Shown: positions 1-55,421 of the stretch, piece by piece
How positions within the stretch are numbered: the stretch's first letter is position 1
Layout of the letters: each line of letters starts with the position of its first letter
NCBI GenBank assembly: GCA_029547025.1
Contig: JAKPQA010000005.1
Coordinates: 67,880-123,300 of the forward strand
Length of the DNA stretch: 55,421 nucleotides
Direction of reading: 5' to 3'
DNA from: Armatimonadota bacterium
GTDB taxonomy: Bacteria > Armatimonadota > Zipacnadia > UBA1398 > JAKPQA01
The notes under the pieces: generated by a model
Told to the model about the DNA's origin: nothing
What the model saw: only the letters and a program-made list of their open reading frames with translations
The model's database searches: none
Program-made: the position numbers and the translations under genes

Positions 1-947
1 ATGTGTATGGCGTCGAGGCCGACCCTGGCGTCCGCTACCAGCTTTCCCAGCGGGCGGATCACATTCGCCATGCCATGTCGGGCCGGGTGCGGTTCAACCG
101 GGCGATCATCAACCCGAAGAGCGACACGTTTTGCGACCTGACGGGCGAGTGGCGGCTCCACGTGCTGTTTGGCGAGTCCAACATGTCGCAGTACGCCACG
201 GCGCTCAAGGTGGGCACTACCGGTCTGGTGTTGACCTTGGCCGAGCTCGGGCTTCTCTCGGACGACACCTGGCTGGCGCGGCCGGTGGCGTCGCTTCGCC
301 GGATCTCGCGCGATGAGAGCCACCGGTGGATCGTCGCCCTGGCGGACGGTGGGTCCATCAGCGCGGTCGACCACCAGCGACGGTACCTGGAGCTGGCTCA
401 ACGCTACCTGGCAGGCTGCGGCGGTGACGCGGACTGGGTCATCGGGGAGTGGTCGCGGGTTCTGGACGACCTTGAGGGGGACCCGCGTCGCCTGGTTGAC
501 CGGCTGGACTGGGTCGCGAAGGAGGAGCTCCTCCGGCTCTACGTCGATGAGGAGGGTATCTCGTGGCAAGATGAGGTCCTCCATAGCCTGGACCTCGAGT
601 ACCACAACATCGATCCGCGATCGGGTCTGTTCTACTCACTGGAGGAGCTCGGACGGGCGGAGCGGCTGGTGTCGGATGACCGCATCGAGTGTGCCATGAG
701 GAGCCCGCCCGAGGGCACGCGCGCCCGGGCACGCGCCCAGGTGGTTCGGGCCATTTTGGAGCGGGGTCACCGCAACTACGCCATCGACTGGGACTCGATC
801 CGGATCCTCGGGGAGAAGGAGATGCTCCAGCTCGACCTGGACACGCCTGAAGGCCCTCCCCCGGAGGTTATCGACCGTTTCTGCCAGGGTCTCGATCGAG
901 TCGGCCGTTTCGACGATCCGGACGAAGCGCTGCTCTGGATCGTGTAG
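1..947 (+). CDS. Pup ligase / depupylase family protein (PafA/Dop), 5' truncated by window
   Basis: The gene enters from the left edge, so only about the C-terminal 315 residues are visible. They contain the carboxylate-amine-ligase-like core of the PafA/Dop family: a QLSQRADHI segment, an IINPKSD segment, then RLHVLFGESNMSQYATALKV and GTTGLVL, which match the conserved GD(S/A)NM..LKVGTT block. The C-terminus (TRARARAQ, then IDWDSI) also follows the family. PafA ligates the ubiquitin-like protein Pup to lysines of proteasome substrates, and Dop deamidates Pup or removes it. I cannot say which of the two this is, because the diagnostic N-terminal loop lies outside the window. Such genes usually cluster with pup and proteasome genes, expected just upstream. 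The family call is firm. Confidence 0.87.
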   Translation, partial: VYGVEADPGVRYQLSQRADHIRHAMSGRVRFNRAIINPKSDTFCDLTGEWRLHVLFGESNMSQYATALKVGTTGLVLTLAELGLLSDDTWLARPVASLRRISRDESHRWIVALADGGSISAVDHQRRYLELAQRYLAGCGGDADWVIGEWSRVLDDLEGDPRRLVDRLDWVAKEELLRLYVDEEGISWQDEVLHSLDLEYHNIDPRSGLFYSLEELGRAERLVSDDRIECAMRSPPEGTRARARAQVVRAILERGHRNYAIDWDSIRILGEKEMLQLDLDTPEGPPPEVIDRFCQGLDRVGRFDDPDEALLWIV

Positions 948-1097
948 CTGGCGGGCGGGAGGGGTTGGGGGCCTGCTGGTTCGCGCCGGCCCGGGGTTCC
1001 GGGTTCCGACTTCGCCCGGGGGCGACCGCTGGCTTTGGTGGCTGGTATACTTCCCCCTCCGCGGGTTGGTGGCCGACACAACCTTTGTGGGGTGCGC

Positions 1098-2240
1098 GTG
1101 TCTGACCGTAGCCGCTGCCGGCGCTGGATCGTCCAACCATGGGGGCTCTGCTTGTTGTTGTATGTGGCGGCGCTAGTCAGTCTCGGCGTGAGCTTCGGCG
1201 CCGCGCTTCTTGCGATCCGGTTCGCTCCCGCGCTGGGCTTCATCGACCAGCCCTCGGCGCGGAAGATCCACGCCCGGGCCATGCCATTACTCGGTGGACC
1301 TGCCATCGCGGCCGGATTCGCGTCGGGCCTGGCGTGGGCCTGGATCGGTGCGGGAGGCGAGCCGCACGCCGGTTGGCCGCCCCATGGGCTTCTTCTCGGC
1401 CTGGGCGCGTTCGCGCTCGCCGTAGGCCTATTCGATGACCGCCGTCCACTCGAGACGCGCGGCAAGCTGTTCACGCTGCTCATTCCATCGGCCGCGGCGG
1501 GCGCTCATCTCTGGTGGTCTGGCCGGGATGCGGGCATTGGGGTCGCCGACGCATGTCTTGCCGCCGCGTTTCTGCTGGGTCTCACGAACGCGATGAACTT
1601 CCAGGACAACATGGATGGCCTTCTCGGTGGCGTGGCCTTCGCCGCGTGTGCGGGCATCGCCGTGACGCTGGGGATCGGGTCGCCAGCGGTGGGAGGCGAG
1701 GCGTCTCGTCTCGTGCCGCCCGTGGTGCTGGCAGCGGCGTGCGCTGGGTTCCTGGTTCTGAACTTCAGGCCTGCGCGGCTTTTCATGGGCGATGCCGGCA
1801 GCCTGTTCGTCGGGTTCGTGGCTGGCCTCATGGCCGTGGGGTGCGCCTTCCACGGGCCACCGGCGGGGGGGACACCGGCCGCCTCCGGCGCATCGCCGCT
1901 GATCTTCCTCTGCTTGCTGTTCGGCCTCCCGATCTGTGATGGAGCGCTTGTGACGGCGTCGCGTCTGGCGAACCGGCGAGTGCTCACGGCGGGGGCCAGG
2001 GACCACGCCTCGCACCGGCTGGTGCTCGCCGGACTCGAGGACCGCTCGGCCGTGCTGGCGCTCTATGGGGTGTCGGCCGCGTTCGCCGCTCTTGCCGTGC
2101 TCTACGCGGCGACGCGGTCGGTGGCCGTGCCCATCGTTGCCGTTGCGATCGTCGCTCCGCTGTGGGTCTGGCTGTACCGTCTGCCCATCTACACCGAGCG
2201 GGAGCCCGTTCGGCCGCGTGTTCGTCAGCAGGAGCTCTAG
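1098..2240 (+). CDS. Undecaprenyl-phosphate sugar-1-phosphate transferase, MraY/WecA family
   Basis: A polytopic membrane enzyme of about 380 residues. By family it transfers a sugar 1-phosphate from a UDP-sugar to undecaprenyl phosphate, starting a cell-surface glycan. The hallmarks are present: LLGGPAI near the N-terminus, GLFDDR in the first acidic cytoplasmic loop, NFQDNMDGLLGG in the catalytic loop and FMGDAGSLFVG. The final histidine loop reads RDHASHRLV, less canonical than the HIHHRL of WecA, so the sugar is uncertain. The reading frame opens at 1035, but a GTG at 1098 or 1092 gives a more typical short N-terminus before the first helix; both lack a strong ribosome binding site. A TATACT box at 1046-1051 could be its -10 element. 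The next gene starts 4 bases after its stop, implying co-transcription. A second family member lies at 26403-27362. Confidence 0.87.
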   Translation: MSDRSRCRRWIVQPWGLCLLLYVAALVSLGVSFGAALLAIRFAPALGFIDQPSARKIHARAMPLLGGPAIAAGFASGLAWAWIGAGGEPHAGWPPHGLLLGLGAFALAVGLFDDRRPLETRGKLFTLLIPSAAAGAHLWWSGRDAGIGVADACLAAAFLLGLTNAMNFQDNMDGLLGGVAFAACAGIAVTLGIGSPAVGGEASRLVPPVVLAAACAGFLVLNFRPARLFMGDAGSLFVGFVAGLMAVGCAFHGPPAGGTPAASGASPLIFLCLLFGLPICDGALVTASRLANRRVLTAGARDHASHRLVLAGLEDRSAVLALYGVSAAFAALAVLYAATRSVAVPIVAVAIVAPLWVWLYRLPIYTEREPVRPRVRQQEL

Positions 2241-2244
2241 CCCC

Positions 2245-3291
2245 GTGCCCGTCTACTACGCCCTGTGCTGCCCCGGCCTCGAGGATGTGGTCTCTGCTGA
2301 GATCGGCGAGTGCGACCTGGAGGTGCTCGTGGCCGAGGCCCGGTTGGGATGGGTCATATTCGCTGGCGGTGGCACCGGCGCCGCGCTACCGGTGCTTCGT
2401 TCCGTCGATGCCGTGGGTCTATGGCTGGGCAGCCTCGACGGTCTTGAACCTGGCGCCGAGGGGCTGTGCCAGATCGAGGAGTGGGCGGCTTCACTCGAGG
2501 TCAGCGATGCCCTGGCGCATGTCCGCGCCATCCGGGATCTGCCGCGGCTTCCGCACTTTCGAGTCAGCGCCCATCGTGTCGGGACGCACTCCTACACGTC
2601 GATGGACCTGGCCGCGGCCGTCGGGGGGGGGATCCAGCGGGACACGGGCTGGCCCGTCCGCATGAGGGGCTACGACATTAACATCGTGCTCCGAGTGACC
2701 GGGCGACGGGCCATGGCGGGCCTCGAGTTGTGCGACAGTGCTGCCGAGGGGGCCGGGCCGCGCCCGGGCGGGGCGGCCCGACTGAAGCGGGGCGTGGCTC
2801 ACTGCCTGGTGCGGATGCTGGGTCTGGCGGGGCCGGAGCTCGTGATGGATCCCATGTGCGGGACCGGCTCGATCGTCCTCGAGTGCGTCCATCTGCACCC
2901 GGGGGCGCGGGTTCTTGGGGGGGACATGGACGGCCGGGCTCTCGGCATCGCTGCGGAGCGCTCGCGGGCGGTCTCGCCGGCGCCGGGCTGGGTGCGTTGG
3001 GACGCCCGCGCCATTCCATTGCGATCCGGCTGCGTCGATGGTGTGGTCTGTAACCTACCGTTTGGGCGGCGCGTGGGCTCCCATCGGAGGAATGAGCATC
3101 TCTACCCGGGGTTCTTCCGTGAGCTGTACCGGGTGCTTCGCCCCGGAGGGCGGGCCGTACTGCTGACGCTCGAGAAGCGGATGACGGAGCGTCTGATCAG
3201 CAAGCACCACGGGTTACGGGTGGCCGGTGTCCGTGTGGTCGAGCTGTCCGGTTTGCATCCGTCGGTGTATGAACTCGAGAAGCTAGCCTGA
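2245..3291 (+). CDS. THUMP-domain RNA N2-guanine methyltransferase (TrmN/Trm14/RlmL-like)
   Basis: About 348 residues. The first 150 hold a THUMP-type RNA-binding region (ending near MRGYDINIVLRVTGRRAMAG). The C-terminal half is a class I SAM methyltransferase with motif I MDPMCGTGSIVLEC and catalytic motif NLPFGRRVG, the N-(L/P)P-(F/Y) signature of enzymes that methylate an exocyclic guanine nitrogen. By family it modifies tRNA guanosine 6 or a 23S rRNA guanosine; the target cannot be told from sequence. The reading frame is open much further upstream, but homology begins at GTG 2245 (VPVYYALCCPGLEDV), four bases after the previous stop, so translation is probably coupled. The 3' end overlaps the convergent gene by 9 bases. 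Confidence 0.88.
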   Translation: MPVYYALCCPGLEDVVSAEIGECDLEVLVAEARLGWVIFAGGGTGAALPVLRSVDAVGLWLGSLDGLEPGAEGLCQIEEWAASLEVSDALAHVRAIRDLPRLPHFRVSAHRVGTHSYTSMDLAAAVGGGIQRDTGWPVRMRGYDINIVLRVTGRRAMAGLELCDSAAEGAGPRPGGAARLKRGVAHCLVRMLGLAGPELVMDPMCGTGSIVLECVHLHPGARVLGGDMDGRALGIAAERSRAVSPAPGWVRWDARAIPLRSGCVDGVVCNLPFGRRVGSHRRNEHLYPGFFRELYRVLRPGGRAVLLTLEKRMTERLISKHHGLRVAGVRVVELSGLHPSVYELEKLA

Positions 3292-5406
3292 CGGTGGGGC
3301 GGCCGCTGAGGCGGTTGCGGCTCGGCCGAGCCCGCGCAGCGCGATCTTGAGCTCGTCCATGGCCGCGGCGTCGGCATCAGGGCACTGGATAAGCAGCTCG
3401 GCAAATGCCTTGCGGCCCTCGGGGGTGGCGAGTGTCTCCGCGGCGGACTTCTTGCCGGTCTCAACCGAGTAGAGGTAGAACTCGCGGCCATTGAGCAGTT
3501 GGACCAGCCGGTCGTACTCGTTGGCGGCGCGGATGAGGAAGGCGGCCGAGCCCGACGGCACGTCCTTGGCCGCTCGGCGGAGGAAGGCCGAGGCCTGGGT
3601 CCGGGAGTCGATCAGGACGTCGAGGCACCACTTCACCGCGGGCACCAGGTCTTCGGGAGGCGGGGTTCCGGCGGGCAACGAGGTCAGGTACCTGGCCCAG
3701 GCATCATAGGCCGCCGGGCCATGGGCCAAGCCATCGGCGGCGGGCTGGCTGGCATCGCGTGCCGCATTGGTGATGACCTCGCGGAGCGTGTCGATGGGGT
3801 CTGGCTGGGCCTGGGGGTGAGGGCCGGGGTCGACCACGTACTCGAGGTCGTCGGCTTTCAGCCGCTGGACCTCGGCATCGGCGCCGTCGCCGTACAGCAC
3901 GGCGACGACCTCCATGGCTTTCTCATCGTACCCCATCAGGAGGCCGTGTTCGCCGTTGGTCTTGAGGAAGACGCAGGGGCGGCCCGCGTCGATCGCGGTC
4001 TTCAGCGTGGTCCACCGGGCGGCGGCATCGGCGGGGCCCGCGTAGGTACCCGAGCGGCCCAGGCCGGCCAGCAGGCTGCGAACGTGCGCCTCGCCCTGGA
4101 GAGTCCCGGCGGCGATCTGCACGCCCTCCACGGGCCACCGGATGGCGAAGGCGCCTCCGGAGGCGCCCATGATCTGCACGTAGTCCTCGGTTCCACCCAG
4201 GTACCGGAGGGCGGCGTCGAAACTGCCGGCGAGGGTGGTCTCGCCGCTGACGCCCCACTGCAGCACCGGCGGGTTGGGCAGAAGGGCGCTGGTGACACCG
4301 GACGCCGGCGCCGTTGGGGCTTCGGCCCCTGTTGGCGTGGCGGCGACGGCCGGCGCGCGGGGCTCTGGACCGGTCACCTGGCCCGCTTTGGCGGCAGCGT
4401 AGAGGCTGGCCAACTCCGTGCGGAGCTCCGCGGGCGCTTCGACCAGATCCGCGAAGGCGCGCACCGCCCAGGCGGTGGCGGAGTAAGACAGGATGGGGCT
4501 CCCGCATCGCCAAGAGCCATCGGGCTGCTGGTTGGACAGGAGGTAGGTGGCCGCCTTCTGGGCGACGGGGGAGCTCAGCGGCGTGCCCGCTCGGGCCAGG
4601 GAGCGCAGCACCACGGCGGTGGTGAAGGGGTTCGATGCCTCCTCGGGCCGGTATCCCCACCCGCCATCGGCACCTTGCCATGAGGTCAGGTTGGTGATGA
4701 TCTCTTCCCGGCGGGCTTTGAGCGACGGTGACTGGGAGCGGCAGAGCCACTCGAGCCGCACTGCGGCGCTGACAATGTCGGGCGCCGGTGTGCGAACGGC
4801 CCAGATGGACGCCTGGAACCGGGTCTCGGCGTATCCGCCCAGTGACTTGGCGTCATAGGCCAGCTGCAGGACATCGATGCACTTTGAGGAGACGAGGTAG
4901 GCGCCGGTGAGCATGGGGCCGCGCTTCGATTCGGCCTCCCAGTAGACGCCATCGTCCTCGAGGTGGCGCAGGTTGAAGATCTGGTTGGCGAGGAGCACGG
5001 CGGGGTCGACCACGGCCGACTGGAACTGCTTGTGGGCCGCGGCCAGTCCCGCGCCGATGTAGGCCGCCGCGTCGAGCGGGCCGTAGTCGTTGTCGATGTA
5101 GCCATCGGTGGGGACCGACTGGGCGGCGGTGTCGACCAGCGGGTTCACGTCCGAGGCGTCGACGGCGTAGCCGCGGGCAGCCGCCCTCGAGAGCGCCTCG
5201 AGCCCGTCCCCGTGCACATGGCATGCGACGCAGTTGTGTGTTTGCTGCCACTCGATGCCGGCTCGAACGAGGTAGCCGGCACCGCGTTGGGCCGACCGTG
5301 CCAGGTCGGCGGCCACCGGTCCCTGGGCGCGCGCGATGGGCCCCGCGGCCAGCAGGGCCACGGCGCCACCGATCCAGGCGGCGGTACTGAGCTTGGGGAC
5401 TGTCAA
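3283..5406 (-). CDS. Secreted heme-motif protein with terpenoid-cyclase-like toroid and C39/BtrH-like domain
   Basis: I start this at TTG 5406, which has GGAGGG about six bases upstream and gives a clean signal peptide (MTVPKLSTAAWIGGAVALLA, then AGPIARA). Right after it comes one CVACH heme c motif (residues 59-63) in the context WQQTHNCVACH. Residues of about 70-370 contain alpha/alpha-toroid repeats of the prenyltransferase/squalene-cyclase type (GADGGWGYRPEE, QPDGSWRC). A Pro/Ala-rich linker follows, then a region (MGASGGAFAIRW, HGLLMGYDE, AYDAWARYL) resembling the BtrH/C39-peptidase-like fold. The protein is about 707 residues and extracytoplasmic by prediction. No enzymatic activity can be assigned; the toroid and the C39-like part may bind rather than catalyse. 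The upstream reading frame to 5487 is probably untranslated. Confidence 0.72.
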   Translation of the reverse strand: MTVPKLSTAAWIGGAVALLAAGPIARAQGPVAADLARSAQRGAGYLVRAGIEWQQTHNCVACHVHGDGLEALSRAAARGYAVDASDVNPLVDTAAQSVPTDGYIDNDYGPLDAAAYIGAGLAAAHKQFQSAVVDPAVLLANQIFNLRHLEDDGVYWEAESKRGPMLTGAYLVSSKCIDVLQLAYDAKSLGGYAETRFQASIWAVRTPAPDIVSAAVRLEWLCRSQSPSLKARREEIITNLTSWQGADGGWGYRPEEASNPFTTAVVLRSLARAGTPLSSPVAQKAATYLLSNQQPDGSWRCGSPILSYSATAWAVRAFADLVEAPAELRTELASLYAAAKAGQVTGPEPRAPAVAATPTGAEAPTAPASGVTSALLPNPPVLQWGVSGETTLAGSFDAALRYLGGTEDYVQIMGASGGAFAIRWPVEGVQIAAGTLQGEAHVRSLLAGLGRSGTYAGPADAAARWTTLKTAIDAGRPCVFLKTNGEHGLLMGYDEKAMEVVAVLYGDGADAEVQRLKADDLEYVVDPGPHPQAQPDPIDTLREVITNAARDASQPAADGLAHGPAAYDAWARYLTSLPAGTPPPEDLVPAVKWCLDVLIDSRTQASAFLRRAAKDVPSGSAAFLIRAANEYDRLVQLLNGREFYLYSVETGKKSAAETLATPEGRKAFAELLIQCPDADAAAMDELKIALRGLGRAATASAAAPPSG

Positions 5407-5600
5407 CGCGCACCCTCCACTTCCACGTCCCGGACAACGGTCGGACACGCCGGGAGCGCCGGCGTTCCCCGGGCCCGGCTGCCGCATCCCCGCGGTCGTG
5501 CCGAGGAGGTGAACGCGGCGCGGCTGCCTAACCTACGCGACGAGTAGTCCCGATGGGGCCCTGGGCGCGGTGTGCTGGTTGGGCGAAAGGGGATTCTGAG

Positions 5601-6536
5601 GTGTCGGTGGACAAGACCAAGCGGGCCGCTTCCCTTCTTGACTGGCCCGAGTTGTATGACGCCACATTCGCCTACCGCGATATCCCGCGCGAGGTTGATT
5701 TCATCCTCGCGGCGTTCAAGCGGATCTACGGTTACGAGCCGGAGGGGATCCTCGATCTGGCGTGTGGCACGGGCAGCCACTCGATCGAGTTCGCCCGGCG
5801 CGGTTTCCGAGTGTGCGGTATAGACCGATCCGAGACCATGCTTGGCGCCGCCCGCCAGAAGGCTCAGGAGGCCAACCTCGAGATTGACTTTCGCTGTGAG
5901 GATATGAGTGACTTCCGTGTTGAAGGTCCCTTCAGTTGCGCCATTTGTATGCTGCATTCGCTGGCCTATCTGACGACGAACGATGAGCTGACTCGCCACT
6001 TTGGTCTGGTGAGCCGCGCGCTGGCGAGCCGAGGCCTGTATGTCATCGAACTTGGTAATCCGCACCCCTGGTTGGCGGACCCGCCTCGCATGAGGCGCGA
6101 GCGCTGGCAGTCGGGCTCCTGGAGCGACACGCGTGACGGCATGAGGATCCGGGCGACCGCCTACCGGGACCCCGTTGACTGGATCACTGAGACGGCTCAG
6201 GTCGAGATGGTGGTTGACATCACGGGCCGCGGTGTGTCGCGGCACCTTTCGGAGATCTCGACGCAGCGCCTTCTGCTGCCCCAGACGCTTCGCCTCCTGG
6301 CCGAGCTTGGCGGCGGGTTGCGGCTCACGGACTACTTTGGGGACTTCTCGCTCGACCAGCCGATGTCCCGGAGCCGGCGGCATGTTCGGATGATCGGCCT
6401 GTTCGCGAAGGGGACGGCAGCCTCGGGGCGCGGCGGAACGCGGAAGCCTCGCCCGCCGCGGCCCGGCAATGGCAAGCCCCCGACGCTGCTCACGGAGTTG
6501 GACGGCGACAATGCCGACGCCGGGAGCGCCATATAG
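5601..6536 (+). CDS. Class I SAM-dependent methyltransferase
   Basis: About 311 residues with a Rossmann-fold methyltransferase domain. Motif I is ILDLACGTGSHSIEFARRG (residues around 50-70), motif II has GIDRSETML, and CEDMSDF occupies the adenine-binding acidic position. The C-terminal third has the extended beta-sheet seen in small-molecule methyltransferases. The last 40 residues are Gly/Arg/Pro-rich and probably disordered. The start is GTG 5601 with AAAGGGG 9 bases upstream; the frame is open to 5553 but without a site there. The substrate is unknown. The gene diverges from the heme-motif protein across about 195 bases and converges with the next gene, leaving only 15 bases between stops. 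Confidence 0.8.
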   Translation: MSVDKTKRAASLLDWPELYDATFAYRDIPREVDFILAAFKRIYGYEPEGILDLACGTGSHSIEFARRGFRVCGIDRSETMLGAARQKAQEANLEIDFRCEDMSDFRVEGPFSCAICMLHSLAYLTTNDELTRHFGLVSRALASRGLYVIELGNPHPWLADPPRMRRERWQSGSWSDTRDGMRIRATAYRDPVDWITETAQVEMVVDITGRGVSRHLSEISTQRLLLPQTLRLLAELGGGLRLTDYFGDFSLDQPMSRSRRHVRMIGLFAKGTAASGRGGTRKPRPPRPGNGKPPTLLTELDGDNADAGSAI

Positions 6537-6551
6537 CGCGGCCCCCGGCAG

Positions 6552-7220
6552 CTAGGGTTGTCCCTTGGCCTGGGGCGCTGCCTTCTCCTCCGGCTGCTCC
6601 TGGGCCGGTGCCGAGCTATTCTGAGCCTTGCGTTCACCTTTACGCACCGCTGGCCGCGCTCCGGCGAGCCCTCCGACGTTCCCTTCGGCCTGGGCCAAGG
6701 CCTCGTCGGCATCGCGGCGCGCGTCCCGGCAGATCGCTTCGTAGGCCTGTCGCAGCGACTTCTTGGCGGGTCCGATCAGCGGGGCATCATCGCCGATGGC
6801 CTTGCCCGCGCCTTCGACCAGGCCCTCGGCCGCCTCGATGGATTCCTGAGCGGCCTGGAAGTTCCGCGCCGCCACCTCGGTGCGGGCTCGCTTCACCTGC
6901 TCCAGGGCGCCCTCGGCGGCAGCGCTCAGCAGGACCTGAGTTCTCGCCTCATAGAACGCGGCGGCTTCCTCGGCTTCGGTGAGTGCTGGACCCTTCAGCG
7001 CCCACAAGACGAGTCCGCCGGCGGCGGCCCCGACCACGAACACGATGAACAGCGCCAGGCCGCCGAAGCCCCCGACGGATTCGCGGGGGAGCAGGCCGCG
7101 GTCGCCAATGATGCCGACCTCGCGCGATCGGACCCATACGTTCTCTGCCTCATCGTCGTGGGTGGCGGAGGGGTCATGGGTTGTCGGGGCAGGCTTGGGA
7201 GTCGCTTCGTCTTCAGGCAT
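6552..7220 (-). CDS. Single-pass membrane protein with coiled coil, unknown function
   Basis: About 222 residues with no recognised family. An acidic, Pro-rich cytoplasmic N-terminus is followed by one hydrophobic segment (GGLALFIVFVVGAAAGGLVL) at about residues 52-71. Next comes a long Ala/Glu/Arg helix likely to form coiled coil (TEAEEAAAFYEARTQ and onward, residues about 80-180). The C-terminus is low-complexity, rich in Lys, Gln and Pro. The layout suggests an anchored scaffold or tethering protein, but that is inference. I chose ATG 7220, where the acidic soluble N-terminus begins, behind a GGGGG stretch; the frame is open to 7271. It follows the RIFT-barrel gene on the same strand after a gap of about 170 bases. 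Confidence 0.6.
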   Translation of the reverse strand: MPEDEATPKPAPTTHDPSATHDDEAENVWVRSREVGIIGDRGLLPRESVGGFGGLALFIVFVVGAAAGGLVLWALKGPALTEAEEAAAFYEARTQVLLSAAAEGALEQVKRARTEVAARNFQAAQESIEAAEGLVEGAGKAIGDDAPLIGPAKKSLRQAYEAICRDARRDADEALAQAEGNVGGLAGARPAVRKGERKAQNSSAPAQEQPEEKAAPQAKGQP

Positions 7221-7393
7221 ATTCAGCCCCCACTCACTGATATCTCGCAGCGCAATGGGCGCGGGTATCATAGACAGCCGCTTAGCTGAGCGTCAACCGG
7301 ACTCGCCGGGCTCCGACGGGTCTGGAGCGCTTCCCGATGCGAACTGCGACGGGGGAGGTGGCTGTTCGCGCACTCTCCCATGCCAGGTATGCC

Positions 7394-10126
7394 CTAGATG
7401 CCGGCGACTTGGAAGGCCCACTCGACGAGATTGCGTCCCAGCCGCACGCCTTCGTCGCCCTCGGTCGAGACCAGTGCCACGATGAGGGCCCCGGGCTCGA
7501 GCGATGCGCTGGCCAGCACCGGACGGCCAGTCTCGTCGGCGAGCACCGTCTCCCATGCCGCCCCCAGGTGCTCGAGCCAGCCGATGGCCGTCAGTCGGTC
7601 GCGGCGTAACGCGTGGGGCACGCAGAGGACCTGGTGCCCCGCGTCCATCGCCGCGCCCACGCGGGCCGACCCGGCGCCCAAAGTGGCGCGCAGATGCGCG
7701 TCGGATTCGAACAGGGCCGGTACGCAGGGGCCGAGACACACCACCACGCAGCCGCTGCGGGCCGCGCGCTCCACGGCCTCGGCGGTGCCCGGCCGTGGGG
7801 TCTCGTCGCACACGTAGAGCAGGTCGAGCAGCTCGAAGGCCGCGCGGCGCACATCGTGAATGTGCGTTGTGGGCATGGCGTAATCACGCAGCGCGTCGCG
7901 CACGGGCGCTGGCAATGTGCCGATGACCCCCGCCGCATCGTTCGCCGGCAGCACGCGCATGGAGGCTTCCGGGATCTTGCCGAAGACATCCGACGCCGCG
8001 ACCACCAGGCGCAGGGACTCCGCTTCCCCCTCCCGCGCGTCCGGCTCACACGTGAGTGTCAGAGACGTGGCCTTGCTGCCCCGGCGCGGAACGTGTTCCC
8101 GCAGATGGGGCGTCTCGACCCGCACATGGGGGCTACTCACCGCGAACACGTTGAGGTTCCAGCCCACGTCCAGGCTGTTGCGGAGGTTCAGGGAGACGGT
8201 TCGGGTGGATCCGGGCCGGACCAGGACCGGATCCTCGGCCACCGAGATGGTGAGCAGATCGGGTCCGATGGCGTCGGGATCCAGGTCGAAGGCCATCAGT
8301 GCGTCCAGGACCGGGGGGATGCACAGCACGCGCAACTCGGCGGATCCCGACGCCGGCTGGAGGCTACGCAGCACTCGCAGGGCCGTTTCCGCCAGATCCT
8401 GCCGGCCGTATCGGGCTGACGCCCTGGCGACGCGAGGGAGGAGCGCCAGCCGCTCGTTGGTGTCGGACGACCCCACCAGCTCGGCCGCCAGCGCGTCCGG
8501 ATCGTCGTCGTTGGCCTCGGCATCCAGCGGCGGCAGGGGAGGCAGGCGGTCGGGCGTCTCGCCGAGCAGCGCGGAGAGCAGTTCGCGGCTCCCCTCGGGC
8601 ACGGCGACGGGGGGCGCGATGGCGCCCTCGTCCAGCCACCGGCGCGCCCGCCGGACCGCCAGATCCATCACTTCGGGGTCGGAGCGGAGCAGGGCGTAGA
8701 GCAGGCTTCCTACGCTGTACTCGCGGCACGGTGCCTCATCGGTCAGTTCCTGGAAGGCCACTCGCATCTCGCTGCTGGTTTCGGCGAACCAGTCGAGGCG
8801 AGACAGCGCCGCCGGGAGCACGCCGGTCGATGCCAGGTAGTCGGTCTCGGGCAGACCGTACACCGGGCTCGCCATGGCCGCCGCCGCGTTGGCGGCCACT
8901 TCCGAGAGGGTTCCCGCGTCTTCGGCCAGGATCAGCAGCTCGTAGGTGACCCGCCGGGATCGCCGGCTCGATGGCAGCCTCGACGAGAAGACGATTCGGT
9001 TGCGGCCGACGACCAGGGACGCCGGATCGCTGCGGCCATCGATGATGCCGACGGTGAGGCTGAGGGGCAGCTCGCCGGCGTTCACCCACCGGACGGGGCG
9101 GGTGCCCTCGGCCACGCCATAGGATGATCCATCGGTGCCGATGGTTACCGCCGCCGCGCCGTCGCTGGAGGAGAGGGAGAGCCACTCATCGCTTTCGAGG
9201 GTGACATCGAGGAAGCCCTCGCGGTCGGCGGGGTCCTCGAGCCGGACGCTATCCACAGCCACGGCGGCTGCCAGGGAGAGGCTGACGCCTGTCACCTCGT
9301 CGGCCAGTGACCCGCCGGCCTCGACCGACAGTCTCATCATGAAGAAGGGGGCGGCAGCGAAGAACACCAGGCGAGCGGTGTAGTGGGCGCCCAGGGCTCC
9401 CGTGCTATCGAGCAGAGCGCCGCCGAACCGCATCACGGCTTCCTGTGGTGACGAGTGCTCGAGTTCGCATTGGCTGGGCGCCGTCACGCTTCGGTAGGGG
9501 CCGCCTTGAGAGGTGGTCACCTCGACGGCCACCCCGTCGCCCGGTGCGATGACGCGGCGCGGTTCCTCGCCGCTGTCCGCTTCGGATCCCGCGAGCCAGA
9601 CATCACCCAGGGGGAACCCGCTGGCGGTCGGCAGCGACACCCGCAATCGGCCCGTCTCGACGCGGTACCCCACGTCGTCTTCCGAGACAATCACTCGTGG
9701 CTCGCAGGCCTCGACGCGCCCTGGACGGATGACCGCCCGGGGGCCTTCGGGCGGACCCAGCCGGAGCCGCGCCCTGGCCGTCAGCCATTTGATGGATCCA
9801 TCGGACCAGTATGAGACCGGCGACGGTGTCATCGCTGCCCGCGGAGTGACGCCGTCCTGGGTCCAGATGGCGAGGCGCGAGATCTGATCGGGCTGGAGGA
9901 GGCCCTTCCGGAAGGGTACCAGCAGGTGGACGGGCACCTCCCGCGGGGACACGCTGCCGGGCAGCGCGACCCGCATCAGGGGCCACAGCGGCACCGGCGC
10001 GCTTCTTGGCTCGGGTTCGACCACGGGCATGCGGGACGGCGACCCTGGGCCGGGCGCCACAGCTCCTCCACGGGGATGGATGCGCCCCACACACCTCGCC
10101 ACGCCAGTGGCACGGTCCGGGGGCAC
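7394..10126 (-). CDS. Large RIFT-barrel protein (PcRGLX/YetA-like N-terminus) with ThuA-like C-terminal domain
   Basis: About 910 residues. The N-terminal part (VHLLVPFRKGLLQPDQ, then YWSDGSIKWL) matches the first RIFT-barrel domain of the PcRGLX/YetA family, which includes exo-rhamnogalacturonan lyases. A long beta-rich middle follows (ARLVFFAAAPFFMMRLSVEA). The last 170 residues (TTHIHDVRRAAFELLDLLYV, ending in NLVEWAFQVAGI) resemble a ThuA/glutamine-amidotransferase-like Rossmann domain. No signal peptide is evident. The gene begins as GTG 10126 one base after the cytochrome stop, or as ATG 10030; neither has a strong site, so translational coupling is plausible. Catalytic residues cannot be mapped, so lyase activity is unproven. 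Context suggests it is made with the multiheme cytochrome. Confidence 0.6.
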   Translation of the reverse strand: MPPDRATGVARCVGRIHPRGGAVAPGPGSPSRMPVVEPEPRSAPVPLWPLMRVALPGSVSPREVPVHLLVPFRKGLLQPDQISRLAIWTQDGVTPRAAMTPSPVSYWSDGSIKWLTARARLRLGPPEGPRAVIRPGRVEACEPRVIVSEDDVGYRVETGRLRVSLPTASGFPLGDVWLAGSEADSGEEPRRVIAPGDGVAVEVTTSQGGPYRSVTAPSQCELEHSSPQEAVMRFGGALLDSTGALGAHYTARLVFFAAAPFFMMRLSVEAGGSLADEVTGVSLSLAAAVAVDSVRLEDPADREGFLDVTLESDEWLSLSSSDGAAAVTIGTDGSSYGVAEGTRPVRWVNAGELPLSLTVGIIDGRSDPASLVVGRNRIVFSSRLPSSRRSRRVTYELLILAEDAGTLSEVAANAAAAMASPVYGLPETDYLASTGVLPAALSRLDWFAETSSEMRVAFQELTDEAPCREYSVGSLLYALLRSDPEVMDLAVRRARRWLDEGAIAPPVAVPEGSRELLSALLGETPDRLPPLPPLDAEANDDDPDALAAELVGSSDTNERLALLPRVARASARYGRQDLAETALRVLRSLQPASGSAELRVLCIPPVLDALMAFDLDPDAIGPDLLTISVAEDPVLVRPGSTRTVSLNLRNSLDVGWNLNVFAVSSPHVRVETPHLREHVPRRGSKATSLTLTCEPDAREGEAESLRLVVAASDVFGKIPEASMRVLPANDAAGVIGTLPAPVRDALRDYAMPTTHIHDVRRAAFELLDLLYVCDETPRPGTAEAVERAARSGCVVVCLGPCVPALFESDAHLRATLGAGSARVGAAMDAGHQVLCVPHALRRDRLTAIGWLEHLGAAWETVLADETGRPVLASASLEPGALIVALVSTEGDEGVRLGRNLVEWAFQVAGI

Positions 10127-10127
10127 C

Positions 10128-12449
10128 TCAGGATACCATGCGCCGGTACCGCCCGGCCAGTGACCGTCGGCGGCGCACCCACAGCACGAGTCCCGCAGGC
10201 ACCAGGACGGCGGCCAACACCTGGGCCCAGGCGGCTGTAAGGAGCGTCACGCGGACGAGCGTCTGGTGTTGCCCCGACGTGCGCGGACGCAGCCCCGTGG
10301 CCTGGGCCACGTGGTGCAGCAGGCTGGGCGCGATGAAGCGTGAGGGAGTCTCCTGGTGGCAGGCCGCGCAGACGCCGCGCTGATCGATGAGCGCTCGCTC
10401 GGCGTCGGTCAGTGGCCGCGCGAGGGGGAACCGACGGCTCATCTCTCCCGCTCCGGCCGTTGGGGCGGGAAGAGCCGGCAGTTGAGAACGCGTCCGCCGG
10501 GGGACGAGGGACCCGTCCGCGGTGCGGAGATCGACCACCAACGGTTCCGCCGGGTTCGAGCGGCCCGGCCCGGTAGGTGGGGCGTCTGGCACATGGCAGG
10601 ACTCGCACGTCCGGGCGGGCCCGCCCGTGTGGGGCTGGGCCGGGGTGAGGCTTAGCCCGGGTTCCTCGCCATCGTCCCCGGGCGGAAGGAAAGCGGTGTT
10701 CCGCACGGACGCCGCGCCGCTCGGGGCCATGACCGTCACGAGGCCGCAGTAGAGGGGCAACGCGGGGGAGATTCGACCCTCGCCGTTCACCATCAGGGGC
10801 GCCGGACCCCACTGGAGCACACCCGGAAGCATGCGGAACGCCCCGGGCACCCAGGCCTCGGCATCGGCCTCACCCGACGCGGTGCGGTTCTCGGGCCGTG
10901 CGTGCCAGTTCGCGGCGAGCGCCCAGTCGAAGGCTTGGCCGCCGGGCCGGAAGTCGGCCAACACGTTCATCCCGTAGTGCTGGGGCGCCCAGGGGGCGTG
11001 GCACGCGTAGCACTCCATGCGGTCGAGGTGCCTCGCCACGGTGTCCATCGAGACGCGCGCCGCCAGGGGCACGTCGGCTTGGCGCCAACGCAACCGGAGC
11101 GGGGCCAGTCGCACGTCCGCCCCTCCCGCGGTGTGCACCACAACCTCGTCGCCATCGCGGGTCACCTTGGGCATGGGGTTGCCTCGGGCCGTCAGCAGAT
11201 GGGGCTGGCCGTCGGCCTGCCCGTCCCCCTTGGCCGTCCCACGCCGCTCGGATCTGGGCAGGAGCGACCCGTATTCGTCGCCGTGACGGAGCGGGAGATC
11301 CCACGGGAAGGCGCGGGGAGTGCCGTGGCAGTCGGTGCACTCGATCTCGACCCGGGCCAGTGCGGCGCCGGCGAGGAAGCCGTCGCCATGCAGGTCGATG
11401 GTCGTGTGGCAGTCGCCGCAGAGCATGCCCTTCTCGAGGTGCGCGTCGGCCGGCATGGGTGAGTAGCGCTGCAGGTGGAGGCCCGGCTGCGGATTGCCGC
11501 GCCCGTCGAAGGGGCCGGCCGACGGTGACTCCACGAGGCCCTGGTAAGACATGGCGATGCGCTTGCTGCTGTAGTGGCATGCCGCGCACGTGTTGACCGG
11601 TATTCCCGAGTAGGTGACCTTCCCGGCGCGCACCGGGGCCGCGCGGCCCGACTGGATGGCGTGGACGAGCGGGTGCCCCGGCTGGTCCTTGGGAGTCGTG
11701 GGGTCGCTGCCCTCGTAGTACCCCTCGGTCCCGTAGGGGACATGGCAGGCGGAGCACCCCATGCCCCGGTGGTCGCCCCGCGCCTTCCAGCCACGCACCC
11801 CCAGGTGGCACCGGGCGCACTGGGTGCGGGCATAGGCGAAGCCGGCTCGGGCCGCGTCGCGGGCCACCTCAGCCGGCGTGGTCTGGGCCTCGGCCAGGCT
11901 CTGGTGCGATGGCGGGTAGGCCCGCGGCGCTTCACGGGCCAGATCAGCCATCACGCTGCGGTAACGGTCCGAGCCCCGGCGGCTGTTCTCCTCGTCGGGG
12001 TTCCTGGCGGCGTAGATGCCCCAGTCCCGCTGGGCGGCGTCGCCGGTGACCCAGGCCTGCAGCGCCCCCTCGATGAGGCCAGCCCCGGTCATCATCAGGC
12101 TGCTCCACTGGGTCTGAACTTCCTTCATGTGGCACGGGCCACAGGCCTTGCCGTTCACCCACGGGCTGCCGGGATCGGGACGGAACCCGCCGGCGCGCCC
12201 CATGGCGTGCGCGGCTGTGGTGGTTGAGGCACCGGGGTTGCCTCCATGGCACACGATGCACCCCGCTGGGTCGTCCAAGCCCCGGCCCTTGGCCCGGATG
12301 GCCGTCATCATGCCCGACTGGGCGTCGCGGATGCTCTCGATGCCGCGGTGGCAGGAGAGACAGCCCGACGGCCCGGGTCCGGCAGGCGTTGGCGAGGGGG
12401 GGCGCACGCCGACGGGGACCAGCGCCAGCGCCAGCATGAGCGGGCTCAC
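10128..12449 (-). CDS. Membrane-anchored undecaheme c-type cytochrome
   Basis: A 773-residue secreted cytochrome. It has a short hydrophobic signal (MSPLMLALALVPVGV) and eleven CxxCH heme-attachment motifs: CLSCH, CIVCH, CGPCH, CARCH, CSACH, CAACH, CGDCH, CTDCH, CYACH, CESCH and CAACH. One C-terminal transmembrane helix (WAQVLAAVLVPAGLVLWV) is followed by basic residues. The spacing of hemes resembles cytochrome c554/NrfA/OTR-like multiheme proteins, but I cannot place it in a named class. By family it would carry electrons on the periplasmic face or reduce a small oxyanion. The start is GTG 12449, with CGGAGGG six bases upstream. It lies 15 bases after the TIGR02757 gene and one base before the RIFT-barrel gene, a likely three-gene operon. 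Confidence 0.85.
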   Translation of the reverse strand: MSPLMLALALVPVGVRPPSPTPAGPGPSGCLSCHRGIESIRDAQSGMMTAIRAKGRGLDDPAGCIVCHGGNPGASTTTAAHAMGRAGGFRPDPGSPWVNGKACGPCHMKEVQTQWSSLMMTGAGLIEGALQAWVTGDAAQRDWGIYAARNPDEENSRRGSDRYRSVMADLAREAPRAYPPSHQSLAEAQTTPAEVARDAARAGFAYARTQCARCHLGVRGWKARGDHRGMGCSACHVPYGTEGYYEGSDPTTPKDQPGHPLVHAIQSGRAAPVRAGKVTYSGIPVNTCAACHYSSKRIAMSYQGLVESPSAGPFDGRGNPQPGLHLQRYSPMPADAHLEKGMLCGDCHTTIDLHGDGFLAGAALARVEIECTDCHGTPRAFPWDLPLRHGDEYGSLLPRSERRGTAKGDGQADGQPHLLTARGNPMPKVTRDGDEVVVHTAGGADVRLAPLRLRWRQADVPLAARVSMDTVARHLDRMECYACHAPWAPQHYGMNVLADFRPGGQAFDWALAANWHARPENRTASGEADAEAWVPGAFRMLPGVLQWGPAPLMVNGEGRISPALPLYCGLVTVMAPSGAASVRNTAFLPPGDDGEEPGLSLTPAQPHTGGPARTCESCHVPDAPPTGPGRSNPAEPLVVDLRTADGSLVPRRTRSQLPALPAPTAGAGEMSRRFPLARPLTDAERALIDQRGVCAACHQETPSRFIAPSLLHHVAQATGLRPRTSGQHQTLVRVTLLTAAWAQVLAAVLVPAGLVLWVRRRRSLAGRYRRMVS

Positions 12450-12464
12450 CGCGGCCCTCCGGGT

Positions 12465-13235
12465 CTAGTCGCCGCCGAGGAGGGCGGGCAGCACCGGGTC
12501 ACCCACCATGGCCGACCGAGCCAGCGCGAAGTCGTATCGCACGGGGTCATGGGGCGCCACCTCCCGGAAGGCCTGTGTGACTTCCTCCACTGTGCGATGG
12601 TCGGCCTGCGCCCGCCGGGTGAACCCGAGACGCCGACCGATACGGTGCATGTGGACGTCCAGCGGAACCCGCAGGGAGGCCGGTGAGACCCGCTCCCACC
12701 CTCCGGGGTCGACGTCATCATGCCTTACCATCCACCGCAGGAACAGGTTCAACCGCTTGCAGGCGCTGCCCGCCGCCGGGGACGGAAGCACATGGCCCAA
12801 CGGCGCACCGGCCGCGCGTTCGATGCGGCCGACCCATGCGGCGAGGCCGCCACGGCCCCCCGCGCAGTAAGCCCGCTCGAGGGATCCGAACTCGTCCAGG
12901 ACGCCCCGCACGCCCCACAAGAGAGGCACCAGGTCCTCCCCCGAGCAGAAGCGATGACGGAACCCGTCGAAGATCCGGTGGAGGTCGTCGGGCGTGGCGC
13001 CGGACAGCAGCGACGCGGGCCGGCCCAGGCGCGAGAGTGCATCGGCCACACTCCGGTGGATCTGCGCCACACGGCCATAGGCCAGGCACGAGGCCACCAG
13101 GCCGGCGATCTCCCGATCGAGTGGGTTCTCGTAGGCATAGAGGAACCCGACGGGGTCCGGATGGACCCGATCGCGCCGGTTGTAGCGGTCGTAGAGGCCG
13201 TCCAGCGCCGCACGGAGCTGTTCGCGTCGCACCAC
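12465..13235 (-). CDS. TIGR02757 family conserved protein (DUF2400)
   Basis: About 256 residues matching the TIGR02757 family. Its features are DPVGFLYAYENPLDREIAGL near residue 28, LAYGRVAQIHRSV, a central KRLNLFLRWMVRHDDVDPGG block and LDVHMHRIGRRLGF. The last two resemble the helix-hairpin-helix/base-excision-repair glycosylase fold (RxNxFLRWMVR, then PLDVH), so a distant DNA-glycosylase relationship is possible, but no activity is established. GTG 13235 is preceded by AAGGAG seven bases upstream. It is the first gene of the run that continues with the multiheme cytochrome. Confidence 0.83.
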   Translation of the reverse strand: MVRREQLRAALDGLYDRYNRRDRVHPDPVGFLYAYENPLDREIAGLVASCLAYGRVAQIHRSVADALSRLGRPASLLSGATPDDLHRIFDGFRHRFCSGEDLVPLLWGVRGVLDEFGSLERAYCAGGRGGLAAWVGRIERAAGAPLGHVLPSPAAGSACKRLNLFLRWMVRHDDVDPGGWERVSPASLRVPLDVHMHRIGRRLGFTRRAQADHRTVEEVTQAFREVAPHDPVRYDFALARSAMVGDPVLPALLGGD

Positions 13236-13351
13236 GAGGGTTCTCCTTGCCAGACACGGTGCCGAATGCCCCTCAAGGGTAGCACAGCCGCGGGCCGGTT
13301 GCCGTCCCCCGCCGCCCAGAGCTTATGCACACATCTGATCGCATCTGGTGC

Positions 13352-13380
13352 TTGACAAAACAACTCATAACTGGTATAAT
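13352..13380 (+). promoter_or_regulatory. Consensus sigma-70 promoter
   Basis: TTGACA (13352-13357) and TATAAT (13375-13380) are separated by exactly 17 bases, a perfect match to both housekeeping hexamers. No other candidate in the window is this good. Transcription would start near 13387. No credible coding sequence follows until the ThuA-domain gene at 13910, more than 500 bases away. Confidence 0.85.
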
Positions 13381-13386
13381 GCGCTA

Positions 13387-13625
13387 TGGTGCGCGTGTTC
13401 GGACGAGGCGGCGGTAGGGGTGCTGGACAACGCCGCGCGAGCCTCGCCCACGGAGACGCTGCTCGCGGCGTCGCGGGCGGGAGGGGCTTCGGTCGCTGGG
13501 GTGACGCGCCACAGGCGCTAACGCGGGGTTCTGGGTCGGGTGGCTCGGGGGGCCGCATGGTCTTGCGGAGAGCCGCACAGGGGTGGACCCCGGGGGGCGC
13601 GTAGCCCGCTCCCGCTGGACACATT
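13387..13625 (+). ncRNA. Putative structured non-coding RNA, family unknown
   Basis: This stretch directly follows the consensus promoter and no reading frame in it looks like a gene. It folds on paper into nested stems. GCGGTAGGGG near 13409-13418 can pair with CCCGCTCCCGC near 13605-13615 with two mismatches, closing the molecule. CGCCGC-GAGC pairs with GCTCGCGGCG around 13430-13480. GCGCC-ACA-GGCGC lies at 13506-13518. GGGGTTC (13525-13531) pairs with GGACCCC (13585-13591), enclosing GGCTC/GAGCC and CCGCA/TGCGG. I looked for RNase P, tmRNA and SRP signatures and found none. 6S RNA remains possible. The ends are estimates. Confidence 0.5.
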
Positions 13626-13630
13626 ACAGA

Positions 13631-13684
13631 CGACCGGGACGGTCGGCCAACGCGGTGGGCCTACGGCCGGCCAGGGCGCGTTGG
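13631..13684 (+). terminator. Two adjacent hairpins after the putative ncRNA
   Basis: CGACC-GGGAC-GGTCG (13631-13645) is followed by an 8-bp perfect inverted repeat, CCAACGCG (13647-13654) with CGCGTTGG (13677-13684). No T-run follows. They may end the putative RNA or be part of it. The rest of the gap to 13909 shows nothing else I can name. Confidence 0.4.
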
Positions 13685-13909
13685 GGTCCCACCACGCTCC
13701 AGGTGTGACCCGGGCCCATGGGTAACGCTTCCATCCGCGCACATAGGTACCACGATGTAGGCTTCGCCTGAGCAGGCAGGGCCGATGCCGTCGAGGTCGA
13801 CAACACCCGTGGCCCGGTGCGCGATTGGGGAGGGGCCTTGGGGCGTGCGGGCGAAAGGGCTCGCACGAGCGCCAGACGCGACGGATTCCTGGATTCCTGG
13901 GAGGACAGC

Positions 13910-14647
13910 ATGGGCGACAAGATCCGGGTGACGGTGTGGAACGAGGGCCGGCACGAGAAGACCAATGCAACGGTCAAGAAGGTCTACCCCAAGGGCATGC
14001 ACAAGGCCATCGCCGACTACCTGAAGACCCAGCCCGACATGACGGTCCGCACCGCGACGCTTGACGACCCCGACCACGGCCTCACCGACAAGGTCATCCA
14101 CACCACCGATGTTCTCCTGTGGTGGGGTCACATGGCGCACCACGAGGTGCGGGACGACATTGTGGACAAAGTGCATCAGCGCGTGCTCGACGGCATGGGC
14201 ATCATCTGCCTGCACTCGGCCCACTTCTCGAAGATCTTCCGCAAGCTGATGGGGTCGGGCTGTGGGCTGAAGTGGCGCGAGGCCGGCGAGAAGGAGCGGC
14301 TGTGGGTCGTCCGCCCGGGTCATCCCATCGTCGAGGGGATCGGCGAGTACATCGAGCTGCCGCACACCGAGATGTACGGCGAGATCTTCGACATCCCGCA
14401 GCCCGACGAGCTCATCTTCATTAGTTGGTTCCAGGGCGGAGAGGTCTTCCGCAGCGGGTGCTGCTGGCAGCGCGGCGCGGGCAAGGTGTTCTACTTCCGC
14501 CCGGGCCACGAGACGTTCCCGATCTACTATGACGAGAAGATCCGCATGGTCCTCGCCAACGCGGTGCGTTGGGCGAAGCCCGTGAAGAGCTTCGCGCCCT
14601 ACACCACGCACTACCAGCCACTCGAGCCACTCCCGGCTTCTGAGTAG
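13910..14647 (+). CDS. ThuA-domain (trehalose-utilization-like) protein
   Basis: About 245 residues with the ThuA fold, a glutamine-amidotransferase-like Rossmann domain. Visible features are IRVTVWNEGRHEKTN at the N-terminus, DVLLWWGHMAHHEV, MGIICLHSAHFSKIF in the nucleophile-elbow position (a histidine/serine pair, without the usual GATase cysteine), and a C-terminal GKVFYFRPGHETFPIYY. ThuA proteins are linked to sugar metabolism and often sit with Gfo/Idh/MocA oxidoreductases; the reaction is not firmly known. The start is ATG 13910 with GGGAGGA about five bases upstream; the longer frame from 13817 has none. No signal peptide, so probably cytoplasmic. Confidence 0.85.
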   Translation: MGDKIRVTVWNEGRHEKTNATVKKVYPKGMHKAIADYLKTQPDMTVRTATLDDPDHGLTDKVIHTTDVLLWWGHMAHHEVRDDIVDKVHQRVLDGMGIICLHSAHFSKIFRKLMGSGCGLKWREAGEKERLWVVRPGHPIVEGIGEYIELPHTEMYGEIFDIPQPDELIFISWFQGGEVFRSGCCWQRGAGKVFYFRPGHETFPIYYDEKIRMVLANAVRWAKPVKSFAPYTTHYQPLEPLPASE

Positions 14648-14663
14648 CTTTGCGAGGGTCGGA

Positions 14664-14687
14664 GGGGGCCGGCACCGGCCGGCCCCC
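14664..14687. terminator. Bidirectional hairpin between convergent genes
   Basis: GGGGGCCGGC (14664-14673) and GCCGGCCCCC (14678-14687) form a perfect 10-bp stem with a 4-base loop, placed between the stop codons of the ThuA gene and the beta-helix gene. Position and symmetry suit a shared terminator, although T-runs are absent. Confidence 0.65.
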
Positions 14688-14697
14688 GATGGCTTCT

Positions 14698-15993
14698 CTA
14701 CGGCCGCACCACGTTGCCCAGCACCTGCACATCGCCCTGGGTCTCGATGATGAACCGCGCGGGCCCACGGGTGTGGTTGCCCATCACCACGGCGGACACC
14801 ACGCCTTCCCGCAGCCGGATGTGGTCTTTCGCCTGCTGGAACAGGCAGCCCGAGATGGTGGCGCTGCCGGAGATCACGTCGATGGCGGGGACGGGATCGG
14901 CCCCCTCGGCCGGCGGCCGGTTCGCCCACTGGCAGAAGTTGCACTGCGAGAGGGATACCAGCCCGTTGCCGGCAGCTTCGACGATCTTCTGATGCGGGCC
15001 CCAGAAGGAGCAGTTGGCCAGCTGGACCACGCCGGAGTTCGAGGGGGCGATGCGCACCACGGCCTCGCAGGCCGGCGAGCCCACGAACTCGCCATTGGTG
15101 ATCAGGAGCCCGGGCGGCTGCGTGCTCTCGACCAGCAGGGGGATGACGGCCCAGTCCGCCGCGATGCCCAGGAAGTTGCCGTTGGTGGGCCCGGCCTCGC
15201 TCTCGAAGAACCGGTAGCCCACCCGGCAGCCCCAACTGAAGGTGTTGAGCATGAACTCCCAGTCGCTTCGGCCGATCTCGAATGCAACCAAGTTGGCCTG
15301 CATGTACTCGACGAGGCGGGCGCCGTCGTCGCCCTGGGGCGCCGTGTCCATCCCCGACCGGGTCCACGAGTTGGGGTTGAAGTGCACGTTCTCGACGCGG
15401 CCGATGTCCGTGCACTTGTCCAGGTGCACGCCGATCTTCAGCGGGCAGCCATAGACATTCCGGATGTAGTGCATCTCGTGGGCGTAGGTGCCGAAGTCGA
15501 TGCCCTTGTAGGGGTTGAGCAGCGTCACGTCGGATACGTTCAGGTGGGTGCCCCGCCCCTGGATGGTCCACGGGTATGCGGTGATTTGCGACGCCCTCTG
15601 CTCGGGGTACACGACGGTCAGGCCGCGCACCGTGCTGTTGGTCTCGAGCATGAGCAGGGGAGGTCCATCCTCCTGCCCACGGCCCTCGTAGGCGAGCAGG
15701 ACCGTGCCGACCTCGGGGGTGGAGAAGTGCGGGGCTTCCCACACACCCGAGAGGGTCACGCCCGTCGGGATGGTCAGGTGCCCGTCGAGCCGGTACTTAC
15801 CGGAGGGCAGGGAGACCACGCCGCCGCCGGCGGCACCAGCCTGGTCCAGGGCGGCCTGGATCGCGGCCGTGTCGTCCGTGGCGCCATCCCCCGCCGCCCC
15901 GAGGTCCTTGGCGTTGATCTCTCCCGCCGCGGCAACCGCCCCCGCGGCCAGAGCCACACTTACCAGTGCGCCAAACAGCCCGTGTAGCAGCAT
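14698..15993 (-). CDS. Secreted right-handed beta-helix protein, pectate-lyase-3 superfamily
   Basis: About 431 residues. A signal peptide (MLLHGLFGALVSVALAAGAV, then AAAG) is followed by the signature of the pectate lyase superfamily/GH28-GH55 group: INAKDLGAAGDGATDDTAAI, then GGGVVSLPSGKY and LTIPTGVTLSG. Short beta-helix turns continue to the end. Such proteins cleave or bind polysaccharides outside the cell. Catalytic residues cannot be named from sequence alone, so lyase or hydrolase activity is open. The start is ATG 15993, with AAGGGAGG nine bases upstream; the frame extends to 16125 but would bury the signal peptide. It is convergent with the ThuA gene and divergent from the AICAR transformylase. 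Confidence 0.8.
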   Translation of the reverse strand: MLLHGLFGALVSVALAAGAVAAAGEINAKDLGAAGDGATDDTAAIQAALDQAGAAGGGVVSLPSGKYRLDGHLTIPTGVTLSGVWEAPHFSTPEVGTVLLAYEGRGQEDGPPLLMLETNSTVRGLTVVYPEQRASQITAYPWTIQGRGTHLNVSDVTLLNPYKGIDFGTYAHEMHYIRNVYGCPLKIGVHLDKCTDIGRVENVHFNPNSWTRSGMDTAPQGDDGARLVEYMQANLVAFEIGRSDWEFMLNTFSWGCRVGYRFFESEAGPTNGNFLGIAADWAVIPLLVESTQPPGLLITNGEFVGSPACEAVVRIAPSNSGVVQLANCSFWGPHQKIVEAAGNGLVSLSQCNFCQWANRPPAEGADPVPAIDVISGSATISGCLFQQAKDHIRLREGVVSAVVMGNHTRGPARFIIETQGDVQVLGNVVRP

Positions 15994-16041
15994 CAGGTAG
16001 CCTCCCTTCTGGTGCTGGCGGGTGTATTCGTCGCGCCGGTG

Positions 16042-16047
16042 TATAAT
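16042..16047 (+). promoter_or_regulatory. Candidate -10 box upstream of AICAR transformylase gene
   Basis: A perfect TATAAT lies 80 bases before the purH-like start. The -35 region 17 bases upstream is a poor match, so this is a tentative promoter. Confidence 0.4.
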
Positions 16048-16126
16048 GCCCTCCCCCTGGCCACAACCCGGGGAGCGTCCGGGCGCCGCGCGACCGGGTG
16101 TCATCGGAGTGTGAGGGTCCGCCACG

Positions 16127-17296
16127 ATGAATGAGATCGCCCTGCGCTATGGGTGCAATCCCAATCAGAAGCCGGCTCGAGCGTATGTGGAGTCGGGCGA
16201 GATCCCCTTCGAGGTGCTCAACGGGGCGCCAGGCTATATCAACCTGCTCGATGCGTTGAACGCGTGGCAGCTGGTTCGAGAGCTTCGCGATGCGCTGGAT
16301 CGGCCCGCGGCGGCTTCGTTCAAGCACGTCAGTCCGGCGGGTGCCGCGGTGGCCGTGCCGCTGAGCGCCGAGCTGCGTCGGGCGTACATGGTGGATGATC
16401 TGGATCTCTCGCCGCTGGCGACGGCCTATGCTCGCGCCCGCGGTGCCGATCAGATGTCGTCCTTTGGCGACTTCGCCGCCCTGAGCGATGTGGTCGACGT
16501 CTCTACGGCCAAGCTGCTGCGGCGCGAGGTGTCTGATGGCGTCATCGCGCCGGGCTATGAGCCCGAGGCGCTCGAACTGCTGAAGCAGAAGAAGGACGGC
16601 AAGTACCTGGTCATGGCCATGGACCCGGGGTATGTGCCGCCAGCGCAGGAGGTGCGCGATGTGTTCGGCCTGCGGCTCGAGCAGGGGCGCAACGATGTGA
16701 CCATCGGGCCAGCGCTCCTCGAGCGCATCGTGACGCAGCGAAGGGAGCTCCCACCCGAAGCCGTGCGGGATCTGATCGTGGCCACGGTGGCGCTCAAGTT
16801 CACGCAGTCGAACTCGGTGGGCTTCGCCAAGGACGGCCAGGTTATCGGGATGGGCGCCGGCCAGCAGTCGCGCATCCATTGCACCCGGCTCGCCGGCGAG
16901 AAGGCGGATACCTGGTGGCTCCGACAGCACCCGAAGGTCCTCGACTTGCCCTTCCGCCCGGGCGTGAAGCGGCCGGACCGTATTAATGCCATCGTGCAGT
17001 ATCTGTGGGCCGACTGGGCGCCGGCGGAGCGACGGGCGTGGGAGGCGGTGTTCGAGCCGGTGCCGGAGCTGCTCACTGAGGCCGAGCGGCGGGATTGGCT
17101 GGATCAGCTGACCGGGGTGGCGTTGAGCTCGGATGCCTTCTTCCCGTTCTCGGACTGCATCTATCGGGCGGCTCGCAGCGGGGTGTCGTATGTGGTTGAG
17201 ACCGGCGGGTCGGTGCGTGATGATGCGGTCATTGCCGCGGCGGACGAGTGTGGGATGGTGATGGCCTTCTCGGGCGTTCGGCTGTTCCACCATTAG
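16127..17296 (+). CDS. purH: Stand-alone AICAR transformylase (PurH C-terminal domain only)
   Basis: A 389-residue enzyme for purine step 9: it formylates AICAR with 10-formyltetrahydrofolate to give FAICAR. It begins at [12 protein letters not shown] and contains the catalytic Lys-His in [11 protein letters not shown], then [52 protein letters not shown] with [13 protein letters not shown], and the terminal [12 protein letters not shown] and VRLFHH. In most bacteria this is the second half of bifunctional PurH. Here the N-terminal IMP cyclohydrolase domain is absent, because the stop-bounded frame upstream is short. From memory the sequence resembles the animal ATIC transformylase half more than Escherichia coli PurH. 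A separate IMP cyclohydrolase is expected elsewhere. glyA, a source of one-carbon units, lies 8 kb away. Confidence 0.92.
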
Positions 17297-17315
17297 GCGC
17301 CGGTCTTGTACGGCG

Positions 17316-17343
17316 CGAGAGCGGCCGGTGCGGGCCGCTCTCG
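17316..17343. terminator. Bidirectional hairpin between convergent genes
   Basis: CGAGAGCGGCC (17316-17326) and GGCCGCTCTCG (17333-17343) form a perfect 11-bp stem with a 6-base loop in the short gap between the purH-like gene and the V4R-like gene, followed on the plus strand by TCGGTTTGGG. A likely shared terminator. Confidence 0.7.
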
Positions 17344-17369
17344 TCGGTTTGGGTCGACGGTGGGTGCGA

Positions 17370-17981
17370 CTAGTTCTGGGCTCGTGTCACGACGAACTCG
17401 CCGTACTCGTCACCGCACTCGATACCCTTGGTTTGCACGCAGTCGAAGGCCCGCATGGCGGCTCCTCCGGCGGGATCGTACTCGCCGCCATAGGCCAGTC
17501 CCATGAACGCGGCGCACACGCCGGTGATCATGTACGCGCTTGGCTTGGTGGACCGGCCAAAGGTGACCACGTCGGACTCGTAGTAGTCGTATGCCCGGAC
17601 TACCATGCGCTCGTTGGGCACGAGCTCGATGATCTCGCTCTTGGCCCAGCCCCATGCGGTGAACACGGCGAAGGCACCGTGGAGGATGTCCTCGGGCACT
17701 TTTTCGATCATGGGCCCGACCACGGCTTTCCATTCCTCGGACGTGATGATGCCGTAGCCCGTGTGGTAGCCGCAGGTTCGCGCCGCGTCGACGAGTAGCC
17801 ACTCGGCGGCCTCGAGCATCTCGGGCCCCACCTGGCGGGTCAGGCGCTCGGCGAAGCTGTTCCAGAAGCTGCAAGGTAGCTGGTTCACGAACACGTTGAA
17901 GGCCGGGATCAGCCCATAGTCATCCGCACTCACCTGCACCCTGGAGAGGGCGTCGATGATTCGCTTGCGGTCGATTGCCAC
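17370..17981 (-). CDS. V4R-like domain protein, larger paralogue (last gene of V4R operon)
   Basis: About 203 residues, start GTG 17981 with GGAGG seven bases upstream. The N-terminal half is helical (DALSRVQVSADDYGLIPAFN, then an SFWNSF segment). The C-terminal half (GYGIITSEEWKAVV, then LVPNERMVVRAYDYYES, ending CVQTKGIECGDEYGEFVV) matches the V4R small-molecule-binding fold, whose last strand usually reads C-x-x-x-G-D-x-x-C-x-F. Here the second cysteine is glycine (EYGEF). V4R domains bind hydrophobic ligands in regulators and in bacteriochlorophyll enzymes; no ligand can be named. It is paralogous to the gene starting 14 bases upstream in the operon, and it ends at the hairpin shared with purH. 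Confidence 0.65.
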   Translation of the reverse strand: MAIDRKRIIDALSRVQVSADDYGLIPAFNVFVNQLPCSFWNSFAERLTRQVGPEMLEAAEWLLVDAARTCGYHTGYGIITSEEWKAVVGPMIEKVPEDILHGAFAVFTAWGWAKSEIIELVPNERMVVRAYDYYESDVVTFGRSTKPSAYMITGVCAAFMGLAYGGEYDPAGGAAMRAFDCVQTKGIECGDEYGEFVVTRAQN

Positions 17982-17994
17982 CGTATGCCTCCGT

Positions 17995-18531
17995 TCATTG
18001 GGCGACGATCTCGAAGAGGGATCGTTCCGCGCCGGACACGATGCTGGCGGTCTCACTGACACGGAACGAGCGGGGCGGCCGTCCCATGACGGCGGCGAAC
18101 ATCCCCCCGATGAACCCCTGGGTGATGAAGTTGACTGGTTCGGGGCGCTGGCCCCACTTGGCGATCCAGCCCTCATCGACATGGGAGCGTTCGAGCTCGA
18201 CCGACCCCGAATCGGGGCCCGCGCATCGGACATGCATCCTGCCCAGCCCGCAGGCGGCGTAGTACTGGGTGGCAATGTCAAATCGGTCAGCGATCGAGTT
18301 GATACCATGCTGGGCGTAGTAGTCGGCCAGGGCTGCGCCGAAGGCGTCTTCGGCCACCTCGGCCAGGAGTCTCTTGGCGTCGAGGAGGGCGCAGTCGTCG
18401 GCCAGCTGCGTGTAGAGCGAGACGAAGTGGTGGCAGTGCAGGACGACGTCCCGCCCGTTCAGGCTGTGCCTGCATGCCCTGGGATCGAAGCGTTGCTCGA
18501 GCACGATCTCGGTCTTTGTGCGAACAGCCAT
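17995..18531 (-). CDS. V4R-like domain protein, smaller paralogue
   Basis: 178 residues from ATG 18531, with GGAG nine bases upstream. It shares a layout with the neighbouring 203-residue protein: a helical N-terminus around HCHHFVSLYTQLADDC, a middle block LERSHVDEGWIAKWG, and a C-terminal V4R-type strand pair FRVSETASIVSGAERSLFEI. In typical V4R proteins that last element carries cysteines (C-x-x-x-G-A-E-R-C). Here both positions are serine, so a metal or thiol role in this copy is unlikely. Together the two paralogues may form a heterodimer; that is inference. Confidence 0.62.
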   Translation of the reverse strand: MAVRTKTEIVLEQRFDPRACRHSLNGRDVVLHCHHFVSLYTQLADDCALLDAKRLLAEVAEDAFGAALADYYAQHGINSIADRFDIATQYYAACGLGRMHVRCAGPDSGSVELERSHVDEGWIAKWGQRPEPVNFITQGFIGGMFAAVMGRPPRSFRVSETASIVSGAERSLFEIVAQ

Positions 18532-18556
18532 CGCTCTGTCTCCAATCCGAATCGCC

Positions 18557-18748
18557 CTAGACCGGGGGCGCGTCCTTGCCCGTGATCTCTTTGAACGCGG
18601 CTTTGAACTTGGCGATCAGGTCGGGCGAGTCTGGCTCGGTGGCGGCCTTGGCGGACGGGACGCCGGTCTTCATGGCGAGCCGCATTTTGGTCTGGAGGCC
18701 GCCTTCCTTCTCCGCGTACTCGTACAGCTTTGTCAGTCTGTCCCCCAT
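18557..18748 (-). CDS. Small conserved-looking protein of V4R operon
   Basis: A 63-residue basic protein, ATG 18748 with AAGGAG five bases upstream. It has a helical first half (LTKLYEYAEKEGGLQTKMRL) and a C-terminal helix DSPDLIAKFKAAFKEITGK. No transmembrane segment, no cysteine. I do not recognise a named family. Its ribosome binding site, composition and position inside a tightly spaced same-strand cluster argue that it is a real gene and probably a partner of the V4R-like proteins. Confidence 0.6.
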   Translation of the reverse strand: MGDRLTKLYEYAEKEGGLQTKMRLAMKTGVPSAKAATEPDSPDLIAKFKAAFKEITGKDAPPV

Positions 18749-18812
18749 GGGAACTCCTTCCGCGTTGAGACTGCCCCAGCGCTGCGTCCGGTGTGCGCAG
18801 CCGTGACCCTCT

Positions 18813-19094
18813 CTATGGGGCGAAACACCGCTCGAAGCTCTCTCGGATCACCTCCCGCTCCGCCCGGGGGAGTATGACCTGGCAGTTGTCCTCCCCCACC
18901 ACGCCCTTGACCTGGAGCCCCGAACCGCAGCGCAGCCGGAAGAATGGGCGTGGGAAGTCACTGAAGTACTCCAGCTCGCCCAGGCACCGTAGCACCTGAA
19001 CGAGATCGGGCGTCCAGACGGTGTCGAACCAGTATGTGAACACGGTGCTGCCGTCGAAGCAGTCCTGCACGGGAGTGGTCGCTACTATGCGCAT
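18813..19094 (-). CDS. Small five-cysteine protein overlapping the desulfurase-like gene
   Basis: A 93-residue protein starting at ATG 19094, inside the last ten bases of the preceding desulfurase-like gene, so the two are probably translationally coupled. It has a mixed alpha/beta composition and five cysteines, at about positions 12, 36, 56, 71 and 90 (QDCFDG, LRCLGE, LRCGSG, DNCQV, ERCF). No CxxC pair is present. Function unknown. Coupling to a cysteine-desulfurase-like enzyme makes a sulfur-acceptor role conceivable, but nothing in the sequence proves it. Confidence 0.6.
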   Translation of the reverse strand: MRIVATTPVQDCFDGSTVFTYWFDTVWTPDLVQVLRCLGELEYFSDFPRPFFRLRCGSGLQVKGVVGEDNCQVILPRAEREVIRESFERCFAP

Positions 19095-20218
19095 CCGGCC
19101 AGCCTCGCAACGGCCTCGACGGCCCTCGCGATCTCTTCGGTGGTGGTGAACGCCGATGGGCTGAGTCTCACGGTGCCGTGGGGCCAGGTGCCCAGGGCCT
19201 GGTGTATCAGCGGGGCGCAGTGGAGTCCGGAACGGCACTGCACACCGAAGCTACAGGCCAGCGCGTAGCCGGCCTCGTCCACGCTCCAGCCGTCGACGAC
19301 GAAGGAGACGACGGGGACCCGCTGGGCCCGGGAGTCGTCATCGACCAGTCTTACGCCGCGGAGTGTCCGCAGCCCATCGCGGAGCCGCTCGGCCATGGCG
19401 CTGGCGACGGCGGGCCCCTGGCGTTCGGGCCCTGCCGTCCAGCGCAGCGCTGCTGCCAGTCCGGCGAACCCGGGCAGGTTGGGCGTGCCGGCCTCGAGGC
19501 GTGTGGGCATGTCGGCCGGGTGGAGCATCAGGTCGCTGCGGACACCGGTCCCGCCCACCAGCATCGGCTCGAGGTCGAGGTTCGGGTCGACGTAGAGGCC
19601 CCCCGTGCCCGGGGGGCCGAGAAGGCCCTTGTGCCCCGTGAACGCCACCAGGTCCGCACCCAGCTCCTCGGGGTGGACGGGCACGTGACCCAGCGACTGG
19701 GAGGCATCCAGCAGGGTCACCGCACCGGCTTCATGGGCCATTGAGAAGAGGCAGGCCACATCGTTGACGCGACCGGTGACGTTGGATGCATGATTGGCGG
19801 CCACGAGCGTAGCGCCCGATTCCAGGGCAGTCTTGAATCGATCCATGTCCAGCGCCCCGTCGGCCCCAAGGCCGACGATGGCGATGGAGGTCCCGTGCCT
19901 CTCCCTCAGGTGGTAGAGCGGACGCAGCACTGAATTGTGCTCCGTGACCGTGGTTACGACTCGGTGGGCCGCGCGGAGTCCCAGGCCCCAGAGCGCGAGG
20001 TTGATCGAGTAGGTCGAGCCGGGCGTCAGGACGATGCGGTGGGGGTCGCGTACGGCCAGCTGTTCTGCGATGAGGTCTCGGCACTCGTCGAGTGTGCTCC
20101 GGTCCTCCGCCGCGGTGCGGCCGGGAGGGCCGGGAGCGTCGGTCAGCGCCGAGCGAACGGCGTCGACGACGCCGGGTGCCTTGGGGTAGCTCGTCGCGGC
20201 GTTGTTGAGGTAGATCAC
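19085..20218 (-). CDS. Aminotransferase class V / cysteine-desulfurase-like enzyme (TIGR01977 type)
   Basis: About 377 residues. The N-terminus VIYLNNAATSYPKAPGV fixes the start at GTG 20218; the longer frame upstream is non-homologous. The PLP-binding lysine lies in AFTGHKGLLGPPGTGGLYV, a conserved histidine in TVTEHNSVLRPL, and a C-terminal cysteine in the canonical RSGLHCAPLIHQALG loop that carries persulfide in desulfurases. By family it removes sulfur (or selenium) from cysteine (or selenocysteine) and hands it to an acceptor. It is the first gene of a five-gene minus-strand operon: desulfurase-like, 93-residue Cys protein, 63-residue protein and two V4R-like proteins. Upstream, a 160-base region separates it from a divergent glycyl radical enzyme. 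Confidence 0.85.
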   Translation of the reverse strand: MIYLNNAATSYPKAPGVVDAVRSALTDAPGPPGRTAAEDRSTLDECRDLIAEQLAVRDPHRIVLTPGSTYSINLALWGLGLRAAHRVVTTVTEHNSVLRPLYHLRERHGTSIAIVGLGADGALDMDRFKTALESGATLVAANHASNVTGRVNDVACLFSMAHEAGAVTLLDASQSLGHVPVHPEELGADLVAFTGHKGLLGPPGTGGLYVDPNLDLEPMLVGGTGVRSDLMLHPADMPTRLEAGTPNLPGFAGLAAALRWTAGPERQGPAVASAMAERLRDGLRTLRGVRLVDDDSRAQRVPVVSFVVDGWSVDEAGYALACSFGVQCRSGLHCAPLIHQALGTWPHGTVRLSPSAFTTTEEIARAVEAVARLAGCA

Positions 20219-20295
20219 ATCATCACCCGGAGCGAGTGATACGAACGGTCTCCGGTGCGGCCCGGCGAACCATGGGGCCGCGCCTCGTGGTTCAT

Positions 20296-20315
20296 ACCAC
20301 GGCCATATCCGTGGT
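20296..20315. promoter_or_regulatory. Palindromic site in divergent intergenic region
   Basis: ACCACGG-N6-CCGTGGT is a perfect 7-bp inverted repeat. The octamer GTGGTTCA occurs twice around it (just left of it and at its right arm). It sits between the divergent desulfurase-like gene and glycyl radical enzyme gene, 16 bases upstream of a TAGAAT box (20331-20336), so it could be an operator serving both. No regulator gene is adjacent. Confidence 0.45.
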
Positions 20316-20380
20316 TCACACGGTATGCGGTAGAATGGGTTGGAGACGGCGATCGAGATCCCCGATGGAGAGGCAGCCCA

Positions 20381-22528
20381 GTGACTTCCCCCACCCCCCG
20401 CATTGTCCGCCTGAGGCAGCATGCCATCGATCACGGCCACTGGACGAATCACGAGCCGGCGCTCTACTGGGGTCGATCGTGGCAGACCACGGCTGGCGAG
20501 ATTTGGCACATCGTGCGCCGCGCCCGGGCTACGGCGCACATCCTCGAGAACCTGACGCCCGTGATCGACCCCGACGAGCTTCTGGTGGGCAAGTTCGCTC
20601 CGGTGACCCCCACCGAGGAGGAGCGAGCGGAGCTCGACCAGTGGGCCGCGATCGAGCGGCTGCTGCCCGTGGCCGCGGGCATTACGGCCCACCAGGCCGT
20701 GGACATCGAGCGGTTGCTGTTGTATGGCGTGTCGGGCATCAAGGAGCTCATCGAGGGCTACCGGCGCGAGTTGGATGTGGCCCGGCCGGAGGACCTGGAG
20801 AAGGACGCGTTCTACCGTGCGTGTTTGATCGCCCTCGACGGGCTAGTCGCGCTGGCGCGGCGGTACGCGGAGCGGGCGGTTGGGATGGCCGAGGCCGAGG
20901 AGGATCCGGCGCGGCGAGCCGAGCTGCTGGAGATCGCCACCGTCTGCCGCACCGTGCCCGAGTACCCGGCCACGACATTCCGCGAGGCTCTGCAGGCCGC
21001 GCACTTTCTCACCTTCGCCCTGTGTGCCGGGCAGCGGATGTTGTTGTTTCAGCTCGGCCGCCCCGATCGCTACCTGTTGCCTTTCTACCGCCGCGACATC
21101 GCCGCCGGGCGGATCACTCCCGAGCAGGCTCAGGAGCTCCTGGACTGCGCCGCAATACTGTTGAACGAGTATACACCCAAGGGTTTGGCCGTGGGCTACA
21201 TGGTCGGAGGCCGGGACTCGTCGGGCATGGATGTGTGCAACGAGCTGACCGAGATGCTGCTCGAGGGCATCGGCCACGTGCGGTTGTCTTACCCCGGGGT
21301 GGGCCTCTGCTGGACGCCCGAGACGCCACCCCACGTGATGCGCCTGGCCGGTCGTTTGCTGGCCGAGGGGTGCACGCATCCGGCCATCTTCCAGGATGAT
21401 GTGATCAGTGCTGGCCTCCGGGCAGCCGGAGTCTCGCCCGGCGAGTCCCGGTTGTATATCCACAGCACTTGTGTTGAGATCACGCCCATTGGCTCGTCCA
21501 ACGTGTATGTGGCGAGCCCGTATCTGAACGTCCTCCAGCTGCTGCACGACAGCATCGGGGTGCCGCCTCTGGGGGCCGAGGCGCCGGAACCCACTCCCCT
21601 GTATGCCAGTTTCGATGCCCTGCTGCATGAGCTGCGGCGGCGGATCGGCGACGCCGTCCGGGCCGCGGTGGTCGACACCAACGCAGCCCAGCTGTCCCGG
21701 AGACGCCATGGGGGAGCCCCGCTCCAGTCGTGCTTCGTCAACGACTGCCTCTCCCGCGGACTCGACATCGACCACGGCGGCGCCCGCCATAACTGGATCG
21801 AGCCGGTGTTTGTGGGCACGGCCAACGTCGCCGACTCGCTGGCGGCGATCCGGCAGTTCGTTTTCGAAGAGAAGGTCCTTTCGCTCCCCGAGCTGGCCCA
21901 TGCGCTGGCCCACGACTACGAGGGCCGCGAGGATCTTCGCGCCATGATGATCCATCGGGCACCCAAGTACGGGAACGACGACGACTCGGTGGATTCCCTG
22001 GTGGCTCGGCTCACTTCATGGTACTCGGAGGAGTGCCGCAAGTACCGCTCGGCCTTGGGGGGTACGTATCAGGCGGGCATGTTCTGCTGGATCCAGCATG
22101 GCGAGCTGGGCAGGGTGACGCGCGCTTCGGCCGACGGCCGGCGGGCGGGCCTGGCGCTGGCCGACGGGGCGGGGGCGGCCCAGGGCCGCGACTCGACCGG
22201 TGCGACGGCGGCGATTCTGTCGGCCACCAAGTGGGATCATCGACCCATGCTCGGTGGCATCGCGGTGAATGTGCGGTTCAGTCCTTCGCCGGATCGGGAG
22301 GCGCTGGGCGAGTTGGTCCGGCAGGTATGCCAGACGTACCTACAGCGGGGCGGCGCCGAGATTCAGGTGAATGTGGTCGACACCGAGACTCTCCGTGAGG
22401 CCAAACGCCATCCGGAGGACCACCGTGACCTGGTTGTGCGCATCGCGGGCTACAGCGACTACTTCGTCAGCCTGCCCGACGTTCTCCAGGATGAGGTCAT
22501 CGCCCGCACGGCTCACGAGTTGGCGTAG
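20381..22528 (+). CDS. Glycyl radical enzyme, pyruvate-formate-lyase family
   Basis: 715 residues from GTG 20381, with GGAGAGG seven bases upstream. The PFL-type barrel covers residues of about 10-580. The active-site cysteine is C364 in STCVEITPIG, with the adjacent Val-Glu pair typical of radical dehydratases and lyases. The C-terminal glycyl radical loop is RIAGYSDYF with Gly690. Both catalytic elements are intact. Family members cleave C-C, C-O, C-N or C-S bonds after a radical-SAM activase abstracts hydrogen from the glycine; no activase gene is in the window. The substrate is unknown: it lacks the paired Cys-Cys of true pyruvate formate-lyase, so it is not PflB. It is divergent from the V4R/desulfurase operon. 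Confidence 0.85.
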   Translation: MTSPTPRIVRLRQHAIDHGHWTNHEPALYWGRSWQTTAGEIWHIVRRARATAHILENLTPVIDPDELLVGKFAPVTPTEEERAELDQWAAIERLLPVAAGITAHQAVDIERLLLYGVSGIKELIEGYRRELDVARPEDLEKDAFYRACLIALDGLVALARRYAERAVGMAEAEEDPARRAELLEIATVCRTVPEYPATTFREALQAAHFLTFALCAGQRMLLFQLGRPDRYLLPFYRRDIAAGRITPEQAQELLDCAAILLNEYTPKGLAVGYMVGGRDSSGMDVCNELTEMLLEGIGHVRLSYPGVGLCWTPETPPHVMRLAGRLLAEGCTHPAIFQDDVISAGLRAAGVSPGESRLYIHSTCVEITPIGSSNVYVASPYLNVLQLLHDSIGVPPLGAEAPEPTPLYASFDALLHELRRRIGDAVRAAVVDTNAAQLSRRRHGGAPLQSCFVNDCLSRGLDIDHGGARHNWIEPVFVGTANVADSLAAIRQFVFEEKVLSLPELAHALAHDYEGREDLRAMMIHRAPKYGNDDDSVDSLVARLTSWYSEECRKYRSALGGTYQAGMFCWIQHGELGRVTRASADGRRAGLALADGAGAAQGRDSTGATAAILSATKWDHRPMLGGIAVNVRFSPSPDREALGELVRQVCQTYLQRGGAEIQVNVVDTETLREAKRHPEDHRDLVVRIAGYSDYFVSLPDVLQDEVIARTAHELA

Positions 22529-22624
22529 CGAAGCGGTCGGCCCAGGGGTCGGGAACCGCATTCTGCCGCGGTGTCTGGCGGATGGGCTCCTGCCCCCGGA
22601 GACCGTCCCTCGCTCCCTCGCGTG

Positions 22625-22654
22625 TTGACGCTCACTCGACGCATACCCTAGAAT
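22625..22654 (+). promoter_or_regulatory. Candidate promoter upstream of sensor kinase gene
   Basis: TTGACG (22625-22630), an 18-base spacer and TAGAAT (22649-22654). It lies about 110 bases before the kinase start, in the only sizeable gap upstream of the kinase-rpiB-glyA run. Confidence 0.5.
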
Positions 22655-22765
22655 CACCCTGGCTTCGACTCCCGGCACGGGGCTGCCGGATGCGAAGGAG
22701 ACCGGGTTCGGGACTGCTGGCCTTCTCGCAGGGCTCCCGGCCATTCCGGTGTGGACTACGAGCTC

Positions 22766-24550
22766 ATGACGGATACCGCATTGAACGGACCTTCTGGCCA
22801 CGACGGCGAGCCCGACGACCGCCAGGATGGCGAACTCGAGACCGCCGGCGAGTCCGAGGGCGTCCCGGCTGCCGGTGGAGATGCGCCGCCGGGACCGACG
22901 CCTGACGGGACACGGGAGGCTCTGCGGCAGGAGTATGAGCGCCTGCGCGAGCGTATCCGTGAGCTCGAGAGACAGCTCGCCGAGTTCGACTACAACGTTC
23001 CCCCCACCACTCGCCCCGCCCTGGAGAAGACTCTGGCACGGCTGCTCGAGAAGGTCACCATGATCGTGCGGGCCGAGAAGTGCTGCGTCATGGTGTACAA
23101 CCCCGAGACCAATGAGCTGGAGGCGCAAGAGCCGGCCATTGGTCTGACGCCGGAGCAGATCCGCAGCTTCCGCGTTCGAGCGAATGAGGGCATTAGCGGG
23201 CTGGTGTTCCGTGAGGGCCAGCCGGTCATCATGCAGGAGGCCGTGACCGACGACCGGGCTTTGGCCGAGCTGGTTGCCTTGCTGGGCGTTCGCAATGGCG
23301 CGACGGTGCCGCTGGTTCACGAGCGCAAGGACGACGATGTGGTCGTCGAAGAGAAGACCATCGGCGTGCTCCACGTCTTCAATAAGCGGCGTGACCGCAA
23401 GTTCATGCGCGAGGATCTGCGCATCCTCCGCCTCATGGCCCGGTCGGCGGCCGCGGTGATCTCCGAGGCCCGCCTGTTCATCGAGCTGCGGGAGCGAGCG
23501 GACACTCTCGAGAAGACGTATGAGAGTCTGCCGGCTGGCATCATCATGGTCGGCACCGATGGCGTGGTGCGGTTGATGAACCGCGCGGCGCGCCAGCTTC
23601 TGACGGACGGATCGGGCGAGGACCCGCTGGGGCGGCCCTATCAGGATGTCATCCAGAGTGCCGAGATGCGAAAGCTGATCGGCAACACCATGGTGGACCA
23701 GCAAGAGCTCGAGTCCGAGCTCTCCATCGGCGAGACCGGCCGGGTGCACCGTGCTCAGACGGCCATTGTGTGGGACGGGGACAGCTTCGCTGGCGTGGTC
23801 GCGATTTGCAACGATGTCACCGAGCTGCGCAATCTGGAGAAGATGAAGTCGGCCTTCGTGACCACCGTATCGCATGAGTTGCGGACGCCGCTCACGTCGA
23901 TTCAGGGGTTCACTCGCACACTCATCGAGGATGAGGATGACACCTATCCGCTGGAGGCGCGGCGCGAGTTTCTCGGCATCATCGACAAGGAGTGCCGGAA
24001 ACTCAACCGGCTGGTCGACGACCTGCAGAAGGTGGCCCGCATCGACGAGGGCCATGGGCTCGACTTGACCATCAGCCGGGTGGATATGGCCGAACTCCTG
24101 CAGGGCCTGGTGGCGTCGTATCAGGCGTACAGCGCGGATCACCAGATCGAGCTGGACATGACCGAGGAGTTCAAGCAGGCGCCGATTCTCAGCGATGAGG
24201 ACAAGATCGACCAGGTGGTCTCGAATCTGCTGAGCAACGCCATCAAGTACTCGCCACCGCACACCGAGGTTCGTGTGCGCGGTGAGGCCCGGAATGGGGG
24301 CCTGTGCGTGACCGTGGCGGATGAAGGTCGAGGCATCCCCAAGGACCAGCTCAGCCGCGTCTTCGACCGCTTCTACCGGGGCGAGGGAGACCATCGGGAC
24401 ACCACCGGCGGAACGGGGCTGGGGCTGTATATCGTCAAGCACCTGGTCGACCGGCTCGGGGGGGCCATCGAGGTCGATAGCGAAGTCGACCGAGGTTCCA
24501 CGTTCCGGGTGTTTCTGCCGCTCTCGCCGCCGGAGCCAACTCGCAAGTAG
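22766..24550 (+). CDS. Soluble GAF-PAS sensor histidine kinase
   Basis: About 594 residues and no membrane segment. Order: an acidic disordered N-terminus, a short coiled coil (LRQEYERLRERIRELERQLA), a GAF domain (about 85-230), a PAS domain (about 235-350), HisKA with phospho-acceptor His370 in VSHELRTPL, and a complete HATPase domain with N box DQVVSNLLSNAIKYS and glycine boxes DEGRGIP and TGGTGLGLYIVK. It autophosphorylates and passes phosphate to a response regulator; its GAF/PAS ligands are unknown. The closest regulator in the window is the PhoB-like gene at 44428, but pairing is not shown. The start is uncertain: GTG 22751 and ATG 22766 both lack a strong ribosome binding site. Confidence 0.88.
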   Translation: MTDTALNGPSGHDGEPDDRQDGELETAGESEGVPAAGGDAPPGPTPDGTREALRQEYERLRERIRELERQLAEFDYNVPPTTRPALEKTLARLLEKVTMIVRAEKCCVMVYNPETNELEAQEPAIGLTPEQIRSFRVRANEGISGLVFREGQPVIMQEAVTDDRALAELVALLGVRNGATVPLVHERKDDDVVVEEKTIGVLHVFNKRRDRKFMREDLRILRLMARSAAAVISEARLFIELRERADTLEKTYESLPAGIIMVGTDGVVRLMNRAARQLLTDGSGEDPLGRPYQDVIQSAEMRKLIGNTMVDQQELESELSIGETGRVHRAQTAIVWDGDSFAGVVAICNDVTELRNLEKMKSAFVTTVSHELRTPLTSIQGFTRTLIEDEDDTYPLEARREFLGIIDKECRKLNRLVDDLQKVARIDEGHGLDLTISRVDMAELLQGLVASYQAYSADHQIELDMTEEFKQAPILSDEDKIDQVVSNLLSNAIKYSPPHTEVRVRGEARNGGLCVTVADEGRGIPKDQLSRVFDRFYRGEGDHRDTTGGTGLGLYIVKHLVDRLGGAIEVDSEVDRGSTFRVFLPLSPPEPTRK

Positions 24551-24644
24551 GCGTGCCATCGAGGTGGACCGCGCGCCCCGGGCCCATCGTGTTCGAGCCC
24601 CGGCACGCCTTGGCGCCGGCCACCGAGCCAACGGAGGGTCCACC

Positions 24645-25118
24645 GTGACCATCGCCATCGCGTCAGACCACGGCGGGTACGCGCTCCGCCAGCATTTGAG
24701 GACATTGCTCGAGGCGGAGGGGCAGGAGCTCGTGGACATGGGCTGCGCCTCCGAAGAGCCCGTGGACTACCCGCCCTACGCCTTCCGGGTTGCCGAGGCT
24801 GTCGCCGGGGGCGAGGCCGACGTGGGCATCCTGATCTGCGGTACGGGTATTGGCATGTCTCTGTGCGCCAACCGGGTGCCTGGAGTCCGCGCCGCGGTGG
24901 TGGGCGATACCTACTCGGCGCGCATGTCTCGCGAGCACAATGACGCCAATGTGTTGTGTTTGGGAGGACGGACTCTGGGGCCTGACCTGGCCGCTGAGAT
25001 CGTCCGTGTGTGGCTGGCCACCCCCTTCTCGGGTGGAGAGAGGCACCGCCGCCGCCTCGCCATGGTGGCGCAGCGAGAGGGTGGGGGCACTCCATGCTGT
25101 CCGAGCTCGAACGGGTAG
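24645..25118 (+). CDS. rpiB: Ribose-5-phosphate isomerase B / sugar-phosphate isomerase RpiB family
   Basis: About 157 residues, GTG 24645 with GGAGGG about six bases upstream. Family motifs are clear: [16 protein letters not shown] at the N-terminus, [20 protein letters not shown] with the conserved cysteine base, [19 protein letters not shown] and a C-terminal [14 protein letters not shown]. It interconverts ribose 5-phosphate and ribulose 5-phosphate in the pentose phosphate pathway; some relatives act on allose or galactose phosphates. The glyA start lies 25 bases inside its 3' end, an arrangement (rpiB-glyA) common in other bacteria. Confidence 0.92.
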
Positions 25119-26341
25119 ACCCCGAGATCGCCGCGGCGATTCGGAACGAGGAACGCCGCCAGTGCACGAACCTGGAGCTCATTGCTTCCGAGAATTTCGT
25201 CAGTCCGGCTGTTCTGGCGGCCCAGGGCAGTGTGCTCACCAACAAGTACGCCGAGGGCTATCCGGCCAATCGGTACTACGGCGGGTGTGAGTTCGTCGAC
25301 GTGGCCGAGTCATTGGCCATCGAGCGCGCCAAGAGGCTGTTTGGGTCCGAGCACGTGAACGTTCAGCCCCACAGCGGCACCCAGGCGAACATGGCCGTCT
25401 ACTTCGCCTGCCTCAAGCCGGGCGACACCATCCTCGGCATGAACCTGGCCCACGGCGGTCACCTGACTCACGGCAGTCCGGTCAACTTCTCTGGCTTCAT
25501 GTTCCGGGTCGTGGCTTACGGCGTCGACCGGGAGACGGAGTGCATCGACTACGATGAGGTGATGCGCCTGGCCCTGGAGCACAAGCCGAAGCTCATCGTG
25601 GCGGGCGCCAGCGCGTATCCGCGCGAGATCGACTTCGCGCGCTTCCGCCAGGCCGCCGATGCCTGCGGGGCCTATCTCATGGTGGACATGGCGCACATAG
25701 CCGGGCTGGTCGCGGCCGGCGTTCATCCCTCGCCGGTGCCTCACGCCGACTTCGTGACCACCACGACTCACAAGACCCTGCGTGGTCCGCGCGGCGGCAT
25801 GGTGCTCTGCCGGAGCGAGCACGCCAAGACCATCGACAAGATGGTCCTGCCGGGCATCCAGGGCGGCCCGCTGATGCACGTCATCGCGGCCAAGGCCGTG
25901 TGCCTGAAGGAGGCGGAGTCGCCGGCCTTCGCCGAGTATCAGCGGCAGATCGCCCGGAATGCGCGAGCGCTGGCCGGCGCGCTCACCGAACGCGGGTTCC
26001 GCCTCGTGTCCGGTGGGACGGACAATCATCTGGTGCTGGTCGACGTGAGCTCCAAGGGCGTGACCGGCAAGGAAGCCCAGGCCTTTCTCGATGCGGCCGG
26101 CATCACCACCAACAAGAACATGATCCCCTACGACACCCAGAAGCCGCGAGTGACCAGTGGGATTCGGCTCGGCACTCCCGCGGTAACGACGCGCGGGATG
26201 AAGGAGGGCGAGATGAGCCAGATCGCGGGGCTCATCGACGCTGCCGTGGCAGGCCGCGACGATACCGGTGCGCTGGCGCGGGTGCGGAGTCAGGTGGTGG
26301 AACTCACCACTCGCTTCCCTCTCCATGTTCCGAGCGCCTAG
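25094..26341 (+). CDS. glyA: Serine hydroxymethyltransferase
   Basis: About 415 residues. ATG 25094 follows GAGAGGGTGGGGG and lies inside the end of rpiB. Diagnostic blocks: [50 protein letters not shown]-type substrate loop (here [19 protein letters not shown]), [12 protein letters not shown] and the PLP-binding lysine in [15 protein letters not shown]. It converts serine and tetrahydrofolate to glycine and 5,10-methylenetetrahydrofolate, feeding one-carbon units to purine (for example the stand-alone AICAR transformylase) and thymidylate synthesis. Length is normal and all key residues are present. Confidence 0.96.
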
Positions 26342-26402
26342 GGCGCTGGGAACCCATCACGTCCGCGGCCCCCGCGCCGGCGGACTCTACGGAGGCAATC
26401 GG

Positions 26403-27362
26403 TTGTCCATAGAGGCTCGGGCTGCCGCGGCGGGCGGGGCGGCTCTGCTGGCCGCTCTCTTGTTCACCCCGGTGTGCCAGCGAGCAGCACGGGCGCGCAG
26501 CATTCTGGCCAAACCGACAGGGCGTGGCGTTCACCGCGAACCCATTCCCTACCTGGGGGGCCTGGCGATTCTCGGTGGCGTCGTGATCGGCGCCGCCTTC
26601 TGCCCCTACTCCATGAAGCTCGTGGGCCTTCTGCTCGCGGCCGTCACCGTCACCATCATCGGTGTTCTCGACGATGTCCGGGATCTCTCGCCGTTGGTGA
26701 AGTTGCTGCTGACCATGGTGGCGGCGGCGATTCTCATTCCTCTGGATGTCGTCGTTCAGGGCATCAACGTTCCCGGGTTCGGCTTTGTCTACCTGGGCCC
26801 GTGGGCTCGGCTGCTGACTCTGTTGTGGGTCGTGTTCATGGTCCATGCCACCAACTTCATTGATGGGATGGACGGCGAGGCGGCTGGGATCTCTGCCATT
26901 GCCGCGGCCGCATTCGTTGTGCTCGCCCTCCTGTGGCTTCGGCGGCCGCAGGATCCCGATGTGGTCGCCGACATGTCGATGGTGGCCGTTCTGAGTTCGG
27001 CCGTGGTGGGAGCGTCGTTGGGGTTCCTTCGCTACAACTTCAACCCGGCTCGGATCTTCATGGGCGACGCGGGCGCCCTGCTGCTGGGGCTCCTCCTGGC
27101 TGGTCTCTCGATTGTGGGGTTGTTCAAGACGGTGCTGCTTTGCGTGGCGCCGGTCATTATTCTCGGCCTTCAGGTCTTCGACACCGTCTGGGCCGTCGTT
27201 CGGCGCACCGCCGCGGGCCAGCCCGCCTATCGGCCGGACCGCGGGCACATCCACCACCGGCTGCTCGATGCCGGGCTGACCCATCGGCAGGCCGTGCTTA
27301 TCCTCTACGCCATCGCCGCAGGCCTGGCAGGGCTTGCGGTGTTCGTGGGGGCGCCGCGCTAG
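26403..27362 (+). CDS. WecA/TagO-like UDP-GlcNAc:undecaprenyl-phosphate transferase
   Basis: About 319 residues from TTG 26403, with GGAGG eight bases upstream. A polytopic membrane protein of the MraY/WecA family. Motifs: PYLGGLAI, VLDDVRDLSP (first acidic loop), HATNFIDGMDGEAAG (catalytic loop), NPARIFMGDAGALLLG and GHIHHRLL, the last being the full WecA/TagO histidine motif. It likely transfers GlcNAc-1-phosphate to undecaprenyl phosphate to begin O-antigen, teichoic-acid-like or capsule synthesis. It follows glyA by 61 bases. The paralogue at 1098 lacks this exact histidine loop, so the two may use different sugars. Confidence 0.88.
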   Translation: MSIEARAAAAGGAALLAALLFTPVCQRAARARSILAKPTGRGVHREPIPYLGGLAILGGVVIGAAFCPYSMKLVGLLLAAVTVTIIGVLDDVRDLSPLVKLLLTMVAAAILIPLDVVVQGINVPGFGFVYLGPWARLLTLLWVVFMVHATNFIDGMDGEAAGISAIAAAAFVVLALLWLRRPQDPDVVADMSMVAVLSSAVVGASLGFLRYNFNPARIFMGDAGALLLGLLLAGLSIVGLFKTVLLCVAPVIILGLQVFDTVWAVVRRTAAGQPAYRPDRGHIHHRLLDAGLTHRQAVLILYAIAAGLAGLAVFVGAPR

Positions 27363-27518
27363 CGACGGGCGGGTGCTCCGGCGGGTCTTGGCCCCCTTTT
27401 TTTGCTCCTTCCGCGCCCCTTTGGGTGCTATGGTGAGTCTAACGCGTTGGTATCCCATGGGCGCCACCCGCGCGGCCAGCCGGTGGGCGCGGCGCGTCGC
27501 CGTTCCGGAGGTCCCCGA

Positions 27519-28658
27519 ATGCGGAGACGTTTCGTTTCGGTGCTTGTCTTTGCCTCGGCCACCTTATCCGCCCAGTTGGCGGCCGCCCAGCCTCCAGGTG
27601 CCCCGGAGGTCGCTCAGCCCGTCACCCTCGTCGCGCACGAGGATTTCGAGGATCCGGCGGCACTCGCTCGCTGGAGTAGCCTCGACCCCGAGGCAGCGGT
27701 CCGGCTCACCAACGCGCCGGGAGCCGTCCACGGTGGCCAGTCCGCTCTCGAGTTCACCTACACGCCGCGCGAGACGGTCTTCCCGATGGTCGTGGGCCAG
27801 GGCATGGGTCTTGCCGGCGCCCGAAGCCTATCGTTCGCGCTGATGGCGGCGGAGAGGACTCCGCTGCTGTATGGTGTGTTCGAGGCCGATGGGAGCATGT
27901 ACTCGTCGTTCCTTGATGTGCCGCCCGGGGTGTGGGGCGAGATCCGGGTGAGCCTGGGCGACCTGCAGCTTGCCGACGAATCCGAGGATGAGAACGCGGC
28001 TTTGGACTCCGACCAGGTGGACCGCGTGTTCTTCGCCGACCTCTCGAACCTCCAGGGGGAGATGGGGCGCGCCCTGGGTTGGAAGACCAGTCCCCAGACG
28101 CTTCTCATCGACGATGTGGCGCTTTCGGCCGAGGCCGTCCCATCGCGCTGGCAAGCCGCTCCGGATGCCGGTGCCATCCGATTCGCGCTCGCTCCCGGAC
28201 GCATCGACGCGTTGGCCATCGGAGGGGCGCAGCTCGCGGTGGTTCCCGTGGATGGTCGGCCGGCGCTGCAGATCACGTATCGCATTGGCGGCTGGCGTTG
28301 GGCGGGTTTCGTGACCGGCCTTGGGAGCCTGCCTTCGGCCGATGTGGCCGGTGTGTCATTCCGGGCCCGCGTTTCGGCGGATGCCCGGGTGAACGTGCTG
28401 CTGGAGGAGCGGGACCGCTCGCGCTACGCCTCGGGGGCCGACTTGGTGGCGGGCCAGGGGTGGCAGAACGTGGAGCTTCCTCTCGCCGCCTTCTCGCTGG
28501 ATGAGTTCTCGGCTGATGAGAACGGCCGGCTCGATCCGGATCAGCTTCGCGTGCTGGTGCTCATCACGGATACATTCACGGCCGCCGTCGATGACCAGGG
28601 CAAAGGCGAGATTCTCGTTGACAGCCTGGCACTGCACCTGGGACATGGCGGGCGGTAG
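27519..28658 (+). CDS. Secreted protein with two carbohydrate-binding-like beta-sandwich domains
   Basis: About 379 residues, ATG 27519 with GGAGG seven bases upstream. A signal peptide (MRRRFVSVLVFASATLSAQL, then AAA) is followed by two domains of about 165 residues each, which look like repeats of a galactose-binding/CBM11-like jelly roll. Each ends with an acidic loop: ESEDENAALDSDQVDRVFF in the first and FSADENGRLDPDQLRVLVL in the second, possibly calcium-binding. No catalytic domain. Probably exported and involved in sugar or surface binding. The next secreted gene follows after 66 bases on the same strand. Confidence 0.65.
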   Translation: MRRRFVSVLVFASATLSAQLAAAQPPGAPEVAQPVTLVAHEDFEDPAALARWSSLDPEAAVRLTNAPGAVHGGQSALEFTYTPRETVFPMVVGQGMGLAGARSLSFALMAAERTPLLYGVFEADGSMYSSFLDVPPGVWGEIRVSLGDLQLADESEDENAALDSDQVDRVFFADLSNLQGEMGRALGWKTSPQTLLIDDVALSAEAVPSRWQAAPDAGAIRFALAPGRIDALAIGGAQLAVVPVDGRPALQITYRIGGWRWAGFVTGLGSLPSADVAGVSFRARVSADARVNVLLEERDRSRYASGADLVAGQGWQNVELPLAAFSLDEFSADENGRLDPDQLRVLVLITDTFTAAVDDQGKGEILVDSLALHLGHGGR

Positions 28659-28724
28659 GCGCCCACGGCGGGACGTGGCCCTTGCCGCCATCGGGCTCAC
28701 CCCGATCTGCAGGAGGAACCATCC

Positions 28725-31502
28725 ATGCGCACCGGATTCACCGCCACCGGCACCGTGATGTGGGTGGCTGTCGTGTCTGCCCTGGCAGCCAGCGGTCTCC
28801 GGGCGGCCGCACCGGATGACTCTGCCCTGGCCTCGTTGCGCCAGTGTGAGCCCGTGGCGGAGGCCGTGCCCGGTCCTTACCGCGTCCGCTGCACCATCGG
28901 GGCTCCCTCTACTTGGCCCGCAGGGGCCGGAGTCGCCGTGGTCTACAACAGGACGTCGCCCACCGATGGCTCTGTCGTGCTCGTCGGGCCGGGCCGGGTC
29001 CGCCACTTCCGCATCGGCGGAGGGAAGGTCTTGAGCCGTGCGGAGTCCGCCCAGTGCCACCGGGGCGGACTCCGCACGGCGGCACTGGGCGGCCAGGCGC
29101 CCCTCGTGATCCGGCGAGACGGGTGGCGCACCGCGGTGCTCTACGGCGGCGAGGTGGTGCTCCGCACCTACGAGCCGGGCCCGAACGCCGGACAGGTCGG
29201 CGCCACCTCCAGCGATGCCGCCGTGAGCGTCGCCGATCTACTGGTGCAGCCGTTCAGCGAGGTGACCTTCGCCGCCAACTTCGCCACGGCCGAGCCCATC
29301 CCCGCCGGCTGGGATGTGATCCAGGGTCAGTGGGCGACGACGGGGCTGGAGGGCCCGGCGCCCCGGCCCGACCTGGCCGCCAACCCGTTCGTCTACGGCG
29401 TCGCCGGGCTCGACCCGGGGTTGACGACCACCGGGCACTGGTTCTGGGACGGGTACCAGCTCGAGGTGAGTGCCAAGCCGGTGGGCAGCGGTGGCGCCAT
29501 CGGCCTGGTCGCCTACTGCGAGGATGCCTCCAACTACGTGCTGTTCCGCTGGGTCCGGCAGACGGGCCGTCGCGAGCGGCAACTCATCGAGGTGCGCGAT
29601 GGTCAGTTCCGGCTGCTCGCCGCGGGCAATGGCGGCTACGAGCCCCGGCAGTGGTACCGGTTGGCGCTCCGCGTCGATGACGGCTATGTCGAAGCACTGA
29701 TCGACGGCCAGGTGGCTTTGCGGGCGCGGACGGCCGGTCTCACGCTGGGCCCGTGCGGGCTGTATGCCGTCGATGCGGAGCACGCCGCCTTCGACGACGT
29801 CCGCGTCGTGCCGTGGCACTTCTATGCCGATGATCCGGCGACGGAGGGCGACGGCGCCTGGCAGGCGGTTCAGGGCGAGTGGACGCGGGATGGCGGCAAA
29901 CTGATCGCGCGGAACTCGCGTGGAGGTGCCCTGGCGGTCTGCGGCGATCCGTCCTGGACCGACGATGAGGTCCGCGCCACGGTGCACTGCGGCAAGGCGG
30001 GCACGGTTGGTTTGGTGTTCGGCTATCGCGACCGGACCCACACCTATGTGCTTCGCACTTCTGACGGCGAGTCCTGGCAGGCGGTGCGGCGGGCGGATGG
30101 CGCCGAGACCCCGCTTTTCAGTGGCCGGGGGCCCCGGGACGGAGGCCAGGGCATCCCGGTCCGGGTGCGCCGTGCCGGGGGCATCATCCAGGCGTGGGCG
30201 GGCGACCAGCTGCTGGGTTGTGCGGGCGATTCGACCTTCCCCGATGGCCAGGCGGGCGTGCTGGCCGACGCCGCAGATGGCGCTGCGTTCTCGGCCTTCC
30301 AGACCCGGGCGTGTGACCCACCTCCGCCCCTTCCGGACCTCACGGATCAGTTCACACAGGAAGCCACCATGGTCGGTTGGGCGAGCCCCGCCGGTCTGTG
30401 GTCGTCGCCCACCGGCGACCCACCCGTTCAGTGGTACCAGGCCCAGGTGATGGGCGATGCGCAGATCGCCGCCTACCTGCCGAACGCGGGCGGACAGGAG
30501 GGCACCCTCATCCTACGCGTTCACGGGAGCCCCGAGGCCCCCGGGACGGGATGGTCGGCTCAGTTCGCGGTCCATGGCGCCCAGGGCCTCGGTGTCCAGA
30601 TCACCGCCAATGGGCAGACCCTCGCCACCGCGGAGGGCCGTCCGTGGTCCACCGAGGGTCCCGGGCACGAACTCCGCCTGGTGCATCAGGGCCCCATGGT
30701 CGCAGCGTTCGCGGACGACACATGCCTCGTGACCGTGACCGACCCCACTCCGGCGAGCCACACGGGCGTGGCCATCGGGGCACTGGGATTGCCGCTCGAC
30801 CTGATGGATGTGGAGGTCCGCTCGCCGAGTCTGGTCGAGTACACCTTCTCGGAGGCCCCCAGTGACTGGTACGTGGGCCGGGGTGTCTGGGAGGTCACTG
30901 ACCGGTGGAAGTGCTCGCCTGGCTGGGCATGGCTCTGTGGCTACAAGGACGACGCGCCGACCCTCTGGAGCAAGCGCGTCTTCGAGGGCGACCAGGTCGC
31001 CGAGGTCTACTGTGCCATGCGCATGGACATCGCCGAGGACCCCCACTATGACCGCCCCAGCGATCTGAACATGACATTGTGCGGCGACGGAGTCCGGCGC
31101 GACTCGGGCTACACGCTCATCTTTGGCGGGTGGAACCCTGGCCGCGACCGCTGGAACGAGGCCAAGTCGGCTCTGCTGCGGGGACGGGAGATCGTGGCCG
31201 AGCGCCCGGACGTGAAGTTCAATGTGGCCGGCGGCAATGATACGTGGCATCGCCATTGGTTCCACGTGCGCATGGAGAAGCGCGGCGCGCAGGTCCTGGT
31301 GGACATTGACGGGCAGCGCGTCTTTGAGTTTACCGATCCCAAGCCTCTGCCTGGTGGCCGCGTTGCCTTCTGGACCTACAAGAACGGCTACATGATCGCT
31401 CGGACGCGCGTGGCCTTCGCCCGAGGCGGGCAGATCGAGCCCATTCCCCCCAAGCCGGCCGACGACTCCGACGACATCCCGTTCAGCCTCTACGGGAAGT
31501 AG
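28725..31502 (+). CDS. Large secreted multi-domain beta-sandwich (LamG/DUF1080-like) protein
   Basis: 925 residues; ATG 28725 after AGGAGG. A signal peptide (MRTGFTATGTVMWVAVVSAL, then AASGLRAAA) precedes several concanavalin-like lectin modules. Repeated module endings such as FDDVRVVPWHFYADD, IGLVAYCEDASNYVLFRW and VGLVFGYRDRTHTYVL indicate at least three copies. The last quarter (TLWSKRVFEGDQVAEVYCAM, then HVRMEKRGAQVLVDIDGQRV) resembles the DUF1080/3-keto-glucoside hydrolase lectin fold. No catalytic centre is recognisable. Likely an extracellular polysaccharide- or surface-binding protein. Two overlapping perfect inverted repeats lie within the coding region at 29035-29092. Confidence 0.65.
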   Translation: MRTGFTATGTVMWVAVVSALAASGLRAAAPDDSALASLRQCEPVAEAVPGPYRVRCTIGAPSTWPAGAGVAVVYNRTSPTDGSVVLVGPGRVRHFRIGGGKVLSRAESAQCHRGGLRTAALGGQAPLVIRRDGWRTAVLYGGEVVLRTYEPGPNAGQVGATSSDAAVSVADLLVQPFSEVTFAANFATAEPIPAGWDVIQGQWATTGLEGPAPRPDLAANPFVYGVAGLDPGLTTTGHWFWDGYQLEVSAKPVGSGGAIGLVAYCEDASNYVLFRWVRQTGRRERQLIEVRDGQFRLLAAGNGGYEPRQWYRLALRVDDGYVEALIDGQVALRARTAGLTLGPCGLYAVDAEHAAFDDVRVVPWHFYADDPATEGDGAWQAVQGEWTRDGGKLIARNSRGGALAVCGDPSWTDDEVRATVHCGKAGTVGLVFGYRDRTHTYVLRTSDGESWQAVRRADGAETPLFSGRGPRDGGQGIPVRVRRAGGIIQAWAGDQLLGCAGDSTFPDGQAGVLADAADGAAFSAFQTRACDPPPPLPDLTDQFTQEATMVGWASPAGLWSSPTGDPPVQWYQAQVMGDAQIAAYLPNAGGQEGTLILRVHGSPEAPGTGWSAQFAVHGAQGLGVQITANGQTLATAEGRPWSTEGPGHELRLVHQGPMVAAFADDTCLVTVTDPTPASHTGVAIGALGLPLDLMDVEVRSPSLVEYTFSEAPSDWYVGRGVWEVTDRWKCSPGWAWLCGYKDDAPTLWSKRVFEGDQVAEVYCAMRMDIAEDPHYDRPSDLNMTLCGDGVRRDSGYTLIFGGWNPGRDRWNEAKSALLRGREIVAERPDVKFNVAGGNDTWHRHWFHVRMEKRGAQVLVDIDGQRVFEFTDPKPLPGGRVAFWTYKNGYMIARTRVAFARGGQIEPIPPKPADDSDDIPFSLYGK
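29035..29092. repeat. Overlapping perfect inverted repeats inside a coding region
   Basis: An 18-bp arm (29035-29052) and its exact reverse complement (29063-29080) flank a 10-base loop. A second, 12-bp perfect pair, CCGCCCAGTGCC (29047-29058) with GGCACTGGGCGG (29081-29092), overlaps the first, so the two stems are mutually exclusive. The encoded peptide runs from about residue 104 to 123 of the lectin-like protein. Confidence 0.9.
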
Positions 31503-31523
31503 GGCCCGGGCTGGTTTTCGGGA

Positions 31524-33143
31524 TCAGTTCAGCGACTGGAAGTAGCTCTTGACGCGGTCGCGGTACTCGCGGGGAATGGATCGGTCGTCGAGAGCATCTT
31601 CGCGCGCCGCTTGGGCGGCTTGCTCGACACTGAAGTAGGGAGAGAAGATCTCCGACCGGGTTGGAGGCGCCTTTACATCAACCATGGCGCTCGAACCGCC
31701 GTCACGCATCTGGCCGCGGACGCGGGTGTTCTTGGAGCCATGTGGGGTGGCCCGGGGCTCGTAGAGCTCTTCGTACTGTGCCTCGCGGGGGTCGCCCTTG
31801 GCCGTGATGTCCGGCGATCCCTCCTGTCCCGCGGGTCCGGCAGCCTGTGCCTCATTGGTGCTGTCGCCGCCCGGCCCGGGGCCTCCAGGCACATCGGGGT
31901 CGAACCTGCCCCGCTCCAGCTCTTCAGGTGACAGCAGGCTCTTCTCCCTGGCGGCGCCCCCTCCACCCTTGCACCCCGAGATGGCGTCCTGGCTGTCCTG
32001 CAGCTCGCGAGCCAGCTGCTCGATGGCCTCGGCTTTGGTGAGCTTCTCACCGCCCTCGGTCGCATTGGATAGGGCTTCAGCCGCGGCGGCAGCCGCCTTC
32101 GCGGCCTGGTCGCACTGCCCGTTCCCGCAGGCGCTGGCGGCCTTCTCGAGCTGTTCGGCCGCTTCGGCGAGTTGCCGGGAGTCTTTCATGGCTTCGGCCA
32201 TCTTCCGGAGGTCCCGCGCGAGCTCCTTGAGCTCCTCCTGACTGAGTTGGCCCTTCTTCATCTGCTCAGCCAGTTTTCGGACTTCCTGGCGCGCGGCTTC
32301 CACGTCCCCGGCTTCCAGGCCCTCCGCGATCGCCTGCGCCTGCTCGGAGGCGAAGCTCGTGTCGCGCAGCCGATCCGCAGCGGCCTGCAGGTCGCGTGCG
32401 GCCTCGTTGCTGGCCAGGGCGTCCTGCTGGCGGCGCAACTCCTCGGTGAGTTCACCCAGCCGTTCGAGAGCGTCTCGTTTGGAGAGCCGCGCCCGGCCGA
32501 AGTCGCGCCCTAACTGCTCAAGGTGGCGTGCCAGCCGTTCGGTGTCCTCGCGGAGCGCGGTTGGTGCTTGGGCCCGGACCTGTTTGGCGATTTCGATAAT
32601 CCGCCGACTCTCGCCCTTCATGGCCTCGCGGGCCGCCCGCTCCGCCGGGGGACGCGGCCACAGGAAGGCCGTGAGGAACGCAATGGCGGCGATGGCGCCC
32701 AGAAGCCCGAGTAGCCGAAACTGCCGGACCGGAGGCCGAAGCCGGGGCACGACCTCCTCGGGGCGCACCGTCTCGGCGCGACTCACCGCCGAGGAGATCA
32801 GGGCGTCGACCAGGGCGCCCTTCTGCCCCTCGATGGACAGATCCACCGCACTGCCCAGCTCCTCGCGCAGTCCGAGAGCCGCATCGGCCGCGCGGGCGGC
32901 CTCGCGGTCGCTCACTCGGATCCGGGCGCTGGAAGCGACGCCCGCCGCCATGCACACGACGAGGGGCAGCACGGCGGCCCATCCAGGGAGGTCCAGCACA
33001 CCCAGAGCCATCAGGCCGCCCAGGCATCCGGTTGATAGGACGCCGAGGGCGCTCCACCACATCATTCGGGCGAGCCGGCGCTGGCGCTCGAGCCGCGCGG
33101 AGATGCGCCGGAGAGCGCACTTGAGTTGCCAGCAAGCGCCCAT
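31524..33143 (-). CDS. Membrane-anchored coiled-coil protein (Planctomycete-type, DUF4175-like)
   Basis: About 539 residues from ATG 33143. Two hydrophobic segments near the N-terminus (MMWWSALGVLSTGCLGGLMA; WAAVLPLVVCMAAGV) and a third near residue 130 (LLGLLGAIAAIAFLTAFLW) anchor it. A long Glu/Arg/Ala coiled coil then spans about residues 160-390, followed by a Gly/Pro-rich linker and a conserved-looking tail SIPREYRDRVKSYFQSL. From memory this tail is common in proteins encoded near MoxR-ATPase/DUF58/VWA clusters; none of those is visible here. Function unknown; a scaffold in the cell envelope is a reasonable guess. It is co-directional with a small membrane protein 35 bases upstream. Confidence 0.62.
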   Translation of the reverse strand: MGACWQLKCALRRISARLERQRRLARMMWWSALGVLSTGCLGGLMALGVLDLPGWAAVLPLVVCMAAGVASSARIRVSDREAARAADAALGLREELGSAVDLSIEGQKGALVDALISSAVSRAETVRPEEVVPRLRPPVRQFRLLGLLGAIAAIAFLTAFLWPRPPAERAAREAMKGESRRIIEIAKQVRAQAPTALREDTERLARHLEQLGRDFGRARLSKRDALERLGELTEELRRQQDALASNEAARDLQAAADRLRDTSFASEQAQAIAEGLEAGDVEAARQEVRKLAEQMKKGQLSQEELKELARDLRKMAEAMKDSRQLAEAAEQLEKAASACGNGQCDQAAKAAAAAAEALSNATEGGEKLTKAEAIEQLARELQDSQDAISGCKGGGGAAREKSLLSPEELERGRFDPDVPGGPGPGGDSTNEAQAAGPAGQEGSPDITAKGDPREAQYEELYEPRATPHGSKNTRVRGQMRDGGSSAMVDVKAPPTRSEIFSPYFSVEQAAQAAREDALDDRSIPREYRDRVKSYFQSLN

Positions 33144-33178
33144 GGCTCTACCGCCCTTCTCGCGCCGGCAGGTGCCTG

Positions 33179-33415
33179 CTAGTCCACCGCCGGCGTGGCC
33201 GGCATCTCGCTCGATGCGGGCCCGGACCGCCCCGCGGCTTCGGTGTCGCCGGGGGTGCTCATCTTGGCCAGTGTCAGCGCCCCACACATGATGCAGATGA
33301 GTACCACAAGCGATATGACGCCCCAGATCACTGCGCGGTTGCTCGACCGCGCGACTCGTGGCGGGCCTGGCGGTGTTCCCATTCGTGCGCGTGGTGTGCC
33401 TCGTCGTGCGCTCAC
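33179..33415 (-). CDS. Small single-pass membrane protein
   Basis: 78 residues from GTG 33415, with GAGGAG seven bases upstream. A basic Pro/Arg-rich N-terminus is followed by one strong transmembrane helix (AVIWGVISLVVLICIMCGAL) and a short polar tail. No family recognised. The ribosome binding site and its position 35 bases before the coiled-coil membrane protein suggest they are made together. Confidence 0.55.
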   Translation of the reverse strand: MSARRGTPRARMGTPPGPPRVARSSNRAVIWGVISLVVLICIMCGALTLAKMSTPGDTEAAGRSGPASSEMPATPAVD

Positions 33416-33515
33416 TTGGTCTCCTCGGCCGGCATGGCGCCAAAGCGCGCGCACCGCGGAAGGCCATCCCGCGGTGCGCCTGATCGCATCTCTACTCCCG
33501 CTCCGCAGGCCCAGC

Positions 33516-34607
33516 CTAGGGCGGGCCGGGGGGGTTGGTCTCCAACTGGAACCCATTGGCCGTGCTGAACACCCAGCCGATACTTCGGTTCGAGCTCAGG
33601 TCCACGGGCACATGGGCGTCGGCCTCGCGCTTGGCGCCGATGCGCCAGAAGATGGTGTCGGTGTAGCCTCGGAAGGCCGTCGCCAGGTCGGCGCCCTCGA
33701 ACTCGAAGGCCACCTGCTGACCGCCGGCCGTGTTGTTGTAGAGGATTTCGCTGCTCCGGACGGTGTGCCCCGCGGGGAACGACCGGTCGGTGCTGACCTC
33801 GATCACGTAGGCATTCGCGCCGGCCACCGTGATCCACTGGAACAGCAGGCCCGTTGGGTCGACATCCTGGCTGCCGGGCTCGGGGTAGTTGGCCGGTGAG
33901 ACCAGCTCGGGGCGGATCAGAGCCGTGGCCGGTCCCGCGTACTGGGTGTTTCCGACCACCAGTGTGCCCTGGACGTCCATATCGGTCTGACTGGTACCCC
34001 CGCCCCCACCCGAACTCGCCGTCGTGTCGGGGAAGGGTGTCGGGGGCAGTTTCTTGATCACTGGGATGACCGCGTAGTAGTAGGTCCGGCCGGCCTCGAG
34101 TGGTGTGGGCACCACGGTGTACTCGAAGGAGTCCGTCGCCACGGTGCGTGCTGGTTCGGAGTCATCATCGGCCGCGAGGGTCTCGGTGGTCGGCTGCACG
34201 ATACCCGACTCATCGGTCGAGAGCGTGATGGTGGCCCCGCGCGTGGCCTGGGTCGTATCGACGAACCGGTTCATCTTCCCGCCGATGAGCACGGCCTGCA
34301 GCTTATCGGGTGTGGGGAAGAAGTTGGAGCTGGTGTCGCGGTACACCTCCCACGCCACGATGTACGAGCCGTAGGGCTGGACACTGGCGCTCGGGGTCGA
34401 TGGCAGGTCCCACCGCACGAGGATGAGCGCATCGGTCTGCTCGGCGGTCTCCTCATAGCCGGAGGCGGCGACGAATCCGCGGGTGACTGCGTTGCTGTCG
34501 CCTCCGAACAGGCTGTCGATCACGCTGCTTCCCGTGCCGGAGCAACCCGCGAGCCACAGACACGTCAGACTCGCCAGGAGCAGCACGAGGGCTCTTCTCC
34601 CGCTCAT
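33516..34607 (-). CDS. Lipoprotein with fibronectin-like domains
   Basis: About 363 residues; ATG 34607 with GGGAGGA five bases upstream. The N-terminus MSGRRALVLLLASLTCLWLA followed by GC is a lipoprotein signal with a lipobox ending LAGC. The mature part contains two beta-sandwich regions with fibronectin type III-like wording (VRWDLPSTPSASVQPYGSYI; YYYAVIPVIKK; FQWITVAGANAYVIEVSTD), split by a Gly/Ser linker (SSGGGGGTSQ). The protein should be exported and lipid-anchored. Role unknown; the domains suggest adhesion or structural binding. A TATAAT box on the minus strand at 34818-34823 may belong to its promoter. Confidence 0.7.
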   Translation of the reverse strand: MSGRRALVLLLASLTCLWLAGCSGTGSSVIDSLFGGDSNAVTRGFVAASGYEETAEQTDALILVRWDLPSTPSASVQPYGSYIVAWEVYRDTSSNFFPTPDKLQAVLIGGKMNRFVDTTQATRGATITLSTDESGIVQPTTETLAADDDSEPARTVATDSFEYTVVPTPLEAGRTYYYAVIPVIKKLPPTPFPDTTASSGGGGGTSQTDMDVQGTLVVGNTQYAGPATALIRPELVSPANYPEPGSQDVDPTGLLFQWITVAGANAYVIEVSTDRSFPAGHTVRSSEILYNNTAGGQQVAFEFEGADLATAFRGYTDTIFWRIGAKREADAHVPVDLSSNRSIGWVFSTANGFQLETNPPGPP

Positions 34608-35170
34608 CGATAGTCCTCCCCAGTTGGATAACGCAGGTGTCTTCGCACCCCGACTCGCGGCCTCCTTCTTGCCCGCGATCGAAAAAAAGCGATCCCATGG
34701 TCCGCGCACGTCGGGGTGCGCCGGACCGGCCGCACTCCCAACGGCCCTAACCCCTCGGCGGCGCAGGGGTTCAAGCCGTCACCTCTGTAGACGAATCCAG
34801 GGGCGACTCTGACTCATATTATACCCGCGGCAATGCCGGGCACGTTGTGCTTCGACGTGTGCATTCGGCGGGCCTCCATTGCGCGCATCGGCGACTTCTC
34901 TTGGGCCTGAGGCCGCCTCTAGACGCGGCATTGAGCCGAAGGGGCTCCTGACCCCATGCGCGCCCACCTCGCCAGGGTCAGGGGCATTGGGTGCGTGATC
35001 CTGCACCAACCCGAGGCGGCAGGCGCCGAAGAGGACCTCAGTGCCCGCAGGGGGAAGGAGTCTCCACGTTGGGGCTACTTGGCTTGAGAAGGACGGTGAT
35101 CCCTGGCCAGACCGAACCACGTTGCGCGGGTTCCGCAGCTCCATCTTGACCACCAGGGGGTGTCCCGGCA
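34608..35170. other. 563-base intergenic region
   Basis: No credible gene. It separates the minus-strand lipoprotein gene from the plus-strand eRF1-like gene. The only signal I can point to is a minus-strand TATAAT (34818-34823) with a weak -35, which would leave a 5' leader of about 200 bases for the lipoprotein gene. Nothing else is evident. Confidence 0.5.
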
Positions 35171-36313
35171 GTGGCAGGTACCGAGCTAGCCCGACCGAAG
35201 CGTTACGTCGTTCAGGATGACATCGTGAGCCTCATGGATTTTGACGCGGGGCGTGCCCGGGCCATCACAATCTACGCCGACACACGGGCCCACAACGGCG
35301 CCAGCCGGCCCATGGCGGAGGTGGTGGCGGCTCTGGACGCCGCTGAGTCATCGCTGGCGGGGTCTGCCGAGCGGGTTGACGCGTTCCGCGAAAGCCGGCG
35401 GCGTGCCGAGGAGGTCCTTGCGGATCCGGCCGCTCATGCCGGAGAGGGCCTCGCCGCCTTCGTGTGCGAGTCGCGCGGCCTGCTCGAGGTGTTCACACTG
35501 CCCACCCCGTTCCACACGCGCGTGGCTGTGGGGCGCCGGTTGTATGTCCCGCCTCTGGCTCGCCTGCTGGAGACCTTCGACTCCCACATCGTTGCCCATG
35601 TGCGCTCGGACCGGGCCGAGATCTACACGGCCTACCTCCATCGCCTGTGGCCGGCGGTGGAGCTCGCCAGCGATGTGCCGGGCCGGGCCTCGGGAGGTGG
35701 TTGGGCCCAGGCGCGCCTGCAGCGGCATCGCGAGGAGTGTGTGAAGAAGCACCTCAAACTCGTTGCCGACGAGATCGCGAGACTCGTCTCCGAAGAGGAG
35801 GCGGATCGGGTTCTTCTGTTCGGGCCCGGGGAGGTGCTCGACGCTCTGTCCAGACACCTGCCTGATGCCGTGGCGCAGCGCGTGCTGGCGAAGGAGCCCA
35901 TGCCAAACGAGGCTGGCGAGGCCGAGATCCGCGAGCGTGCCCGCGACATTCTTCACCGCTACCGGGATGACGTGGCCGCCGATGCTATCGGCGAGCTCCA
36001 GAGCCGTATCGGCGCCGGCGGCCGAGGCGCCGCGGGCGCCGGGCCCGTTGTGGAGGCACTTAACCGGCGCGCCGCCGAGGCGCTCGTGCTCTCGAGGAGC
36101 TTGGCCGTGGAGGGGTTCCGCTGCGCCGGGTGTGGGTGGCTTCAGGAGCACGACGGGTCGTCCTGCCCGACCTGTGGCGGCGAGCTTCGCCCGGGTCTCC
36201 TGGCTCGCCTGATGGCACAGGCTGCACGGGGCCAGGGCGCCTCGGTGCTGTTCGTCGAGGACAGCGCGCGGATGGCGCCCTTCGGCGGCGTGGCCGCCTT
36301 CCTGCGTTTCTGA
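35171..36313 (+). CDS. Bacterial eRF1-like (baeRF family) release-factor-related protein with zinc ribbon
   Basis: 380 residues from GTG 35171, with AGGGGG about 11 bases upstream; an ATG at 35234 would cut into the conserved N-terminus. The central block RASGGGWAQARLQRHREECV and the following VLLFGPGEVLDALSRHLP are typical of bacterial homologues of archaeo-eukaryotic release factor 1/Vms1. In the eukaryotic relatives a glycine-rich loop releases peptides from stalled ribosomes. A C-terminal zinc ribbon (CAGCGWLQEHDGSSCPTCGG) follows an Ala-rich helical stretch. It probably acts on ribosomes or tRNA, as inferred for the family; no activity is proven. The next gene follows after about 120 bases containing a strong hairpin. 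Confidence 0.75.
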   Translation: MAGTELARPKRYVVQDDIVSLMDFDAGRARAITIYADTRAHNGASRPMAEVVAALDAAESSLAGSAERVDAFRESRRRAEEVLADPAAHAGEGLAAFVCESRGLLEVFTLPTPFHTRVAVGRRLYVPPLARLLETFDSHIVAHVRSDRAEIYTAYLHRLWPAVELASDVPGRASGGGWAQARLQRHREECVKKHLKLVADEIARLVSEEEADRVLLFGPGEVLDALSRHLPDAVAQRVLAKEPMPNEAGEAEIRERARDILHRYRDDVAADAIGELQSRIGAGGRGAAGAGPVVEALNRRAAEALVLSRSLAVEGFRCAGCGWLQEHDGSSCPTCGGELRPGLLARLMAQAARGQGASVLFVEDSARMAPFGGVAAFLRF

Positions 36314-36379
36314 AGGCTTGCCGCGGCGCCGGGCGGCCAGTAACCTGGGCATTCGGATGTCTACGGCGATGGAGCCGAT

Positions 36380-36407
36380 CGCCGCCGTGGTGCGTTCCAC
36401 GGCGGCG
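36380..36407 (+). terminator. Perfect 11-bp hairpin between eRF1-like and sugar isomerase genes
   Basis: Arms 36380-36390 and 36397-36407 are exact complements around a 6-base loop (TGCGTT). No T-run follows. It can end the eRF1-like transcript or act in the leader of the next gene. It ends six bases before the upstream candidate start at 36413, which favours the later ATG at 36434. Confidence 0.5.
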
Positions 36408-36433
36408 GCTGTATGGAGTGCGTCACCCCGGCC

Positions 36434-37405
36434 ATGGCTGCACTGACCCTCGAACTCGGAGTGAAGACCGATCCCATCGAGTACCGCTATTCCTTTGGAT
36501 GGCTGTTCGACCTCATGGCCCAAGAGGGTGTCTGGAACGTTCAGGTCGGCACGTTCTTCGAGATCTACCACCTCCCGGACCACTGGTTCACCTCGCTCGC
36601 CGAACAGGCCCGGCGCCGGGGTCTGCGCATCCGCAGTGTTTTCACGGCCCACCGGGAACTGGGTGGCTTCTACCGGTCCGACCCGTGCTGGCACGCTGTG
36701 GCCCGGCGCAACTACGAACGGCTGATCGAGGTCGGTGCCCTGCTGGGCGCCGAGTCGGTCGGGTCGAACCCGGGTGCGGTGATGCGGGATGCCATGGATG
36801 GCAAGGGCGCGGGGATCCGCCGCTACCTCGAGCACATGAAGGAGCTCATGCACTTCGCGCACGACCGGGGCGTGTCGCGACTCACTCTGGAGCCCATGTC
36901 GTGCGCCGCCGAGCCGCCGGCGCTCCCCGGGGAGATCCGCTCCATGTGCCAGGAGCTGGTCGCTTACCACCGTGACCACGCCGGTTCGACGGCCGGTGTC
37001 GGCCTGTGCGCCGATGTCTCCCATGGGTACGCCGATGAGGAGGGGGCCGTGGTTCATACGCACCTCGAGCTGCTCGAAGCGGCCCTGCCCTACACGACTG
37101 AGGTGCATCTGAAGAACACGGATGCCACCTTTGGGTCTACGTTTGGCTTCACCGAGCCGGAGCGGGCGCGGGGGATCGTCGATGTCCGTGTGGTGCGCGA
37201 GCTGCTTCGGCGGCGGGAGCGCGAGCTGCCGGTCCATCAGCTGGTGGGATACCTCGAGATCGGTGGCCCCAAGACCGGGCGCGACTACTCGGATCGTCTC
37301 CTCGAAGAGCAGCTCCGCGGTTCGCTACGCCACCTCAGGGCGACCTGGAGCGATGGGGAGGGGGTGCGGAGCGATGAGAGCTTGTGTTCTGCACGCCATT
37401 GGTGA
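36434..37405 (+). CDS. Sugar phosphate isomerase/epimerase, xylose-isomerase-like TIM barrel
   Basis: About 323 residues of the AP-endonuclease-2 TIM-barrel superfamily. LTLELGVKTDPIEYRYSFGW starts the barrel; likely metal ligands lie in TLEPMSC, ADVSHGY (Asp/His), TEVHLKNTD (His/Asp) and LVGYLEIGG (Glu). The family isomerises or epimerises sugars or polyols; the substrate is unknown. The start is taken as ATG 36434 because homology begins there and the earlier ATG 36413 directly follows a hairpin. Its 3' end overlaps the next gene by 32 bases, so it opens a five-gene sugar catabolic operon reaching 41533. Confidence 0.8.
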   Translation: MAALTLELGVKTDPIEYRYSFGWLFDLMAQEGVWNVQVGTFFEIYHLPDHWFTSLAEQARRRGLRIRSVFTAHRELGGFYRSDPCWHAVARRNYERLIEVGALLGAESVGSNPGAVMRDAMDGKGAGIRRYLEHMKELMHFAHDRGVSRLTLEPMSCAAEPPALPGEIRSMCQELVAYHRDHAGSTAGVGLCADVSHGYADEEGAVVHTHLELLEAALPYTTEVHLKNTDATFGSTFGFTEPERARGIVDVRVVRELLRRRERELPVHQLVGYLEIGGPKTGRDYSDRLLEEQLRGSLRHLRATWSDGEGVRSDESLCSARHW

Positions 37406-38414
37406 CTTGCGGGCCGGGGAGGTGTCGGATCCGGTTCCGGGGCCGGGTCAGGTTCGGGTGCGCGTGGCGGCCTGCGGCATCTGTGGCTCGGACCTGCCGC
37501 GCGTCTTCGAGAAGGGAACCTACCGGTTCCCACTGATCCCCGGCCACGAGATGGCCGGCGTGGTCGAAAAGGTGGGAGCGGGCGTGGCACGTGTCGCCCC
37601 GGGCGACCGTGTGGCCGTCTTCCCCCTGCTGCCCTGTGGGTGGTGCGAGCCGTGCCGTCTGGGCTGGCTGCACTTGTGCGATGACTACGGCTACCTGGGC
37701 TCGCGATGTGACGGCGGTTTCGCCGAGCTCGTGCTCGCGCCCGAGGCCAACCTGGTGCCCGTACCCGAAGGGGTGAGCCTGGAGCACGCCGCGCTGACCG
37801 AGCCCGCGGCCGTGGCCCGCCATGCCCTGCGGCGCGGCGGCCTGGCCAAGGGAGAGACCGTGTGGATCGTCGGTGCCGGCACCATCGGTCTCGTGCTGGC
37901 CCAGTGGGCGCACGAGCTTGGGGCCTCCCAGGTCTTTGTCTCCGACGTCCAGAAGTTCAAGCTCGACCTGGCGCGCCGCTGGCCGGGCGTTCTCGTCTGC
38001 GACGCTCGCGAGCATGATGCCCCGGGCTGGGTCCGCGATGAGACTCACGGCCGCGGGGCCGACCTGGTGGTCGAGGCGGTCGGCATGGCCGTCACGGCGG
38101 CCCAGGCCATCCGGGGAGCCCGGAAACGCGGGCGTGTGGTGCTCATGGGCAACCCAGCCGGTGAGATGGTGTTGCCGCAGAACGACTACGCACTCATCCT
38201 TCGGCACGAGCTCGACGTCGTGGGCACCTGGAACTCGGACCGGGGTGCGGGGGGAGAGGGGGACTGGGCCGAGTCGCTCCGCGCCATGTGTGAGGGTGCT
38301 CTGGACCTGGATCCCATCGTGACCCACCGAACGCCGTTGGAGGGTGTGCCATCGCTGATGGAACGGATGCGCCGCGGCGAAGAGCCGTACGTCAAGGCGA
38401 TTGTGGCGCCCTGA
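37374..38414 (+). CDS. Zinc-dependent MDR dehydrogenase (polyol/galactitol-1-phosphate type)
   Basis: About 346 residues, ATG 37374 behind GGGGAGGGGG and overlapping the upstream gene. Medium-chain dehydrogenase layout: catalytic zinc ligands in ACGICGSDLP and GHEMAG, a structural zinc lobe CGWCEPCRLGWLHLC with four cysteines, and the NAD-binding GAGTIGLVLAQWA. It oxidises a polyol or sugar phosphate to a ketose. The overall pattern is nearest to galactitol-1-phosphate 5-dehydrogenase and sorbitol dehydrogenase, but the exact substrate is inferred only from its operon with sugar isomerases. Confidence 0.85.
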   Translation: MRACVLHAIGDLRAGEVSDPVPGPGQVRVRVAACGICGSDLPRVFEKGTYRFPLIPGHEMAGVVEKVGAGVARVAPGDRVAVFPLLPCGWCEPCRLGWLHLCDDYGYLGSRCDGGFAELVLAPEANLVPVPEGVSLEHAALTEPAAVARHALRRGGLAKGETVWIVGAGTIGLVLAQWAHELGASQVFVSDVQKFKLDLARRWPGVLVCDAREHDAPGWVRDETHGRGADLVVEAVGMAVTAAQAIRGARKRGRVVLMGNPAGEMVLPQNDYALILRHELDVVGTWNSDRGAGGEGDWAESLRAMCEGALDLDPIVTHRTPLEGVPSLMERMRRGEEPYVKAIVAP

Positions 38415-38429
38415 GGGAGACCCGGACTC

Positions 38430-39467
38430 ATGAAGGCTGCCGTGCTGACCGCGCTCAAGAAGCTTGAGGTCCTCGAGGTACCCACGCCCGAAGCGGGCGA
38501 TGACGAGGTGCTGGTCCGTGTCCGATCATGCCTGGTCTGCGGGTCAGACATCCGCATCCTCAACTTTGGCAATCCGCGGGTGAAGCCCCCCCAGATCATG
38601 GGGCATGAGATCGCCGGCGATGTGGCCGCCGTGGGGGCGAATGTGACCAAGTTCACCGTGGGCGACCGCGTGGCCATCGGTGCCGACGTGCCGTGTGGGG
38701 CTTGTCTCGCCTGCGAGGCCGGCTATGGCAACAACTGCCGCACCAACCTGGCGATGGGGTACCAGTTCCCTGGCGGTTTCGCCGAGTACGTTCGGCTCGA
38801 GGCACCCGTGGTGCGGTTCGGGCCCGTGCATCGCATCCCCGGGAACCTGGATTACGACACGGCGGCGCTGGCGGAGCCGCTGGCGTGCGCCATCAACGGC
38901 TATGAACGCGTGGGAGTGAACGCGGGGGAGACGGTCGTCGTCATCGGTGCGGGGCCCATCGGGTGCATGCTCATCGAGTATGGCCGCCTACTCGGAGCGG
39001 GGCGGACCATCGTGATCCAGCGCTCGAAGGCGCGTCTCGAAGCCGCCAAGCGTTTCGCGGCTGACGCGTACTTCAGCACCCTCGACGGGGACCCCGTGGG
39101 ATTCGTTCTCGAGCAGACGGGTGGCGATGGGGCCGATGTGGTGTTCACGGCCTGCTCGGATCCCGAGGCCCAAGAACAGGCCGTACGGATGCTCAACTTC
39201 CGGGGTCGGCTCAACCTGTTCGGCGGGCTGCCCCCCGGCTCGCGCACCATTGCCTTCGACAGCAACTTCGTCCACTACCGCGAGGCCATAGTCACGGGGT
39301 CACACGGCAGTGTGCCCCGGCAGCACGCGCTGGCGTTGAAGCTGCTCGCCTCGGGTGCCATTGATGGCCGGCGGTACTTCACCCATGCCTTCGCTCTGGA
39401 TCAGGCGGTCGAGGCATTCGCCGTGGCCGCGTCCAAGGAGGCCCTCAAGGTCTCCATCCGTCCGTGA
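38430..39467 (+). CDS. Zinc-dependent MDR dehydrogenase, second copy
   Basis: 345 residues, 15 bases after the preceding dehydrogenase. Catalytic zinc ligands in CLVCGSDIRI and GHEIAG, structural zinc lobe CGACLACEAGYGNNC, and nucleotide-binding GAGPIGCMLIEYG. The two dehydrogenases are clearly different subfamilies, so they probably act on successive or alternative substrates rather than being a recent duplicate. Likely a sorbitol/threonine-dehydrogenase-like enzyme in the same polyol-to-pentulose pathway. Confidence 0.85.
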   Translation: MKAAVLTALKKLEVLEVPTPEAGDDEVLVRVRSCLVCGSDIRILNFGNPRVKPPQIMGHEIAGDVAAVGANVTKFTVGDRVAIGADVPCGACLACEAGYGNNCRTNLAMGYQFPGGFAEYVRLEAPVVRFGPVHRIPGNLDYDTAALAEPLACAINGYERVGVNAGETVVVIGAGPIGCMLIEYGRLLGAGRTIVIQRSKARLEAAKRFAADAYFSTLDGDPVGFVLEQTGGDGADVVFTACSDPEAQEQAVRMLNFRGRLNLFGGLPPGSRTIAFDSNFVHYREAIVTGSHGSVPRQHALALKLLASGAIDGRRYFTHAFALDQAVEAFAVAASKEALKVSIRP

Positions 39468-39491
39468 CCGCTGGAGGGTGTGCGAGAACGT

Positions 39492-40163
39492 ATGAGTACC
39501 CGGGGTCCCAAACTCGCCGCGTCGATGATGTGCGCCGACGCTCTCGCCATGGAGCCGGACCTACGTGCATTGGAGCGCGCGGGCATTGAGTACCTCCATA
39601 TCGACATGATGGATGGACACTTCGTGCCCAACATCGCCATGGGAGTCGATCTGGTACGCCAGATCCAGTCGGGCACGTCGATTCCGCTCGACGTGCACCT
39701 GATGGTGACGAATCCGGAGTTCTGGGTGCCCAAGGTGCTCGAGGATCTCTCTCCGGCCATCGTTGCTTTTCACCATGAGGCGGCGCCGCATGGCGTGCGC
39801 CTTGCCCAGACCATCCGGGCGCGGGGCGTGCTGGCCGGTGTCGCCATCAACCCCGGCACGGCAGTGAGTGCCCTCGACGCCCTGCTGCCCGAGGTCGACC
39901 TGGTGTTGGTGATGACCGTGAATCCGGGGTATGCGGGCCAGCGCATTGTGAAGAGCGCGGTGGCCAAGATCGGTGAGCTCAGTGAGCGGAGGGCACGGCT
40001 CGGGCTGCCCCTTCTCATTCAGGTCGATGGCAATGTAAGCTTCGAGAGCGCTCCCGAGATGGTGGCCCTGGGCGCGGACATTCTGGTGGGTGGTTCGAGT
40101 CTGTTCCGCAAGGATGTCGGGATCGAAGAGGCCGCCCGGCAGCTTCGGGTACGCAGTGCCTAA
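39492..40163 (+). CDS. rpe: Ribulose-phosphate 3-epimerase family protein
   Basis: About 223 residues in a TIM barrel with the full metal set: [19 protein letters not shown] and [10 protein letters not shown], plus the phosphate loop TVNPGYAGQ and GGSSLF. It epimerises D-ribulose 5-phosphate to xylulose 5-phosphate; relatives act on allulose 6-phosphate. Placement between two polyol dehydrogenases and xylose isomerase suggests a catabolic copy of the enzyme rather than the housekeeping one. Start ATG 39492; a GTG at 39480 is also in frame but the GGAGGG site is too close to it. Confidence 0.85.
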
Positions 40164-40213
40164 GGATTTCAGTGGCTGTCCCCAATCCCCAAGGAGAGCG
40201 ATGGTGTTCCGCG

Positions 40214-41533
40214 ATGGCGCAGGCATTCCCCGAGGTACAGGGCCGAGTGCCCTATGAGGGCCCCGAGACCAAGAACCCGCTCGCCTTCCGGCACTACAAT
40301 GCCGACGAGGTCATCGAAGGCAAGACCATGAGGGACCACCTGCGGTTCTCGGTGGCCTACTGGCACACGTTCCGCGGGACGGGGCGCGATCCGTTCGGCG
40401 ATGCCACGATGTTGCGGCCGTGGGATGACGGCTCGAACTCGCTCGAGAACGCCAAGAATCGTGTTCGCGCCGCGTTCGAGTTCTTCGAGAAGCTGGGCGT
40501 GCCGTTCTACGCCTTTCACGATCGCGACGTGGCACCTGAGGGCGAGTCGTTGGCCGAGACCAACCGCAATCTCGATGCCGTGGTCGAGGTCATGAAGGAG
40601 GAGCAGGAGCGCACCGGGGTCCGACTGCTCTGGGGCACGGCCTGCCTCTTCTCGCATCCTCGGTTCATGCACGGGGCCTCGACGAGCTGCAATGCCGATG
40701 CCTTCGCCTACGCGGCTGCCCAGGTGAAGAAGGCCCTGGAGGTCACCCACTATCTGGGCGGCGAGGGCTACGTGTTCTGGGGGGGTCGTGAGGGCTACAC
40801 CACGCATACCAACACGGACCTGAAGCGGGAGAACGACCACCTTGGGGCCTTCCTGCGGATGGCGGTCGATTACAAGAAGAAGATCGGCTTCAGCGGCCAG
40901 TTCTACATCGAGCCCAAGCCCAAGGAGCCGACGAAGCACCAGTACGATAGCGATGCCGCCGCGTGCCTGGCCTTCCTGCAGCACTATGGCCTGCTTGGCG
41001 ACTTCAAGCTGAACCTCGAGACCAACCATGCCCTTTTGGCCGGCCACACCATGGCCCATGAGCTTGAGGTGGCACTGGCCTACGACGCCCTGGGCTCCAT
41101 CGACGCCAACGATGGTGACTGCATGCTGGGATGGGACACCGACCAGTTCCCGACGAACATCTACCTGACCACCCAGATCATGCTCGCCGTGTTGCGCAAG
41201 GGTGGCCTGGCGCCCGGAGGGCTCAACTTCGACGCCAAGGTACGCCGGGAGAGTTTCGAGCCCATCGATCTCTTCTATGCCCACATCGGGGGCATGGATG
41301 CTTTCGCCCGCGGGCTCAAGATCGCCGCGGCCATGCGGCGGGACCGTCTGTTCGAGAAGATCATCGCCGACCGCTATGCGTCGTGGGATGAGGGCATCGG
41401 CCGGCAGATCGAGTCGGGTCAGGCGGACTTCGAGAGCCTCGAACGCTATATGCTGGCCAAGGGCGATATCGCCCCCAACGCCAGCGGCCGCCAGGAGCTT
41501 ATCGAGAACTGGATCAACGACTACATCCGCTAG
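40214..41533 (+). CDS. xylA: Xylose isomerase
   Basis: About 439 residues, the length of the long (class II) enzymes. Active-site blocks: [15 protein letters not shown] with the catalytic histidine, [26 protein letters not shown] with metal-binding glutamate, [19 protein letters not shown], and [19 protein letters not shown]. It isomerises D-xylose to D-xylulose (also glucose to fructose) with two divalent metals. Start ATG 40214 matches the family N-terminus. GTG 40172 is an in-frame alternative with AAGGA six bases upstream. It closes the sugar operon. Confidence 0.93.
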
Positions 41534-41677
41534 GTATCGGCTGGCCGCTGCGGTACGGAGCATTTGGCCGGCGAAGGCGACCTGGGGCGCCGACTTTGGG
41601 CATCACCCGGGCGGTCGAGGCCGCGGATTGCGCGTCCGCGAGTGGGTCCCCTGCGGTGCTGCGTTGGGGAGGGTGCG

Positions 41678-42154
41678 ATGGAGGATCGCGAGTGGTGGAT
41701 CCGCCCCTACGACGGCCGTGAGGACCGCGCGGCCGTTCTGAGTTTTCAGCGCGAGACCTACGAGTTGAACTTCCCGGACTTTGTCTGGTCGACGTCCTTC
41801 ATCCGCGATTTCGAGCGCATCCTCAAGATGGCTGAACGTGACCCGAGTGAGGGTTTGTTCGTCTGTGAGGACGCAACGGGGCGGACCGCGGGATTCGTGT
41901 GGTCCAGCGTCAGCATGCGACGGTTCGAGGGCGGACAGTCCGTGTGCACCATTAGGGACATGTACGTGGTGCCCGACCTGCGCGGCCAGGGCGTGGGCAT
42001 GGCGCTCATGCAGGCCGCCGAGGACTTCGCCCGGCGGTGGAAGGCCAGCCGCATGGCTCTCGAGGTCACTGTTGCGAACCGGGCCGCCGTGCGCCTCTAT
42101 GAGAAGGCGGGCTTCACGCCCACTCGCTACCAGATGGAGAAGCGCCTCGATTAG
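41678..42154 (+). CDS. GNAT family N-acetyltransferase
   Basis: About 158 residues from ATG 41678, behind GGGGAGGG. The acetyl-CoA-binding motif A is RDMYVVPDLRGQGVGMALMQ, and the fold ends with NRAAVRLYEKAGF and RYQMEKRL, both typical of the family. It transfers an acetyl group to an amine; the acceptor (protein N-terminus, amino sugar or small molecule) is unknown. Not obviously linked to the sugar operon, since 144 bases separate it from xylA. Confidence 0.85.
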   Translation: MEDREWWIRPYDGREDRAAVLSFQRETYELNFPDFVWSTSFIRDFERILKMAERDPSEGLFVCEDATGRTAGFVWSSVSMRRFEGGQSVCTIRDMYVVPDLRGQGVGMALMQAAEDFARRWKASRMALEVTVANRAAVRLYEKAGFTPTRYQMEKRLD

Positions 42155-42158
42155 GGCA

Positions 42159-42200
42159 GCGGAGCGAGGGGGACTGCGCCGAGCGGCTCCCTCGCTCCGC
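42159..42200. terminator. Bidirectional hairpin between convergent genes
   Basis: GCGGAGCGAGGG (42159-42170) and CCCTCGCTCCGC (42189-42200) form a perfect 12-bp stem between the stops of the acetyltransferase and the Gfo/Idh/MocA gene. The loop is 18 bases. A shared terminator is likely. Confidence 0.65.
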
Positions 42201-42229
42201 CATGGCCATGTGTGGGTTCCTGCTGTCGG

Positions 42230-43303
42230 CTAACGCTTCTTCCGGGTGGCAGGCGGTTTGCGCAACCAGACTTCCTGATTCTTCTCGCTCGATGCGTAGA
42301 TGCCGTCGAGGATCCTCTGGGTCTCGAGAACCTGCTCGGCCGGTGCGGGAGTCTCCTTGTCATTGAGGATGGCATCGACGTAGAGGCGGATCTCCTCGGA
42401 GTGGCTCCGCACCTCAGGCATTCGCACGGGTTCGAGGTTGATCAACACACCGGCCCGAGACGAGTACAGCTTGCATGGGTTCCAGGTGCATCCACCCTTG
42501 TCGCCGAGGATCTCGACGTTGAACACGTCGTGGTCGATGTTGGAGGCCCAACTGGCCTCTAGGGTGAGGCATGCGTGGTTCTCGAGGCGGACGAATGCGG
42601 AGGCATAGTCCTCGACATCGAACTTGCGCGGGTTCCAGCGCCAGTCGATCATGTCCTCGGGGGGGCGCTTGCCGAACTTGGCATAGGTGGCGCCGCTGAC
42701 AGCGACGGGCTTGGGATAGCCCATCAGGTACATGGCCAGATCGAGGCAGTGGACGCCAATGTCGATGAGCGGCCCGCCACCCGACTCGGCTTTCTGCGAG
42801 AACACGCCCCAGCTCGGGATGCCGCGACGGCGGGTGGCGATCGCCTTGGCCGCGTAGACTTCGCCGAGGGCCCCATCGTCGATGAGGCGCTTGAGTGCCT
42901 GCGACTTGGCGTCGAAACGGCAGTTGACCCCCACCATCAGCCGCCGTCCGTACTTCTTCGCCGCGTCGACCATCGCCTGGCCGTCCTGGGCGTTCATGGC
43001 GATGGGTTTCTCGACCAGCACATGGCAGCCCGCTTTGAGCGCGGCGATGGTGGGGTCCTTGTGCATGCGGTTGCCCGTGCACACCGACACCAGGTCCAGG
43101 TCCGGGTGTTTCTCGAGCATCTCGGCATAGCTGTCGTAGACGTCGGGGATTCCGCACTCCTCGCGCGCCGCCTTGCGGGCCTTGGGGTCGACATCGGCTC
43201 CGGCGACGAGTGTGACGTTGTCCAGCGCCTTGTATCCGGGGATGTGGGCCCCGCGGGCAATCCCGCCAAGGCCGATCACGCCGACCTTCAGAATCTTGGC
43301 CAA
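42230..43303 (-). CDS. Gfo/Idh/MocA family oxidoreductase
   Basis: About 357 residues. NAD(P)-binding GVIGLGGIARGAHIPGY at the N-terminus, then the EKPIA motif with catalytic lysine and a C-terminal beta-sheet domain (GGPLIDIGVHCLDLAMYLMG; WASNIDHDVFNVEILGDKGG). The family oxidises or reduces sugar hydroxyls, often cyclitols and keto-sugars. I start it at TTG 43303, with AAGGAG ten bases upstream; an ATG at that same site is in another frame. It could cooperate with the nearby dehydrogenases or with the ThuA protein, but that is inference. Confidence 0.87.
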   Translation of the reverse strand: MAKILKVGVIGLGGIARGAHIPGYKALDNVTLVAGADVDPKARKAAREECGIPDVYDSYAEMLEKHPDLDLVSVCTGNRMHKDPTIAALKAGCHVLVEKPIAMNAQDGQAMVDAAKKYGRRLMVGVNCRFDAKSQALKRLIDDGALGEVYAAKAIATRRRGIPSWGVFSQKAESGGGPLIDIGVHCLDLAMYLMGYPKPVAVSGATYAKFGKRPPEDMIDWRWNPRKFDVEDYASAFVRLENHACLTLEASWASNIDHDVFNVEILGDKGGCTWNPCKLYSSRAGVLINLEPVRMPEVRSHSEEIRLYVDAILNDKETPAPAEQVLETQRILDGIYASSEKNQEVWLRKPPATRKKR

Positions 43304-43447
43304 GCCAGTCCATCTCCTTCCGTGGGCTCCCACTCTCGGGACCACCGCTGTGTACGGATCCCGGCAGACGGAATCCTCCGTGGAACCCGAAACCGCGCGC
43401 CAGGGTGGCAGGAGTCCGCCCCATGGCCGAGAATGTAAACGCTAGCT

Positions 43448-44356
43448 ATGGGTCAGGTTCGGGGTACCGGCAAGCGTGTGTGGGTCCGGCGTCTCGCTCT
43501 TGCAGTGGTGCTCCTCGGCGGGTGGCTCGCCTCGGGCTCCCAAGCGAGGGCCGTGCCGGGCGTTCGCCACGTGATCGTCGTGAGCGTCGATGGCCTCCGG
43601 CCTGACGTGCTGCGAGCGGCCGCGGCGCCCAATGTGGCGGCCCTGATGGGCGTGGGTTCCTGGACCCTCTCAGCACGAACCGTGAACCCGAGCGTGACTC
43701 TGCCAGCGCATTGCTCGATGCTCTCGGGGGTGACGCCCCAGGTTCATGGTGTCACCCGGAATGACTGGAGCCCCGGAGATGGGGCGCTCGGCGTGTCGAC
43801 CGCATTCAGCATTGCCAGGCAGTACGGCCTGGTGTGTGCGGCGTTCGTGAGCAAACCCAAGCTCCGCGCGCTGGCGCCGCAGGGGGTCTGCGACGTGTTC
43901 GAGGTGGTGCCGAGCGATGCGCGCGCGGTGGCGGCTCGGGCTGCGGCTTATATCGAGCGGCGTCGACCGAACCTGTGCTTCGTGCACTTGAGCGACGTCG
44001 ACTCGGCAGGGCATTCGGCAGGCTGGGGGAGCGCCGCACAGGTTGCGGCGTGCGGGCAGTGTGACGCGGCCATTGGACTGCTGCTGGGGGCCGCTCACCG
44101 GGCTCAGATCGCGACCGAGAGCGTGATGATCGTCACATCGGACCATGGAGGGCACGGCCGGGGCCATGGGGGCACGTCGGTGGCCGATGTGACCATCCCG
44201 TGGGTGTGTGCGGGGCGTGGAGTTGCGGTGCGCTACGCCATCCCGACTCCGGTGAGTGTGTGTGATACGGCCGCGGTGGCGCTGTTTGGGCTCGGCATTG
44301 CCCGCCCGGCAGACTGGACAGGACGAGTGGTGCCCGGGCTGTTCCCGGGTTACTAG
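43448..44356 (+). CDS. Secreted type I phosphodiesterase/alkaline-phosphatase superfamily protein
   Basis: 302 residues with a signal peptide (RLALAVVLLGGWLASGSQA). The alkaline-phosphatase superfamily metal site is visible: VVSVDGLRPD (first aspartate), NPSVTLPAHCSM with the threonine nucleophile, LSDVDSAGH and VTSDHGGHGRGHGGTS, supplying Asp and His ligands for two zincs. Such nucleotide pyrophosphatase/phosphodiesterase proteins cleave phosphodiesters or phosphate monoesters outside the cytoplasm. Somewhat shorter than typical NPPs (about 400), so probably a minimal version. The start at ATG 43448 lacks an obvious ribosome binding site. Confidence 0.83.
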   Translation: MGQVRGTGKRVWVRRLALAVVLLGGWLASGSQARAVPGVRHVIVVSVDGLRPDVLRAAAAPNVAALMGVGSWTLSARTVNPSVTLPAHCSMLSGVTPQVHGVTRNDWSPGDGALGVSTAFSIARQYGLVCAAFVSKPKLRALAPQGVCDVFEVVPSDARAVAARAAAYIERRRPNLCFVHLSDVDSAGHSAGWGSAAQVAACGQCDAAIGLLLGAAHRAQIATESVMIVTSDHGGHGRGHGGTSVADVTIPWVCAGRGVAVRYAIPTPVSVCDTAAVALFGLGIARPADWTGRVVPGLFPGY

Positions 44357-44427
44357 GGCACGGGGCGACCTCAGCGATCGGGCCGGTGCTCCCGTGCCGA
44401 CCGCAGATGAGCGGACGGTGGGCTGCG

Positions 44428-45117
44428 ATGAGCAAGCGGATCCTCGTTGTCGAAGACGACCGGCAAGCTCGAGAGACCCTGGTCTTTGCCCTCGAGCACG
44501 AAGGGTACGAGGTCATCGAGGCGGCGGACGGGGAGGAGGCGCTCGCCAAGCTTGCCGCGTCCAAGCCCGATCTGGTGCTTCTCGACCTCATGCTGCCCCG
44601 CGTGGACGGACTAGACGTGTGCAAGCGCGCCCGTGAGATGAGTTCGGTGCCCATCATCATGCTCACCGCGCGCAATGAGGAGATCGACAAGGTGCTCGGG
44701 CTCGAGGTCGGCGCCGACGACTACGTGACCAAGCCCTACGGCACCCGGGAGCTCCTGGCCCGGATCCGGGCCAACCTCCGGCGGGCCAGGGAGATGGCGC
44801 GGCAGGTGCCCGAGACTGACGAGATCGTCGTCGGCAGCATCAGCATCACTCCGTCCAAGCGCGAGGTGCTGGTTCGGGGCGAGCCCGTCTACCTGACTCC
44901 CAAGGAGTTTGACCTGCTGTACATGCTCGCCAAGAACGCCGACCGCGTACTCACTCGGGGCGAACTGCTCAGCGAGGTGTGGGGCTACGAGGGCATGGAC
45001 ACGCGCTCGCTCGATGTGCATGTGGGCCGTCTGCGCGCCAAGCTGGAGGAGAACCCGGCCGAACCCAGGATCATTCTGACCGCGCGCTCGGTTGGCTACC
45101 GGATGGTTCGCAGCTGA
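44428..45117 (+). CDS. OmpR/PhoB-family response regulator
   Basis: About 229 residues. Receiver domain: acidic pocket D10-D11, phospho-acceptor Asp53 in LVLLDLMLP, Thr in MLTARNE and Lys in YVTKPY. The C-terminal winged helix (LTPKEFDLLYMLAKNADRVL; TRSLDVHVGRLRAKLEEN; GYRMV) binds DNA. Start ATG 44428. It is followed, convergently, by a PAS-HisKA protein that lacks an ATPase domain, so it has no orthodox kinase partner next door. The soluble GAF-PAS kinase at 22766 is one candidate. Confidence 0.92.
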   Translation: MSKRILVVEDDRQARETLVFALEHEGYEVIEAADGEEALAKLAASKPDLVLLDLMLPRVDGLDVCKRAREMSSVPIIMLTARNEEIDKVLGLEVGADDYVTKPYGTRELLARIRANLRRAREMARQVPETDEIVVGSISITPSKREVLVRGEPVYLTPKEFDLLYMLAKNADRVLTRGELLSEVWGYEGMDTRSLDVHVGRLRAKLEENPAEPRIILTARSVGYRMVRS

Positions 45118-45127
45118 GTGTCGGACC

Positions 45128-45778
45128 TCACGACTGGGTCTCGTAGGCTTTCAGCGTCGCCTGGAAGTTGGGGACGGTCTGGCTGATTTCCTGCTTCGCG
45201 CGGGTGATCTCGTCCAGGATCCCCGTGATGCGTTCACACAGTGTCACGATGCGCCCCAAGCGCTCGTGCAAGTCCTGCTGGCCTTCCCCGAGCGCTCGCT
45301 GTGTCAGCTGGGCGTTCCCCATGATGGCACCCAGAGGGCTGCGGATGTCGTGGTTGACGCGCACCAGTTTGGCCATGAGGCGCCTCAGCGCATCGAGCTC
45401 GCGGGACTCATCCGGGTCTCCCGTTCGGGCTTCGAGGGAACGGGCGGCCATGGCCAGCTCAGGCGAGTCGCCCGGGCCGCCACACAGACAGCACGTCAGA
45501 TTCACGGGCACCCAGCCGCCGTCTCCACGCACCAGCCGAGCCACGGCGGATTGGCGTCCCCCCTGGAGCGCAAGGTGCAGTAGGTCCGCCACCTGCAGGC
45601 GGTCGACCGCGGGGACGAACGACCAGAGTGTCGTGTCGAGCGCCGATCCGCCCACCAGAGATGCGAATGCGGGGCTCTCCGCCAGCACCCGCCCGCTCAG
45701 GTCGATGATGAACACGGGCTCCGAGACCAGCTCCAGGAGCGCCTGGTCACGCGTGGGCACTTCGGCCGTGCCGTTCAT
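45128..45778 (-). CDS. PAS-HisKA protein lacking a kinase ATPase domain
   Basis: About 216 residues; ATG 45778 after GCAGGTGA. An N-terminal PAS domain (EPVFIIDLSGRVLAESPAFA) leads into a dimerisation/phospho-acceptor helix with His143 in RVNHDIRSPLGAIMGNAQLT, a normal HisKA H-box. The protein then stops at KAYETQS, so the HATPase domain (N, G1, G2 boxes) is absent. The stop is followed by the end of the response regulator, leaving no room for a split domain on this strand. It may be a phosphotransfer partner or a competitor for dimerisation; it could also be a degraded kinase. Confidence 0.75.
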   Translation of the reverse strand: MNGTAEVPTRDQALLELVSEPVFIIDLSGRVLAESPAFASLVGGSALDTTLWSFVPAVDRLQVADLLHLALQGGRQSAVARLVRGDGGWVPVNLTCCLCGGPGDSPELAMAARSLEARTGDPDESRELDALRRLMAKLVRVNHDIRSPLGAIMGNAQLTQRALGEGQQDLHERLGRIVTLCERITGILDEITRAKQEISQTVPNFQATLKAYETQS

Positions 45779-45920
45779 CGCAGTCACCTGCCGTCGTCCG
45801 GGGCGGCCGTCTCGATCCTCAGCGAGGATCGAGTGGCCTTCCTGGTGAAGAACGACCCCGTTGCGAACTAGTTCGCCAGGCCATCGAGGAGTCCTGGCGA
45901 TTCCGGAGAGGACCCGCCCC

Positions 45921-48275
45921 ATGGGCACCCCTACCCTGGAAGCGACCGAGGCGCCATTTCGCGTGGCAGAGGGCCGCATCGATGCCCTGAAGCGGGTGGC
46001 ACTGGCCGGACCGGACACCCCCATCGGCTTCCGCTGCTGGGCCCATTGCCAGGCCGCGATCGACCATGCGGGCGAGCCCCTCGTGATTCGCCGCGCCCAC
46101 GCGCTGGCTCTGACCCTCAAGACTTTTCCCGCCATCGTTGGGCCTCTGGATGTGGTCGCGGGGACGCACCTGTTTGGGGAGAAGGCCGGGCGCGATAGCG
46201 GATTCGACTTCGTCGAGTTTGCCCCTCACTACTACGACCCGCCCGGCGATGCGCTTCGGGCGGGCCTGGAGCACACCGAACTCACTCCCGAACAGCGCGC
46301 GACAGTCCTCTCGTGTGTGGGCCGTCACCACGAGCTTCTCCTCGGCACGGCGACTGCTCCCTCACCGCCCGAAGAGGTCCGCGCGGCGACCGAGGCCCAC
46401 GTTCTCTTCGGTGGGGGCTATTGCGTGAATCATAGTGTTCGCGACTATGGCCTCGTGGTCTGCAGGGGCTTCCGCGCCCTGGCGGAGGAGATCGACACCG
46501 CCCTGGCCGCGTGCCGGATCGAGGACCCCGACGACATCCAGAAGCTGGTCTTCTACCGTGGTGCCTCGGCGGTGGCACACGCGGCCGAGGGCCTGGGCAG
46601 GCGCTATGCCGAGGTCGCCCGGGCCGAGGCGGCGACGTGTGCCGACCCCGCCCGTCGCGCCGAACTCGAACGAATGGCGGAAGCATGCGAGCGCGTGCCG
46701 GCGGAGCCGGCCCGCACGCTCTTCGAGGCCGTCCAGGCCATCTGGTTGGCCCACGCCATCACCTGCTGCGAGGACCACATCAACGCCAACTCCATCGGCC
46801 GGCTCGATCAGATCCTCCAGCCGTACTATGAGGCCGATGTCACCGCAGGCCGGATGGACCGCGAGGGTGCCATCCAGCTCATTGAGCTGCTATGGCTGAA
46901 GCTGTACCGCGACTATGACGTGCAGCAGGTCGTGCTGAGCGGTCAGCGTCCCGACGGCACCGACGCCACCAACGACATGACCTACATCTGCCTGGAGGCC
47001 ACCCGCCGCCTGGGCTTGGTGCGATGCCTGTCGGTGCGCCTGCACAAGGGTTCGCCGCGGAAGCTGCTCGAGGAGGCCACCGACCTGCTGAGCCAGGGAG
47101 GCGGCATTCCGTTCTTCTTCAACGACGACGTCATCGTACCGGCCCTCTGCGACAAGGGGATCCCCCTCGAGGACGCTCGCGACTACGCCGTCATCGGGTG
47201 TGTTGAGATCACGATTCCCGGTCGAACCAACCCCCACGCGGTGAGCCACAACACCAACTTGGCCAAGTGTCTCGAACTTGCCCTGCACGATGGCTTCGAC
47301 CCGGCCACCGGTCGGCAAGTCGGACCGCACACGGGTCTTCTCGAGTCCTTCGGCTCCATGCGCGAGGTGTTTGAGGCCTACAAGCGTCAGGTCGAGCACT
47401 TCACCCGCATCGGCGCGTTCCTGTCCAACGCGGGGGAACAGCAACAGGAGTCCACTTTTCCGCTCCCGTATGAGTCCATCCTGACCGCTGACTGCATCGC
47501 TCGTGGGAGGGACATCACGGCCGGAGGCGCACGGTACAACTACCATTCGTGCTCGGCCATCGGGATCCCGAATGTGGCGGACTCGCTGGCGGCGCTGGAC
47601 CGCTTGGTGTTTGGCACACGGACGATCGGGGCGGAAGAGCTACGACGGGCGCTGCTGGCCGACTTCGAGGGCTACGAACCTCTGCGGCAGATGCTGCTCC
47701 ATTCGGCCCCCAAGTACGGGAATGACCGGGAGGAAGTGGATGCGCTGGCGGCCGAGGTCTCGGCCCACTTCTGCGAGACCCTGGCCGGCCACCGCGCGCG
47801 GTTCAACGGCCGGTTCCACGCACACCTGTTCTCCTTCCTGTGGCATGTCGATCCCTTCGGGCGGAGCACCGGGGCGCTCCCCGATGGCCGGAAGGCGGGG
47901 CAGCCGCTGGCCTACAGCCTTTCACCCACCCAGGGGCGGGATGAGCAAGGCGTCACCGCCGTGCTCAACAGCCTCGCTGCCATTCCGCATGACATGGCCG
48001 CCGCGTCGAGCTCGGCCATCATCGAGCTCGCGCCGTCATTCTTCGCCGGCGAAGGACGGAATCGGTTCGTCGATCTGCTGCAGTCAGCCATCGCACGAGG
48101 GATCGGGCAGATGCAGTTCAACGTGGTCACTGCCGAGAGGCTGAAGCTCGCCCAGGAAGATCCCGAGAACTATGGCAATATCGTGGTCCGCGTCTCCGGA
48201 TTCAGCCAGCGGTTCGCCTCGATCGGCAGGGAGCTGCAGGATCACATCATCGCCCGCGTCAAACACGAGCACTGA
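45921..48275 (+). CDS. Glycyl radical enzyme, pyruvate-formate-lyase family, second copy
   Basis: 784 residues from ATG 45921, after GAGAGGA. PFL-type barrel with active-site C427 in VIGCVEITIPG and glycyl radical loop RVSGFSQRF with Gly760. Conserved blocks include LLHSAPKYGND, DPFGRSTGALPDGRKAGQ and GIGQMQFNVV. The Cys-Val-Glu centre and Arg/Gly-rich DGRKAG loop are those of radical lyases and dehydratases rather than pyruvate formate-lyase. It is longer than the 715-residue copy at 20381 and shares the same LLHSAPKYGND-type block (there MIHRAPKYGND), so the two are paralogues. Substrate unknown; no activase lies nearby. A GACCC-GAAG-GGGTC hairpin follows at about 48285. Confidence 0.87.
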   Translation: MGTPTLEATEAPFRVAEGRIDALKRVALAGPDTPIGFRCWAHCQAAIDHAGEPLVIRRAHALALTLKTFPAIVGPLDVVAGTHLFGEKAGRDSGFDFVEFAPHYYDPPGDALRAGLEHTELTPEQRATVLSCVGRHHELLLGTATAPSPPEEVRAATEAHVLFGGGYCVNHSVRDYGLVVCRGFRALAEEIDTALAACRIEDPDDIQKLVFYRGASAVAHAAEGLGRRYAEVARAEAATCADPARRAELERMAEACERVPAEPARTLFEAVQAIWLAHAITCCEDHINANSIGRLDQILQPYYEADVTAGRMDREGAIQLIELLWLKLYRDYDVQQVVLSGQRPDGTDATNDMTYICLEATRRLGLVRCLSVRLHKGSPRKLLEEATDLLSQGGGIPFFFNDDVIVPALCDKGIPLEDARDYAVIGCVEITIPGRTNPHAVSHNTNLAKCLELALHDGFDPATGRQVGPHTGLLESFGSMREVFEAYKRQVEHFTRIGAFLSNAGEQQQESTFPLPYESILTADCIARGRDITAGGARYNYHSCSAIGIPNVADSLAALDRLVFGTRTIGAEELRRALLADFEGYEPLRQMLLHSAPKYGNDREEVDALAAEVSAHFCETLAGHRARFNGRFHAHLFSFLWHVDPFGRSTGALPDGRKAGQPLAYSLSPTQGRDEQGVTAVLNSLAAIPHDMAAASSSAIIELAPSFFAGEGRNRFVDLLQSAIARGIGQMQFNVVTAERLKLAQEDPENYGNIVVRVSGFSQRFASIGRELQDHIIARVKHEH

Positions 48276-48382
48276 GGAGGCCGAGACCCGAAGGGGTCGC
48301 GCTCTGCCCCGGGGACTGCGCCTCTCGCCGAACGGACACTGCGTCGGCGCCCCAGCCGTCCATGGCGGGCAGACGCCGCGTC

Positions 48383-50251
48383 TCAGAACCGGTACCCGAC
48401 CCCGAGCAGCCAGTTCGGGCTACGGCCCAGCTGGTCGGCACCGCCCACCAGGCGGACGTGGTCGCCGATCATCTGGACGGCCCGCAGGTCCAGGTCGGGC
48501 GCGTTGCCGTTGTAGACGTCGAGGCTCAGCACCGACCGCCGCGACGGCCGCCAGTCGACGCCCACCCCTGCGGTGGTGTGGTTGAGGCCGAACCGCCCCG
48601 TGAACTCGCCGGCGCGGTGGCTGAGCTGCGCCCTCACCCAGTTGGTGCGGCCGACGTCGCCCATGCCGAGTACCGCACCGGTATCGTTGCGGCCCATCCA
48701 GTCGACATCGAAGTACGTGCTGAAGCGTCGGTCGCGGACCGAATAGAGCAGGTCCTCGTGGATGTCGAGCGTCGAGTGCTCGACCTTCTTGGCAACCTTG
48801 AGCGCCTCTTTGACGTCCGGCATGATCCCGACTGCGTCGCGAGCGAACTGCCCCAGGCCACCGCTCTGCGACCGACCCGTGGCTTGGTCGACGTCTCGTG
48901 CCATGTCGAGGATCAGGTCCGCTGCCTCACGCAGGCTTCTCATGGCCTGCTCCATATTCCCGCTCGTGCCCGAGTCCACCAACAGGCGCCGGGCCTCTCG
49001 GGCGGTCACCGTCAGGTCCTCGGTGAGCTGGTGCAGGCTCCTCGATACCTCGCGCACACCCGACTCCAGCTCCTCGTCCATCATCCGGTCGAGCCGGCCG
49101 GCGGCGCTCGCCAATCCCGAGGCCGTGGCCCTGACGTCGGCCTTCAGCCGGTCGTCGCTGGTCAGCTCATCGAGTGAACCCGCGACTCGATCCAGTTTGG
49201 CCGAGGCCGATTCCACCGAGGCCATGATGCGGGCCACCTCGTCCTTGAGTCCTTCCCGCCCGAACATCTGGCGAACGTCATCGCTCATGGCCGCCAGGTT
49301 GGCGGACGCCTTGGCCGCATCCTCGAGCATCGACTTGAGGTGGGCGCGGTTGCCGGTGTCGCCCGTGATGGCACTGACGTCGCGCGTGATGCGCTCGAGC
49401 TCCGTGGCGGTCCGTTCGGCCGACTCCAACACCGTCTGCATTCGCGACTTGCCGCCTTCGCTCGACAGGAGGTCGTCAAGCGTCTCGGCCACGCGAGTCA
49501 GATGCTCACCGGTCTTGGCCAAGGCGGAGACACCCTTCTTGGCGTCGGCGGCGAGTGTCCCGTCGGTCGTGAACTGCCGGAGGCCGCGGGTCACCTCGGC
49601 AACCGAGTTCGCCGCGGCGGCCACACTCGTGGCCAGCCTCGAGATCTCGGCACTCCCCTGGTACATGGTCTTCTCGATCGCCCGCGCGCCGGTACCCACG
49701 TCTGTGGCCGCGGACTCGATCGAGCGGGTGGCCGTGGCGATCCCCTCGGCAGCGCGCCGGATCTCCTGCAGGGCCTCCGCCGTCATCGGGGCAATATCCA
49801 TCATGCCCGGCGCCACGTAGCCAACCAGTGTGCCGCCGGGATCCAGGAGGGGCCCCGACTGCCTTGTGGGCATGATGTCGACGAACGTCTGCCCGAGTGG
49901 AAAGCCTGACCGCACGGTGGCCTGGTAGCCCTGCCGCAGACGCGCGGCACGCTGGATCCGGCAGCGCAGCCGCACCACTATCCCAGCGTCCTCGAAACCC
50001 GCCGGCACCGCGGTCACTTCCTGGGGAAGGACCAACTCCATCGTGTCGACCCGCCCGACGGTGACACCGGCGAGCTTCACCGGGCTTCCCGGCGGCAGGC
50101 TCTCCGTCAGCTCGCCGAAGATGATACTCACCGGCATGTGGCCCGCGGTCAGGCCGTGGTTCTTGATGGCCCGCAACGCGCCAAACAGCAGCGCCACGGC
50201 CACAATAACCATGGCGCCGACCTTCACTTCTGTTCGCGCGGCCGGCGTCAT
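48383..50251 (-). CDS. MlaD/MCE-family lipid transport protein with outer-membrane-like C-terminus
   Basis: 622 residues, ATG 50251 with GAGGGGAC about six bases upstream. One transmembrane helix (VGAMVIVAVALLFGALRAI) anchors it in the inner membrane. A single MCE domain follows (about 38-145: GSPVKLAGVTVGRVDTMEL; RSGFPLGQTFVDIMPT), then a very long Ala/Ser/Glu-rich helical stalk (about 155-500) and a beta-rich end (FSTYFDVDWMGRNDTG; LSLDVYNGNAPDLDLRAVQM) finishing in GVGYRF, the terminal aromatic typical of outer-membrane strands. MCE proteins form hexameric tubes that carry lipids between membranes; ABC partners (MlaE/MlaF) are not in the window. Indicates a diderm cell envelope. Confidence 0.8.
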   Translation of the reverse strand: MTPAARTEVKVGAMVIVAVALLFGALRAIKNHGLTAGHMPVSIIFGELTESLPPGSPVKLAGVTVGRVDTMELVLPQEVTAVPAGFEDAGIVVRLRCRIQRAARLRQGYQATVRSGFPLGQTFVDIMPTRQSGPLLDPGGTLVGYVAPGMMDIAPMTAEALQEIRRAAEGIATATRSIESAATDVGTGARAIEKTMYQGSAEISRLATSVAAAANSVAEVTRGLRQFTTDGTLAADAKKGVSALAKTGEHLTRVAETLDDLLSSEGGKSRMQTVLESAERTATELERITRDVSAITGDTGNRAHLKSMLEDAAKASANLAAMSDDVRQMFGREGLKDEVARIMASVESASAKLDRVAGSLDELTSDDRLKADVRATASGLASAAGRLDRMMDEELESGVREVSRSLHQLTEDLTVTAREARRLLVDSGTSGNMEQAMRSLREAADLILDMARDVDQATGRSQSGGLGQFARDAVGIMPDVKEALKVAKKVEHSTLDIHEDLLYSVRDRRFSTYFDVDWMGRNDTGAVLGMGDVGRTNWVRAQLSHRAGEFTGRFGLNHTTAGVGVDWRPSRRSVLSLDVYNGNAPDLDLRAVQMIGDHVRLVGGADQLGRSPNWLLGVGYRF

Positions 50252-50360
50252 CGGCGTCCCCTCGGGTTGGGCGGCATCGGGAGTGTCGTGAAACAGTTCA
50301 ATGCCCGACGGGGGCGTCCCTCCTCGGCGCCGGCCTGTTCCCCGGGCCGTGCCCCAAGGC

Positions 50361-50366
50361 TATACT
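50361..50366 (+). promoter_or_regulatory. -10 box of tRNA-Leu promoter
   Basis: TATACT 12 bases before the first tRNA base places the transcription start just ahead of the mature 5' end. The -35 region is weak. Probable promoter by position. Confidence 0.5.
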
Positions 50367-50377
50367 GGACCGGGTGT

Positions 50378-50735
50378 GCCCAGGTGGTGGAACCGGCAGA
50401 CACAAGGGACTGGATGGCGGTCTCCCCGCTGGTGACAGTGGGGTAATAAACCGGGTGAACTCAGGGAAGGCTAAGTCGGCTGGTGCGACGCCGGGTGCCG
50501 ATATGCTGATCCTGAGCCAAGCCCGGGGGGAAACCCCCGGGAAGGTGCAGAGACTATGGCTGAGCCTGGGGCGGCTGCGTTGGCCGCGACGGCAATACCG
50601 CCACTCGAGCGCCCGGCATCTTCGCCGCCTGGTTCGCGGAGATGAAGAGATAGTCCACCCCCCCGGGAAACCGGGGGATATGTGTAAAATCCTTTGGCCC
50701 ATGCGGCCGTGCGGGTTCGAGTCCCGCCCTGGGCA
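50378..50735 (+). tRNA. tRNA-Leu(UAA), interrupted by group I intron
   Basis: 5' exon 50378-50411, 3' exon 50685-50735. The acceptor stem GCCCAGG/CCTGGGC pairs perfectly, the T arm is GCGGG-TTCGAGT-CCCGC, and the D stem is GTG/CAC. A long variable arm (GGCC-CATGC-GGCC) marks a class II tRNA. After removing the intron the anticodon arm reads AGGGA-CTTAAAA-TCCTT: a 7-base loop with UAA anticodon. The discriminator base is A (50735) and CCA is not encoded. Without the intron the anticodon loop cannot form, so splicing is required for function. Confidence 0.93.
50412..50684 (+). other. Self-splicing group I intron (IC3-like) in tRNA-Leu
   Basis: 273 nt, no open reading frame of its own. It lies between U33 and U34 of the tRNA and ends with G (50684). 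P1 is clear: the 5' exon ...GGGACU pairs with the internal guide GGTCTCC (50419-50425) with a terminal U-G wobble at the splice site. The core elements are readable in order: P as AACTCAGGGAAGGCT (50458), Q as ATCCTGAGCCAAGCC (50509), R as GTGCAGAGACTA (50545) and S as GATGAAGAGATAGTCC (50641). R and S pair through GACTAT/ATAGTC (P7). GC-rich stem-loops near 50524-50543 and 50657-50676 would be peripheral helices. Confidence 0.92.
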
Positions 50736-50835
50736 CCCGAAGAGACGCGAGGAACCGGCGTCGTCACTTGCGAACTCGCGGACCTCGGGCACCGCGCGCC
50801 TCCCTTGGCCGTGACGAGTCGGGCCCGGGCGACGT

Positions 50836-50855
50836 CCGCCGCCCACGGGCGGCGG
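50836..50855. terminator. GC hairpin downstream of tRNA-Leu
   Basis: CCGCCGCCC (50836-50844) and GGGCGGCGG (50847-50855) are perfect complements, placed between the tRNA and the end of the convergent peptidase gene. Probably a terminator; no T-run, and the loop of two is tight. Confidence 0.5.
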
Positions 50856-50929
50856 TTCCAGAACCCGACCGGCGCAGGCTGACCGGGAGCCGCGCTTCGA
50901 CGGCAAGGGCAGGGCTGCGGTGCCCCTCC

Positions 50930-52069
50930 TCAGTCCACGGCGGGCGTCGCCGAGTCCCACCGCACCAGCATCTCTGTGACCACACCCGCCGCCTGAGCCG
51001 CCACAGACGCATCGACCCGGGCTGCCACGTCGCACTCCTGGTGCCAGTGCTGGAGGCTGCCCATGATGCTCAGAGCCCGGTAGCCGCTGGCCAGAGCGAC
51101 GGCGCTCTCGACCGGGAGCGTCCGGTAGGCCTCAACCCGGCACTCCAACCCGAGCGCCGCCATCGCCTTCTTCGCGGCTTCCAGGATCCCAGGGTCGGCA
51201 GCCATGGGGACCAGGATGCCCTCGTGCGAGATGAGCCTCAGCGGCCCGGCGCCCACGTTGTCGATGTTGACGAACATCGTACGGTCGCGGGCGAACGCAT
51301 GCGAGGACAGCAGGTGACTCATCCCGTAGAGCCCGGCCTCCTCGGCTCCTGTGGCCACGAGCCACACCTCGGTCGTCGCCAGAGGGGGCAGTTCCTCGGC
51401 CACCGCAAGCAGTGCCGCGACGCCCGAGGCGTTGTCACCTGCGCCTGGAACGGGCTTCGCCCAGATCACCTGGTGAGTCAGGCAGAGCGCGACCCAGTAC
51501 AGATGCGCGGCCGCGGGGAGGGTGACCCAATCGGGCACGGTGCACCGGAGCTGCAGCGCGCAGAGCACCAGCGTGTAGATCATGGCGCCCAGGAGCCCGA
51601 CAAAGATGGCACGGAACCACCGCACCACTCGCGGGCGAAAGACTAGCCCCGCATAGGCCGAGTCGATGTGTGCCGTGACAACCACCACACGCGCCGCCCG
51701 GGCGGTTGCGGCTCGGCGGCCGACCGTGTTCCGGCTCTCTGTTTGCGGCAGCAGGCGGCTGACGACGGGCCGACCTAGCCCCTCGGCCACGAACCCGATC
51801 AGGGCCGCGAGGGCCATGGCCAGCGCGCACGCCGGGCACCGCCCCATCAGACCCAAGGCTGCGAAGCTGGTGAGGGTCAGGAGCAGGAAGGTGAGGGCGA
51901 AGCCAGGGGCGCAGCGGAATGTCTCCTGGGTGACCTCGAAGGCCAGGTCGCGGAGTCGGCTGGCCACCCACTCGGCAGCCCGGTGCTCGCCTTCGGACCC
52001 GCACGGCCGCGGCCCAATCGCCTCCGACAAGTGCTCGATGGTGGCTCGAGTGCCCTCGGAACTCGCCAT
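50930..52069 (-). CDS. M28-family metallopeptidase with transmembrane segments
   Basis: About 379 residues, start ATG 52069 after AAAGGGAAGCC. M28 aminopeptidase zinc ligands are visible: VTAHIDSA (His/Asp), GAGDNASGVAALL (Asp), TGAEEAGLYG (Glu-Glu), NIDNVG (Asp) and LQHWHQECD (His). Unusually, hydrophobic segments (FALTFLLLTLTSFAALGLMG; CALAMALAALIGFVAEGLG) precede the catalytic core, and two further ones (FRAIFVGLLGAMIYTLVLCA and a hydrophobic stretch after it) split the core between the first His and the Asp. It is therefore membrane-bound, and the catalytic halves must meet across an insertion. Substrate unknown. Confidence 0.82.
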   Translation of the reverse strand: MASSEGTRATIEHLSEAIGPRPCGSEGEHRAAEWVASRLRDLAFEVTQETFRCAPGFALTFLLLTLTSFAALGLMGRCPACALAMALAALIGFVAEGLGRPVVSRLLPQTESRNTVGRRAATARAARVVVVTAHIDSAYAGLVFRPRVVRWFRAIFVGLLGAMIYTLVLCALQLRCTVPDWVTLPAAAHLYWVALCLTHQVIWAKPVPGAGDNASGVAALLAVAEELPPLATTEVWLVATGAEEAGLYGMSHLLSSHAFARDRTMFVNIDNVGAGPLRLISHEGILVPMAADPGILEAAKKAMAALGLECRVEAYRTLPVESAVALASGYRALSIMGSLQHWHQECDVAARVDASVAAQAAGVVTEMLVRWDSATPAVD

Positions 52070-52175
52070 GGCTTCCCTTTCCAGCTCACGGGAATGCCGA
52101 ACCATGCTTCGGACTACTGGCTTCTGACTTCGGGCTCCGGACGTCAGGCTCCTGGCGCTCGTCGCTCGCCGCTCG

Positions 52176-52204
52176 TTGACGCCCGGTCTCTGCAGGACTA
52201 CACT
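52176..52204 (+). promoter_or_regulatory. Candidate promoter for sigH
   Basis: TTGACG (52176-52181), 17-base spacer, TACACT (52199-52204). It gives a leader of about 245 bases before the sigma factor start; the leader contains a CCACCG/CGGTGG inverted repeat but no credible gene. Confidence 0.5.
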
Positions 52205-52454
52205 GGATAGTGAGTCAGTCTACGCAACAGCCCAGCGGATCCGTGGTCGAACCTAGAGGACGACAGCCCCGTAGTCAGGCCGTTCCACCGCATCGAAGAG
52301 CGGAACATGAGTCAGACCGCACGCGGTGCTGGAGTGCAGTAGTTGCCTGTCTAGCCACCGCGTGGACGTCGCGACTCAGCACGGTGGGGTGTGAGTGAGT
52401 TGGCGAGCCGGCACTGTTGGCGCGGGCGTCAACGAGGTGGAGGGGGGGTTGGCC

Positions 52455-53111
52455 ATGGGAGTACCCCACGCGGGAGACAACCGAGTGGGCCGGCTGGTCG
52501 ATGAGGATCTGGTGGCAAGGGCCAAGGCTGGCTGCGACACGGCAACGGAGCATCTGTTGCGGAAGTACCGGGGGTTGGTCGAAGGGAAAGCCCGGGCGTT
52601 CTTCCTGGCCGGTGCGGAGAGGGATGATGTGGTTCAGGAGGGCATGATCGGCCTGTTCAAGGCCATTCGTGACTTCCAGAGTGGCAAACTGGCGGCGTTC
52701 CGATCGTTTGCGGAGACTTGCGTGACTCGCCAGATCATCACGGCCACCAAGATGGCGAGTCGCAAGAAGCATCGCGCACTCAATACTTCTCTTTCTTTAG
52801 ATAACCCATCCGAGAACGGCGGCTCGGAGCTCCAGGTACCCGCCGATCTGGCACTGCGCTCGGGTGCGGTGGACCCTGAGCAGATCGTGATGAACCGGGC
52901 CGCGGCTCGCGAGCTCGGGCTTCGGATGCGTCTGACTCTGAGTGAGCTCGAGCAGGTGGCCTTGCGGGCGTATCTGGATGGCCGTTCGTATCACGAGATC
53001 GCGGACGAGTTGCGGATGACATCCAAGCAGATCGATAACGCGCTCCAGCGGGCCAAGCGGAAGATCAAGCGGCGTTTTGAGCCTTCCGATATGGTCTGCT
53101 GGTGTGCCTGA
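52455..53111 (+). CDS. sigH: RNA polymerase sigma factor, SigH/Spo0H-like
   Basis: About 218 residues from ATG 52455 with GGAGGGGGGG upstream; the open frame begins at 52395. Sigma-70 regions 2 and 4 are clear: DEDLVARAKAGCDTATEHLL, RDDVVQEGMIGLFKAIRDFQ, SFAETCVTRQIITATKMASR (region 2) and SELEQVALRAYLDGRSYHEI with KQIDNALQRAKRKIKRRF (region 4). The pattern is that of SigH (Spo0H), known for the transition phase and sporulation in Firmicutes, and found in a few other phyla. Downstream is tRNA-Thr; in Firmicutes sigH precedes tuf-rpmG-secE-nusG, but here a mobile element follows. Confidence 0.88.
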   Translation: MGVPHAGDNRVGRLVDEDLVARAKAGCDTATEHLLRKYRGLVEGKARAFFLAGAERDDVVQEGMIGLFKAIRDFQSGKLAAFRSFAETCVTRQIITATKMASRKKHRALNTSLSLDNPSENGGSELQVPADLALRSGAVDPEQIVMNRAAARELGLRMRLTLSELEQVALRAYLDGRSYHEIADELRMTSKQIDNALQRAKRKIKRRFEPSDMVCWCA

Positions 53112-53171
53112 TGCGGGCCAAGTGGTAGACTGATTCGAGTGGCGGGCGAGCGCTTCGGTGCTCGCCCTTTC

Positions 53172-53244
53172 GCCGGCGTAGCTCAGTAGGTAGAGCAGCT
53201 GATTTGTAATCAGCGTGTCGCCCGTTCGAGTCGGGCCGTCGGCT
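53172..53244 (+). tRNA. tRNA-Thr(UGU)
   Basis: 73-base cloverleaf: acceptor GCCGGCG pairs with CGTCGGC (one G-U), D arm GCTC/GAGC, anticodon stem CTGAT/ATCAG with loop TTTGTAA (anticodon UGU), T arm GCCCG-TTCGAGT-CGGGC, discriminator T. CCA is not encoded. It lies at the boundary between the sigma factor gene and the mobile element. Confidence 0.95.
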
Positions 53245-53288
53245 CCCAAGCCTCACCACAGCGTCGTTCGCGCCCCATTTGGGGGGGT

Positions 53289-53303
53289 CGGGGCAAGGCC
53301 CCG
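53289..53303 (+). terminator. Hairpin downstream of tRNA-Thr
   Basis: CGGGGC-AAG-GCCCCG, a 6-bp stem 45 bases after tRNA-Thr, suited to ending that transcript. It precedes the convergent mobile-element gene. Confidence 0.5.
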
Positions 53304-53346
53304 AACGCACCTGATTTTCGCCGGAGTCAGTTGCGCTTCCTCCTCG

Positions 53347-53793
53347 TCACGCAGCCACGATTTTGCGCAGCTCCGAGTCAGTCAGGTCAGACAGACATGC
53401 CTCGACCTCGACGCGCCCCGAGTGCTCGCGCCCCTCGCGCCGCGTCACCACGCCCCGGGCCGCCGCCAGCTTCTCGCGTATCTGCGTCGCCAGCTTCAGG
53501 GCAGTTACCTGGCACCGGGGGCTCGCGTTCGTGTCCACGGCAATCGCCAAGGCGCGAGCCAGGTCGGCGGTCAGCCCGTCAATGTACTCAGCCAACGGGT
53601 CGGGGCCATTGGTGTAGCTCGCCGCCCTCGCCCCCGCGTACCGCAGCACGCTGGCGCGCACCGTGTGCCGGTTGTGGCCGTATTTGCGCCCCAGCTCTGA
53701 CCAGCTCCGCCGGCCGGCCAGCCAGTCCTGCCATGCGCTCTCAACCCACGCCAGGGACTCCGCCCCCCGCGTCCGTGCTCCCGCGTCGCCCAT
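53347..53793 (-). CDS. Terminase-small-subunit-like helix-turn-helix protein of mobile element
   Basis: About 148 residues; ATG 53793 with AGGAGG nine bases upstream. An N-terminal HTH (SWSELGRKYGHNRHTVRASVLRYA) is followed by a helical region (LTADLARALAIAVDTNASP, then ATQIREKLAAARGV) like the DNA-binding small subunits of phage terminases, though HTH proteins of other elements look alike. It is the gene nearest the tRNA-Thr and faces toward it. Function moderately supported. Confidence 0.5.
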   Translation of the reverse strand: MGDAGARTRGAESLAWVESAWQDWLAGRRSWSELGRKYGHNRHTVRASVLRYAGARAASYTNGPDPLAEYIDGLTADLARALAIAVDTNASPRCQVTALKLATQIREKLAAARGVVTRREGREHSGRVEVEACLSDLTDSELRKIVAA

Positions 53794-53902
53794 CGCCAGG
53801 CACCTCCTGCTCGCCATGTGAAACTGGCACGTTCGCGCGCCACTGCCTCACTCGCGGGCCCAGTGCTCCGGCGCTCAGTCCGGCGCTCACTGGTGCCTCG
53901 TG

Positions 53903-54145
53903 CTACTCAGTCCCCAGCTCCTCGGGGAACAGCTCGCCCAGGTGCTCCGCCAGGTCGGCCACCAGGTCGAGCGGGATCGTCACACCCCGCCGGGTCGGCC
54001 GCCACTCGTGGGCGTCCTCGGGCATCCAGTAGCGGCGCACGTCGCAGAACTCGCGCCCACGGTACGCGCGGCGGCTCAGCACCAGGGCTTCGCTCCCTCG
54101 CTCCTGCAGCATGACGGCCCCCTCGGGGAGCCCGGGAGCGGTCAT
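53903..54145 (-). CDS. PC4/YdbC-like ssDNA-binding small protein
   Basis: 80 residues from ATG 54145, preceded by GGGAG; the start overlaps the stop of the upstream Com-like gene (ATGA). The core DVRRYWMPEDAHEWRPTRRG then VTIPLDLVADLAEHL is the PC4 transcriptional-coactivator fold (W/K-P-T-K-K-G-I-x-L-P-L). PC4 homologues in phages and bacteria bind single-stranded DNA. Role in the element is unknown. Confidence 0.65.
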   Translation of the reverse strand: MTAPGLPEGAVMLQERGSEALVLSRRAYRGREFCDVRRYWMPEDAHEWRPTRRGVTIPLDLVADLAEHLGELFPEELGTE

Positions 54146-54366
54146 CGGTCTCGCTCCCACGGTTTGCGTGGGTCGACCTGTGGTGGCCGTGTCTCCCGCA
54201 GGTGGGCCGTGCCCGCCGCGTCGGTCGCGACGGCGAACATGGCGCGGCAGCGGGAGCAACACAGGTGCGCACTCCCCCGCAGTTGCCGGGCCATCAGGCG
54301 CCCGCAGTGGGGGCAGCGCACCTCAGCCGCCGCTGGGCGGCTAGGCATCGCGTACGCCACGGTCAT
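54142..54366 (-). CDS. Com-like small zinc-ribbon protein
   Basis: 74 residues from ATG 54366. A zinc ribbon of four cysteines in two CxxC pairs (VRCPHCGRLMARQLRGSAHL, then CCSRCRAMF) resembles Mu Com and small phage zinc-finger proteins, which act in translational control of neighbouring genes. It overlaps the upstream nuclease-like gene by 26 bases and the downstream PC4-like gene by 4, a coupled phage-style arrangement. Confidence 0.6.
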   Translation of the reverse strand: MTVAYAMPSRPAAAEVRCPHCGRLMARQLRGSAHLCCSRCRAMFAVATDAAGTAHLRETRPPQVDPRKPWERDR

Positions 54367-54859
54367 CGGGAACAGCTCCTCTCAGCACGCCCTCGACGGG
54401 GCGCAGGCGGGTCAGGTCGGTGAGGCAGTAGAGGCGGTAGCTCGCCCGGAAGCCGCCGGGGCCGGGGATCACTGCGCCACGGGGCACACGCACGGAGTAG
54501 CGCAGCATATCCTGCCACCGGATGCACCCGAGGCACTGGGGCTCCCCCGGGCCGAGGCGGTAGTGCACGTACCACGCCACCAGGTGCGCCGCTTGGTCGG
54601 CGCACAGGACGGCACGGCCTGGCATCGTGGTCGACTTCACGTCCCACACGCGGCCGCGAATGATGAAGTCCCCCCGGTCCGGAGCATACGTGAGCTTGGC
54701 TGGACGCCGGTAGGGCACGCCCAGCCCGTCGAGCAGGGCGGCGAAGGCGTCCTCGGCCGCCAGCCCATCAGTGATGCTCCGGCGCCGTTGGTCAGGCGAT
54801 GCGTGCCGGCGGTTCAGGTGCCCGCGCCAGCTTCGCGCGGCGAACGTGTGGCCGTCCAT
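54341..54859 (-). CDS. PD-(D/E)XK-nuclease-like protein of mobile element
   Basis: About 172 residues, ATG 54859 with GGGAGGAG eight bases upstream. A GDFIIRGRVWDVKST block fits the D...(D/E)xK catalytic core of restriction-endonuclease-like folds, preceded by a helix (SITDGLAAEDAFAALLDGLG) as in many such nucleases. No other family recognised. Upstream of its start lie the repeat-spacer array and the left 16-bp inverted repeat, which may hold its promoter. Confidence 0.5.
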   Translation of the reverse strand: MDGHTFAARSWRGHLNRRHASPDQRRRSITDGLAAEDAFAALLDGLGVPYRRPAKLTYAPDRGDFIIRGRVWDVKSTTMPGRAVLCADQAAHLVAWYVHYRLGPGEPQCLGCIRWQDMLRYSVRVPRGAVIPGPGGFRASYRLYCLTDLTRLRPVEGVLRGAVPDDRGVRDA

Positions 54860-54881
54860 GGGGTTGCTCCTCCCACGATGT

Positions 54882-54897
54882 GTGAGGGATGTGAGGG
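54882..54897 (+). repeat. Left 16-bp inverted repeat flanking the repeat array
   Basis: GTGAGGGATGTGAGGG, the exact reverse complement of 55091-55106. The pair encloses the repeat array. The unit itself is an imperfect tandem (GTGAGGGAT, GTGAGGG). Confidence 0.85.
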
Positions 54898-54918
54898 CAA
54901 AAGGGCAAAACCAGATAG

Positions 54919-55069
54919 CGCTCCCCCGCGCGCGCGCGGGGGCGGCCAGGGCCGCGCCCGTCGCTAGGCCGCTCTGGATCCGCTCCCCCGCGCGCGCGCG
55001 GGGGCGGCGCACACGCGGTATTGGCTGCGGCCTCCGCAGCGCGCTCCCCCGCGCGCGCGCGGGGGCGGC
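54919..55069 (+). CRISPR. Three-repeat CRISPR-like array (28-bp palindromic repeat, 34/33-bp spacers)
   Basis: Three identical 28-base copies start at 54919, 54981 and 55042. Each is a strong palindrome with CTCCCCCGCGCG / CGCGCGGGGG arms, very like type I-E repeats. Spacers are 34 (54947-54980) and 33 bases (55009-55041), giving periods of 62 and 61, the usual I-E spacing. Spacers are unrelated to each other. No cas gene or AT-rich leader is visible. Short length and extreme GC mean a non-CRISPR palindromic repeat (terminator or protein-binding array) is possible. Confidence 0.6.
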
Positions 55070-55086
55070 TAATGCCAAAACGGCGT

Positions 55087-55421
55087 TTATCCCTCACATC
55101 CCTCACGCCTCTCCTCACCGGAGAGCGCCACTCCGACCCAGTACTCGCCACTGCGGCGGTGCGAACTGGCGAGCCCATGGGCTCTCAGGCGCCGCCCGAA
55201 CACGGGCTTCGCGACGGGCCGCAGCCCGCTCGCATCGCACCAGCCGCGATAGCTGACGTAGAGGTCGGCGGCGGACACCCCGGCCTGTGGGTCACGCTCT
55301 GTGCACTCAGCCAGGAACTGCCCCACCACGTCCTCGCGCTCCCGGTAGTCGGCTCCCGCGGCCCGCACCAGTGGGGGCGGCTGCAGTCCCTCGGACTGCC
55401 ATTCGAGGCACCCCTGTATTG
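55087..55421 (-). CDS. P4-family primase/helicase, C-terminal part (5' beyond window)
   Basis: The frame is open to the window edge, so only about 111 residues are seen. They read QGCLEWQSEGLQPPPLVRAA, a helix with EDVVGQFLAECTERDP, then a winged helix (SAADLYVSYRGWCDASGL; KPVFGRRLRAHGL; SGEYWVGVAL). This is the C-terminus of D5/P4-type primase-helicases of phages and integrative plasmids. Its last codons contain the right 16-bp inverted repeat (55091-55106). The bulk of the protein, with AEP and SF3 helicase motifs, should lie to the right. Confidence 0.75.
   Translation of the reverse strand, partial: IQGCLEWQSEGLQPPPLVRAAGADYREREDVVGQFLAECTERDPQAGVSAADLYVSYRGWCDASGLRPVAKPVFGRRLRAHGLASSHRRSGEYWVGVALSGEERREGCEG
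55091..55106 (-). repeat. Right 16-bp inverted repeat flanking the repeat array
   Basis: CCCTCACATCCCTCAC on the plus strand, the exact reverse complement of 54882-54897. It overlaps the last codons (EGCEG) of the primase gene. Confidence 0.85.

Follow-up and report, generated by a model that had tools for sequence, protein, structure and literature searches.

A group I intron at site 33/34 of a tRNA-Leu(UAA) gene in an Armatimonadota genome, and its scattered relatives

How did a tRNA gene of a bacterium outside the Cyanobacteria come to be interrupted by a group I intron, and is it the intron known from cyanobacteria? The question is raised by a tRNA-Leu(UAA) gene within a 55,421-nt stretch of the genome of an uncultivated Armatimonadota bacterium (assembly GCA_029547025.1, contig JAKPQA010000005.1), hereafter the window. 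In cyanobacteria and plastids, tRNA-Leu(UAA) is a classic host of group I introns (PMC4476775, PMC4033280). A review names cyanobacteria and alpha- and beta-proteobacteria as hosts (PMC4033280), and intron cases in tRNA-Ile2 and tRNA-fMet have also been noted (PMC8450103).

The split gene and the fold of its intron

A tRNA-Leu(UAA) gene occupies positions 50378-50735 of the window, and 273 nt of it, 50412-50684, are a group I intron. The Rfam model RF00028 (Intron_gpI) gave a full-model match at 50402-50677 with 70.1 bits (E 8e-16; cut-off 50), the sole group I match in the 6.3-Mb genome. ARAGORN did not detect the split gene in its default mode. In intron mode it reported tRNA-Leu(taa) with a 273-nt intron placed between ggact and taaaa, and the exons (50378-50411 and 50685-50735) add up to a spliced tRNA of 85 nt. 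An earlier sequence-only reading had proposed that a group I intron interrupts a tRNA-Leu(UAA) gene here, in a genome that is not cyanobacterial, and had named the Rfam model as the check; both the Rfam score and the ARAGORN intron mode bear it out, and its coordinates, intron length and 85-nt product agree with the ARAGORN exons. No endonuclease gene was recognized within the intron (50412-50684). The features of the locus are as follows.

50359..50366, + strand: -10-like box GCTATACT, 11 nt before the tRNA (visual comparison of upstream sequences)
50378..50411, + strand: tRNA-Leu(UAA) 5' exon, ending ..GGGACU (U33) (ARAGORN intron mode; spliced body 88-91% identical to intact genes of the same order)
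50407..50423, + strand: P1, 5' exon GGACU (50407-50411) with guide GGUCU (50419-50423), U33-G50419 at the splice site (paired in 16/16 sequences)
50412..50684, + strand: group I intron, 273 nt, 66% GC (RF00028, 70.1 bits; covariation; clade 97/96 with 15 homologues)
50424..50443, + strand: P2 hairpin (both-side changes in 5/7 pairs)
50451..50457, + strand: P3 5' strand, partner 50610-50616 (covariation alignment)
50460..50516, + strand: P4-P5 domain, P4 being 50460-50465 with 50511-50516 (compensatory A-U to G-C in P4, C-G to G-C in P5)
50517..50545, + strand: P6 and P6a hairpin (four P6a pairs with both-side changes)
50550..50556, + strand: P7 5' strand, guanosine-binding helix, partner 50651-50656 (97-98% of cells paired, nearly invariant)
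50557..50609, + strand: extra hairpin domain between P7 and P3', in the place of P7.1/P7.2 of other subgroups (in Myxococcota homologues a helix with two doubly changed pairs and a common loop motif)
50610..50616, + strand: P3 3' strand (covariation alignment)
50617..50645, + strand: P8 hairpin (both-side changes in 7/9 pairs; 82% of cells paired)
50651..50656, + strand: P7 3' strand, UAGUCC (covariation alignments)
50657..50658, + strand: P9.0 5' side AC, partner GU 50682-50683 adjoining the terminal G (both pairs change on both sides, A-U/G-C and C-G/U-A/A-U)
50660..50677, + strand: P9 hairpin with GAAA loop (both-side changes in 5/7 pairs)
50684..50684, + strand: terminal G of the intron (omega-G), invariant in 16 sequences
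50685..50735, + strand: tRNA-Leu(UAA) 3' exon, beginning U34 A35 A36 (ARAGORN intron mode; comparison with intact genes of the same order)

Boxes of the form GCTATRNT, resembling GCTATACT, were seen by eye upstream of most Myxococcota and some Elusimicrobiota homologues. A sigma-70 consensus scan gave no match, and GCTATACT is at most a putative promoter element. Elsewhere the window encodes two glycyl-radical (pyruvate formate lyase-like) enzymes (20255-22528 and 45861-48275) and a multihaem cytochrome-like protein (10128-12449).

The intron was aligned with 10 Myxococcota-type homologues, and the core helices P3-P8, including the P3/P7 pseudoknot, are present in it. Covariation was scored against a structure read by hand from these same sequences, so the paired percentage is partly circular: 96.6% of cells were paired, against a shuffled mean of 88.5 and 31-51% for slid structures. 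The double changes are the stronger evidence for the fold. Twenty-six pairs were changed on both sides, compared with a shuffled mean of 12.1, and none of 500 shuffles reached as high a count. Covariation supports P2, P4, P5, P6a, P8, P9 and P9.0. After adding five Elusimicrobiota-type introns (16 sequences; P1, P2, P4-P7 and P9.0 counted), 98.5% of cells were paired, and both P9.0 pairs switched together. The extra hairpin between P7 and P3' is kept in the Myxococcota-type introns, is larger in the window intron and is absent from the Elusimicrobiota ones. Such a hairpin is unusual for subgroup IC3, to which the window intron shows a general resemblance only. By eye, P10 is weak or missing. 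The exons of tRNA introns can be held together by the anticodon stem; such a requirement in Anabaena is the subject of Zaug 1993, a title cited in PMC3984707.

The intron lies between tRNA positions 33 and 34, with the U33-G pair in all 16 bacterial sequences, as the sequence-only reading had placed it in preference to 34/35. The U-G pair in P1, the P7 pairing and the terminal G that it had picked out correspond to U33-G50419, a complete P7 and G50684. From these computed splice sites, the precursor RNA would take up the group I core fold, and the guide GGUCU would pair with the end of the 5' exon, GGACU, leaving the U-G pair at the cut. Guanosine bound in P7 would attack after U33; the freed 5' exon would then attack behind the terminal G, so that CU is ligated to UAAAA and the anticodon loop with UAA is re-formed.

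Relatives of the intron in other bacteria

A pattern scan of 84,980 species genomes returned 15 loci, 12 of which are real 33/34 introns in tRNA-Leu(UAA). Eight of the 12 reach the Rfam cut-off; the model scored the other four (L010, L012, L015 and L017) below this value or failed to find them. The named hosts belong to Elusimicrobiota and Myxococcota; one host is labelled only Proteobacteria and three only bacterium, and two of these three fall in the Elusimicrobiota scan set. Scans by phylum used the exact pattern, and their counts are lower bounds: 1 true case per 291 genomes in the host's own phylum, 7 per 379 around a Myxococcota member and 6 per 295 around an Elusimicrobiota member. Seven candidates (L011, L013, L018, L072, L075, L076 and G278) were chance pattern matches and were dropped. 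The ARAGORN calls Pyl(cta) for L008, L016 and L019, and Thr or Asp for L069 and L070, were off-register and are overruled by exon alignment. RF00028 was under its cut-off or silent on clear tRNA group I introns (L010, L012, L015, L017 and L239), so surveys that use this model undercount. Another genome of the host's phylum (G063) carries a tRNA-Ile(CAU) intron at 33/34 (L002) as well as a tRNA-Leu(UAA) intron at 34/35 (L006). At one further locus (L005, in G083) the 3' half of a Met-like tRNA comes after a strong group I match, but no 5' half could be clearly made out upstream; the gene may have decayed or been rearranged.

A maximum-likelihood tree was built from 44 introns and 196 columns, with no cyanobacterial sequence included. 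The 16 bacterial 33/34 introns, including that of the window, form one clade (97/96) with a common site and guide, and together with tRNA-Asn(GUU) introns they form a larger clade (100/98). The Asn introns (L003, L069 and L070) are the sister group of the window's clade and thus its nearest kin. Two of the three have a P7-P3' hairpin by eye; they differ in the tRNA and in the site, 35/36. Outside these clades lie the 34/35 introns of phages, plasmids and the other genome of the host's phylum. Three viral 33/34 introns also fall outside, implying that the site shift occurred more than once. The window intron branches alone, and joining it to Myxococcota (AU p 0.40) or to Elusimicrobiota (0.44) was not rejected; in an earlier, larger tree, the window intron, the Asn introns and two Leu groups were not separated inside the same 100/98 clade.

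Among known systems, the cyanobacterial and plastid trnL intron (Kuhsel 1990, Xu 1990, Paquin 1997) is like that of the window in host tRNA, in its place in the anticodon loop, in being small and endonuclease-free, and in its general core. The window intron differs from it in site (33/34 instead of 34/35, with the guide shifted to match), in the extra P7-P3' hairpin and in its non-cyanobacterial host. For the cyanobacterial tRNA-Leu(UAA) intron we take the site to be 34/35. The position is given more loosely in PMC4033280. From the 34/35-type introns of phages and plasmids the window intron is separated by its clade. Introns in tRNA-Ile(CAU), tRNA-fMet and tRNA-Arg of Azoarcus, Agrobacterium and Synechocystis (PMC8450103, PMC4033280) occupy other tRNAs and other sites. 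The Beggiatoaceae offer a nearer parallel: putative tRNA-Leu(UAA) group I introns were reported in Candidatus Maribeggiatoa and Thiomargarita nelsonii (PMC4853749). They share the tRNA and an occurrence outside Cyanobacteria, and differ in lying in Gammaproteobacteria, with structure and type left undetermined in that report. In view of these reports, a claim of a first case outside Cyanobacteria fails.

Phage and plasmid introns at 34/35

Two pattern scans of IMG/VR found at least about 60 tRNA-Leu genes split at 34/35 (e.g., L079, L081, L083, L086, L181 and L193), often within tRNA arrays. The viral 34/35 pattern also matched tRNA-Phe genes, which were filtered out. ARAGORN read Leu(taa) with the junction gactt/aaaat in 55 of 61 extracted sequences, among them the cellular L006 and phage Atu_ph07, and RF00028 passed five of nine viral loci tested. 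At least three viral tRNA-Leu(UAA) loci (L073, L074 and L077) are split at 33/34. An HNH-like reading frame was found upstream of the 3' splice site in eleven further viral loci, and in seven of them (L091, L099, L110, L114, L128, L158 and L166) a tRNA-Leu 5' exon stands ~670-930 nt upstream of the 3' splice site with that frame in between. Three tested fragments matched Pfam HNH families, and two of these matches exceeded the cut-off. With HNH frames between their tRNA-Leu exons, these seven viral introns look like mobile homing introns in phage tRNA genes.

In the isolated Agrobacterium phage Atu_ph07 (MF403008.1), whose host is a laboratory strain (A. tumefaciens C58), the tRNA-Leu(UAA) gene at L239:3030-3307 is split at 34/35 and is not annotated as a tRNA; its intron scores 48.9 bits, just below the Rfam cut-off of 50. 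A 735-kb phage (L245, LR756501.1) likewise has an unannotated tRNA-Leu(UAA) gene with a 34/35 group I intron. Plasmid loci of Bradyrhizobium (L242), Candidatus Vallotia (L241) and Tritonibacter mobilis (L240) comprise tRNA-Leu(UAA) genes interrupted at 34/35 and one tRNA-Thr(UGU) whose intron lies at 36/37. All phage introns known to a 2014 review were in protein genes (PMC3984707). In the open-licence literature we found no description of the 33/34 clade, of the tRNA-Asn introns or of phage tRNA introns.

Two statements of the sequence-only reading have to be corrected in this light. It had held that proteobacterial cases sit only in other tRNAs, which is contradicted by the tRNA-Leu(UAA) introns of Maribeggiatoa and Thiomargarita (PMC4853749) and of the Bradyrhizobium and Vallotia plasmids. 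It had also overstated the rarity of the locus, given 33/34 introns in Myxococcota and Elusimicrobiota, and 34/35 introns in plasmids, in the host's phylum and in many phages. Since both types occur in other bacteria and phages, the window intron is one member of a dispersed family and no isolated oddity.

Origin of the intron and the reading of UUA

By a strict pattern, 48 of 60 relatives, both same-order genomes among them, have an uninterrupted tRNA-Leu(UAA) gene. The spliced tRNA body of the window shows 91% and 88% identity with the intact genes in these two genomes, and 82% at most with the intron-bearing Myxococcota tRNAs. That the body is nearest to intact genes of its own order points to a gain of the intron alone, and most likely the host lineage acquired it without its tRNA. 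By the splice site, the 3' exon reads UCCUUUG, as in several Myxococcota, where the same-order relatives have UCCCCUG; the match would fit co-conversion, for which these few substitutions are weak evidence. No synteny of the tRNA locus with the same-order relatives was found in 3-kb loci.

Could the locus instead hold an ordinary cyanobacterial or plastid tRNA-Leu intron, transferred from a cyanobacterium, with 33/34 a mere reading error? Host gene and broad core type are alike, and 34/35-type introns do exist outside cyanobacteria. However, the base after U33 is G in the window and mostly C in the homologues, so U34 must derive from the 3' exon. The GGUCU guide stands in the 33/34 register in 16/16 sequences, whereas 34/35 introns have GAGU-type guides, and the two sets lie on opposite sides of the tree (window clade 100/98, in a tree that holds no true cyanobacterial sequence). 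We consider this origin very unlikely. Still less credence can be given to another splice register that would produce a different anticodon, such as Leu(CAA) or a Phe-like GAA. A cut ..CUC/..GU/AAAA in the C-bearing homologues would indeed yield CAA, but C would then be the last base of the 5' exon and U that of the intron, contrary to group I rules. The window has G at the base concerned, the P9.0 pairs adjoining the terminal G covary, and a separate intact tRNA-Leu(CAA) exists.

The fragmented bin, with a contamination estimate of 4.8%, and a flanking MlaD-like protein just 24% identical to its best matches might suggest a broken or contaminating sequence, that is, a tRNA pseudogene or a mis-binned contig. 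Yet the best matches of this protein lie in the same two same-order genomes to which the exon body is nearest, which argues against contamination; every core helix is intact and the gene is the sole Leu(UAA) copy. Such an artifact is hardly to be expected. Somewhat more room, though not much, is left for descent from an ancestral intron of bacterial tRNA-Leu(UAA) that was passed on vertically and disappeared from most lineages. The same insertion point recurs in three phyla or more, with the host, Myxococcota and Elusimicrobiota introns on separate branches; on the other hand, the intron occurs in 1 of 291 genomes of the host's phylum and about 2% elsewhere, both same-order relatives are intact, and many independent losses would be required. 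Very likely, then, a real and probably autocatalytic group I intron separates U33 from U34 in the one tRNA-Leu(UAA) gene of this genome, an intron belonging to a distinct, scattered lineage of tRNA-Leu 33/34 and tRNA-Asn 35/36 introns and gained, most likely, by transfer of the intron alone into the resident tRNA gene. The route may have been homing, with an endonuclease since lost or supplied externally, or reverse splicing.

Intact tRNA-Leu genes of the genome carry the anticodons GAG, CAA, UAG and CAG. No intact tRNA-Leu(UAA) gene was found in the assembly, from which, at 96% completeness and in 369 contigs, a second intact copy could be missing. The split gene is probably the sole reader of UUA, and since no other tRNA-Leu(UAA) turned up in this 96%-complete assembly, it presumably must splice for UUA to be read. 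Among the 48 tRNA matches in the genome, tRNA-Tyr(GUA) and tRNA-Thr(GGU) were not found either, which may reflect missing contigs or more interrupted genes. UUA accounts for 4 of 13,365 codons in window genes, as picked approximately by third-position GC. Because UUA is nearly absent and only one tRNA was found to read it, the intron might act as a switch on rare-codon genes: guanosine-dependent splicing may tie the amount of available tRNA-Leu(UAA) to the state of the cell, with an effect like that of the Streptomyces bldA tRNA. We think this a long shot.

Since annotation tools miss split genes, these bacteria seem to lack tRNAs that they in fact have. The tRNA-Leu(UAA) intron of cyanobacteria and plastids is the textbook case of an ancient, vertically inherited intron. 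An independent replicate is offered by a second lineage, which uses the neighbouring site of that tRNA, is spread over several phyla and was apparently acquired without the tRNA. For the old question of how tRNA introns spread, phage tRNA introns at 34/35, some with HNH endonucleases, provide a concrete and testable vehicle.

Follow-up and report, generated by a model that had tools for sequence, protein, structure and literature searches.

The three-repeat, CRISPR-like array near the end of the window (the whole stretch of DNA that was analysed, 55,421 nucleotides) very probably occupies what we infer to be the site at which an integrated phage-like or PICI-like element starts its replication. 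The best reading, which we hold to be somewhat probable, is that of a phage-like origin in which a neo-CRISPR arose by off-target type I-E Cas1-Cas2 integration at the central palindrome. The origin part of this reading is strong; the expansion of the array by Cas1-Cas2, with the identity of the integrase and the order of events deduced from the present arrangement, is close to an even call. The source of the repeat is the palindrome at the centre of the origin, not a host CRISPR locus. The features of the region are as follows.

55087 to 55421, minus strand: C-terminal end of a P4/D5-type primase-helicase gene (phrog_1156, Pox_D5), stop codon at 55087-55089
55091 to 55106, minus strand: first iteron pair, made of two GTGAGGG units at a distance of 9 bp (GTGAGGGATGTGAGGG when read on the minus strand), within the last codons of the primase
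54882 to 55106, no strand: whole presumed replication origin, 16-25-20-25-16 bp when collapsed to one palindrome
55042 to 55069, no strand: repeat copy 3, 28 bp, consisting of a perfect 20-bp palindrome, CCCCCGCGCGCGCGCGGGGG (55046-55065), and 4 bp on either side
55009 to 55041, no strand: insert (spacer) 2, 33 bp, matching nothing elsewhere in the searches made
54981 to 55008, no strand: repeat copy 2, 28 bp
54947 to 54980, no strand: insert (spacer) 1, 34 bp, matching nothing elsewhere in the searches made
54919 to 54946, no strand: repeat copy 1, 28 bp
54882 to 54897, plus strand: second iteron pair, in inverted orientation, completing the origin dyad
54341 to 54859, minus strand: ORF downstream of the origin, about 172-181 aa, no significant family
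54142 to 54366, minus strand: Com-like zinc-ribbon protein (phrog_6417 translational regulator, E 1e-5)
53903 to 54262, minus strand: PC4-like DNA-binding protein (Pfam PC4, E 7e-9), ORF start uncertain, overlapping the Com-like ORF
53347 to 53817, minus strand: small HTH-like protein, no significant profile match
53172 to 53246, plus strand: tRNA-Thr(TGT), likely attachment site, bordering the element

The 28-bp repeat is CGCTCCCCCGCGCGCGCGCGGGGGCGGC. Its three copies are identical over exactly 28 bp, while the adjoining bases differ across copies (G, C and G on the left; C, G and T on the right), and the periods of the array are 62 and 61. There is no significant similarity between insert 1 and insert 2, and one comparison of an insert with a flank gave a p of 0.006, uncorrected for ten tests. 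The inverted repeats, GTGAGGGATGTGAGGG at 54882-54897 and CCCTCACATCCCTCAC at 55091-55106, match perfectly over their 16 bp, and the gap from one to the other is 193 bp. Coordinates and identity thus bear out what the initial annotation had described: three identical 28-bp repeats, unrelated inserts of 34 and 33 bp, and perfect 16-bp inverted repeats around them. When the last 10.4 kb of the window were simulated 20 times with a first-order Markov model, direct repeats at a spacing of 50-80 reached at most 11 bp (28 bp observed) and inverted arms at most 13 bp (16 bp observed), so neither the array nor its arms are due to chance. A widespread REP-like palindrome, which the same annotation had named as the finding that would count against an array, is ruled out, as the 6.3-Mb MAG has no copy of the 28-bp repeat beyond these three. 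Neither the exact repeat nor a tandem of it was found in IMG/VR. A search of 150 relatives matched two genomes, the element's own and one with an isolated copy at three mismatches. Repeat-like tandems in GTDB genomes gave four matches, of which three are ordinary type I-E arrays (GGCTCCCCCGCG... repeats) and the fourth is a palindrome pair in Streptomyces.

The gene beside the array encodes the C-terminus of a primase, matching phrog_1156 DNA primase (E 2.5e-20) and Pfam Pox_D5 (E 4e-6), and the contig stops at the window end within this gene. On the other side the second 16-bp arm precedes the next ORF, the 172-181-aa one, for which no relatives were found in 100 genomes or in phages. For the visible end of the element as a whole, nucleotide searches gave nothing beyond short marginal matches in the phylum and no match in phages. 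Profiles support the P4 primase and the Com-like protein of the gene cluster first proposed, and give no support to its nuclease-like and terminase-like members. The tRNA-Thr(TGT) gene is likely the attachment site bordering the element. Farther into the window, a group I intron (Rfam Intron_gpI, 50402-50677) lies within a tRNA-Leu(UAA) gene at 50377-50738 (ARAGORN, introns allowed).

Two further primases of the P4/D5-type family are present in the same MAG, on contigs C201 and C196, and the 3' ends of both carry inverted tandem iterons unrelated in sequence to the 54882-55106 site. One of these sister elements has TCTTGACCGATTTGACCGATTGACCGA and its reverse complement 71 bp away, while the other has TGTGGAG-type iterons with arms about 58 bp apart; the first iteron pair of the present element has the same position as theirs. 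At the end of contig C201 (L069:5660-5800) there is also an 87-bp tandem repeat just upstream of the primase gene. The sister iterons led to a wider survey that took in the 3' ends of 173 primase genes, from the host class and from IMG/VR phages, with 172 control windows each taken 700 bp upstream. Of the 173 primase 3' ends, 101 carry inverted arms that match exactly over 12 bp or more, usually as tandem iterons; none of the 172 controls does. After removal of duplicates and of the present element, 88 distinct sites remain; the arm gap is 50-90 bp in 79 of these, with a median of 63. A palindrome with an arm of at least 5 occurs in 69 of these 79 sites and lies no more than 5 bp from the dyad centre in 52, and an alternating CG run of at least 6 occurs in 61 of the 79 (13 of 173 controls). 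Many phage primase genes (L099-L258) thus have inverted iterons after them, with an alternating CG palindrome at the centre. The closest geometries are those of G005 (17-24-20-24-17, palindrome CCATGTGCGCGCGCACATGG) and of L132 from IMG/VR (16-22-20-22-16, palindrome CACGTGCGCGCGCGCACGTG). Three IMG/VR sites are origin-like dyads with two CG runs (L328:6260-6370, L312:4300-4400 and L309:2300-2420), the last with a 63-bp tandem duplication that takes in the iterons; among the matches listed in a scan of IMG/VR for two long CG runs, few look origin-like. A tandem 28-bp repeat is found at one of the 173 surveyed sites, that of the present element.

The gap of 193 bp is unusual among the surveyed sites. 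Subtracting 61 and 62 leaves 70 bp, made up of the 20-bp palindrome with 25 bp on either side; with only one palindrome kept, the site is thus an exact symmetric 16-25-20-25-16 dyad with a gap of ordinary size. In PICIs, the origin has been described directly 3' of the initiator, with the presumed melting site between two sets of iterons (PMC6092414). The survey and this published layout together identify the 16-bp arms as origin iterons and CCCCCGCGCGCGCGCGGGGG as the origin centre. Measured against the pri-rep-ori plan, the site lies directly 3' of the primase, with one iteron pair within its last codons, and has two inverted iteron sets with two GTGAGGG units per arm. The centre is a GC palindrome array and not an AT-rich melting stretch, and for this reason the site is classed as PICI-origin-like and not as a proven PICI member. 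By analogy with the published layout, the C-terminal DNA-binding tail of the primase-helicase would bind the iteron pairs flanking the central palindrome and open the origin there.

In the proposed course of events, two duplications would have copied the central palindrome within a 28-bp unit, and each would have brought in 33-34 bp of unrelated DNA. The palindrome resembles the stem of a type I-E repeat and could have served as an off-target site for the type I-E Cas1-Cas2 integrase, and a supercoiled origin palindrome is a plausible Cas1-Cas2 target. The integrase would nick both ends of the 28-bp stretch and add a 33-bp fragment, repair would duplicate the stretch, and two such rounds would give the present array. 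The site does show an exact 28-bp target duplication with inserts of about 33 bp at a palindrome, the expected Cas1-Cas2 product. Cas1-Cas2 is favoured by the 28-bp duplication, by the 33-34-bp inserts and by the periods of 61 and 62, which are those of type I-E arrays in the host phylum, where the period is 61 in 162 cases, 62 in 18, 60 in one and 63 in one. The dyad centre lies at 14.0 in the present 28-mer and at 13.0 in nearly all type I-E repeats of the phylum. Cas1-Cas2 is favoured over tandem duplication because the inserts share no significant similarity. Apart from Cas1-Cas2 of type I-E or I-F, nothing mobile is known to us to produce a 33-bp insert framed by a 28-bp duplication. Overexpressed Cas1-Cas2 of E. 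coli is reported to integrate spacers off-array (Nivala 2018, cited in PMC11788318), and in Sulfolobus, Cas1 binds to stem-loop DNA that lies outside arrays (PMC9456107). The chances are about balanced that this is a natural neo-CRISPR, in which the host type I-E Cas1-Cas2 twice put spacers into the palindrome of a phage-like origin and so made a small array of CRISPR-like form out of a regulatory palindrome.

The host MAG carries type I-E cas3-cas8e, which counts for expansion by Cas1-Cas2; the operon is cut off by the end of contig C13 directly after cas8e (L011, G000:C13). The type I-E cas1-cas2 genes are absent from the assembly, Cas6e was not found in the MAG, and no host type I-E array was found in the parts of the assembly examined. 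The only Cas1 found in the MAG is a Cas4-Cas1 fusion of another type, next to an array with a period of 71 bp. This fusion, with cas2 and a short array, adjoins phage-like genes on a 9.8-kb contig (L009, G000:C283), these being primase-like and DnaB-like ORFs as judged by eye from the ORF sequences. No empty sister site with a single palindrome was found in IMG/VR, the phylum or phages, and the ancestral site is reconstructed here by collapsing the array. The protospacers that the initial annotation had hoped for were not found: the inserts have none in the element's own genome at up to three mismatches, none in IMG/VR by exact cores, and none that is convincing in phages or plasmids. The missing protospacer, empty sister site and cas1-cas2 genes weaken the Cas1-Cas2 reading, as do a repeat that is only loosely type I-E-like, the lack of a recognised host-type leader and the one insert-flank comparison with a p of 0.006 before correction.

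Expansion intrinsic to the origin is possible though unlikely. Here the three palindromes would form a functional multi-hairpin core, enlarged by recombination or by slippage during replication, with selection or conversion keeping the palindromes identical as the intervening DNA diverged. In favour of this, the region has the form of an origin-like dyad, and the two CG runs in L328 and L312 and the 63-bp duplication including iterons in L309 indicate that expansion routes other than Cas1-Cas2 do occur. Such a history would have to accommodate two inserts without detectable homology to one another and an identity that stops sharply at 28 bp on both sides of all three copies; the 61/62 spacing would be a coincidence, and such an array is present at none of the other sites in the set of 173.

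A functional phage mini-CRISPR is improbable. An intergenic array of this kind would supply crRNA directed at rivals, or RNA that acts as a decoy for the host type I-E complex. The repeat and spacer sizes are those of type I-E (28 and 33-34 bp), the host has cas3-cas8e, and virus-borne mini-arrays with one or two spacers are known (PMC6858448). The description of a CRISPR-like array with type I-E-like dimensions inside a mobile element is accurate to this extent, in that the site does have identical repeats of 28-29 bp and unrelated spacers of 32-34 bp. However, the repeat itself bears only a loose resemblance to type I-E repeats of the phylum, which are of the ...GTGAACCG type and end in GAACCG or GGACCG, while the present repeat ends in GGGGGCGGC and leaves the 3' handle unmatched. 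The identity to a host array that the initial annotation had proposed as support did not appear, with phylum repeats used for the comparison and the host array missing from the assembly. A host-type leader was not recognised beside the array, with no host leader available to compare, and the flanks are the 25-bp arms of the origin. In addition, no protospacers emerged from the searches made, and the origin already accounts for the palindrome. Judging from repeats without a host-type 3' handle, the array probably does not work in immunity and would not serve the host complex.

A cassette that moved in one piece, bounded by the 16-bp inverted repeats, had been suggested by the exactness of these repeats but is ruled out, with hardly any probability left to it, because the last codons of the primase take in one arm, the arms are iterons of a conserved origin-like dyad beside it, and comparable inverted iterons of different sequence lie in the same place in many unrelated elements that have no array.

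If expansion by Cas1-Cas2 is correct, the array would be a natural footprint of the CRISPR adaptation machinery outside CRISPR loci, at a replicating phage origin, which is a place where Cas1-Cas2 activity is expected. Palindromes of actively replicating phage origins may then serve as off-target adaptation sites, and a route for the birth of mini-arrays on mobile elements would be suggested. The site is also a warning that origin palindromes can pass for CRISPR arrays. Independently of the array, the signature found in the survey (a primase stop, inverted iterons, a central CG palindrome and an arm gap of roughly 50-90 bp) may aid the annotation of origins in phages and satellites.

Among known systems, the pri-rep-ori arrangement of PICIs and SaPIs (PMC6092414) is similar in having the origin directly 3' of the primase or replication initiator, with two iteron sets flanking a centre. 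It differs in that the centre, here and in many of the surveyed phage elements, is a GC-rich palindrome and not only an AT-rich stretch, and in that the palindrome of the present element occurs three times with 33-34-bp inserts. The array resembles type I-E arrays of the phylum (GTATTCCCCACGCACGTGGGGGTGAACCG type) in having a palindromic repeat of 28-29 bp and a period of 61-62, but its stem is longer and fully palindromic over 20 bp, it does not have the GAACCG-type 3' end, and it has three repeats only. The mini-arrays of SPV1 and SPV2 copy the host repeat and leader and target relatives (PMC6858448). Like them, the present array has one or two spacers and is intergenic in a mobile element without cas genes; unlike them, it is without a host-type repeat, and no leader or target was found. 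The closest parallel to the favoured Cas1-Cas2 origin of the array is with the neo-CRISPR loci reported by Nivala, Shipman and Church in 2018 (cited in PMC11788318 and PMC9456107), which share the off-array integration of spacers proposed here. Those reported, as far as they are described in PMC11788318, were obtained in E. coli with Cas1-Cas2 overexpressed, whereas the present case would be natural and would lie in the palindrome of a phage-like origin.
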